DNA of 64,000 nt from Tubiluchus corallicola. Lineage: Eukaryota; Priapulida; Priapulimorpha; Priapulimorphida; Tubiluchidae. The stretch's first letter is position 1; each line of letters begins with the position of its first letter. Below the pieces are notes generated by a model, which worked only from the letters and a program-made list of their open reading frames with translations, was not told the origin of the DNA and did not search any database. Where the stretch lies: the NCBI GenBank assembly GCA_030141605.1, contig JAQGDQ010000201.1:223501-287500 (forward strand). The letters are read 5' to 3'. This document shows positions 1 through 64,000 of this stretch, in pieces. Both the position numbers and the translations under genes were made by a program.

Positions 1-1703
1 GCTGTACTGCCCATTCGCGCACCCAGGACAGAAACTCATCCATCAATAATTAGATTAAATCCATATACATGATAGACGTGACAAGTCCTATTTACAGATC
101 AACAGTGAATTACTTTATTACATAATGAGTGTTACATAGTGACGCAAAATTTGTTACATAATGACGAGTTTTATGATTTGTTACATAAAGCAGATGACGC
201 ATTGTTACATAATAAAGTGACGTTTGCGTAGCATTCGGATGCGTATGCGTTTTTTTTGGGGGGGGGGGAGGTGCGGAATAGATAAAATCGGTTTATATTG
301 TTTTCAATGCAGCCGTTTATGCGGCCTGTGTATGCGTTATTCTTTTTCTGCAGTTATTTTATTCCTGTTCCGTACGTGGAAACGCATACGCACCCGGTGC
401 TACGTAAACGCCACTTAAGTCTTTTGTCACAAAATGAACCTTAGCAAACGATATGGATTTCCTCTGCAAAATATTTATTAAGGCGTTACCTTATAACTCG
501 TATAACTTTTACCATAGAATAAATAGAATCATCAAGAAGACACAAATCATCAGCGAGAATCATATTATTCAGCACATCACTGCTTTTTTAAGTTCAAATT
601 CTGCGCTGGAAACCTCCAAGAGGGGCTGTACATGGGCGCTGCTAGAGGTTAAATTTGACGCACAAGCAGCTAGTTGAACGGGGGGAGCGCTGTTAGCTCT
701 CCCAGCGGCGTGCGGGGCGGAGCCTCGGCTGCCAACGCATTTTCCTGTATTTAATCACATTTTGGAGGCCTCAAATGAGATCTATATTCTAGTACATAGA
801 CTTCCTCAAACGTGAAAAATTCTGTTTTAATAAATATATTTTACCTACATTTACCTAGACAATATTCATTGTATTCTATTGTAGTAGTCATAATATCTTA
901 TTAGCAAGTTCGTAATACACTGCAATGTGGATGACCCATTACTTAAGCTTAATTTATTTAGTGTCATGATTATCTACCCAGCAAAATGTGCATAGTCAAA
1001 CATAAAACTGATTTGAGATTGTGAAGTTTGAAGTCCATCCACTGTTCATACAAAATTTAATATGTTTACGTGCGTGCTAATTTTCCCACTGGGCACAGCT
1101 AATACAATTTTACTGCATTATAGACCATTTTGCGGTTGCAAAAAGCCATTTCCTCAGGCAAGTTCACCTCAAACTCGTGACTCATAATTTCACTACTACC
1201 GTAAAAGGGAGGCCCAAGCCCTTTGGGCCCACCCCTAAATTCAGAAGTGCTAAAAACTGTCTACTAGATAAATGAGTAGACAATCTACTAGACAATTGAG
1301 ACAATACTGGACAGTGTTTAGACAACAAGAGAATCCGCACTATGTAAGTGATATACATAAACATAACTTCACTATGCAAATCAGCTGACTGCTCTGGGAT
1401 CGAGCAAACAAACAAGGGGTTGGTGTGTTTCTTGGTTCACTGCTAAAAAAACTTTATTTAGCCGTAAAAAAATTCTTAAGAAATACCTATGGCTGAACGC
1501 GTTGGTAACATCAACGTTGGTAGCAAACTTTGGTCGAATCTAAACGCGGTTTTAAATCCTTCAAGCTCTGCGCGCATTTGTTGTTTGACTAACCTGTAAC
1601 CTGTGTAATATACGTATAAATAGTTATGTTTATGTATAACAAAGTAGCTTACCGATCAATTATAAGTATATAGTAAAATACATATATATTTAGTTTAAAC
1701 GCA
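1..1703. other. Intergenic, no gene recognised
   Basis: AT-rich flank upstream of the sphingomyelinase gene. Short open frames here show no codon bias, splice signals or recognisable domain. Between about 110 and 225 the word GTTACATAATGACG and shortened variants recur four to five times, a small degenerate repeat. A run of ten G follows a T run near 248-268. A GC-richer patch lies near 676-730. The gene's promoter and 5' UTR should lie toward the right end of this stretch, but I see no clear core element. Confidence 0.5.
110..225. repeat. Degenerate TTACATAA short tandem repeat
   Basis: The motif GTTACATAATGACG or close variants (GTTACATAGTGACG, GTTACATAAAGCAG, GTTACATAATAAAG) recur at 15-40 base spacing. 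The pattern is visible directly. It may be the end of a mobile element, but no partner end is seen. Confidence 0.5.
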
Positions 1704-4586
1704 ATGTTTTTATTTTTAGTGCTCACTATTTCTTTGTTGTCAAATTTATATGAAACTGAATGCATACCGGAATTCTGGCTGGGTAAGTGAAAAAAATACC
1801 CTTTTTACAAATCTCGTATGAAAATTAAGCAATCAGAGTACATTTTGCGATTATCTGAACATGCTCTAGCTACTTTGCGTAAAACAATCAGTGATTTTGC
1901 TTATATTATGCTTGTTTATAGTTGTCTATTTAAAATATAATGTCTAACGTGATCTCTATAACGAACTCAACAGTCCAAAAGCAGTGGGCAGGGGAAGCAA
2001 ATATCCTTTTTTGTCCTCTGCAGACGCCCGAAGTTGTCTGTTAAGGAGAATTTTAAAGAAAAACAACATGTTGTTAGTCGTGTACTGGGTGGCCAAGTAG
2101 TCTAGATTTCAGACTGCAACTTGAGTTCAGTCTTGAGTTCGAGACTAGCGGCTGCCAACGCCAGGGCATACACCCTACATGTTATTCGTTGTTTTTGTGT
2201 TGCGTCCTTAACTATATTCTTGTAATTGTAAGACACTAAACAGCCAATAGTGCTAATGTTATTTGTTAAACGAGCGACGGTCAATAAATGTTGTCTTGTT
2301 TATCTTGTTAATACTAGCAAATTCCGTAAGGGACATAAAAAGCCAACTGATACACCAGTGTTTTCTGAACTAAAAAAGAAGATTCACTGATTCTAGCTAT
2401 GCGCCTCGCATCGGGTACAACACAGAAATGTACCAAATGTACAAAACTAAATCGATATAAGCACAAAAGTTTACTTGTAGGAGTGCAATATATAACTAAA
2501 CTTATTAAGGTTCTCTAAATTTGACAGCACGCGATCTTGGCCCCAATGTCAAATTGTCGTCATAGTATTTCTCAAGGCCCCCTCGAGTGATATGACTCAT
2601 GACGCTTCGCCATTCGCGTCTATTCCCAGCCAAACGTGCGTTTCCCATCAAACTATCCCAGACATTTTCCATGGATCGTTTCCAGCCCTTCCACTCTTTC
2701 TGCTTTTTCTAGCTGGAGTCCATTGGGGACTCTGTTTTTGCTAGTCTTCTCTTTTTCATTCTGTGCACATGGTCGAGTAGTCAAGCATTGTTGCCTGAGC
2801 AAACTTGCTTAGGAGTGGTCGTTGGCTTTGTTCAGGTTTCATTCTCACAAACTGTCTATATTAAATTTAGTTACGCTACGGTTTTCGGTATAGAATATCA
2901 AATTGTCCGGTTTCTTATACGCGCTCTCCGTTAGCACCATACAATCCAGTCCGTAAAGAACAACTGAAATAACATTGTTATTTTAAAGAACAACTGAACT
3001 AACATTGTTATTTTAAAGAACAACTGAAATAACATTTTTGTTGCAAAGAACAATTGAATAAACAATGCTGTAGTAAAAAACAACTGAAATAACATTGCTG
3101 TAGTAAAGAACAACTGAAATAACATTGCTGTTGTAAAGAACAACGGAATAAACATTGCTGTAGTAAAAACAACTGAAATAACATTGCTGTAGTAAAAAAC
3201 AACTGAAATAACATTGCTGTAGTACAAAAAACAACTGAAATTACATTGCTGTTGTAAAAAAAAACTGAAATAACATTGCTGTTTGAAAAACGAATTTTGC
3301 TTTGCCGTTCTCAATCTTCTCTTCGTTCACTGTTTCTGAGCTTGTTTGAACGCCCATAACCTTTGCTCAATCTGTCATTGAAAGCCGCTGATTAAGATAA
3401 AATAATCCATAAAAACGCAGAGAAGTTTTAATCTATAATCACCGAGATGCATGTACCATAAAAATTCTCCAAATGAAAAAAAAACTTGAGAGGGCTATTA
3501 TAATTTATTTTCCTTTCAGAATGCAATTCTTCGAGATACGATTGCGCTGTTTTTGATTTTGAACTCGTGAGAAGTGAAGACGGATCATGCAAAAGAGTTC
3601 TTTGCAGGGCTCCGTTAAAGCCATTGGAGATCACTCATACTCCAGTAACGCAACTCAGTGTCATGACGTACAATGTCTACGAAACTGATCCATTTTTTCA
3701 CACCGGACAAGTAGAAAGAACATGTCGTATTCCAACTACGCTCGCTTTTGATTATTCACACCTAGACGTAGTTGTTTTTCAAGAACTCTTTTATGGTGGT
3801 TGCTGGAAATACAGTGGCGCATCCATGAAGGATCTACTTAGCTATTATGGTTTCAAATATATTACTGCTAATGTTGGTCAGGATCCTAGTTGGCCCAGTC
3901 CCGGGTACGACAACAATGGTGGTATATTCATTGCCTCAAGGTATCCCATCCTTCATGAGAAGGAAATGATCTTTCATTCCAGAGACGCGAACGAACGAAA
4001 TAAAGGCGTCATGTATGTTAAAATAGAGAAATCTGATGGAAATAAGAGGAAGGTATATCATGTCTTTGGCACCCATTTAAGATGTTGTCTGCAGCGGGAC
4101 AAGTATCGCCAATTAAGGAGGTTGCAAGCGATCGAATGGAACACGTTTATAAACGATCTTGATATTCCAGCTGACGAGCCGGTCATAATGGCTGCAGACT
4201 TTAACATGGACTTCATACATGACAGGGATCATGTCTTGCAAATGCTTAGCTTACTGATGCTTGCCGTTCCACCAGTGGTCAGTGAGCAATATCCCACCTG
4301 GGATCCAAGTACCAATCACATTCTTTCGTTACAGCTCTTTTCCAATTTTAGAAAAGCAGAGTACATTGATTACGTTCTACCAAGAATTGACTACCAGAAG
4401 CCTCTGCACGCTGAGCAGTACATCGTAAAACCCCAAAGCAAACAGCCATTTAGAATATGCTGGAGATCTCAAATTGGTGAAATTGGATATGTATGGCCTG
4501 ACTCTCGTGAATGTATCGTGACAGAAGAAATTTCTGATTTAGCTGATCACTACGCAGTTATTGGTATTTTTCACTTTCCAGAATAG
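1704..4586 (+). CDS. Secreted neutral sphingomyelinase (SMase C-like), two exons
   Basis: Exons 1704-1782 and 3520-4586; intron GTAAGT...TTTCAG. Exon 1 ends after one base of a codon and exon 2 supplies the other two, so the frame is continuous at 381 codons. Exon 1 starts with ATG and encodes a hydrophobic signal peptide (about residues 1-18). Exon 2 carries the endonuclease/exonuclease/phosphatase fold: Asn in MTYNVY (residue 78), metal-binding Glu in FQELF (115), His in FGTHL (212), Asp and Asn in ADFN (253, 255), and the terminal Asp-His of ADHYAVIG (369-370). This pattern is that of bacterial-type sphingomyelinase C, which hydrolyses sphingomyelin to ceramide and phosphocholine with Mg2+. 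Cysteines near the N-terminus and around GGCW, LRCC, RICW and ECIV fit a secreted, disulfide-bonded protein. The animal has spliced it, so bacterial contamination is excluded. The exact physiological role is unknown; another phosphodiesterase of the same fold is possible. Confidence 0.85.
2954..3284. repeat. About 30-bp minisatellite in the sphingomyelinase intron
   Basis: Eleven imperfect tandem units of 28-33 bases, core CAACTGAAATAACATTGCTG followed by an A-rich spacer. The units drift from a TTATTTT spacer on the left to TGTAGTAAA on the right, consistent with stepwise expansion. Long open frames on the minus strand across it are by-products of a repeat period close to a multiple of three. 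Confidence 0.95.
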
Positions 4587-5385
4587 TTCAAAGTGTTGGG
4601 GCTATATATGGAAGAAACAAAGGCCGCATAGGTATAAAAATACAAACAGTCCTGCATGTGCTGAATTGAAAAAAATTGTGTAGCAACAGTTTTTAATAAG
4701 GACTGCTTTGTTTTGGTCAATAGTTATCGAACGATTTTAGATTCTAGAACTTTTAACCTGCTGAGCAAATTGCTTTGACTTTGACGTTACACCAAAAAAT
4801 ATACATGAAAAATGGAGTGCCAACAGAATACGATCCCTGTCCACAAAAGAGCGAAACGTTTACACAATGAACACTCACTTCAAGTTTCAACTCATTTTCA
4901 CGGTGAGTCACGTATCCCTGCATTGACTATACAATTAATTGTTTTGAAGGCAAAGGACGACCTCTAACTACAGCTACAGCAATATAATAATGCTGTAAAT
5001 AACTTATTACATCTATTATTGCCGCAGTTCATAAGTCGTGCCATTCAAGTTGACGACATTGAAATATAACACGGAAGCAAAAATAGAAAACAGCAAGAAT
5101 TCAATTTTACGTGAATTTAGGCTACCTCTAAACCTTAGGCAATCTACCTACATATTTTGTAATGGATTAATAATACATGCGCACCACCTGCTATTTTGTG
5201 CTTACAACATTTAAGCACTTGAATCGGTTTAAATAATTTGAATTCAGATTATTTCAACAGCCAAACGCCCCCTGCTAATCTACCTTTTTAAGTTGTAACA
5301 TCTAAAATGAAATGGTACATTAAGAGAGACATACAAAGGCAACCAGATAGAGAGAGAGAGGGAGGGAGGGAGGGAGGGAGGGAGG

Positions 5386-5450
<65 letters not shown>

Positions 5451-6239
5451 AGGGGAGAGGATCTGACGCAAAAGCACCATTGCAATAGCAGAATTCCATT
5501 GCAGTAGCAGAATTTTTGATTCACCTTTATTTTGTTTTTGATGCTGCACTTGGCAGTAAATATATAGATTTAATATATTACATAACACACTCCATTTGCC
5601 GTAAAAATGAATTACAATCAAACGAAAATCATCAGTGTTAAAAATTAATTTCAAAAATATTATTATTTAAAGTAATAAGTATTAATTAATGAAGTAAAAT
5701 AAACATCAGTATTTTAAAAAATAGTTAAAAACACAGCTAAAAGCAAATGCGTCCGGACCAAAGTTATAAACTACTAACCGCAAAGTACTAAACTGAGTTA
5801 CTAAAGGTTAACTGATAATATCTGAAACAAGATCACAAAAAATAATTTATTTAAATCTTTATTCTCATTAATTATAAAAAAAATGAGATTTGGCTTCACG
5901 TGTCGATTTGGGACCATGATGGCACAAGCTGATTTATGAATTGTGCAAAAAAGTTCAGTTACATTACGGGCAGCCGGATGTGCGTGCGCGCACATTACAT
6001 ATACTTTGCACGCATTCATTTCTTTTCATTGATGCCATTTGAAAATTACGCTACTGTGCGTGCGTAAAACGTTATCCGCATGAAAGCACCTAACCTACAG
6101 AACTGAGTCACGCGCTGTGGTTTACTGACACCGCACAATCTCCATTCTTCCATCAGCCGCTGCTCAAAACCTGCTCACAATATAACCAACCGGCCGGGGT
6201 GCATTGCTCCCATTGACGTATCTGTCCTACCTCCACCAC
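4587..6239. other. Intergenic between sphingomyelinase and glycosyltransferase genes
   Basis: No gene recognised. It contains the 3' flank of the sphingomyelinase gene, a purine microsatellite (5347-5460) and, near 5974-5996, a GC-rich alternating purine-pyrimidine stretch (GTGCGTGCGCGCAC) able to form a short palindrome or Z-DNA. Short open frames have no recognisable product. Confidence 0.5.
5347..5460. repeat. Compound (GGGA)n/(GA)n microsatellite
   Basis: Pure purine tract on the + strand: AG repeats, seven or so GGGA units, then about 25 AG units and a G-rich end. It explains the Ser/Leu/Pro-repeat and Arg/Glu-repeat open frames seen on both strands. Long polypurine tracts can form triplex (H-) DNA. 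Confidence 0.97.
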
Positions 6240-6360
6240 AGACGCTTCTACACGTTTCTTAGCTTTGTACTGCGAAGGACAAACTGGTATTAAACCCTGA
6301 TGTCATTTCGCACGATGCTTGGATTTAAATTAATGGCTATCTACCTGAAACGTTATACAG
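6240..6360 (+). promoter_or_regulatory. Probable 5' UTR exon and upstream ORF of the GT92 gene
   Basis: A good splice donor (ACAG then GTAAGA) lies at 6361, after an ATG at 6315 opening a short frame. The next good acceptor is TTTTTAG at about 7936, 30 bases before the GT92 start codon. Splicing these joins the ATG at 6315 to a frame that ends at the TGA at 7960-7962, so the 6315 ATG would be a short upstream ORF in the leader rather than the protein start. The exon's left edge is a guess. Confidence 0.4.
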
Positions 6361-7936
6361 GTAAGATAATGTTTTTTCACAAACTGATATCTTGATTAAG
6401 TGTAGGCCTATCATATTACAATATACTGTAATTATGTTCTTCCACATATTTAGTATCAATGAGATCGCATGCTCAATGTTCAATAAAAGTTTTTTCCAGT
6501 GTATGGCTTACTGTAACATTAAAGGATGTGATAATTATAGTTGAACTCGTGATTGACTTCGCTCACCTGATGTGCAGGAATTATGTAAATGTGGAGGCAC
6601 TAAAAGCAAAACGATTAAAATTTTATGACCAAGAAAGAAATTTGAACAAGCAACATTATTCTTTTAAAAATATCTGTAGCTAAACGACATGATACTATTT
6701 GCATTTAAACTAATATTTATGCACCTATTTCAGTATGATGTTTATAAACCAATAAAAAATTGAAAGCTCGAGCCCAAGTTTCAAGGTTCAAAAACTCATA
6801 ATTCGTGTTAGTTCAAAAACGCTTAATACAGCGATAGGTTATCTTTAGTGAATAATAGGTGATCTGCAAGCCACGCGCATGAGCAAAACGTAAATTAGAA
6901 AAGTGTTCAATACTAGTCTGGACTATGGAAACCATACACAAGAAATAATTCTCATCTTGGTTTTAATAATTTGGTTTGAATGAGCCAAACAACAGTAAGA
7001 ACACCACCACATCATTGAAGACTGAAGTACAGTTTTGGAAGCAAAAACTGATATATTCAACAAAAAGAGTCACCTGGCAAAAATTGCATTGTACCAAAAT
7101 ACGCCAATGTAATAATTTACTGAAAATTAAAATAGCTTGTATGCAGAGAATTTTCAGTTAAATCTCTTTTCAAATTATTGCTCCAGTATTCTTTATCAAG
7201 TTGCTGGTGACATTATGAAAATAAACATTCAGTGATGATTTCATTCTTATCGATTTTTGGTTGGACAAACTGTTTATGAATGGTTACATGTAAACGACAG
7301 ACATTCGTTTCTTTAAACTCCAACCATATCTTACGAAAATGTAAAATAAACCCTTACTAATAACAAAAAAAGCACTAAGAGTCTGTAGTAAAGCCCAAAT
7401 AAAATTTTCCTTAAAAACTAAGTTTTCGGATTTAAAAATCCTTCTTCAGCATTCTCAGGCCCACACATAAATGTTTTTGTACCAAACATCAATCTAAATT
7501 ATGTTATTGGTGATTGGTTTTGTCAGCATTATGGATCATAGCAATATCTGTACATTACAGTAGCGTATATTGGTACAATTTTGCGATTGCTTTTCAAATC
7601 GATCTTATGGCAGTATTTACAATTGGTATGATTTTATAATGACTGTATATGTATTTGTAAGTTATAACAGTCTTTTTAATTTTAAAGCACTCCGAGATCA
7701 CTTGATGTGATGCACTGTACAAACAATGTATTATTATTATTATTATTATTATTATTAAAAATTAGTTTTGGTCCAAACCCTGAAAGAGGATTTTTATAAC
7801 CAAATGTGGTTTTTAAAGATTTTTATTGGGTTTCATTATAAACACTCTTAATTTTTTTATTATCAAATGGCTAGGCCCAATGGCCTCTGTACATTCTTGA
7901 ATCCTTACTAATCTCAAAGAAATTAAAAATTTTTAG
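6361..7936 (+). other. Probable leader intron of the GT92 gene
   Basis: No gene seen. It contains the fold-back element at 7362-7902. Short open frames at 6459-6683 and 6976-7161 have no recognisable product. Confidence 0.35.
7362..7902. mobile_element. Fold-back (long inverted repeat) element with (ATT)n centre
   Basis: The left arm (about 7364-7448, beginning near CACTAAGAGT) is matched in reverse complement by the right arm (about 7781-7858, ending ACTCTTAAT); both contain the complement pair of AAGCCCAAATAAAA and GGATTTTTAAATCC-like segments. A 10-base direct repeat, CCTTACTAAT, lies at 7352-7361 and 7903-7912 and could be the target duplication, though the right arm stops about 40 bases short of it. 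The centre holds a retroposon-like tail, TGATGCACTGTACAAA followed by nine or so ATT units (about 7685-7757). No coding capacity. Confidence 0.6.
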
Positions 7937-7965
7937 AACATGCAAGACAGCAACGACAGTGACCG

Positions 7966-9531
7966 ATGGCTAAACTATCGTTTTCTTTCTTCCTTATTGT
8001 ACTGTTTGGCGGCAGCTGCTACTGGATGATCTACCGTAATTACATGGATGGCGGCAAATTCACGCAACACAATGCTCAAGTTATCATAGCAATTTCGCAT
8101 TATTACAACGTGAAGGATAACAATCATAGCACGGAACTATCAAAAAGGCAAACAAATGAAAGCTTAAAGCTTAACAAATATGATGGAAGTCCAAAACTTG
8201 CAGAAGCGGAGTGTAAGGTCACCAAACCTAAAAACCATGAAATTCATTTCAGCAACATTTACTGGCAAACTGATGAAAGCAATACTAACTTTTTCTGGAA
8301 TGCCTTTTATGATGGACGATTGTTTAAACTGACTAATGCGCCAAATGCTTCAAAACTGATATGGCCTTTCATTCATGTAATTACAATGAGAGACCATTCA
8401 CAAAAAAGACATGATCTGTATTGTTACTTGTGGTACAATGGCAAAATAGAAGTTGTAAGTGCCACAGAAGAGATGATATGGTTTGACGTTAAAGAGCAAA
8501 TAGAATTCATAGAAAAGACAACGAGGTACGTTCCATATATGGTTCACTGCAGAGTTGCTAACACAAGCAATGTACCAACGTACGTGTCATTGTCGAATTA
8601 TCGACCCTGTTCAAATTCTTCACCAAGAAATTTATATCCCATTAATGCATCCCCAATCCTAGCAAATAGGACTGATTTTGCAGTGTGTGTGAAGGCACTT
8701 GACTTTGACCGTGACATTTCCGCATGGCTAATGGAATGGATAGAAATGCAAAGGAGTTTAGGTGCACGCAAAATATACTTCTATGTCTTCAGTGTAGAAG
8801 CTGCAACAGAAAAGTTACTAAATTATTACAGAGAACAAGGAATAATAGATATGAAAGAGGCGACATTAGCGGGTGATCAACCAAATGAAAAAGCAAACAG
8901 AACTAAGTACCTAAAAGACAGTCCCAGCACTGTAAAAAGATTAAATGAACTGGTTGTACTGAATGACTGCTACTTCAGAGCAATTAGACTTTACAAGTGG
9001 GTAGCAATAGTGGACATCGACGAAGTTTTAGTTCCAGCAAAGTTTAAAACATGGAGTGAGATGGTGCCTGCGGTGCAGAGCCGTAATTTCTACAATGAAT
9101 CCGGGAAAAGAGTGATAAAAAATTGTGCAGCATACTCATTCCAAAATGCTTTCTTTCTTGATCAATTTCTGAATGTAAATGCAAACAATACACCAGCTGC
9201 ACTGCATACACTACAGCACACCAATAGATCTACCCGCCTCTCTCCTGCCAGGTTTTCCATGAAATCTCTGTTTAATACTGACAGCGTGTTGCTGGTGCAT
9301 AATCATAATCCTTTGAAAGTATTTCCTTACATATGGAATTGGTGTGAAGTTCCACCATCCTTAGGTAAAAACCATCACTATCGTCACAACTGTCCCAGAG
9401 ATTTTAAAAACAAAACAAGATGTGACATGTCCTACTTGAATGCAACAGTAGAAGACAAGACAATGTGGAGATATGCAGAAGAGCTTCAAAAAAGGATAGA
9501 CAAGGTAAAAAAAGACATTGGCATATCGTGA
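7966..9531 (+). CDS. Family 92 glycosyltransferase (GalT-like)
   Basis: Intronless 521-codon frame. The start is the first ATG after an in-frame TGA at 7960-7962. Residues 4-22 form a hydrophobic signal anchor, giving the type II Golgi topology usual for glycosyltransferases. The GT92 (formerly DUF23) domain covers about residues 237-490: FAVCVKALDFD, then WMEWIEMQRSLGA-type helix, the strand KIYFYVF, and VAIVDIDEVL with the DxD metal/sugar-nucleotide motif at residues 350-352; the C-terminal HYRHNC region is also typical. Several N-glycosylation sequons (NHS, NES, NAS, NRT, NRS) occur in the lumenal part. Known GT92 members such as C. elegans GALT-1 transfer beta-1,4-galactose to core fucose of N-glycans; the acceptor here cannot be told from sequence. 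A homologue of the uncharacterised invertebrate GT92 expansions is most likely. Confidence 0.88.
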   Translation: MAKLSFSFFLIVLFGGSCYWMIYRNYMDGGKFTQHNAQVIIAISHYYNVKDNNHSTELSKRQTNESLKLNKYDGSPKLAEAECKVTKPKNHEIHFSNIYWQTDESNTNFFWNAFYDGRLFKLTNAPNASKLIWPFIHVITMRDHSQKRHDLYCYLWYNGKIEVVSATEEMIWFDVKEQIEFIEKTTRYVPYMVHCRVANTSNVPTYVSLSNYRPCSNSSPRNLYPINASPILANRTDFAVCVKALDFDRDISAWLMEWIEMQRSLGARKIYFYVFSVEAATEKLLNYYREQGIIDMKEATLAGDQPNEKANRTKYLKDSPSTVKRLNELVVLNDCYFRAIRLYKWVAIVDIDEVLVPAKFKTWSEMVPAVQSRNFYNESGKRVIKNCAAYSFQNAFFLDQFLNVNANNTPAALHTLQHTNRSTRLSPARFSMKSLFNTDSVLLVHNHNPLKVFPYIWNWCEVPPSLGKNHHYRHNCPRDFKNKTRCDMSYLNATVEDKTMWRYAEELQKRIDKVKKDIGIS

Positions 9532-10653
9532 CAAATGTAGTAAACTAGCAAAATTTTATTTATTTCTTCGGCTCATTACTATGCTATTGTTCATATCAAA
9601 CTTATCAAAATACTTGATCAATCACTCTCTTGTTGTACTAGTTTGTCAGATACAACTATTACTTTGCACAAAGTTATAGCGCAACTGAAAATCAATTGTC
9701 GTTTACTAAATGTCTTTTCTGGAGAATGTATTACATCTACTGGAACTTGCTATATAATCAATTAAAATTTGTTCCAAAAATCTTAATTCTTTGAACTTTG
9801 AAATCACAGTTAAAGGTTCACTGACAAGTTAAAAAAGTTTTTACATGTTAAAAAAGTTTTTATGTTTTTATATATTCCTGTAGCAAATGACCCTACAATT
9901 ATTAAAAAGTAAATCATTTAGCTTGAATTCTCATAATTTTGTAAAAATTGTCATTTAACGTTGATTTTTGGAAATTTTACTACACGGTATGGTCCTGAGA
10001 AAAATGGTCAGACTTTTCCGTACATAGCTCTAAATGTATACCAACATAAGAAAGCAGTGAAAAGATGAATATTTGAGTAGCACATAAAATCGTCAGCAGC
10101 ACAGTTGATCGGTCAGGGTATGTGCTTGGTAATCAAAGTTGAATAATGCTAGGCCTGATTAATTAATGGATGTGTGAAAACAGCTTCCAGACTATTTTAT
10201 CTGCCATACTGCCGGCTACTTACCCTATTCAGTGGGCTTGCCATTGAGTGCTGGATTCCAATTTGCACTGAGTGCAGAGCTGAAGGTAAAAGATAAGAAC
10301 AACTTACTCAAAATAATATAATGTTTTATATTTTCACAATTTTAGAAAAAAATCTTCAATGATTTGTAATATAAAGGAACAGAAAAGTAGATGCTGACAC
10401 ATTAACGACTTTCAGTGTTGACTTTACATTTCATTAAAAATCATTCAACATTTGTTGGCATTTTAAAAGATTAATTAAGAATTTCACACTTTTGACAAAA
10501 ATCATGTTAGACTGTACATAATGGGTTTGTAAATGTAAATAAAAAGGTTGTTTCAATGCAACATTTCGCTAAGTATCACATTGCTAATATTTGTACTGCA
10601 CTACTACATTTTATGAACCATTACTGACAAAGTCAGTGTAACTTTGAGCATAT
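9532..10653. other. Convergent 3' region between GT92 and ZNHIT2
   Basis: No open frame of note. The two genes converge here. It probably holds the GT92 3' UTR, since a canonical AATAAA lies at 10538-10543 on the + strand, about 110 bases before the ZNHIT2 stop codon. An earlier ATTAAA-like signal occurs near 9763. Confidence 0.5.
10538..10543 (+). terminator. Candidate poly(A) signal of the GT92 gene
   Basis: AATAAA on the + strand, about 1 kb downstream of the GT92 stop and just before the converging ZNHIT2 stop. Upstream variants could be used instead. Confidence 0.35.
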
Positions 10654-13600
10654 TCACAATTCTTCTATAAGTCTTTTGGCTTCATTTTGTTTCTTTGGTT
10701 TCAATTTAGGCATATTTTTGGCGATTTTGGTTTTATCCTTTTGCCACTGCTTCCTTTCAAACATAGCAGATTCTGAAATTCAAATAGGAACATGACATAA
10801 GTGAATGTTGCAACGATTTCTTGCCATGCAATACGTAAATTATGACAATTATTTTTATGGCAGTATATGACTTGATGTGTAGAATTTGTTTAAAGGAATA
10901 AAAGAAGGAATAATAAAATGAAAAATTGTACGAAATGGTAATTGCAAGATCATCCACTTCCTAAAGAACTACATAAAAGAGAATGTACCATATATAAGTT
11001 TAACTTCAGCAACCAATGGCTTAATTGTTAGTCCATCATGTTGAACCCAGCCCAGGTAAAAATCTAACTTCTTCATTATCAATAGGTATTTCTTCTGCAA
11101 GGCTTGTAATTCTGCATCATTATTACCTGCATTAAAAACGAAGGTTAATGAGATCAAATAATAACTTAATAAACGTTTGACCTGTAATGTCAATTGCCCA
11201 AGTATAGTGCTGCATGTATTTTCCATGGGTGGATAAACTACGATTTCCATAACTAACTTTGCAGTCCTTCAATTTTTTATTTTCTTCTAACATTACATGT
11301 CGCATGTCACCATTTTACGTTGATCTTGCTATGTTAAGCATTGTAACAATAAGATTATATACATAAACTAAAAACACGTTTGTTAGAAAACCTACTAAAA
11401 CAAACTGTCAAAAACACAAAGCTCACTGTGAATATTCAGCTAATGGTGGGTCTCTGTTTAACTCTGATTTTCTCTAATATTAGTAAATTATAATATTCTA
11501 TGGAGGCCTTACAATTAAAACAATGTAAAACTGGAAATACACAAGAATTTAAGGTAAAAATAGCAAAAAATGTCTCTCCTTCATGATAGTTTTTCAAATT
11601 ACCTGAACTGATAAGTTTTCTAGTGGAAGAAAACAGTTGGTACATGTGTGAAAATGCTGCCATCATATAGTACAATGGTTTGTCATGCCGAGGTCCCAAC
11701 ATAATGCAGATTACGTCTGTCAAAATCGATAGAGAAAATTCAACACCACCAGAAACAGAAGATTTCTGAAAAAAATGTCCCAATGTATCCAATGGACAAA
11801 AAATCGAAAGATAATATAAAATTATTGATATTCTAATGTAATTATTCACACCTGGTGTCAGAAGTTAGAAGAAACACTGTATTTGGAATCACCATTTAGA
11901 ATTTGCGGATCCAGAATTTTCGAAAGGGAGAGTCCAAATGTGACCAAGAATATCATATTATTCAGGGAATAAAAAATCCAAGTTTTTAAATGAAGACATT
12001 ATTTCTGTACATTTTGTCTATGTTTTCAAATAAAGTTTCAGCAATGAAAACTAAAATTCCCATCTAAATGCACTAAATAATAATTATATTACTGGTATTA
12101 ATAATTTAGTACTTTGATAAACACGCAAAGCATCAATTCATTAGTAACCAAAACTACAAATACAGCGAGACCCACAACATAAATTTAGCATCGGAATACA
12201 TTTAAGTTGCTATGTACAGCTAAAGCAAAATTGTTTAATTACTACAATCAGTCACAGGCTGTAACAAAACAATTAACACGGCACAACAAACATCTTGGTA
12301 GCACAGGAATGCTAATTATAGCAGGAAATAAGCACATTGGCAGTAGTTAAGAATCCTTACACAGGCGGGATCATGAATCATTTCCTAACAGCACTCTAGC
12401 TCCCCCTATGCTGTCACACCACACATAACAGCATTTTCGTACATTGTTGCAGACTGCAATCATGTAGAGAGTAATGTTGCTAGACAATTCTAGAGGCCAA
12501 TCAAGTACGCAGGTTTCCAAGCCAGTGTTGCACTGTTAAGTTAAATCCCCCTCTTTACACTTCATTTTCTGTCAAAAGGGAAGTATTCAGATCCCCTGGA
12601 CCCCCTTCTGGATCCGTTTCTGTAGAATTTGCTTTTAACGTACAGCTAATTAATGTAAATATTATTAACATTGGAATTTGCAATTTGTACAACCATTTGA
12701 TAAAAACTAATGTTCGTAAACATACTCTATATAGCTGCAGTTATCTTCATACATAAATATAAACTGAGTACAGCTTAAAGGAAAGAATTATAGTCAAACT
12801 TAATAGTCATGATTGATAGACAATGATTATATAGATCTAAATGAGAATATCTCAGAAAATTGATTAAAACAACAATAAGGGAAAACTGCAGTAAAAATTT
12901 GGTTTATTTCTATCTTAAAATGGTAGCTCAAACATTTCAAATAAGTTTTTAGAGTTGCTACAAATTTAAAAAACAGCACAAGTTCACATTCTAAATAACT
13001 AAGAGTTCAATTTAGACACATACATTATGTTATCTAAATTATCTACATCTTTTGAAGCTTATAAATGTTCAACAAAAAAATCAAATGTAAATTAGTAATT
13101 ATTAATACAGATGCATTCACCTTAGAAGTTGCATTCAAACAGGCTGTTACGGCTTCAGAAGTCGATTTGTAATTTGCACTTTTGTTAAGTACAGCACATA
13201 TTTCCAACAAATCAGCTGCAGCCTCCTCTGATACGCTATCCACATCTCCATTGTACAGCCTCGCTATGTAAGCATAAGCGTATAGGCTGCTCAGAATATT
13301 ATAGCGAAGAATATCTGATGGTGGCTTGTTCTGCAATGTAAAGAAAAAGATTACAAGAATGACAGGAAAACTACATGAAAAAAGCAAAGGACTGTCTGAC
13401 TGCCTCTAAATGTTCCTCTTTAAATGGAAGTTCATTTAGCTTTTCCACCGCTAAAGCTGGAATTCGAAAACTGAACCAGTAAGAGCTGTTAAAATTACTC
13501 ATTTTTAGTAATTTTTTAATAATTTTTAGTAATGTGATTAAATACAAATACTAGACTCACTCGTACAGAATGCATTTTGAACTCTGCATTTAAAAGCACA

Positions 13601-16600
13601 AAACAACAATGGCATCATTACTTGTGTTAAAGTGAATCAGCTTATAGAGAACTGACCTTTACTCATCGTTTAATATGAAGTTTTTCAACCCAGATACGTT
13701 AGAAAATGATGTCATCAATCAGTAGTAAAACAAGACATCATAAAATTTATTGACAATATCTTGTAGCAGTTTTACAAGAAAAGTGAATGAGATTATTATA
13801 TAAATTTGCCAAGTTTTTACCACTGACAGTTTTTTAAGATCCAGGATTCCCTTTTTAAGTTTGGGACAATTGGGGAACACATTTTCTTCTTCTTCTTCCT
13901 CTCCCTCTTCCACATCACAAACCAAACATTGGACCTGTAGGAAAACCATTACCAATAAAAAATTATTACCAATACAATAGTCGCCGCTTAATAGACTCAT
14001 GGTTAATAGACTCAATCACTTAATTGACTCAAAAACGCCTGGAACGGGCCGCTTCTATTCAAATATACATAAAAACTATCGGTAATTGACTCAAATAACT
14101 TCGCTTAATTGACTCAATACTTTTCCTTCACGCACTTAAAATAAGACATTTGCATGTGCCCAAACAGCCTTTCCTACTTTTATGTCATCTTTACTTCCCT
14201 TTTGTGCATTACATATGTAGAAACAATCATGTTAAGTACCATTTTGTTTGTTTATCATGCGCTAATACGCTAGTGTAACGGTTTTGTTTTGAATCTGTTA
14301 CCCGTTCGCCCACTGCAATTAACCTCGTTACCCAAAGAATTTCTGGAAGCTAAACATTTAATCACTTGCTTAGCGGCTTCCTTTTGATGCTCTAGTTGAG
14401 TTAATAGCCAAAAATGCAGGTACAGTAATCAGCCAGTATTCCTTGTGACTTACAAGAGTAAACATCATACAGCAAATAAGGGCATAGAGTAGAGAAGTTT
14501 GAAAAATAGAACCCTGTGATCAATGCATTATTCGAACACTGAAGGCATACTATAGAAGAGAAATGCGGGGGAGAGTGTTAGAAGCAATGGGTTCAGACGA
14601 TGCCATTGATCAATTAAGCGCAAACGACTTAGCCAACAAAACTAGCCTCCTGAATGCTTTACCTTTACTGGTTATGTCACAGAGCAATGTAAGTGAGCAG
14701 ATGATTCAGAACTGTTTTAGTCATGCCTGATTCACTTGTGATTCAATTCCCACTACGTTGCAAGAGATAAGCCTGTTACCATCTGCTCCACCTGGTATGA
14801 GCAGCAGCGAGTTTGAGACTAGGTGGAAATTGATTTGGCCATTCAGGTCACGTCGCAAATAACCGATGACGAAATCATCACCATTACAAGGAGGAGTCAA
14901 GAAGAACCTAAAGAGGCCACTTGCGACGAAACAAGGGTACCACCAACTGCAGCCCAAGCATGCCAAGCACTAAATGTTTTACGAGAATACGTGCATCACA
15001 CAGCTACAGATTTTCAACATTTTTATAATTACGAGAACTATGTGAGCCAACTTCTTCGTGAGAAAATGAAGCAGCCAACTTTGAAGGAATTTTTGCATTT
15101 TTTGCAAATAAACAGACTTGTGTGATTTATAAATGTATACTTTTTAAGTTATTGTTAATTCACTTATATATAAATTTTAGTTCACTCGCTGCATTTATGA
15201 TTTAAACAGATTGCTTGCTTTTTTGTTGTTGCATTCATGACGTGTTCAGTTGTTGTTTTAATTTTTAATTGCATTATTTGCTTGCTATTTTTTTCATTGG
15301 TATCATTATAATATAACTGCTTTGCATTTGTTTATTTGCTACACTTAAAACATAACCACGTATTTATTCACCTAACCATGTAGTCTGCCGTGTTTTATAA
15401 TATTTCTAAGTTATATAGGGGTGGCTGACTCGATGACCTCCTGGTCTTTCGCCACCCCATCTTTACATACTTTACACAATTTGTTGTATTTGCGCTGTAA
15501 ATATTGTATTAGAGATGAATAAACCTTTGAATTGAATTGAATTGAACTAAAAGGCAATGTTTTAACACAGAGAATCTTTGCATTTTTCCTCGCTTTTCTC
15601 CTCTTACACAATGCACACAATTGCTGAACTGCAGTGATACAAACTGTTAGCATGTAACATAAATTTGTTATCACACGACATGTGTAGTGACATACTCATA
15701 GAGCAGTTAACGAGTGTGTATTTCTATAAAATTGGCTTGGGAGTACGAAAATAGCAGATGGCCAAAAAAGCCGTGAAAAATTTATAAGTTTTCATTGCAG
15801 TCATTGATATGTATGGCTAAAACACTAAAGAACTGCAATAAAATACTAATTGTGACATCAAATTACAAGAACAAGATTATAATTTAATTACAAAAAATTT
15901 AAAAATTGCCCCTTCTAAAAGAAATTTAAATATGCACAACAATAGAACTAAACAGACAGACAAAAAATAAAAAAAATCTGACAGATAGTGCAAACTACTG
16001 GATGGCTTGTCGGAGCTGTAATATACACTAAAAGATGGCTGAATTTTTAGTATATCTAGTTCTGGAAAAATTTTGAGAACTGTGACACTGTGTGGGCGAT
16101 GACAATAAAATAATCTTTAGCTGCTAGCTTAATATGATGTTAATGACGATTACACTATGCAGTGTACACAGCTGTACTTCTGGCTCAATGTTCAGACAAA
16201 AACACACTACACAGGGCTTTAATAATGCTTGCTTACATGGACAAAAAATATTAAATTAAAATTAAGAGCATAAACATGATACATATTCGGAAAGCTGAAT
16301 GTACTTTCACCTGTTCAGTCCACCAAGGTTTCCAGGGTTCAACTAACCCACCCACCATTCCGCTCTTTACCGCATTGTGAAATTCTTCTCGTTCAGCTTC
16401 TGTGAGATGTGCCCATATCTCTTCTGGGTTTCCATCTAGATCAACACCTGCAGTTTGACACAATAGCAAGTTTGAAACATATGTCTTTATCCAAAATATG
16501 TGTGATTAACTTGTGCTAGTAATGCACTAAAATCAGCTTCCTCTAGCAAGAACACTGTAAACCAAAGAGATTGATAATTTAATCCACAAGGCAAGGGAAA

Positions 16601-18375
16601 GAAAAGGGAAGTTTAAAGTATATCACAGAAAACCTTCTATACAAAGTTACATTACCTACTAATATATATATATATATATATATTTAGAATATATATTTAA
16701 ATATATTTAGAAAGTCAAACATTCAGTCATACACTTATATATGTATGCTATCCAAAATTATAAAATGAGCTGTAATTATAAAAAATATAATTATAAAATT
16801 AACTTCACACCCCTTAATCATTTACGCATAACACAATTAATATTATTTTTGACGTAATTAAACTTTTTTCCGAATTCATTGGAATTTTCTTGACTTATTC
16901 AGCTGTCTGAAACCGAAAGGAATGTTTTTCATATAAACTCAGCAGTAAAACAACTAAAACACCTTGCATTCTTTCTTCAAGACTAAGCTCCTCGTGTTCC
17001 TCTGCATCAAGACACTCTTCCATCTCCAAACCATCGTCTTCCACTTGTTTCAAGATTTTCAACATTTTCCGCCTCTGCACTTCTTTGCTTTGACTACAAA
17101 AAAAGGAAACATATTTACATACTTTACTTCATTTTACTTTACTGATACAGTGATGAAAGCTTTAAAGTTTATTCACTATTTTAACATATTACAAGAATTT
17201 TATATTTGGTCAACAACATAGCCCCAATGTCTCCAAGCAAGATTTGCCAAAATGAACTTGCAGTACAAGGAGGAGCAACACCTAGCAATATGCAATTAAA
17301 CGTTTGTGCATGAAATTCTAGACTGTTCAATATTTTCGTGAGAATCAGCCAAAAACTCATCTAAATTAAAAGACAAAATAAATATTCCACTTAAAATGTT
17401 ACTAATTATTAGATAAGAGTGACTTGCATGGCAGAGATCATAATGTCTTTGAACAAAGCATAAAGTATCTGGGAAAATTCATTGATAAAAAATTATTGTC
17501 ACCTTTGTTCTTGTTGCTGCAACTGTTGCATAAAACATTCTTTGTAAAATTCATCAGAGCACTGAATGTGGGCATCTCCCTTGTAACAGTCTGTAGAACA
17601 ATACGGCACTTTACATTTTGGGCAAGTATATTTTGACTGTGACTTTAGGCATCTAGGATAAAAATAAACATAGTATTACACAAAAACCAGGCCAGTTTTA
17701 TCATATCAGTTAATACAACATTATGTTCAGAGTTATACAAAAATATTGTATCATTTACTATTTAACATATTAAAAGGATAGCTGACTAGATGACCTCTTG
17801 GTCAGCTCACTATCCTCTCTCCCTTTCACTTATTTGTAACAATTAGGCCCTATTTACTTGTATACTGTTGAACTATTGCACCATTGCAAACTGACTGGAG
17901 ATGTGGTTATTGTATACTTTGTAGAAGGAAAAAACTAAATTTTAATTCAATTCAATTCAAAGGGTAGAGAATAAGCTCGGGTTATATACTTTTGTGAGAC
18001 AGACTAATGAAGAGGTTTAAGTACCTAGAACTATTTATTTGTATCATTACTTTGAACTATGTTGCTTTACTTTACACTATACTAAACATCTATAATAAAA
18101 ATAAACACAGTGTTACACAAAAATCTGACCAAATTTGTGATATTAGTTATTATATAAATTATATTCACAGTTGTGCAGATATTAAAACAAAAAGTACAAC
18201 ACATAAATTGATATAACAGTTTAACACTATGATATAATGATAAAAAGGCCTCACTAAGGCAAGGACATAATAACCGAATTTGCAGGAAGTTAGTAGAAGG
18301 ATACACGCAAAATAAAGGTAAATTAGCAATTTTTGAAATGGCTTACAATTTGCAAATAGTAAAGTCTGAATCCAT
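10654..18375 (-). CDS. ZNHIT2: ZNHIT2, HIT zinc-finger protein, eleven exons
   Basis: Minus-strand exons in order: 18375-18347, 17652-17503, 17093-16963, 16447-16311, 13934-13821, 13583-13561, 13485-13401, 13330-13121, 11765-11603, 11126-10989, 10772-10654. All junctions keep frame; total 432 codons plus stop (human ZNHIT2 has 403). Residues 8-41 form the HIT zinc finger: C8, C11, C20, C23, C28, C32, H38, C41, with YTCPKCKVPYCSTDCY typical of the family. The middle has GVDLDGNPEEIW, an acidic run, and EPWKPWW; the C-terminal half has LYAYAYIARLYNGD, the family signature. In mammals ZNHIT2 binds the R2TP/RUVBL1-2 chaperone and helps assemble U5 snRNP (PRPF8, EFTUD2). Exon 1 is only 29 bases and places the first CxxC of the finger across the intron. 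The 23-base exon and the exact acceptor of 13485-13401 (13470 is an alternative) are the weakest calls. Confidence 0.88.
13561..13583 (-). other. ZNHIT2: 23-base micro-exon of ZNHIT2
   Basis: Flanked on the minus strand by TTTTAAATGCAG and GTGAGT. It starts in phase 0 and ends with two bases of a codon, exactly what the neighbouring exons need. Skipping it would require a different donor (GTCAGT inside exon 5) to keep frame. This part of the protein is poorly conserved, so homology cannot confirm it. Confidence 0.55.
13975..15125 (+). mobile_element. Decayed pogo/Tigger-type DNA transposon in ZNHIT2 intron 4
   Basis: The + strand encodes two blocks of a Tigger-like transposase C-terminus in different frames: about 14535-14730 (ending NVSEQMIQNCFSHA then stop, like the SAETIRNCFRKAG block of Tigger proteins) and 14823-15125 (acidic ITDDEIITI stretch, then ACQALNVLREYV and a basic end). 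The left end has GCTTAATAGACTC, TTAATAGACTC, TTAATTGACTC repeats typical of pogo termini. The DDE catalytic core and N-terminal DNA-binding domain are missing, so it is a broken, internally deleted copy. No right terminal repeat is seen; a LINE tail at 15418 may have replaced it. Its left end lies about 40 bases from the acceptor of ZNHIT2 exon 5. Confidence 0.75.
15418..15545 (+). mobile_element. LINE-type 3' tail copy with hairpin
   Basis: Begins with the hairpin GGGGTGGC...GCCACCCC (15418-15425 / 15451-15458) enclosing TGACTCGAT, GACC and GGTC, then about 70 bases, ATGAATAAAC, and a terminal (GAATT)n repeat. Same structure as the tail of the LINE at 34821-38140 and of two other copies. Only the 3' end is recognisable, as expected for a strongly 5'-truncated LINE or a SINE sharing its tail. 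Confidence 0.75.
17662..18200. repeat. Local duplication of ZNHIT2 intron 1 sequence around a LINE tail
   Basis: 17662-17755 and 18093-18190 are diverged direct copies (shared AAAAATAAACA, TTACACAAAAA, ATATTAGTTA blocks). Between them sits the LINE 3' tail at 17775-17960. Either the tail inserted into a duplicated segment or the duplication accompanied its insertion. Confidence 0.55.
17775..17960 (+). mobile_element. LINE-type 3' tail copy with hairpin
   Basis: Outer stem AGGATAG/CTATCCT (17775-17781 / 17810-17816), inner stem TGACC/GGTCA (17791-17795 / 17800-17804), and the shared TGACTAGATGACC core. It ends with an (AATTC)n repeat near 17940-17960. It sits in ZNHIT2 intron 1, on the strand opposite to the gene. 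Confidence 0.75.
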
Positions 18376-18718
18376 TTTGTTGTCTCTATTGACAGCTAAC
18401 GACTGGCTCACTAACAATTCACTCACTAACTTTATGTGTTACAGCCTTCAATTTGATCAAGTTAACGCATTATTTCAAAGAACAAATATCGCCCAATTTA
18501 GAATTATTAAATATTAATATTACTGATACAGTTATGCACTCTGTCGTACATATAACTCATTTAAAATTGACGTCCAAGATTAGATTATTATTCTTTATTA
18601 GATTCAACCGAATGCCACATTGTTATTTATTAAACGCTTTTCAAAACTAAATGTTAAATTCCTTTCATCAACACTCTAACCATAAAACACGAGCGCTGAC
18701 ATTTTACAATACGATTGT

Positions 18719-19644
18719 GGGGCGCCGAGTAATCCACTAGCCGAAGTGGGACACTTCGGGTAAAACGCATGTGCGGCTAAATTTGTTTTAGAAAAAAGTA
18801 ACTTTATAATAATGATGGATACATTGGATAGTCCTTGACAATTTACAAATGTATTTTTTACAACAATATAATCGTAATCATTCGAAGCAACTGGAAATCT
18901 GCTGTTACGACAGCCATTAACAGAGCGAAGAAACGAGGGAGAAAAAACAAGAGGACAAAAGGACTCGTAGGCATCAGAAAGATGCCCTACCTCACCCGGA
19001 TGAAACAGCCTTCCAATGTGCAACCTGCAGCCGGAACTGCAGCTCAAGGATCGGACAGCTCAGTCACAGTCGACGCTGCAGCTCCATCAATTTGATTAAT
19101 AACTAACGTTCTTGGTGCACAATCAATTGTCTTTCGAGACAGAAGGATGCCAACAACAACAATAATCATTATTATTAGCTTCATAAATATCATCATAATA
19201 TCAAGCTAAGTATCTAATGCTTTAAAGAGAGAAACTATGTAGGGCACATAACTCGCTAACACGTTTAGTTAGTATAAAACAATTACTTGTCCAAGAGGGA
19301 GTGAAAGGGATTACCTGTCTGTGAAGCAAGACAAAATAAAAAAGGATATACCTTAAGCAAATGTTGCAATCACCTAAAAAGTGTGCTATTTCACTTCAAA
19401 GAAGCTTAATATTGGCAAATATTAGTTCTTCTAGCTCAGAATAAAATTATTTTATTTTATCAGTTGTATAATAAAATTATTCAACGTGTATTGACGTTTT
19501 TAATTATTATTATTACATAAACAAGGGCAAACGGACAGTGCCAGTACGCTTAGCGACTCATTTCGCGACATGTCTCTAGTGTCCTATTTGGGCAACCCAT
19601 GTACGCCAATTCTCTTGCTTCGGCTAGTGACTTACTCGGCGCCC
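18719..19644. mobile_element. Terminal-inverted-repeat element, copy 1 (MITE-like), split by a SINE
   Basis: The left end GGGCGCCGAGTAA..CACTAGCCGAAG (from 18719) is matched by the reverse complement of the right end at 19618-19644. The internal 0.6 kb aligns with 32697-33417 in the same order: TTTTAGAAAAAA, GACAATTTACA, AAGTATCTAATG, CTGTCTGTGAAGC, CAACGTGTATTGACGTTTT, GTACGCCAATT. It contains a 280-bp SINE (18883-19162). No transposase. No clear target duplication at the outer ends. It lies about 340 bp upstream of the ZNHIT2 start codon. Confidence 0.8.
18883..19162 (+). mobile_element. SINE with (CAA)n tail, inserted in the TIR element
   Basis: Flanked by an 8-base direct repeat TAATCATT at 18875-18882 and 19163-19170, the target duplication. 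The 3' half (about 19010-19160) matches the reverse complement of 41091-41240: AAGGATCGGAC, CAGCTCCATCAAT, GTCTTTCGAGACAGAAGGAT, CCAACAACAACAA. The 5S-like head of the copy at 41091-41594 is not present, so this copy is 5'-truncated or has another head. An open frame at 18835-19095 crosses it and is incidental. Confidence 0.8.
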
Positions 19645-20440
19645 AACAACGACAACTTCGTACAAAATCTGTCTGAAATTAACGCTACACTTGCCGTGAG
19701 CACTGTTTGCGACTGGTGTACTATTGTTGAACGGTTAAAAAATTCAACTCATGCCGCTAGGAGATCTTAACAAAAACAATTCAAATCTTATAAAGATATT
19801 TCAAACCAACAAAATTCACATATTAGCTACTTTTTTGCTTTTCATTATTTTCAATTTAGTCCTGGTGCAATAGTGAACCAACACAGAAAGGCTTGAACCA
19901 CAATAAATCCATGAGACCTGAAGAACTGCATTCCAGAAACTGCATCCTAAACGTCCCATGATCCAAAGGCTCTGCTTTCGTCATAAAACTAATTTTCGGT
20001 CGAACTATAAGTGGTTCTATAGGAAGCAGTGCTTCGCGAATTTTCTTGTTGTCAACCAAAGATTTTCTGTCAAAACCTTTTACATCCTAAACATCAAAAA
20101 TTCTAATGCCTCGCTTGCAATTATTAATTGAAAGGTACTGGAAGATTGATTTTTGTGGATAACATACTACATTCCCCAGAAGATATGTTATATCAAAGAT
20201 CTTGGAGAATTCAATTGTAAAATTATACGACCATTATACCAGCATTATGAATTAGATACTCCTTATAAATAATGTTTCAGTGCCAATTTGTCAGATAGCA
20301 AGAAGATAATAGGAACTTAAAACAAGTCACCTTCTATTTTGAGAGTGGTAGTCCACTTGTTTGAAGAGGTTTGGTACATCTGCTCTACAAAGTGTTGCCA
20401 AAGATTATTATTACTAAAATGATGGTGCCGCTCTTCTAAC

Positions 20441-20570
20441 GTGGTTGTCTTATATGCACATCCTGAAGATATGATGGAGAAACTGATTAATCATTATTCG
20501 TCTCTGTTTGAGTTAAAAAGAGTTGTTTCATGGTGGGACTGTGCTTCAAACAGCTTCTTCACAACAAATT
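20441..20570 (+). mobile_element. Possible BEL/Pao retrotransposon pol fragment
   Basis: Residues LINHYSSLFELKRVVSWW resemble the conserved pre-integrase segment of BEL/Pao pol. No integrase, protease or LTR was found nearby. Broken and short. Confidence 0.35.
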
Positions 20571-21666
20571 TAAAAGCAAAGCATAGAGTATTGACTCAGA
20601 CTTATCAGCCAGTTGCTGACTTGAAAGTACCAGTTGACCAAATATGTTCAGATGAAGAGCTTCCTTCGAGAAGTCAAGTCACAATAATTACGTAACTGCT
20701 AAATTCTCAGTGATTCTGCCAAAAGGCCACACAGACTATCGAATTGTGCATCAACACCATTGAACAAAGTGACATTGTTTTATTTTATTTCATGCTAATA
20801 TGACTTTGGATAAAATCAATATTGCTATTACTAATGGCATATGTTACTATTTCATACAAAAGAGTCAATAGGGTACATTCTATTCTTTGTCATGAGTTCT
20901 TTTTTAAATTCCGATGCAAAGTTTAGAGACCATTTTTACGTTCCCTGCTAGAGTAACTTTCAATTATGAAACATAAATTACCATCAGTTTAATGTAAACT
21001 ACTGTAAACCTTGGGGTTTTTGTACTTTAACGAAGATAATTTCCAAAAGGAAAGCTAGCTGAATTCAGCAGGAACAATTCTGATTCAAAATCATCAAGGC
21101 TGTGGAAGATAAAAGAGTAAGAACCATCTCATTTAAATTTACCTATATCTGAAAACCAAGACAAAAATATATACATGTAATACTTACTTGACATTTTTTT
21201 TAAATCTTATACATGACTTACAGTCTGCACAAGGTACTGCAATGTACGTACAAATAGTCAGATACAGAAAAAAAAGGAAAACGTCGAGGCTCCTATGCAG
21301 TTACTATAGCATAATTCTTACTTACAAGCCTATTAAACTTCCAATGTACAATTCAATAATTACACCCTGGATTTATCAGAAAACAAGTTTTAACAGTACA
21401 ATAGCGTATAGCTCTTTTACCAGCTAGCAAACTTGTCAGAACACAAAATTATAACTATTGAGTTGTTCAGAACAATTTGTGACTTTGCAGATAGCCCATG
21501 AGGTGCTATGACCTCAATGAAGAACACAATTGCTAAACTTGCAAAAGTATTAGTATCACCATAACCATAACGCAGCTCACACAAAACCGCAAGGTTATGC
21601 AAACGACAAACTGTTCAGAACACAGATCAATCACATTCAAGCAAACAGGACACATTGACTAACATT

Positions 21667-21672
21667 TTTTAT
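21667..21672 (-). terminator. CDK7: Poly(A) signal of CDK7
   Basis: TTTATT on the + strand, i.e. AATAAA in the gene's direction, about 220 bases after the CDK7 stop codon. A plausible 3' UTR length. Confidence 0.55.
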
Positions 21673-21894
21673 TTTTAAAATTAACAACAAAAAGTTATAC
21701 AAAACTTTCATGAATTATATACACGTAATTGAGCTCTGGTCCACAATTTCACATATGCGTAGTGTCTAGAGTGTCATTTACTTCACAAACAGCACTGACA
21801 GAATGGAGATTGGCAGCATTAGTTAAACGTTCTTATGGCACTGATGTGCCCAGATGCCAATTGACTGTACCCGTAAATATTGCGAAATATTGCT

Positions 21895-32427
<10,533 letters not shown>

Positions 32428-32550
32428 GCTCAAATGATCAGGAGGTACTGAACATGACTTATCCAATGTGCATGAGTAAATCAGCTCTGATTTGCAGTAT
32501 AATGTCTAAGCTACTTTCACTATTTATGACGTAATTGTTCACAACCGTCT

Positions 32551-32680
32551 TAAGTTGGTTAGACATTCGACATTCAATATTGAACGTAAAAACAATAGTG
32601 AAACTGGACCCATCTCAAGTTAGTCTGATCTTCGACAGTCGACATCTAATATTGAATATAAAAACAGTAGTGAAATTGGT
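32551..32680. repeat. About 65-bp imperfect tandem duplication upstream of CDK7
   Basis: 32551-32608 and 32618-32680 share AAGTTGGT/AAGTTAGT, TTCGACA, ATATTGAA and GTAAAAACAATAGTGAAACTGG with substitutions. It lies 120-250 bases upstream of the CDK7 start codon, so in or next to the core promoter or leader. Confidence 0.7.
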
Positions 32681-32696
32681 TTGATATTCGAGTGTA

Positions 32697-33417
32697 GGGC
32701 GCGGAGTACGCCACTAGCCAAACTTTCGCTAAACCGCATGTGCTAAATTTGGGGAAAAGCAGTGTCGTAGGATAGCCCAAGTAGGGCACTGGCGATTTCT
32801 GTCGAGAATAGATTATTATGACATAATAAAACACGAAACTAGATATGTTTTAGAAAAAAACTAACACGACAATTTACATTTAATGTATTATTATTAATAT
32901 TATTAGCCCCATTAATATCTTCATAACATTAAACAAAGTATCTAATGGTTTAAAGACAGAAGCTAGAAACTATATAGGGCAAAAGCTCGCTAGCCCGTTT
33001 ACTTAGTAGAAAACAATTATTTTCCAAGAATTAGTGAAACGATCATCTGTCTGTGAAGCGAGACAAAACAAAAAATGATATAGCTTAAGCAAATGTTGGA
33101 ATCGCCTAAAAAGGGGATCTTATTTCACTTCAAAAAGATTAATATTGAAGTCAAGTTTAATATTGGCCATTCTACTAGCTCAGAGCAAGACTTTTTTTAT
33201 TTTATCAGATGTATAATAAATTTTTCAACGTGTATTGACGTTTTCAATTATTATTATTAATTAAACAAGGACAACAGACGCTTCCAGTACGGTTAACGAC
33301 TCAACTCGTGACCTATCTCTAGTATCCTACATAGGCTAGCCCAAGTATGACCCGTTCTACTTGGGCTAGCCCATGTACGCCAATTGTCCTACTTCGGCCA
33401 ACGTCCCACTCCGTTCC
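32697..33417. mobile_element. Terminal-inverted-repeat element, copy 2 (MITE-like)
   Basis: Same family and orientation as 18719-19644 but without the SINE. Left end GGGCGCGGAGT..CACTAGCC; the right end read in reverse is GGGAACGGAGT..GGCC. Near the right end is a perfect 14-base inverted repeat, GGCTAGCCCAAGTA (33334-33347) with TACTTGGGCTAGCC (33358-33371). It starts 270 bp upstream of the CDK7 start codon. Confidence 0.8.
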
Positions 33418-34640
33418 CAACGCGAGTTTCGCCTTGTTAAAGGAAATCTTCCAGTGCTACAATTCACGTCAATCGTAGTTTATTTAGGCTGTCCAATTCC
33501 AACACAGAGATTTAAAAATAAAATTAGGAACTAAGATCAAAATAACAGAAATCGATGAAAACAATTAAGTTTTGAAGAGTCTTATACAGCCAATAAATAT
33601 CCTCGATGAAGATTTAAATTGTTGTTTGGTTGGCTGTCGGTGTATTCATGTGGTTGCCTGTTGAAGTGCTGGTGTAACCAGAGAAAAGTTTGCAACACCT
33701 CAGCAAGAATAAATATTCGTTGGTAGTTCATTATCTATCTTGTCGTACGGATGCCTGCCCGTTGGGAGCTTTCATGTTCCCATATGATAGCACTTTTCCC
33801 AAGATTCACATTCAACAAGTGTTCCAAAGTTTAACATATCCAGTACTTGAACTGTGTGAGCTAAGTAACCCATCTGACACCTACTATATGCTTATCTGCA
33901 TCATTAGTTATCTTGCATTTGAGGTGTGATCCTAGGCTTGTTTTTCTTTTAAAATGGAGAAATAAAAGAAATTTAAAAATATAAGTATCTGTATGGAAAA
34001 CTTGATAAATGCAAACAACAGCTTTGGAACTTTAACAGGAGAAAGAGAGATAAAAACAAATTCATAATAACATATTAACTCGATTACAAATGAAAAAAGT
34101 CTGTCAGACATACAGTGAGAGGAATTATTTTGTTATACTGCAGTTGCAGCGTCCGTTCAGGTTGGAGTGAATGGTAATATTTGGTTTGATAATAAGTCCA
34201 AGTCGTGAAATTTCCTCTTGGCCTAGTTTGAGACTTTGGCACTCTATACACTTGCTTTTGCAAGTTCTAATCACTCTTTTTTTTTAATTGATTACTAACA
34301 GAACAATTATTATTAAAATAATTTTATAAAACTACTTAGAGCAGAATAGTTAAAATTAATTTCTGTATAGGTAACACTAATCCAGTTGATGGTAAGATAA
34401 AATCAGCACAAAGTACAAGCATTACTTGAATCTGTAATTTTGGTGGTTTTCAGGATTTATTTATATAAGCCAAACACCGCAAAAGAATTTTGCACACAAA
34501 CCAATGACAACCTACACCACCCACCCCACACCACGCTACACCCATCACACCATCCACTGCACTCTCACTGCACTACATCCACTAAACCACACCAGACCCA
34601 CTACACCATGTCATATCTGACACACTGATAAAAGATCTAC
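33418..34640. other. Intergenic between CDK7 and the LTR/LINE cluster
   Basis: No gene recognised. A 79-codon + frame at 33690-33929 has no known domain. 34512-34620 is a C/A-only low-complexity tract rich in CCACACC and CACTACA words. Confidence 0.45.
34512..34620. repeat. CA/CCA-rich low-complexity tract
   Basis: The + strand is almost free of G for about 100 bases (CCACCCACCCCACACCACGC and similar). No fixed period, so it is a cryptic simple repeat. Confidence 0.75.
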
Positions 34641-34803
34641 TTAATGTGCGCAACTATAATGTGTGCGTCGTCGACTTGTAGTGGCCATGAATAGTTCACA
34701 ACTTGTAATGTTCATCGTAATAATAAAGCTCACTTAAATCTATTTGTGGATCTGTTTGCCTTACTATCTGTGGGATAACAAGAGATGGTGTCAGAGATTC
34801 GAG
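34640..34803 (+). mobile_element. Probable LTR-retrotransposon remnant with primer-binding site
   Basis: 34786-34803 reads TGGTGTCAGAGATTCGAG. Its complement is a tRNA 3' end: T-loop TTCGA-type sequence, acceptor strand, CCA. That is the layout of a minus-strand primer-binding site. It lies 5 bases after a possible LTR end (GGATAACA, 34780) and about 60 bases after AATAAAG (34720-34726), the usual polyadenylation signal in an LTR. The internal coding part is gone, cut off by the LINE that ends at about 34821. The left LTR edge is not resolved. Confidence 0.4.
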
Positions 34804-34903
34804 CCCAGCAGTATTAGCGATAAATAATAATAATAATAATCTTTTATTTATCTTTTAACACACACAGTTACAATACAATTAATTTAGCAACAAAAATGTG
34901 AAG

Positions 34904-34948
34904 AAAGGGCAGCGAAGGACCAATTGGTCATCTAGTCAGCTGCCCTTT
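34904..34948 (-). other. 3' UTR hairpin of the LINE
   Basis: On the LINE sense strand: AAAGGGCAGC paired with GCTGCCCTTT (ten base pairs), enclosing TGACTAGAT, GACC, AATT, GGTC. Equivalent hairpins occur at 15418-15458, 17775-17816 and 54838-54873 with different but still paired outer stems. In LINEs of this type the reverse transcriptase can recognise a 3' stem-loop in its own RNA. Confidence 0.8.
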
Positions 34949-35453
34949 GGTTAGTGATGAACATTTTTAAAGGCGCTATGCTACAGTGTATTAGTGTTAG
35001 TACTGCTTATAATAAAAACTAAATTGTTAGGAATGACATAAAATTGATAATGATATGCTTATAATGTGTTAGTACAATTCATACACAGTAATAATAAGTG
35101 CATAATAATAATAATAAAAAAATCAAACTGAAGATAGCTGAAATAAGGACTGAAACAAGAACTGAAATAAAAATCTGACATCAGGAACATAATAACAATG
35201 GCAACTGAAATTTACTTTATAACGCAAGCATAATGTAAAAAAAAATACAGAGCGATTTTTGATGATCTGATGTAAAATAAATTGGCAGATAGTTAGAGCA
35301 CAAAAATTACGTGTATGACTGCATGAGGAGATTGACAATTGGAGTCCAGACTTTGAAAATGATCTACAGAAGTTAGACAATAAACAATTAAATATGGAAG
35401 TTAATTGATTCTGCTATAACAGTAACTGCTCTTGCAAAAGGAATAAAAGTTGT

Positions 35454-38033
35454 TCAGTAATAAGTTTGCAAGAGTTGACATTTATATAATTTACTTAAGT
35501 GACAGATACTAGTTGATTGCTTAAGATCATCTGAAAGAGTATTCCATAGAACTGTACCATTATGTTTTAAAGTTTGTAAACCTTTTGTTGTGTTAAATCT
35601 TTCCTGAAAATAGTTTTGTTTGGTAGCTGCTCTCGTAGAATACTGGTGAACGTCACTAATCTTTTTGAAATAATTGCCGTACAATTTAGGTAGAATGCCC
35701 TTTTTATAGTTGAACATGAATTTCGCTAACTCAAGCTTATAAATTTCATTAATTTTTAATAATTGCAAAGCATAATAGGAGGGGGTAGCATGATCTCGGA
35801 ACCCAGCAAAAGTCATTGTTTTGGTAATTTTGTTATGTGCTGCTGTAAGTGGTTTCAAAACAGATTTTTTTGCTGTGCCCCACGATAAGATACAATAGTT
35901 AATGTGTGGGTACACAATGGCAAAGTAAATCATTTTTAGTATATCCGTGCTCAAGTAATGCCTCAATTTAAAAAATATACCTGTAACTTTGCTTACTTTG
36001 TAGGTAATATTTTTTATGTGTGTTGACCAATTAAGGGTGTCATCTATGTAGACGCCCAAATATTTTATGTCTGATACTTGTTCTAATAAACAGTCTTGCA
36101 TGGATACTGTTATAATGGAGTTTTCATTGTTTTCAAATTTATTTCTTATGATCATAAATTTTGTTTTATTATAGTTTACTGTTAACTTATTTGTATGCAT
36201 CCATGTGTTAATTTTGATCAGTTCTTCATTACTTTTAAGCTCAAGAATTTGCGTATCGTTGTCTGCTAAGAAGAGGTTAGTGTCATCAGCAAAAAGTCGT
36301 GTTTGCATGTTAGTACAAAGAGGGAGGTCATTTATATATATCAGGAAAAGAAGTGGACCCAAGGTGGATCCTTGAGGTACACCACATTGTATTGAGCATA
36401 GGTCAGAGGCAAAATTGTCAACTACCGTAAATTGGTGTCTGTTCGTAAGATATGACTGGAATAGTTTTTGCGTGATTCCACGGATACCATAATAGTCCAT
36501 TTTGTTGAGTAGAATGTCGTGTTGAACGGTGTCAAAAGCTTTTGTTAAATCAAGAAAGATGCCGCAGGTAAGTAATTTATTGTCTAGGTTTGTCAGAAGA
36601 TTGTCTATGATTTCAGCAGTTGCTAATATTGTGGAATGATTTTTGCGGAAACCGAATTGAAAACACGATATTGTATCATTTTTGATTAAATATGTCATCA
36701 GGCGTTTATATAAAATTGACTCAAAAATTTTGGCAATGGGTGATATGAGTGAGATGGGTCGGTAGTTGTTCAGCTCGTTTGGATCATCTTTTTTATATAT
36801 GGGGATTACTTTTGCCAGTTTTAAAGTGTCGGGGAATGTCCCAGTCAGAATTGACGCATTAAACAGATTTGTAAGCGGAGTTAAAATTATGTTTTTTGAC
36901 ATTTTGAAATATGTAATTGGGATGTCATAAGGGCCTTTTGCTTTATTGGGATCTAGTCTATCAATAGCTTGGGAAATCTCGATTTCGCTAACTGGTGTGA
37001 TATAGAAAGAATTTTCTTGGGGATGCATTAAATAGTCTGTATACTTACAGTTTTGGGGTTGTGTTATGCGTGATGCCAGTGATATACCAATGTTTGCAAA
37101 AAAACTGTTAAAAGCATTAGCTTTATGGTGCGGGTCGCATGAGGTTGTGCCTTGGTAACGAACTTTAGTTGGCATTATACTTGCTGTCTTTTTTTTAATT
37201 TTGAGAAGTTCATTGATAGTGCTCCAAGTTTGTTTCATGTTATTTTTGTTTGCAAGCAAGATCTGGGAGTAATACTTCTTTTTGGATGCATGTTTGATGT
37301 GATTAAGTTTGTTAGAATATGTTTTATATAAATTTTGCTTATACAGTGAGTTGGATAACTTGTGTGTTGTATACATACGGCTTCTTGTTTTAATAGAATT
37401 TAGAATGCCGGGAGTGATCCATGGTTTAGCTATAGTTTTTGAGTTTTTCCTTGATAACGTTTTGAGTGGGGCATGTTTGTCAAGTAATGTTTTAAACGAG
37501 TCCATGAATTGTGAGCAGTAAGAGTGTATGTCTGCTTCGCCATCATTCAGTGTTAGGTTACTTATATTAACTTGAAGCTCGCTTAAAAAGTTACCTTGAT
37601 TGAATGATCTCGTACATCTGACTGTTTTTTTAATGTTGTTGTGCAGGAGATTAGTATTTCTTATATTGGCAAATATTGGCAAGTGGTCCGCAATGGGGTT
37701 AGTAATGATGCCAGATGTGATGGGTGTAGAAAGATTATTAGTATAAATATGATCAATTAGGGTGTGTGACGTTGGAGTAATTCTAGTTGGTCGCGTGATA
37801 ATTGGTGTAAATTGATTTGAGAAGAGCATGTTGAGATACTTATTAATGAATGGTTTGTTATCATGTTGATATAAGTCTATATTAATGTCTCCACATATAT
37901 AAGCTGGTTTGCCTGTGGAGTTGATAGTGCAAAGAACTGATTCTAATTCGTCATGAAAATGTTCGACTGGGGTGTTTGGATGCCTATATATTATTCCAAA
38001 TATAAAATATTTTTTGTTATCGGTGGAAGCAAT
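35454..38033 (-). CDS. LINE endonuclease-reverse transcriptase (N-terminus missing)
   Basis: About 859 codons stay open from after a TAA at 38036-38034 to the stop. Order: C-terminal half of an APE-type endonuclease (GIIYRHPNTP, AYICGDINIDL, SLIDHIYTN-like TLIDHIYTN, IADHLPIFANI), then the reverse transcriptase with AKVIPIYKKDDP, NYRPISLI, KAFDTVQHDILL, GVPQGSTLGPLLF and the catalytic RLFADDTNLF, then the thumb/C-terminal region (KYLGVYID, LWNTLSDDLK). Domain order and RT blocks are those of the CR1/L2 group. It makes cDNA at a nicked target. The first ATG in frame at 37829 is internal to the endonuclease and is not a biological start. Confidence 0.92.
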   Translation of the reverse strand: MASTDNKKYFIFGIIYRHPNTPVEHFHDELESVLCTINSTGKPAYICGDINIDLYQHDNKPFINKYLNMLFSNQFTPIITRPTRITPTSHTLIDHIYTNNLSTPITSGIITNPIADHLPIFANIRNTNLLHNNIKKTVRCTRSFNQGNFLSELQVNISNLTLNDGEADIHSYCSQFMDSFKTLLDKHAPLKTLSRKNSKTIAKPWITPGILNSIKTRSRMYTTHKLSNSLYKQNLYKTYSNKLNHIKHASKKKYYSQILLANKNNMKQTWSTINELLKIKKKTASIMPTKVRYQGTTSCDPHHKANAFNSFFANIGISLASRITQPQNCKYTDYLMHPQENSFYITPVSEIEISQAIDRLDPNKAKGPYDIPITYFKMSKNIILTPLTNLFNASILTGTFPDTLKLAKVIPIYKKDDPNELNNYRPISLISPIAKIFESILYKRLMTYLIKNDTISCFQFGFRKNHSTILATAEIIDNLLTNLDNKLLTCGIFLDLTKAFDTVQHDILLNKMDYYGIRGITQKLFQSYLTNRHQFTVVDNFASDLCSIQCGVPQGSTLGPLLFLIYINDLPLCTNMQTRLFADDTNLFLADNDTQILELKSNEELIKINTWMHTNKLTVNYNKTKFMIIRNKFENNENSIITVSMQDCLLEQVSDIKYLGVYIDDTLNWSTHIKNITYKVSKVTGIFFKLRHYLSTDILKMIYFAIVYPHINYCILSWGTAKKSVLKPLTAAHNKITKTMTFAGFRDHATPSYYALQLLKINEIYKLELAKFMFNYKKGILPKLYGNYFKKISDVHQYSTRAATKQNYFQERFNTTKGLQTLKHNGTVLWNTLSDDLKQSTSICHLSKLYKCQLLQTYY

Positions 38034-38262
38034 TTAACTCTCGTTTCTAGAGATGAAATTATTTCTATTTTTGGATTCATAACAAAATTTTTCTGTGATT
38101 TTGCTTCCTTCTCACTCAGAAGCTACAGATCGCTTTGGGTCCAGCAGAGCAAAATGAAAATATATGCTCGTAGCAACGTAGAGGTTGGCGTAAAGAAGTA
38201 ACTTAATTACGGCTACTGCTGACGCCTCGTCACAGTTATCTGGAAATTTTCACTAAGGCAGT

Positions 38263-41200
38263 ATGGCGTCAAATTTTCCAGTTCCCCAACAACAAGGGCA
38301 AGGGGATGCATGTTATTTTACGTTGTTAGGCCTTGCAGAGCACTTTAGGACGACTAGTCCACCAAACTATAGATTGTGCATACACTGTTTGCAAGGAATA
38401 TTGACATTGAACCCTAATACTCGAGTAGAGGCCAGGACACATTTGCAATTAGGGACCATTCTACATCAACACACAAAAAATGATGATTTGGCTAAACACC
38501 ACCTAGAAAAGGCAGTAAGTATTATTCGCTGTTAAAAACAAATTTGGTGTATTCTATATACATTGTATCTTGACTTTTTTAAAGTTAGTGTAGTTTATGG
38601 GCCTTGTCCTTTTACTTGCGTTCTGGAGTTTGGATAGCGGACTCATTTCATACTGTACGTGCTAGTTGATGCAGTTCGAGTCCAAATCTTGTGGCAGTTT
38701 CAGGCTTAATGCAAAGAATAAATATGGTACAAAAGTAAAGTACAAGCGGCAAAAAATAGGTGATGTACATGCCATATTGATAATAAAACTCCATATCCAA
38801 GCAAAGAGTTACTGAAGCTGTTTTATGAATTAGTATTACTATTTAAGTAACTCACTGTACAAGTAAAAGCAAACATTGACAGATAATTTCAAATACAAAG
38901 CTCAACATGGTTCACTACCTAATCGTTGTGACATTGCAAATCTAGTTTCTTGTCTGAACAAGTTGACCAAATTTTTTGATCATATGATCCATGCCAATCA
39001 ATACACATGGTTAAAATAAACTACAATATTTTTGTGATACTTTTTATTTGGTAATATCTATCTGCACTTTAAAAAGGATTTATTCATTTTTTTCTGTGAC
39101 TTTTATTTTCTACAAAAAATGTGGGAGTTTTGGGAAGTAAGTTTTGTCTTGCAAAAAATTTTCTGGCAAAAAACTTTCCAGGGAAACTTCTGGGAAACAA
39201 GTCTACCTCAAACTGGGTGCATGTCAGTTCTTAACGTTTAGACAGAAGAAACTGTGTATGGTGGATTTATGTTGTTATCAGCTTTTTAGAAAACTTCGTT
39301 ACTACAAACATTAGTGTTTTAAGTAAACTTTTTATCAAATACAACATTCGTCATTAATTGGTTAAAGGAATTAGCAAACTTATATTGTTGTAAAAGCAAA
39401 TTGTCACTTAATTGGAGGAATTGCAGTTTTACTGTGTTGACTAAATTATTATGTCTAACAGTGTTGTTTTGCATTTTTTTCAGTGGAGTTTATCACAGCC
39501 TGTATCCTTTCAAATTTCAGACATAATTGTTCTGAACTGTAAACTGCTAATGCAAATTTGTAGTAGTAAATTCACAATTGTAATAAGGTGATTACTTTTT
39601 TAAATTAACATGTGGTTAATCACAGTGTTCCATTTTTATCTGGTATCACTTAACCTATTATAACCCAATTTTGGTTTACTTTTTCTATTCAGAGCAAATT
39701 AAATACTTAATTTAATGGTGTAGTCAGCCTTTTTACTTCAAAATAGTTCATTTAGAACAGTTATTAATCAAACTTTTATTCTTTTTATTATATAGTTTCG
39801 TAAAATTCTTTTGTGTTAGTATCTTGCATAGTATTTCAGTATGCTGAAGATATAGGATAGGTAAAGGTATATAATTTTGTGTTGTTTTGATAGCTCCAGC
39901 TGTACCTACAATTTTTTCATGAAATGAATTTATGCTTCCTTAGCTTGAACTCAGATGGCTTCTTTTGATGATGTTAAGTTTGAAACTGCAAGTATTCTAT
40001 CTGAAATTTATCAGCACCAGGTAACAGTCCATTAATCACTTAAGAATAATACCCGCATTCTGCAGCAATACCTAAAATAATGATAATTTACTAGTATCGC
40101 TGTTGTGTAAGCTTGTAATTGTTTAAGTTTTTTAAGGTATATTTCTGAGGATAAATAGCACTACTGTAATTATGGCTACCAGGAAAAATTTTGACGACTA
40201 TGTCTTATGATGCATGTTATGCATCGTGTTTTAAAAATTTCAAGGAAAAATTACGCTTGCAGATATATCAAGCTATCGACTAAATGGCAATTCACTTTAT
40301 GTTAATTCCATACATGTACCAAAAAATATTCATACACACAAATTAGATTTGTTATTGTCATGTGTTATCTTAATTTTATAAGTTATAAGTTACAGGTGTG
40401 TATAACTTTGGGTCATCAACCATGAGAACATGATTTAGAGCTTTCTATTTATATGTGGTGCACTTTGGTGTGTTCAATAATTTAATTGTTTTCTTTTTTA
40501 TAGAATCTTGACCATTTGGCTAAAACAGTGTTACGAAAAGCAGTGGAGCTTTCTCAGCAATCTCAGTCTGCATACTGGCATTGCCGATTGCTGTTTCAGC
40601 TAGCAGTATGTTTGTATATTAGTCTGAATCACCTTAGATGGTACATGATGCTGCTTCTTGCATCAATTTGAAACATTATCAATTATCAACTTTTTAACAA
40701 TTTGAAAAACTATTATTGTAAAAATTCAGCTGAGCCAACAAATGATTTTTAGTGCTGATGATTGAAAAACTGTTAAAACATGCATAACATCTTAATTAAA
40801 TTAATGACATTTTTGGTATTAAGACAAAAAGCTTAAAAATTATTTTTGCTTTGTCGAAATTTCGACTGTTTGTTTTTTGTTTGTTTCCAGTTCTAGTAGA
40901 TTCCACAGAATGAAAAGTCGTTTAAGCTGTACATAGCTGAACTATGAACTATGATATTTTATTTCACACATAAAACTAAAACACAGTTACAGTATGCCTC
41001 ATTATTTGTGAACATTCCCTTGTCTTTCGAGACAGAAGGATGCCAACAACAACGATATATATATATATATATATATATAGTAGATATATATTGTTGTTGT
41101 TGGCATTCTTCTGTCTGGAAAGACAATGGAGTGTACGCCAAGAGAGTCAGTTATTGATCACATTGATGGAGCTGCAGCATCGACTGTGGCTGAGCAGTCC

Positions 41201-43241
41201 GATCCTTGAACCACTGGAGTGGCCTCTCCAGGGCGCATGCCTGGGGCGAGGTGTATGGAGATCCCGAGTTTCCCAGACAACAGGAACCCCCTCTCTTCCT
41301 CCCTGGTAATAGTCCAAAGGAAAGCGGAGCAATACGTTTGGCACCAGGTTGGCTGCAGGAGCTGCCGGAATCAGTGAGCATGCTGCACTGGTCCACCTTC
41401 GGGGCTCCGCTCCTGATATGGAAGGTTTACTCCTCTACACATGGCCGTTGGGTTACTTGATCTCCTCCGTCGTCTAGCCATTGGCTGCTTGTGCAGCTCC
41501 TCCACCTAGTGTCGAGATACTGTGTGGGCATCCCGCAAGCCTACAGCACCTGGTGTTCCTAGGCGGTCACCCATCCAAGTACTAACCAGGCTCGATATAT
41601 ATATATATATGTGGATGTTTTATAGTTATATTTCTGCTATTTTAGCAACTCCATGCTTCAGAGAAAGACTATATCTCAGCATGTGGACTGCTAGGGGTTG
41701 GAGTAGATTTTACGCATGTAGCTGGAGCACAATATACCAAAATACTCTTCATGCTTAGTCGTGCAATGGTAAGTCAGCTTAGTTATGGATGTCATTAAAG
41801 TTATCATCATTGTCATTATTCTAAATGCTTTTGTAATTATACTTAAAAAACTATCTGCATGTGTGTCAGTTACATTTGTTTGAGGAGATACAGTAACTGT
41901 TCATTAAACATAGACCCGTGTTTTGGCAACTTGTTTATCACATGCAGCAAAGTGTATGAAACAAACAGTCTCAAACAAAATGTTGTTGCAAACTGCAAAA
42001 TTTTATGCAGTAATTTGTGAACAATTCAATTGTTATAACATGTGGCAAAATAAGCCTTTTCTGCTTGTCTTAACTGAAGTTTTATGGTGATAATTGTTGC
42101 ATCAAGTGCATATATGACAGTAAGTTTGTTTGCAACAGAAATTTAAACTGGTTTAATAAAATTTTGTGTGTGGCAGTGTTCAAATAGTGTTAGTCAAGCA
42201 CTCACACAAGCAAAAAATCTGTCATCCAAGTTCTGTGGTATACAGACTTTGCCTCATGTGTGACAGACATACTCACACAAGCGAAAATCTGTCATACAAG
42301 TTCAATATCATCTCTGGTGTCCAAACTTTTCGTCATGTGTGACAGACATAATTGATTAACTAACTGGTAATTTTTACTTAGTTTTAAGAGTAAACATGTA
42401 TGTAAGTTTTTTAATCTACCGTATGTAACAGCTTTATTTATTAATGCATTTGTTAATTGTTACATCCTTTTACTAACAGATAATGTTGATAGACCATAAG
42501 ATCAGTGAAGTTAGTCAGGTGCTAATGATCACAGGGCAGCTCATTGAGCAGTGGACGGGAAGCCCTACTCAGAAAGAATCTTTGCGGATATTCTACCTTG
42601 TATTACAAGTCTGCCATTACCTTATAGCGGGACAGGTGTGTATGTGTGTTTAACCTTTGATTTATGCAGAAAAGGAACATTGTAGACTTATTATCAATTA
42701 GCTCAGCTTCAGCCTGTAAAATGGAGATTCAGAAACTAAAGTTCGGCAAAAGTCAGAGATCTTGCTCTAAAACCAAGGAAATTTGCTGATACTTGTAATT
42801 GCGCCTGAATTTTTGAAGCAAAACTTTGCTAAATTATAAGGCCTAACTGACATTTGAAACGTAAAACACTGTGAATCAAAATGTTGGTGTAACTGCTCAA
42901 CATGATTAGCGCATGGCCTGTTCGTATGTTCTTACAAAAATCTAGCATTGATTCAGGTGTGTCATGATACATATCATACTGATTAGAGAAAACAAACTCA
43001 GGCCTACATTTTAGCATTTTCTTTAGGCATAATATGCTGTTATAAGAATCCTTTCCCAGCATTTTTAAAGAATTCTGTCTTATAGAAATTAACATATTTT
43101 TCTATATCTGAGGTGTTGTTGATCGTCTTAATTAAGATTACAATAGAAATGTCAGAAATTTCATATTAAGATATTAAAGCTTTTTTAGTGCCACAGCATT
43201 TCCCAAAATGGTTTTGAAGGTAAAGTGTGAGAAATAGAAAA

Positions 43242-43282
<41 letters not shown>

Positions 43283-46200
43283 TAAACATTAATATATTTG
43301 TTTTTCACTTTTAAATAGTAGTTTTTAACAGAAAAATAACGTAAATATTTTAAGATGTGCTGGCTGATATAACTGTTATTTTTGATAATGCCAAAATGAT
43401 AATGCTTTTCAAGTACTGAAATTCAATTAGGTACCTATATGCTAAATTTTTTTATCATCTATTTTGCTTTCCTAGGTAAAAAGTGTCAAGCCATGCTTAA
43501 AGCAGTTACAGCAGAGTATATTAAACATCACATCCTTACACGCAGACGATGAACCACTGCCTTCTAGCCCCGTAGATATGTTTCACTGGTTACCGAAAGA
43601 ACATATGTGTGTGCTGGTTTATTTGGTATGAATAGCTATTACTACGATTCAAGATATGTCGTAATTCTATTTTAACTGTGAATTAACTGTGAAAGGCAGA
43701 CACAAATTCTTTCTTTATGTAATATCGTTTGTAGAAAATATTAGGGACAATGATTTTATGTGAATTACTAACATGGACTTTAATGTGTCATTTAATTTGG
43801 TTGTCAAATTTTGCAGGTGACAGTTATGCATTCAATGCAAGCTGGTTACATGGACAAAGCACAGAAATATACTGACAAGGCTTTGATGCAAATTGCAAAA
43901 CTTAAAAGTAAGTTTACTTTTGATGCTTTTTGTATGCAAATTATACTGTGGATGAGTTTCACTGACGGCATCTGTAACCTATGTCTTATTCAAAAACTCA
44001 TCTTTATCGTTTGTTGTTCTCCTTGAGCAGTATGTAGTCACACTGTTATGTTATAACTATGTTATAACTGTTATGTTACACATAGAGCTTTTAAAAATTA
44101 TAATACTAGTTGGACTAGTAATGGTTTTTAGATAATTAACCAACCAAATAGATTTGCTTTTCAACAAAGCTAATTAATCATTAATAAAAAAAATTGCAAT
44201 TTTGGCATAATTTATACATATTACAAAACATTGTATTATTGTTATTTATTTATACAAAATGAATGTAGGAATGCTGCTTACTTTGATTTTTCAGTGGTTG
44301 ATTCCCATCCCATTCTTTCCACATTTCAATTGATGTTGCTTGAACATATTATTATGTGCCGATTGGTGATGGGAAATAAAAGCCTGGCTATACAAGAGGT
44401 ATTATTTTTTGTGCTTGTCAATGTGGAAAATACTATAATTGTTACGAATATAAGAGTAGAAATAAATTATTTCATATTTGTTCATTTGAGAGTCTGAATT
44501 ACATCTACAGTGAGGCAGAGTTAGTGCAGCAGTGACTGGCTGATGGGCGTAGTATGCATTAACATTAAAATGGCCAAATGCATTTTACATACTTGAAATT
44601 CTAGCACATAAACAATACACAATAGGCTATTATAGATAAATCTAAAATCCAAAGTCATACATGTATATAAAAATTGCTAGAAATCAGCAGAATTAAATCC
44701 ATAAGTCCATATAAATTTCTAATTAATTAAAAAGGCTTCTTTATAAAAATAAGTTTTAAGCAATGATTTGAAATTTTGAACATTACTGATTTTACTTGCA
44801 TGAATTGATAAATCAATCATAGACATGTGATTAAAGGTTTAGCTTGCACAAATTCCTTGGCAACGCGGTTAATTGCAATGGACGAGCGAGTGACAGATTC
44901 AAACCTTATATTAGTACATAACAAACATAGCTACATACAAACAAAGCTTTACTTAACATGGTTATTTCTATATACTAAAGCAAAGTAAAGATGATATCAA
45001 AGTAGTAAAGCTGTGGTTACACGCAAGTGTCTTATTTAAGTATTGAGTCAATTATGCAGTTATGTGACTGGATTGCCAACAGTTTTTATTTACATTTGAA
45101 TAGGAGTGGTGCCCTGACCAAACATTTTTGAGTCAATTAGATGCCCAATTTTCTTAACAGTGGGTGTAGTAAATGACACCCACGTTTCTTTTATATGACT
45201 ACTTTTGCAGTTATGGTATTTTGTTATGTGTGCATTTAGATTGTGCAAGCTGGACAACTATGTCACCAGCATCCTCAGTTGATGTCTACTCATCGATCAC
45301 AAATGCATACATTGCTTGGTTTATATGCAATGAGCATGAATTGCATGGAAGCAGCAGAAGCTCAGTTCAACACAGCTCTTCAAGTCAGCCCTCCATTGCT
45401 ACATGAGGTAACTATTATTATATAAAAAAATTAAATATTCTGTGTAGAAAAATGGTAGAAAAGATTATTAGTGATGTCTATGCATGACAATATTTTTACT
45501 GCTGCAAAGTTAGATTATTTTAATACCTATTATATTAAAGAGTATAGTTAAGATTTTTTCCTTGTTCATCTTGTTAATTCCTACTTGTGTTTGATGTCTT
45601 TTATGTGACTGTATTTTAACAGTTAGTTTCAAATTTTAATTTAGATTTTATAGAAGTGTTATTTACTCATTGGAATGAACTGTACCTTACATGTTGACAA
45701 TTTACTTGACTGTGACATACATTATGTTACAACAGCCCTGCACCATATTACATATTACTGTTATACTTGTTATACTTAAAAATGTCTTTTTGCTTGTGAA
45801 TGCCACACAAATATCTTTGTTTACTATTGTGTTGGCATATTATTTTGCTCTTGGAGAGTTCTTATCCGTGAACACAAGCTGCACGAATTCAAGAGAACCC
45901 ATATGCTGTTTTTTTTTTCATAATCATTATGTGATGCTTCGAGTTTTCTTAGGCCTAGTTAGCCTATTCGTAAAAACACCCCTGGGGGCATTGAAATTGT
46001 TTAGTGAACAGTGACCTCTATTAAATGGTCAAAAACACTAAGGACATGTCAATTAGAGTCATAACATTGAATATTTCTTAAGCTAGTATAGTACATAAAG
46101 TCGCAAAATTTAAAGATGGGTAAATAGAGTAAGGTCCTTGAAAATAGTTTGGTGATTGGTAACCCTGGTTAAAGTGTCAAGGAAACTGGATAATGGTCAG

Positions 46201-49200
46201 TTAGCTGGAATCATATAAAAGCTGAGACAGGAGCCAAAAATGCAAAAACAGGGCATACTGCTCGCTCACTCATGAATAAACTGCTTTGGGCTATAGTTAA
46301 GTGATAATTGGTCATGATCGCTATGCACGCTGATTAATCTGCAGGTATAGACATGACTTAACCATACTGGCTAAGTATAGTCAAGTGTAAGCAGGCATGC
46401 AAATTTAAATCTGAATTCATTCGGTCTTGTTTAAATCACACAATCTAAAATTTATTTTCCTTTGAACTATCTTTTTATGTTTTATTTAACAGCAAAACAA
46501 CAGAGTCAGACGTAGACATTTATCAACTTGAACTTGACCCTAATACTTTTTTCTCTTAAATTGCCATCAGGCAACGCTCTAGGTGACTTGACACATTAGG
46601 CAAGACATAGACATTTTTAGCACCCACCATTGCACACTTTTTATGCACAACTGTTCTTTCAGCCGTTTGCCCATTCATTTGAAAGTTTTTTAATCACGCT
46701 TTTCTTTTTCACGTACATCCATTTCATTGTTTCACCATCTTCACAATCATAACTCTGGTATATTTGCAAATGCTTAGAAAATGACATAATTCCGGAAGCC
46801 AGGTAAAGCAAAAAGTAGAAAGTGTTCTGTTGCAAGAAGGCAGCTCTGTGTTAACGCAGATGAATTATATACGTTGGCATGGAAATAAATTCGTGTCATT
46901 TAATTAAAATGTTGTGCACTTAAGCAAATACACGTATGTGTTATTAATACATGCAAACTTAAGATTAAGGAGTTACTTCTAGAATTTAGCGCCCTAGGCA
47001 ACTGCCTAGCTTGCCTATTTATATATTTGCCTTTTTGCATTTTATATTTTAGCAAACAACAGAGTCTGAATTGTGGACGTTTATCAACTTGAACTTGGCC
47101 ATAGTTTATCTACGTACTAATCGTGAAACAGATCTGATGCGGCTTCTTGAAAGAATAGATCCTGAGAGGATATCAGCAAACTCGCACAGCATAAAAGCAT
47201 CTGCCTACTATGTACGAGGTTTACAGTCTTTTTTTCAGGCTCGTTACAATGAAGCCAAGTAAGTGTTGCAATTTTTTGAAAAATAACTTTACATTTTTAA
47301 TTGCTATTGTCAGTATTTAAACATTTCATATAATCCCGGGTTGTCTACTGCAGTAATTGACTACTTTAGTGCTTTTATGTACCATACGAAACTGTGCTAC
47401 TTTGGCGCTTTTGGGTGACGCATGAAATTGGAAGCTAGTGACCGAATGGAGTATTGCACCCATCTCACATTGCAATAATTTTTAACACTGCCTCGTGCTT
47501 GCCTCATTGTTTAAATATGAAAGTTCTTTCTGTGTAAAACAACTGCAAGGCAATGGTGCACACTTTCTTAATCCATATTCTAGAATAAAAAATGTCAGTA
47601 AATTTTAGTTTTCTGTGAAACATGGCGAATTTTTATCAAAAATCCAGAGAATTTTTGGTTGCTGATGAATTGGAATGCTCAATATTCGACCTCAAAAGCA
47701 GCAGCCTTTTCTTAAAATTCAAGTTTTTCGTTTATAGGGGTGTAATCACTTAACTTTTTTGTTGTTTTTGTTGCATTTGTGACTAAATTTAAAGACGTGT
47801 AATTATTAGCATTCTAATTGGGATAATGTACTGAACTTCTATTTTTATAAATGTACTTTCAGCATTTCATTTGAACGGGAAAATGCATTGTAAATGGAAT
47901 ATGTCATCTTTTATGTTTTAACATAGTTACAACAAAGTGACTAACATTTTTACAGGCGATATTTAAGGGAAACTTTAAAGATGGCAAATGCAGAAGATCT
48001 CAATCGTTTGACATCTTGTTCACTCGTCCTTCTTGGGCACATATTTTTGTCGCTGGGAAACAGTCGGGTAGGAAAAGATAGCATTGCTTTAATAATGAAA
48101 ACCTTTCCTAAGGGTAGTTTTGATAATTTTGTTCTTGCTGCGGTGTGATGGCACTCAAGCCCAAACTCTGCTTTTTTCGTAGCCTATTAAACTAATATGC
48201 ATCCAGTTAGAGTTAGACTAAACTGAGCAAATGATGTTAGATATATTTGGAATCAAAAAATGGCAGTGATAAAAATGTTATATTTTGTTGTCATAATATA
48301 AAAACTTAGTTGTGTTCATGTTTCACACTTCCCCGTACTCGATATACACAGACGATATTTTATCATGTGTTGTGTTTAATTTCCTTTTTTACTTTCTAAA
48401 GTTTAATTTAGTTTAAAATATTAAAGAGCAATCATAAAATAAACCATAATTTCTCTGAATTCTTTGTACATAGCACCATGCACATTTTACATAGACGCAT
48501 CAAAGCAAGCTGAAGCTGCTGAACATTAAATAAGGCAAAAACTAAATGTCATTTAAGAAACTGATACTGTGTTTAAGAAGACCATTATTTTCAACAAGAC
48601 TTATAACATCCATTGTAACTAACACTGCACGGATCCTAAGATATTCAGATTCAATTCAAGTAAAAATGAGCTTTGCATTAGATTCAGTTTCCAAAATTTA
48701 AATCAGTATGGCTCAGCGATTCTTCATATAACATAAAGTGTAATCGAATAAGTATTTCATTAATTGGCCTTTATGTAATGCATTTTTTCTACCAAATGTC
48801 TGTGTTTAGTTGTTTCCATATTAATGTTTTTTTACCTTTTATTATGTATTAGGAGTGATTATGTTTTTTTACAGGAAAGCATAAACATGGTAACACCAGC
48901 AATGCAACTTGCTAGCAAAATTCCAGATTTACATGTTCAACTGTGGGCATCTGCACTATTAAAAGGTACTAGAATTAAAAAACACTAAACACCAATGTTA
49001 GAAGCTTGCATGGCCATGGGCCAGCTTGTAAGCCCTTATGCAGAGTCCAGCCAAGTAAATTAGGATTATAGAGCAGTATAATATTATAATTATGATATAA
49101 TCCAAATTAAATTAGGATTGTAAATTGCAGAGAGACAGGTAAGGAGGGACACAGGGTTTCTTTTTATGATACCACCGTTTAAGCACACTTTGCCGCCTCT

Positions 49201-50629
49201 TACTTGTTCCAGTTTATGCACAAATTTCTTACCATTCTAGCAGATAGTGTAAACGAAAGCAGTAACTCGCTGGTAACGGTAACAGCTAACTGCATAAAGC
49301 TAAATAAGGGTTTTTGCTAATTTCAAACGGGCATTTGTTCATTGCTTACCACGAGTGGGATGGGTATAGGCTTTAAATAATTGGCTTTGATGGGCTGACC
49401 CGGCTTTATCACCTGCTTGACAAGCATGGACTGGGCCAGGGCTAAAAAAAACAGGCCTGCGCAGACCTCTAATTAGCACTGCAAAAAATTTTGCTAGTAA
49501 GTGGGTGTCTGCGCTACTGAATTGTACAAAAATTAATAAAAGAAGATTAATTGCATTCTGAACAAATGTGCTAATTCATTATCTTTTTTGTAAAAGTGCT
49601 TCCTTGTTATTTTGATTGTATGTGTTCATTTGTTTCAGTTACTGGATTTATGAAGAAACTTTAAACTATGCTGTTGTCGGATCTTGTGTCAGTGAAAAGA
49701 CGAAAGCTTCTAATAGTGTTAATATATTCACAATGTGTATCATTAAACAATGACAAATACCTCATACACTGAGTGTTGTGTAACTAATTAATATAATATT
49801 AATACAAACTTAGAATGACATTCTGCTTTGATTTTCAGATTTGTATCACCTGTGTGGCGATCCAGTACGAGAGAATGAAGGCTATCAAATGCATACTAAC
49901 TTCAGTAACTTGTTATTAAAAGATTACTTCCAGTCATCTCAGTCTCCTGCACACAATCTCATACAAGTAAGCAAATTTGTAGAAAAAGTACTGCAAATAT
50001 GTTTAAAATAACAGTATTTTTAACAGGATATTTTAAATTTGTCCTAGAGAGGTTGATCTAAGCAATAAGGAGAGGCACATTGTGAACAGAAATACAAAAT
50101 TTCTGCGAAATGAATTCAGTGCGCTTAATGATTATAAAAAATGTGTTGTCATGGTGCCTAATAAAGGTCTAAGAGTAAAGCTAGACTAGCAAGTTATCAG
50201 TAAGGTACAACAGACTAAATATTTGTAGGTGTAAATATTAATGTAGCTTTCTATGTCTGCCAACCATCTAAAAAGCCGTACCAAAGCGCGTGTCTTAATA
50301 TTCTTCATAAATGGTTGTAGTTGCACCAGTTAAAGCAATTTTTTTCAACAAATGTGATAATCAAAAACAAATTTAGATCACCTGTGGTGTCAACCAAAGT
50401 GTATAGATTTCAACTGCACATTGCTATGAATAAACATGTCATGAGTGAAACATCAACAAAAAAACAAAGGCAGCAATAGCTATTATCATAATTATTTCGA
50501 AAAGAAATATATCTTGCATAATAGTTACTATTTCATTATGTCTATTTTCAACAGTGGACGGATGGGCCATTTCCTATCACTTCTTTTCCGTTATCATCTG
50601 CAGTTGGGGCAGGAAGTGAAATGATTTAA
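38263..50629 (+). CDS. MAU2: MAU2/SCC4, cohesin-loading complex subunit, fifteen exons
   Basis: Exons: 38263-38514, 39484-39501, 39955-40020, 40504-40605, 41646-41768, 42480-42635, 43476-43625, 43817-43907, 44295-44398, 45240-45407, 47053-47258, 47956-48067, 48875-48965, 49839-49966, 50555-50629. All are GT-AG and in phase; 613 codons, the same length as human MAU2. Diagnostic blocks: [118 protein letters not shown] and a final WTDGP exon. The protein is a TPR-like superhelix that wraps the N-terminus of NIPBL/SCC2 and directs cohesin loading on chromatin. Exon 2 is a micro-exon of 18 bases (WSLSQP). The short Ala-rich N-terminus of vertebrates is replaced by a Gln/Gly stretch. Confidence 0.97.
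39484..39501 (+). other. MAU2: 18-base micro-exon of MAU2
   Basis: TTTTTTTCAG precedes it and GTATCC follows. It encodes six residues beginning with the Trp that follows LEKA in all MAU2 proteins. Both neighbours are phase 0. The GTATCC donor is weak, but the Trp and the frame support it. Confidence 0.75.
41020..41053 (+). mobile_element. SINE 3'-end fragment, inverted to the neighbouring SINE
   Basis: TTGTCTTTCGAGACAGAAGG.. plus (CAA)n: the last 34 bases of the SINE family at 18883-19162. It is followed by a (TA)n tract and then the same tail in reverse (from 41091), giving an inverted repeat of about 35-base arms. Confidence 0.8.
41091..41594 (-). mobile_element. 5S-rRNA-headed SINE in MAU2 intron 4
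   Basis: Read on the minus strand. The first 58 bases (41595-41538) are the second half of a 5S rRNA gene: CCTGGTTAGTACTTGGATGG, GTGACCGCCTAGGAACACC, AGGTGCTGTAGGCT. A 400-base body follows, ending with GTCTTTCCAGACAGAAGAAT and (CAA)n. The 5S part covers the internal promoter (box C region) region, so this is a SINE3-type, 5S-derived retroposon. The 3' third matches 18883-19162. Its head end lies about 50 bases before MAU2 exon 5. Open frames inside it on both strands are incidental. Confidence 0.8.
42201..42353. repeat. About 76-bp tandem duplication in MAU2 intron 5
   Basis: Two adjacent units each begin CTCACACAAGC, contain AAAATCTGTCAT.CAAGTTC and end CATGTGTGACAGACATA; the second is a few bases longer. 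Confidence 0.85.
43246..43276. repeat. (TA)n microsatellite
   Basis: About fifteen TA units in MAU2 intron 6. Similar shorter tracts lie at about 16663-16682, 41056-41078, 41596-41610 and 52250-52280. Confidence 0.9.
46470..46541 (+). pseudogene. Decayed duplicate of the start of MAU2 exon 11
   Basis: 46493-46541 matches exon 11 from its first base (47053-47100): CAAA(A)CAACAGAGTC, then TTTATCAACTTGAACTTG.CC. The preceding acceptor region is also similar (TTTATTTAACAG versus TTTTATATTTTAG). One inserted base shifts the frame and the match stops about 50 bases into the 206-base exon. It is a partial tandem copy about 560 bases upstream of the real exon. Confidence 0.8.
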
Positions 50630-51385
50630 CCGAAGTTTCTCTTGCTGGCAGCATCTGGAATTAGGTGGCAAATTAGACTTCATCAACATGTCGTAACAGT
50701 TCAGAAATTAGTGTTAGTGTTGCTTTCACTTACAATATATCCAGCATTGCAATGTAATGGAAATTTCACAAATGAGAAATTACAATTGAATTGTATTTAT
50801 GTAAAAAAGTTAATGTAATGTATATTATATAATGCTGTATAGTATAATGATATCATTCGTAAAATAGTATTTGGTAAAGATTATGTACTGTCAATATTCA
50901 AATGCATATACGTAGTGTTATAAATTTTATAACTATTCTTAACAAAGTGAATCCTGAAAATAATGTGGCGGGCACAAGTGTTTGTTTGTTAATGGGATCA
51001 ATTTCAAAGGCCTATGCTTGAAAGGAGAAAGACACAGATCTGGCATTGAGATAAATAGTTACATCATTTATGGTAATAAGGTATAACGCTATCATAAGGT
51101 ATATTTTCATACCTCTGCACACTTGGAAGACAGGAGGCTGTTTTTGTTTAGCAACACCAAGCATTATGTTAATTCTTTTTAGGAAGCCTTGAAACTTGAG
51201 TGAGTAGCCAAATTAGATTTACTTTATTAAACTTGTGAGCATTTTTACACTAATACTATTATTACCGTGTATTAGTTAATTAGACTATTTATTGATGAAA
51301 ATGAATTTATTGTTTGTCATGAAGCTTTAAAATTTGTTTGAAAGAGGAGATGATGAAATTGTGAAATACATGTACCTTCATAGTA

Positions 51386-51391
51386 AATAAA
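51386..51391 (+). terminator. MAU2: Candidate poly(A) signal of MAU2
   Basis: AATAAA about 760 bases after the stop codon, followed by a T/G-rich stretch. No earlier canonical AATAAA is obvious. Confidence 0.4.
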
Positions 51392-52920
51392 GGTGATTAC
51401 AGTGAATTGTTTGGGCTGCAGTTTCACAATTCAGTTTCTTTTCCCGAGTGTTCTTTTAATATCGAAAATTTAATCAAATCTTGAATAAAAATTGTATTTT
51501 TACAATGAAATCTACTTTTGTTCAGTAGTAAATATGCCACAAAGCAACAATTAGTTTTGCTTTAGCCTGCCAAATATTGTTAAACACTTCTGAAAAGTTG
51601 CATTTATAGGAAAAATCTTTAGGCTTTTGTTTACGAGTGTCTATGAAAGTCTATGAGTGTTGTCACTCATGTTAAAATAAACAGTTTTATGCAAGGCATC
51701 AGACAGTTTATGCTTTACAGTAATATCAAAATTCTGTATTTATGCTAAGTAGTAATTATTCTTTAATATTATGAACTAAAGGCTGCTATAAAGTTTTATT
51801 TTACAACTGTGGAAACATAACACTAATCTTGTAAATATAAGAACTAGAACAATAAGTTATATTTGGTATTTCATGTCAAAGCAAATGTTATAAAATAATA
51901 ATTAAAATAAGTCGCCCAATGATCCTTAGATGCTTTACTAATTATTTTTTCTTTAAAACAAATGTTTTAACAAAATCATTGTTTTTAATTTATTCAGCTT
52001 TTTTATTTAAACAGTGGGTTATTCACTTGTACATAAGCTGAATGCAAATCAACAATTTTGAATGAGATGTTTTTTGAGAGATGAAAATTACTATTTAAAA
52101 TAGTCTTTGTGAAATTATAATGTGATTTACGTGGTTAGTATTTTTTATTATAAGTGATTGATTATTTAGAATACATAACAACATCTGACTGTCTTATATT
52201 GTTGCCTTCTAATATATGTGCATTCTGCTGGAAGTGGCTGTAACCTGTACATATATATAATATATATATGTATATATAGTGTGTAAACAAACAGAGTCGT
52301 TCTTAGAAATGCTTAGAAATGATGAAAAATTTTATTTGATTTTTTCAGTGTTCAATACACGTAAAAAGTATTTTTTGTAATTCATTTATTTTATCAACAG
52401 TACATAGGTGTTCTTATCACCTGATACACAATTTTTAAGTAATGTCTTATATAGACTTTACAGAAATGCATTCTTAAAAAGTTATTTTATAATAAAAATT
52501 AGGATGCTTTTATTATGAATTTTTTGTTTCTGATGGACTTTCTTCCTATTTGACACTTTTGAGATTTAGACCTTGTCAAAAGATGGTGCCATGTACCCAT
52601 AACAAGTTTTATTGTAGTGTATAACATTTGAGGTACTTTCTGAAGTGAAAAATTGTTCACCAAAATTTAATGTTATAATTGTTATGGTATTTCACGTAAT
52701 TCATGGTGTTTACTGTAAGGCACCGATACCAGCATCTGCGAAATTTATGCAGTAACAGAGAGTTAGGATCTGAGTTACCATTGCTTGTTTTGATTGGCTT
52801 GAACTTCGAGATCTAAATTATCAGGTTTTACTAGCCTCTAGAATTAAATTTCTAATATTATAAGCTTTTGCTGTGAATCTTATAGTATGATAAGATCTAC
52901 AGTGCTACATCATGAATAGA
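51392..52920. other. Intergenic downstream of MAU2
   Basis: AT-rich and without recognisable genes or clear repeats apart from a (TA)n tract near 52250-52280. Confidence 0.5.
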
Positions 52921-52924
52921 AACT

Positions 52925-53110
52925 TTTGAAAAGGAGGCAAAAGGAGCGTCATTACGTGTATGACTCGCTTGCCTGGTCAGTGCGGTTCGACTGTACTTGC
53001 CATACACATGCGCAGTTTTACGCACGAAGAGCAGTGGCGCGAAAATTGTTCGAGCGCGAGCGGTTGCAGTGTGTTCAGACTCCACGCTTAAATTCTTCAC
53101 ACCTGTAATA
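52925..53110. promoter_or_regulatory. GC-richer promoter-like patch with NRF1 and E2F motifs
   Basis: CATGCGCA at 53007-53014 matches the NRF1 half-palindrome, and GGCGCGAAAA at 53036-53045 is a full E2F site. Together with the sudden rise in CpG these suggest a promoter, possibly of the + strand gene in the right part of the window. No TATA box or start site is identified. Confidence 0.4.
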
Positions 53111-54014
53111 CCAATACAACGAAACCGAAAGAACGAAATTTGGAGCTTGTTTTAAGGGAATCCCTGGAACAGATGCACCTAACTATCATAATGTTCTTGC
53201 GAATTTATAAGAAAATATATTGAATTTAATCCATGTACCCCGCCACCACGGAACTTCGCGGAGAACGTACGCGCTTCGCCACTCAGTCAATGATTCCCAA
53301 TGATTTCAGACGTACAAATGGATAAACGCGTTTGATATTTAATTAAACTCTTATAGGTTTACTCTGTTGTTTAAGTTTTATCTGTTTTCGTGTCAGTAGT
53401 ACTTTGCAGAATGTCTACTTTACATAAAAATTGTTGTAACAAGTCTGACCTTCTATTTTCTGTATTTCCAGCTGCATGAAAGAGTGTAACATGAACTTAT
53501 CCCACGCTGACTCTAGTAAAAATTTAGGACAGCACCGGTTTTTTTCTTCTGTAAACGTACCGGTAGCTTCAATTGTATAATCCAAAATTATAATAAAATT
53601 ATGATTAACAATTAAAAGACGTAAGTTTTTGAGTCAGTTCTCTTTTGAATTTTTGTATTCATTTACTACTCAGTACGTTGATGAAGAAACTTTATTCGTG
53701 TTTTCATTAGCAGAATGATGCTGATAATTACTATCCCTGGTGGTGTTTCGGTAAGTACCGTCAATTATGCCATCTAACTCGTGGCTCTGCTGATGTAAAC
53801 TTGGATATTTTTCGTATGCCAATAAGATTGATTCGAGAATAATTATTATTGAAAAAAAGGTTGCTTTTCCTCCATGCTTTACTCAAGAGGCGAAACATGA
53901 CAAGGTTAGATGTTTTCTGCAAATGAGATGTTTATTTGCGCTGATAAAGAGATATTGTTATTAAATTTTGTCACATTTCTTCTTGAGCTGTGAAAATCAA
54001 TGAAACGTAAAGTC

Positions 54015-54361
54015 TGATGACGTCAGTAGGCATCGTAACAGGGTCATCACACCTTACCATTGGTCGGCCTCCATGTTGAAAGGCACCCGAAGAACCAATG
54101 GGGTATCGTAATTTTGTTATTGTTTACAAATAAACAACTCGGTTGTTTACAGCGACCCTGAAGTAAGGTATGTAAGCCCCTAGGAAATGAAACAAAGGTT
54201 GCGCTGTCAGTTTGTGATTAGTTTAGGACTAGGAGGCAGGAAGACCGTCGCGAAAGAGGAGAGAGAACCCGGTGCCGCCATATTTGACATTTTGTGTGAA
54301 TAAGTAATTAAAATAGCAAGTCACTTGTCCTGGGCCTGGAACGACATATCAAGTATTGATA
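54015..54361 (+). promoter_or_regulatory. Promoter and possible first exon of an unidentified gene
   Basis: A palindromic CRE, TGACGTCA (54018-54025), an inverted CCAAT box (ATTGG, 54059-54063), a direct CCAAT (54095-54099) and a YY1-type CCGCCATATTT (54275) lie within 270 bases, in GC-richer DNA. A splice donor GTAAGA at 54362 could end a non-coding first exon. The likely target is the + strand gene with exons at 58390 and 59376. Confidence 0.45.
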
Positions 54362-54837
54362 GTAAGATTTTTTTGTAAAGCATGTGCTTACTTTCATTAA
54401 AAATTAACTTGTTATTAGTGTAGACCTTTTTAAAAATATCTGAATTTTTAAATTTGCTTTCATCAAATAAATTCTTTACACAGTAATTCACCTAATATTT
54501 AATTTGTGTGGACATTTTCGCCGGACGTTGATAATTTTTTGTGCCTTTGTTGTTTTTCAATCATTTTCGTCCATTATTAATTAAAATTAATAAGTCAAAT
54601 TCCATGCCTTACATAAAATTAAAACTAATAAAAGTTACCTTTACACACAAAATATGGCTGAGTGCAATAAATACTATATTTATTTCTAACGTTGCTAATT
54701 TTACTATGTTAGTAGTATAATAATAACATTATTATAACTTTTTTAACAAATCTGATAAATGAGTTTAAGATGACTGTGTTAACTGGTGACTATAGTATAA
54801 AGTTTGTAATACATCTTCTAAGTGCCTATAATCTTTC

Positions 54838-54945
54838 GGTGAGTGACTAGATGACCTACGGTCTTTGCTTACCCTGTCTCCATGGATAAAGTAGTTTTTT
54901 GTAAAATGGAATTTGTGACACATTATTGGAGAAAATAAAAGTCTA
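54838..54945 (+). mobile_element. LINE-type 3' tail copy with hairpin
   Basis: Outer stem GGTGAG/CTTACC (54838-54843 / 54868-54873, one G-T pair), inner GACC/GGTC (54853-54856 / 54860-54863), TGACTAGATGACC core, then GAAAATAAAAGTC. Same module as the three others, on the + strand. Confidence 0.7.
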
Positions 54946-54951
54946 TGTTTT

Positions 54952-55272
54952 TCATAATAATTTTGGCTGCTTAAAGCTCAATCTCTCCTTAAAAAGTTTT
55001 AAATTGGGTGCATTAACCACTCTTTCTGGCAAACTGTTCTGCTTGTTCACTACACAGTGTGAAAAAAATGAACTTTTACAATTAGTTCTTGCATAACATT
55101 TATACGGCTTCTTAGGATGACTGCGAATGGACAGTAGAGGTGCAGCCTTAAGTAGTGTATCACAGCTAACGCGATTGTCTGCATTTATGTACTTGAATAC
55201 TTCGTACAGGTCAGCTGTTTCTCTTCTCTGTTGGAGTGAACATATCTCAGACGCAAATGGGCTGCATAACAC
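54952..55272 (-). mobile_element. LINE reverse-transcriptase C-terminal fragment
   Basis: The minus frame has QQRRETADLYEVFKYIN, CKSSFFSHCVVNKQNSLPE and RVVNAPNLKLFKERL, which is the widely shared C-terminal block of CR1/RTE-like LINE proteins (RR..GDLIE.FKI.., RK.FF..RVV..WNSLPE.VV.A.....FK..L). The usual Trp before NSLPE is Gln here. It points away from the + oriented tail at 54838, so two separate insertions abut. Confidence 0.75.
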
Positions 55273-58200
55273 AATCGCAAGTGCAGAGATGCCTAGTTGA
55301 AAACCTATTTCTTTATTTCCACTTCATTGTTGAGATATGTCTTCTAAATCAGACTGTTGTGTACTAATCTCAGCTAAACATTGAAAACTATGCAAAATTT
55401 TATTTTTAGCTAATATAACATCATATAGCTAATAAGTAAAGGACAGTATTTGTTTGGAGCTATATTTTACTTTCATCAATAATTTACAAAGAATTTACAT
55501 ATAGGGGTTACTTGGGGTTACCGTATATAGCCAAGACCTTCTTCACCAAATAGGCGAGCAAATTGACATGCTAAAATGACTAAAAAGTGCCAGTTTGCAA
55601 GATCAAAATGCATTTTATTCACTTTATTCACACAAGTTTCATCTTTTCAACCAGTCAATATCCACTTTGCTGTTTACTCGCTTTTCTTTACTCTTTTAGC
55701 TGCAGCAACTCTGTGACATACAGTCAAACTTTTCTTAATCTATCTTTGTTGCTATCACACAGAATATATTATGTATTGCACATACGTGGGTTTCTCAATT
55801 CCGATTCAGTCTCATTCTATCCCAGGTTGCGAAATTAGCCTGTGCAATTTCCAGGAATAGAATGCACATGTGGTAGAAATTAGCAAAAGAATACTATACA
55901 TAATAAAACTGCAAAGAAAGTTACAAATAAAAATTTTTCATGTTTAAGTGATAAACTTGTGTGCGCACCACCATCACATAGAGGCGAAAGGGCACCAAAA
56001 TCATTATTGGCTTCTCCGGATAGAAGCAGCCAACATTAGTTATCTTTGGCTGCCAACTCATTTGGCATCCTGTACTTCTGTGTGAAATTTATGTTAGCAA
56101 CTTATTTGTAAATAAAATTTTGCTCATAGCATAGGCTTGTGCTTAGTAGCCTTATTTGGCCAGCCTTATATTTTTTGATCAGTCATCTACCTTCAAGAAT
56201 GATCGATGAGCAACTAATCACGATTGATAGCAATTTTTTATAGCTTTGCCATTTTCATTATTTTAGAATGTTAAATTTTTTGCTGTTGTTTTACCTCTTA
56301 GGGTTAGAATTATAAATTGTTGTAATTGTTACTCGCACAATAAACTGTATTTATTGGCTATCATGTGTTTTTATATGAAACATTGTCATACATGTGTTAA
56401 TGTTTGAGTAGCTGGTTTACAAAAAGCTCTAAACAGTAATCAGATACTAGGTAAACAGTCTTATTCAGCCGTCATAAACTTAAGCTGTTCTGACAGAAAG
56501 ACATTCTGCAAAGTGCAGTATTTTAATTAATAAAACACTGTTTCATCTTAGTGCATTTTCAATAGAAAAGCAGTGGGAGAATTTGCCCTGGTCTCCTCGC
56601 GTGGAGATGGCGCTGCCGATGTGATTCCGTGATCAATGGCAGAACCATATCACCCATGTTGTTTTCATATTGCTTTTTGGCTGTTTCATTTGCCAAATTT
56701 CTTTCATATTTTTTTATACGTTGTTACACATATTCGTATAAATGTGTTGTTAATGACATTTCTTGCTAATTGGCACTGTTAGTTTTTTGTCCTGCAGTAA
56801 TTAAATGGCAGAACAGTGGTGAATAGAGTGAGCACTTCTCCGGATTTGTGCAGACGTGTCAGGGAATTCGGCTAGTTATGAGGGAGCTAAATGCGTCAGG
56901 GACAATCATTGTTTTGCAATCGAGCCCATATTTTTTAAACTTACAATTAAATTGAACCAATATAAATGCATGTTAATGAAATTAACCCGAAATAAATATG
57001 TGCTCCGTTAACTTTCCGGCACAGTTATAATTGTTACGTATAATTGTTTTAGCTTTTCAAATTTCTTTCGATGTTTAATTTTTTCGGCTCCTGGTTAAAC
57101 CTACCTTGGTGATTCACATTGACTATGATTACACATGATTAGTCACATTCTAAAAAACCCCAAGAAAATTATTGACAGTTGCCATTGCAATTGCAAAATA
57201 TACTTTCAAAGCGTAAAATTTTGTTTATTTGTGGTATTGAACTTCAAACATAACGTGTTTGATGTTTCATCACTAAATTGCAGTACAGTATACAGTAATT
57301 AATTTTTTCTTGTGTCATGAAATAAAAAACTAAGCCACTATACAGAAAACTCTAATAATCGTTCAATTTTTTTGCATCATTTTAGATTGCAAAGTAATAA
57401 AAAAATTTATAGTTGCTGGCTTGCTGTGCCACGTTGGCGACTCGCAGTGAGTCCGGGACAACTCGTTTCCACACTTTTCCCCATTACAATTGACTAACCT
57501 GAGATGTTAGGGAAATCACTTTCACAAGGTGATCACCCTAGTGGTGAAGTGTGCAAAATCTTACACAAATGTATAATTAAGCAGTCGTGGATTATGTTCA
57601 TTGATTATTTCTTAGTCGCGTGTGACTGATTTTCAATTAAATTGATTAATCTGAACAACTAGTATGCAGTTAGTTATCATTAACTATAATAACATTTAAT
57701 AAAAACTGGGCTAGATTTAATAACTGGCTTAAAAAATTTTCTTTGGTTGTCAAATTAGTAAATCTTTAACTACTAGTCATTAACTAACTATCTATACATA
57801 CATCCACCAGTAAAATTCTGTCCAAAAAATTTTAAATTTATCATTTGTCTGTATTTGAAAATTACGTTTTCTTAAGAAATCATAGATTTCTCGGACCTTA
57901 ATGTTAATGTTCAGAACTTTTGAATTAAACTGCTTTGTAAATCTGTTTGAATGTTGAATAATACTTTATTGATACTGATTGTTTGCGGTTGTAGAATGGT
58001 GGTTCTACATTTACCGAAAAGTTAATTACGTGTACTATGTTTCTTCTTGTACCATTACATTTATTTTGCGACTAATAAATAAGAACACCAGTCGTTTGCA
58101 ATCTACCTTGCCTCTTGCTGATTTCTTACAAACTTCAAATAGAACTGCTGTGGGCTTTAGAAATGTGAGATGCAAAAAGAGTGACACCTAAGAGACCTAA

Positions 58201-58389
58201 CTCGAGGCAGTCTCTCCTAATCTTGAGAGGATAGTGTTCTTGTTTTACTAAAGTTGTATAAAGCAATTTAAATTGCGATTCTTACTGTCGTTCATGGGTC
58301 ACGCAAGTAATTTTTTGGTTTTCATTGGACTCAAAGTTGTAAAAATTTGACAACACATCCAAACGACTGTCATCCTTTACTTATTCTAG
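55273..58389. other. Intergenic or intronic, no gene resolved
   Basis: No convincing exon. An ATG at about 57504 opens a 42-codon frame (MLGKSLSQGDHPSGEV..) that looks protein-like, but no donor gives the phase needed to join 58390. A GC-richer patch near 56570-56640 is unexplained. Confidence 0.35.
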
Positions 58390-61300
58390 GCTGCACAAGA
58401 CCTTTGTTAAGCTTTGCCTTCTTTGGCAGCCTACAGGGCTAGGGCTGTTAGATAGTCAGTTGCTTGGTGCAAGAAGTCTCTCTAAAAACTCTGACATTGT
58501 CTTTGGAAGAGTAAGTTTCTGATGCAAAAAATACCCTAGAATCCCCGAACATTGATTGATGTTTAACATAAATTTATACTGTCTGTAACGCGCTTTTTTC
58601 TTGAAAGATTCTACTGAAGAGCATCAGGCAAATTTCTTAAATTCGTATTTACATAAACAGTTCAGAGTCGCTTTAAACACTACAGCACTCGCAGTTAAAT
58701 TTCAGTGGCGACCTGTAGTTAAAATTAGTGGGGGTGTTGCTTCAGAAAACTTTTAACCTTCAAACATTGGTATACATTTAATTTTAATGTTGTAATTTTT
58801 AACAAACATACAAAAATTTATAAATGAACTTGATAAAATCCTAAACAAAAACAAAAAAAATTTGCTTTCGAATACCCTAAGTTGCCGCTGTTCAAAAATA
58901 TGCCAGTGCACAGTTTTTAAGCACGTGACAATTGAGAACAAACTGTGTGAGTGACGGTACATTCTCTATCTAGCAGCAGACGCTAGCAATGCAGCATACA
59001 GCGTCTTATCTCAGACATGTGCTCATGCACACGGACTGTAATTATGAGTGTTAAGTTGAAAACTATTCTGAAATAGTTATCTATTTGTTATTTTAAAACG
59101 ATATAAATTTAAAGTAAAGATTTCTGTGCATTTGAAAATATGTAAAATTTGGGTACATTTTTTCTTTGTCGTTATTGTTATTCTCAGATATTGGAATCGC
59201 TTAACAGTTAGTTGTTACATGATTTCAGAAGACAGAACCTAAATATTGACAGTTTTTTTCTGAAATAAGCAGCCATTAACTAATTACAGATTAATAATCA
59301 ATAAATAGAAGTTAAATCAAATTGCATTTATCAATAATAAAAAGTTAGCCCAATTTCTGTTTTTGTTGTGCACAGTGCACACCCTTGGGTGAAATCCAGA
59401 CTGCTCTGAGACGAAGCGACCATAGTTTTTATACAGCATTTCAGATAGAAGGCTCTTTAGTCCAGCATTGTGGTCCAGTCACACAAGCATTTGGGTCGTC
59501 AGTGACCAGCATTGAGTTTTCAAATTTTATCAGCAGGTAAATAGCTCTGCACAAAATAGTTGATGGTCAAGTGTCAACCATGATCAGTCAGATATATCTG
59601 AAAAACTGATCGAATGCACTTGAACTTGGTCTTCATGAAATAAAACATGTTACTTTTTAATAAATAAAATGCTGGGTTTGCAATTACATGTTGAAGTCGC
59701 ATCTTGACCTGTGGCATTGCAGAGGTTTGGTGATACCTGGGCCCAACTTCCTTGATTGCCTGTCCCCTGGAGATGTAGTAGTTTGGCGGGTAAGCAGTCT
59801 CGCCCACAAATGCATCTACCTGCAACTTTAGGCCGTTTCTGAAACTTCAGAAGCACACTTGCAGAGCAAACTTTTAAATGGTAAACTAAATTTTTTGTAC
59901 CTTTGTCTTTGTAACTATTATAACAAATAAGAGCAAATGACTTAAAAGATTCTTACATAATTCAATAATGACCTTCACATACTTCACACAGATATGTAGT
60001 TTATGTACAAATAAGTTCATGTAAATTGATGTGTACAACGATTATTTCCAAAATTTAATGCTCCCTGAAGTGGATTCCCTAGGACCATCATCCCCTGTCA
60101 TCTCACACCAGTGCCTGACCATCTGACCAAGTTGGTTCCTGACCATACACTATTTCATCAAAGAGGGACGTCTGAACTGCAAATTGTGCATTTAATCTTG
60201 TAAGAAATTACTCCTTGATTATATATGGATTATTTCTAGTCAATGACCAGTTGTAGTTTCTCTATCTCTCAATGAAAATGGTTTTAAGTAAGATAATTAG
60301 AATTAGGGGAGAAGCATTCAGAAACAAAAAGCTCATTTGATAGGAATGACCAGCGACTACTCATTGATAAGAAGTATGCTCAAGTGCCAGGCAGAATGCC
60401 CAAAGTGCAATATGTAGTCATGGTAGTGTGTACAAATGTGGATTAGCTAGGAAGCCTTTTCTTCCAAAGATTTTGCAACTCTGTTTTTGGCTGATATCAA
60501 CATGTTTTGTTTTTAGAGAGACAGGCCTCGTGGTAAGGCTTAGATAATTTGTGTAGACGTCAGTGCTTTATGTTTTGCACAGTGCTGGCAAATCTGATTT
60601 CTTTGTTTTATTTTCTTTACATCTAATTGCTAGCTTATGAGTCATCAAATTTACTGTACTGCCGAAGTGTTGTATGTGAACTCTCTTAAATTCAGACTGT
60701 TTGAGCGTCAGTATTTTATTAATATTATGCAAATTTCTTTTAATAATCGTTAGAAGCCACTCCCTGTCTGCTGTACGTTGATGGCTTCATTTAGAAAATG
60801 ATTGCTTCTCTTACATTAGCTAGCCTGTTCTGTAATTTCAATGGCAGCTTGTGTTAAAAAGAAACAGCCCCCATTAATTTACCTTTTTCCTAAATTGATT
60901 AAAGAAAATTTTGTTTATTATTATTATTGCTGTAAAAGTCATATTATAAGAGAGGATTGATGTAAGTGCCCCATTGGTACGCATACTGTCTTTCGCTGAC
61001 GGAATAAAATGTACAAATTCACTAATCATTATCGATCCAACTAACTGACATGACATGATGGCTGCCTGCCTGTTCAATATTTTCTTGCTTGTTGTTGCTA
61101 TATTTAGATCAGGCCATAACACTTGGACAAAATAGTCAAGTAAGGTTGGTGCCGTGACGTCATGCATGCCTACTGGTCTGACATTGAACTAAGGGGGCGC
61201 TTGGTAGAGAGGTATCCCATGAGTACTCTGGGGACGAAACTGCAACTGTTGCCAAGAGCTGACACGTGGCAATATCAAACATGTCACATCGTTGCGATGT

Positions 61301-63978
61301 TCAGCCTTTCAGTAAGAGAAAGAGGGAGTGTGTTGTGTGGTTTTAACTTCTAGCTCATGGGGCGTATTTCCTGCTGAGGGCCATTCCTGCGTGATGTCCG
61401 CCACGTTGCTCGGCATTTTAGAACTTTAGCCTGAACTTTGGGGAGCTAAGACGAATTTTTGTTGATAAGTGTGTTGTAATAGACTCTTGCCACATGAGCA
61501 ACTGACAGCAATGACACGGCAGACTAAGGTAGAACTTGCTCCTGCCTATTGACCCTGTGTAGGAAGATACACGGTTAAGTTGCCAATACCGTTCAGCAAA
61601 AGAAGTCGTAGTTATCTGACATTAATGAGTTGGTCATTTGATTCCCTACAGAAAATATTATTTATTTAGTATTATCATCAATTTTTTTGTTTCGTAATGC
61701 AGGCTTGAGATTACTTTTTGTAGCTAACGTATAATTAGCTAGCCATTTTTGATACCTAACAAAATCCAGCGTTTCTATTTCAGGGTATTTAAATCCCGAC
61801 AAGTCAGTTGGTCTTACCGGTTTAAATGTGTAGTCATCTGGTTCTCAGCCTGTCTTTTAGCGGTCATGTTGCATCAGTGTGATTGATACATATTGTAAGC
61901 AGGCCTAGGTACGTCTTTGGGAGCCCTTTTGGAGCAAGCTGATGAACAGCTAGAAGTTACTACGAACATCTAGGAGCCATAAAATTACTCATTTGTGGGC
62001 ATTTCAGTTTGTGTTCAAGAACTTTCCATCAGACAATATGAGTGCCAGACGGTTTGAATGGGGCGAGTGAAAGCAAAACGTTGTTTCTTTGTTTGCATAC
62101 GGGTTTAATGTCTTGTGAAGTTTCACCGCTTGTCCAAAAAAATATACACTATCACTTGTGATATCTGCTTTACTACCAGTAAAACTGGCCTTTCATTCAA
62201 TTAGAGAAAAAAAGAGTTGTCATGTAGCTACGGGGCAAGTTTGTGTGCAAACTTTTAGCGTAGTGAACTGTAGGTCACTGTTCACTGTGAAGTTTTGAAC
62301 TGTTCTTATTATTTATTCAGGCGTAAGCTTATAAAACGTTACTGAAAAATAGTGTTATGTTTGCAATTTTGGATGCCTTTAGAATCTTTCACTATGGTTT
62401 CAGTATGGTGTAAAAGTTTTTGAACCAAAGTGTTTTTATGCAAATTGTTAGCAGTCGCAATTTGCATTTTACCTGCGTAAAGTGTATAGTATCTGGTAAA
62501 TTGTAAGATTAGTCATTCTTTATACAAAACACTACTTTCCGGATCATTTTATTCTGGTAGATTTTCATTTACGCGGTTACTATTGGATGAGAAATTTGAC
62601 TTTTATTGAAACTTGTATCACCAAGAGTTGAAATGGATTAGGTAGGTCAAACTGTCAAAGATTTTTTATTATTATTAACTGTGTATTGTACAGCAGGTTT
62701 TCGTAGACAGTAATGATCAAACCAGTTTTGTGGTTTGCTCAGAGCACGTATTTTTCCAGCATTTCTTATAAATTTTCAGGCCGCCTTGGGCGCTTAGGTC
62801 TGCTTCATTGATGTATGGAATTGGCTTGCCTTGTGAGGAAATGCCGTGCGTTTTTTATCAGATATTGATTGCTGATTGATTTTCGTCACTATGTTTTTAA
62901 ATTTGTTGAGAAGAAAGCTTATTTTCCCCCAATTTGCAATTATTATAAAAGTGGCTTCCGTTTTCTTGAGTGCCGACACGTTGTTTCCACTGTTAACTTT
63001 GAGCTTTCTTTGTGCCGTAATGTATTGAGAACCTTTCCTTGTCGATTTTTCTCTGATCATGCGAAAATTGCGTTCTGTCATTGGATAATTGAGTTAGGGA
63101 TTGTGTCATTATTGAACAGCCGCGGTGCATGACCTTAAACTCGGGACCGTATCCGAAGCAGTTGAATAACCTTGCCGCTGTGATTAACATGCCGAGTGTG
63201 ACAGATTGTTTCTTGTTTATTTTTAATGTGGAGAACATCCCTGGATATCTGAAAATAAGTGTTAAGAGAGTGCAGTGCCGAGTGGCCATAAAGCGCATGT
63301 TTTAGCAATGGTTCAATAAGATCGCATTTTGGCATTTTTCCTGAAAATGTTCGTAGAAATGAACCTTGGATTTGGACATTTGTTTACACACCGGCTTGTT
63401 TTTGTGCGCGTCTGAATTGATTTTTGCACAAAATGCTATTGCTATGCTGATTGCATTAAGCATAATAAATGCAAACTGCACTTTAGCAGAAATTGATTAT
63501 CTGCTTCTTTGTAGTGCTGTATGTTTGTGTGAGCAATAAAAATGCTCATTCTCTTTACATGTGCTTATTTTATACGCCATTACATTAGTGATTTGACCTT
63601 TAGGTAATGGAAAAGGAGATTATATTTGTCAAGCTTCCTGACCAAATTCTCTGTTGGAGTTGCATACTTTTCATAAAGATAGAGTTGCATACTTTCACAT
63701 AAAGATAGATAATACATACAATGCAATAAGTTAGAACTAGCATGCACTAAATTTTTTTTCATTTTCAGATTACATAATTTATGAATGTGTGACTCCATTC
63801 TTTTGTGTAGTAAAAAATTGGATTAAAAAGAAATTAAATGTTTTGTTTCAAAAATAGATTTTTCTATTACATGTATTACCTGGTGGAAAATATGTTGTGC
63901 TTTTCACAAAGGGGGTACAAAATGTCACTAACTGAACATTTTTTAACAAAGTTTTGACTGCTGTTTATACTTTTTCAG
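58390..63978 (+). CDS. Unidentified + strand gene, internal exons 58390-58510 and 59376-59536
   Basis: Exon A, 58390-58510, is bounded by TTATTCTAG and GTAAGT; exon B, 59376-59536, by TTGTGCACAG and GTAAAT. Exon A takes one base to finish a codon and reads 40 codons (LWQPTGLGLLDSQLLG, SKNSDIVFGR). Exon B starts in phase 0 and reads 53 codons (CTPLGEIQTALRRSDHSFY, GSLVQHCGPVTQAFGSS), leaving two bases. In each exon the reading frame is fixed by stops in the other two, and A joins B in frame. I do not recognise the protein. Candidate following exons that fit the phase are 63979-64000 (CAG then seven codons and TAA) and one beginning at 62780; neither is proven. The start codon exon lies to the left and is not found. 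Confidence 0.5.
61150..61340 (+). promoter_or_regulatory. Second CRE-containing GC-richer patch
   Basis: TGACGTCA at 61155-61162 followed by GCATGC and, 25 bases on, GGGGGCGC. A 63-codon open frame (61162-61353) covers the patch but has no known domain. It could be an alternative promoter or simply a CpG-containing relic. Confidence 0.25.
63654..63708. repeat. 25-bp tandem duplication
   Basis: GAGTTGCATACTTTTCATAAAGATA followed at once by the same unit with ACTTTCACATAAAG. Two copies only. Confidence 0.85.
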
Positions 63979-64000
63979 GCTAGTGTCTTCATTTAAATAA
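63979..64000 (+). other. Possible terminal exon at the window edge
   Basis: A strong acceptor (ATACTTTTTCAG) is followed by one base and seven codons ending in TAA at the last base of the window. The phase fits exon 59376-59536. The 4.4-kb intron and very short coding end make it uncertain. Confidence 0.3.

Follow-up and report, generated by a model that had tools for sequence, protein, structure and literature searches.

The hairpin at positions 34904..34948 raises the question of whether it is an RNA fold kept by selection and, if so, to which element it belongs and what reads it. It is one of four in the window, that is, the whole stretch of 64 kb analysed here, which comes from an assembly of 343.5 Mb in 2344 contigs. 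The four had been noted to share a core and an inner GACC/GGTC stem, and all of them were found in place. The family C hairpin (34904..34948) reads on the minus strand, which is the strand of its LINE, as AAAGGGCAGC-tgactagat-GACC-aatt-GGTC-cttc-GCTGCCCTTT. The other three lie on the plus strand and correspond to family A (15418..15458; GGGGTGGC-tgactcgat-GACC-tcct-GGTC-tttc-GCCACCCC), family B (17775..17816; AGGATAG-c+tgactagat-GACC-tctt-GGTC-agctca-CTATCCT) and family D (54838..54873; GGTGAG-tgactagat-GACC-tac-GGTC-tttg-CTTACC), the latter apparently truncated in its own 5' arm. Outer stems measured 10 bp at 34904, 8 bp at 15418, 7 bp at 17775 and 6 bp at 54838. The combination of the core (at most one mismatch), the inner stem and an outer stem of at least 6 bp never appeared in 200 simulated first-order Markov windows. 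A covariance model, R1, built from 16 copies of the four window families and run over the window with filters off, returned four strong matches (E 6e-15 to 1.3e-10), together with two weak reverse-strand echoes of two of these hairpins; Rfam at gathering scores gave no match in the window. Folded one at a time, all four sequences formed an outer stem, and all but the decayed family D copy, which adopted another inner fold, formed the GACC/GGTC stem.

Some features of the four hairpins differed from what had been anticipated. Homology of the family D copy (54838..54949, plus strand, extending from 6 nt before the core to around 105 nt past it) to its own family begins 5-6 bases before the core. 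This copy seems to be cut off inside its 5' arm and its 6-bp stem was therefore considered a relic, the proper outer stem of the family being GGGGTGAG/CTCGCCCC. The variant core TGACTCGAT, regarded previously as the exception in one tail, turned out to be the ordinary core of family A, with 120 genomic matches (62 + 58, at most two mismatches) as compared to 0 + 0 for the control. The inner stem is invariant within the window and provides no pairing evidence there, but it varies and stays paired in the relatives described below. The repeat tails are (TTGAA)4 in the family A copy (15527..15546, plus strand, 68 nt 3' of the hairpin), (AATTC)3 in the family B copy (17944..17958, plus strand, 128 nt 3' of the hairpin) and (ATT)n in the family C LINE (34823..34840, minus strand, 63 nt 3' of the hairpin). 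The first two are mutual reverse complements and are thus different tails on the same strand.

In the 343.5 Mb genome the core TGACTAGATGACC occurred 300 times (145 + 155) vs. 7 (3 + 4) for the reversed pattern, although genome-wide copy counts may be inflated since the assembly contigs are partly redundant. The same Wnt matches were present at identical coordinates in contigs C457, C628, C2254 and others; these matches are strong, and Wnt is a family known from animals. Genomic copies were collected from the first 69 of the 300 core places, fetched as 68 loci (8 loci plus 61 places in 60 regions). The fetched loci and the window contained 77 occurrences of TGACTNGATGACC, the overlapping L072/L073 pair being counted twice, which were distributed among families C (53), D (11), A (5) and B (3), with 5 unassigned. 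With L073 excluded, 67 fetched loci were searched with R1, and 63 of them gave E values of 4e-5 or lower. The remaining four were L075, which has lost its 5' arm (E 0.0013), the doubtful L120 (E 0.33), and L123 and L124, where the core is present without a hairpin and R1 gave no match; two such hairpin-less cores agree roughly with a background of 7 in 300. Only four long LINE copies in the 67 loci and the window share at least 1500 bases at 93% identity or more. Further F3- and F7-like copies (families defined below), not selected by the exact core, were present in the flanks of other loci. The stretch 17750..17960 (plus strand), which holds the family B element copy, matched DNA at 39 further places at 75-83% identity, plus one short match at 88%, among the matches listed. 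One family A copy (L085:403-675, minus strand) has four head-to-tail hairpins in tandem, with a period of 76 bp, followed by a normal tail.

A separate set of genome contigs gave no match to the core pattern. Viral contigs gave 69 core matches, 3 of them with an inner stem and none with an outer stem, and neither these nor L123 and L124 carry a full hairpin. A looser pattern retrieved six viral loci, two of which were reported by R1 (L172, 22.5 bits, E 0.0012; L173, 11.2 bits); L172 was judged a chance match because no outer stem is visible in it. No relative of the LINE protein was confirmed in the separate genome-contig and viral-contig sets.

The family C hairpin lies around 500 nt 3' of the stop codon of a LINE, in its 3' UTR and on the same strand. 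The LINE open frame (35454..38033, minus strand; 859 amino acids from stop to stop) contains a reverse transcriptase (RVT_1, PF00078, 9.4e-34) and a partial endonuclease (Exo_endo_phos, PF03372, 8.1e-5), the latter with 22.9 bits, below the cut-off of 24.5. This copy is probably 5' truncated, as the longest frames of the family reach 1109-1121 amino acids. In the PDB, 10 sequences matched the protein; their names are R2, LINE-1 ORF2 or simply reverse transcriptase. When the genome was searched with the protein, at least 56 matches were obtained, 28 of them at 75-100% identity (including the one in the window) and 28 at 45-54%. We fetched the 3' ends of 24 of the 28 more distant relatives, the other four stopping short of the end of the protein; 18 of these 24 had no stop codon within the match. 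The hairpin was present in sense orientation in the 3' UTR of all 24, around 320-620 nt downstream of the protein match (around 800 in L145). R1 found 20 of them, none of which was used in training (E 2e-11 to 6e-6), whereas the four with a variant core (L138, L144, L150, and L151), which make up family F1, were read directly as AGGTGAG-TGTGTTAAT-GACC-GTAT-GGTC-GTACA-CTCACCT. According to hairpin and tail, the 24 relatives form seven families (F1, 4 members; F2, 2; F3, 7; F4, 4; F5, 5; F6, 1; F7, 1), and an eighth, F8, appeared in the flanks of other loci (L129 and L137). Since the 24 were picked by their similarity to the LINE of the window, they represent one group. In families C and F1 to F7 the hairpin belongs to the LINE. 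As a negative control, six segments located 3' of reverse transcriptases were chosen from 150 scored PF00078 matches; no strong R1 match was found in these six segments (L166 was weak, E 0.048), the control being thin, since L162 and L163 alone have the look of genuine LINE 3' ends. These two belong to one family; their LINE-like ends carry an AATAAA box, a (TCAA)n tail and a GCCCAAGTGGGC hairpin, and no TGACTAGAT motif.

In the hairpin, a lower (outer) stem of 7-10 bp, changeable while remaining paired, and an upper (inner) stem of 4 bp are separated by an asymmetric internal loop, and both stems are backed by paired changes. The conserved strand of the internal loop, TGACTAGAT or near it, faces around 4 nt, usually TTTC. 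This 5' strand was TGACTAGAT itself in B, C, and D, differed from it at one to three positions in A, F3, F4, F5, F6, F7, and F8, and had one base more in F2; in F1 it was TGTGTTAAT, so that the core is not absolute. On the opposite strand ten families have TTTC, CTTC or TTTTC, B and F1 being the ones that deviate, and the apical loop was variable (3-5 nt, with differing letters). When 3' ends were compared across families (11 families, each represented by one 3' end of at most 1.1 kb, shorter for A and B; E 0.01), the 22 matches corresponded to the hairpin (13), the hairpin through to the tail (1, A with F2), the tail (6) and other segments (2, which are 16 and 37 nt long).

Downstream of the hairpin, the 3' tails consist of short tandem repeats and not of poly(A) (ATT, AATTG/TTGAA, AATTC, TCTATG, CATAGTT, ATTACT, and ACTT among 11 families), and in 10 of these 11 families an AATAAA box closely precedes the repeat, B being the one without it. 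The gap from hairpin to repeat was 60-73 nt in 9 of 11 families. Lengths, which are good to a few bases because a motif was used to define where the repeat starts, were 63 nt in C, 68 in A, 66 in D, 73 in F1, 70 in F2, 68 in F3, 64 in F4, 70 in F5 and 60 in F7, the exceptions being B (128 nt) and F6 (121 nt). In F8, which is additional to these 11 families, the gap is around 103 nt by eye. In family C, 32 of 53 entries had an intact GATTATTATT tail start 62-67 nt past the hairpin; in the other 21 (both L072 entries and the L073 doubles included) tails were altered, switched or lost. L127, L116, and L119 are family C copies with (ATGTT)n-like instead of (ATT)n tails, which represents a tail switch within one family. 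Copies of family C had a common 3' end, with 5' ends ranging from -8 to -3096 (52 entries, L072 and L073 counted twice) and showing some clustering (six at -295, five at -221). A common 3' end with varied 5' ends is as expected of target-primed reverse transcription.

Compensatory change around a fixed core had been put forward as the mark of a selected RNA fold, and we assessed covariation by shuffling instead of with R-scape. In the 16-copy alignment, 96.4% of the cells were paired vs. 86.2% after shuffling and 31 double changes occurred vs. 12.4 (0/500 shuffles as high in both cases), whereas neither the count of doubly changed pairs (6; 84/500 as high) nor that of pair types (237/500 as high) exceeded the shuffles. 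A table of one copy from each of 12 families was then considered; family tables were aligned by hand because MAFFT misplaced F1 and F2. In the outer stem, 94 of 96 cells were paired (shuffled mean 79.6) and 19 double changes, which may represent few events, were counted (shuffled mean 5.7; 0/10,000 as high for either parameter). In the inner stem, 47 of 48 cells were paired (shuffled mean 43.3) and 5 double changes occurred (shuffled mean 1.3), values reached in 2/10,000 shuffles. Two-sided changes affected seven of the eight outer pairs and two of the four inner pairs. The innermost outer pair, for instance, goes from C-G to G-C; the inner stem shows replacements of G-C by A-T and of C-G by T-A, and appears among the relatives as GACC/GGTC, AACC/GGTT, AACT/AGTT, and GACT/AGTC. 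When whole arms were swapped in an 11-family version, none of 5000 replicates reached the observed pairing, double changes or covariation score, and pair types were not above the shuffles; foreign arms paired fairly well (34 of 132 combinations reached 8/8). As the shuffles take no account of relatedness, and some changes were surely inherited together, this covariation is a strong but not a tree-based test. With paired cells and double changes both exceeding the shuffles, the proposal of a selected fold was supported.

The best explanation of all this, and one that we consider probable, is that related stringent-type LINEs (non-LTR retrotransposons) form a group whose 3' tails are recognised through this hairpin. 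The LINE protein would hold its own RNA by the internal loop and the stems, the basic stretch that separates endonuclease from reverse transcriptase probably making the contact; the internal loop would be the part that is read, and this grip would set the repeat tail on the nicked target DNA, where reverse transcription would start. A stretch rich in basic residues, KPW.T.GIL.S.K..SR, lies between the two domains and is kept in the four families compared (C, F2, F3, and F5). Its place is that of the tail-binding region of ZfL2-1 and ZfL2-2, an agreement that proves nothing by itself; in the L2 clade that region is marked by conserved P, W, E, W and basic residues, and the stretch here keeps KPW and many basic residues. 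Against the recognition structure stand the spacer length, which breaks in B, F6, and F8, the differing core of F1, the clustering among family C 5' ends and the lack of LINE-protein matches upstream of the A, B, and D copies.

Binding of the hairpin by the LINE protein is suggested by analogy with known systems. In the account given in PMC4176376, the 3' hairpin of the zebrafish L2-clade elements ZfL2-1 and ZfL2-2 is essential and owes its specificity to the loop; exchanging the stems, provided that they pair, leaves function at least partly intact, and the part of the LINE protein that binds the hairpin lies between endonuclease and reverse transcriptase. As in those elements, a 3' UTR hairpin with a lower and an upper stem is followed here by short repeats. 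Each ZfL2 LINE is described there with a loop of its own and without mutual substitution in retrotransposition (PMC4176376), whereas here around a dozen families share one core, and it is the apical loop that varies, the conserved letters being those of the internal loop. In the eel elements UnaL2 and UnaSINE1, as summarized in PMC5135761, both the hairpin and a (TGTAA)n repeat are needed for transposition. By description, the plan of a 3' hairpin plus repeat is similar, but UnaL2 has an apical GGAUA loop with a small internal loop, shared with the SINE. The same source describes an essential hairpin in SART1, a silkworm R1 LINE whose reverse transcription starts at repeats just downstream (PMC5135761); by description, SART1 differs in its clade and in its telomere-like GGUU repeats. 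It also mentions molluscan V-SINEs with predicted 3' stem-loops, whose 3' ends resemble those of CR1 LINEs (PMC5135761), an invertebrate case compared here by description.

The selection on the fold is silent on who reads the hairpin, and it could instead be a selected element of the LINE transcript acting in RNA stability, export, translation or 3'-end formation, a role that would fit the AATAAA box closely preceding the repeat in all of the 11 families but B. We consider this unlikely. The hairpin accompanies copies that end at a short repeat, one (TCAA)n-tailed LINE having another hairpin instead, and retrotransposition of UnaL2, ZfL2, and SART1 is described as depending on the 3' hairpin, for which LINE-protein binding has been demonstrated in ZfL2 (PMC4176376, PMC5135761).

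The original prediction also allowed for LINE subfamilies or parasitic SINEs using the same structure. The part on LINE families stands, with 24 of 24 relatives carrying the fold, whereas no tRNA-like head was found that would sustain the part on SINEs. That families A, B or D are SINEs borrowing a LINE hairpin seems improbable. Upstream of the A, B, and D copies, up to 3.5 kb of sequence gave no match to the LINE protein of the window, and 26 of the 39 longer family B matches start at a single base, 17750; yet this base may merely be the truncation point of the B copy in the window, and family D copies have scattered 5' ends. ARAGORN detected no tRNA in the 60 loci searched of the 68 fetched, and simple A/B-box patterns gave nothing in six A, B, and D copies; a tRNA-derived SINE was thus sought in the window, in the fetched loci and by A/B-box patterns, and none was found.

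Mere common descent of the tails, with a fold that is not selected, is very unlikely: the carriers with a known protein are indeed related LINEs, but their proteins are around half different and little of the 3' UTR aligns beyond hairpin and tail, yet the core is kept and both stems covary. Chance, or a DNA-level palindrome in unrelated sequence, does account for the exact cores of L123, L124 and the viral contigs, but as an explanation of the hairpin it is refuted by 300 genomic matches vs. 7 and by the fit of 63 of 67 loci to the model, and its probability is negligible.

Returning to the hairpin as a recognition structure, one family's protein may accept another's RNA, since the core is shared while the tails differ. 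A wider proposal, which we advance only tentatively and hold to be possible rather than probable, is that one recognition code, an internal-loop hairpin placed 60-73 nt before the start of reverse transcription, is common to at least 12 families. These would form a network, each protein being able to copy the RNAs of the others; outer stems and tail repeats would drift freely, and the length of the spacer would set the position of the start site.

Searches of one literature collection with the core string, its shorter pieces and its variants retrieved nothing that, judged by title, is related, and on that search alone the hairpin appears to be undescribed so far. According to PMC5135761, the choice of RNA by LINEs has been worked out experimentally for a few elements, UnaL2, ZfL2, SART1, and R2 among those covered there. 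Such tags are known in a few LINEs, and the present case is one tag, with one core, kept across around a dozen LINE families with its conserved letters in an internal loop. A single genome thereby offers a dozen natural variants displaying which letters are fixed, which pairs can change and what distance separates the hairpin from the start site, so that specificity, cross-mobilisation and the spacing rule become directly testable. In addition, the covariance model finds LINE 3' ends with diverged cores.

Other features were observed in the window. The family D copy lies just past the stop codon of an open frame (54952-55323, minus strand) for which Pfam gave no match; this frame ends in NSLPERVVNAPNLKLFKERLSFKQPKLL, an ending that we take to resemble the C-termini of LINE reverse transcriptases. 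Open frames at 7963-9531 and 3504-4586 (both on the plus strand) correspond to glycosyltransferase family 92 and to the endonuclease/exonuclease/phosphatase family, respectively. A tandem array with units of around 30 bp (self-match offsets in steps of around 30) occupies 2953-3296, inside a minus-strand open frame. Finally, two longer repeats were detected, a pair at 19162-19603 and 32890-33347 (460 bp, 80% identical) and an inverted pair at 14021-14368 vs. 45139-44824 (72%).
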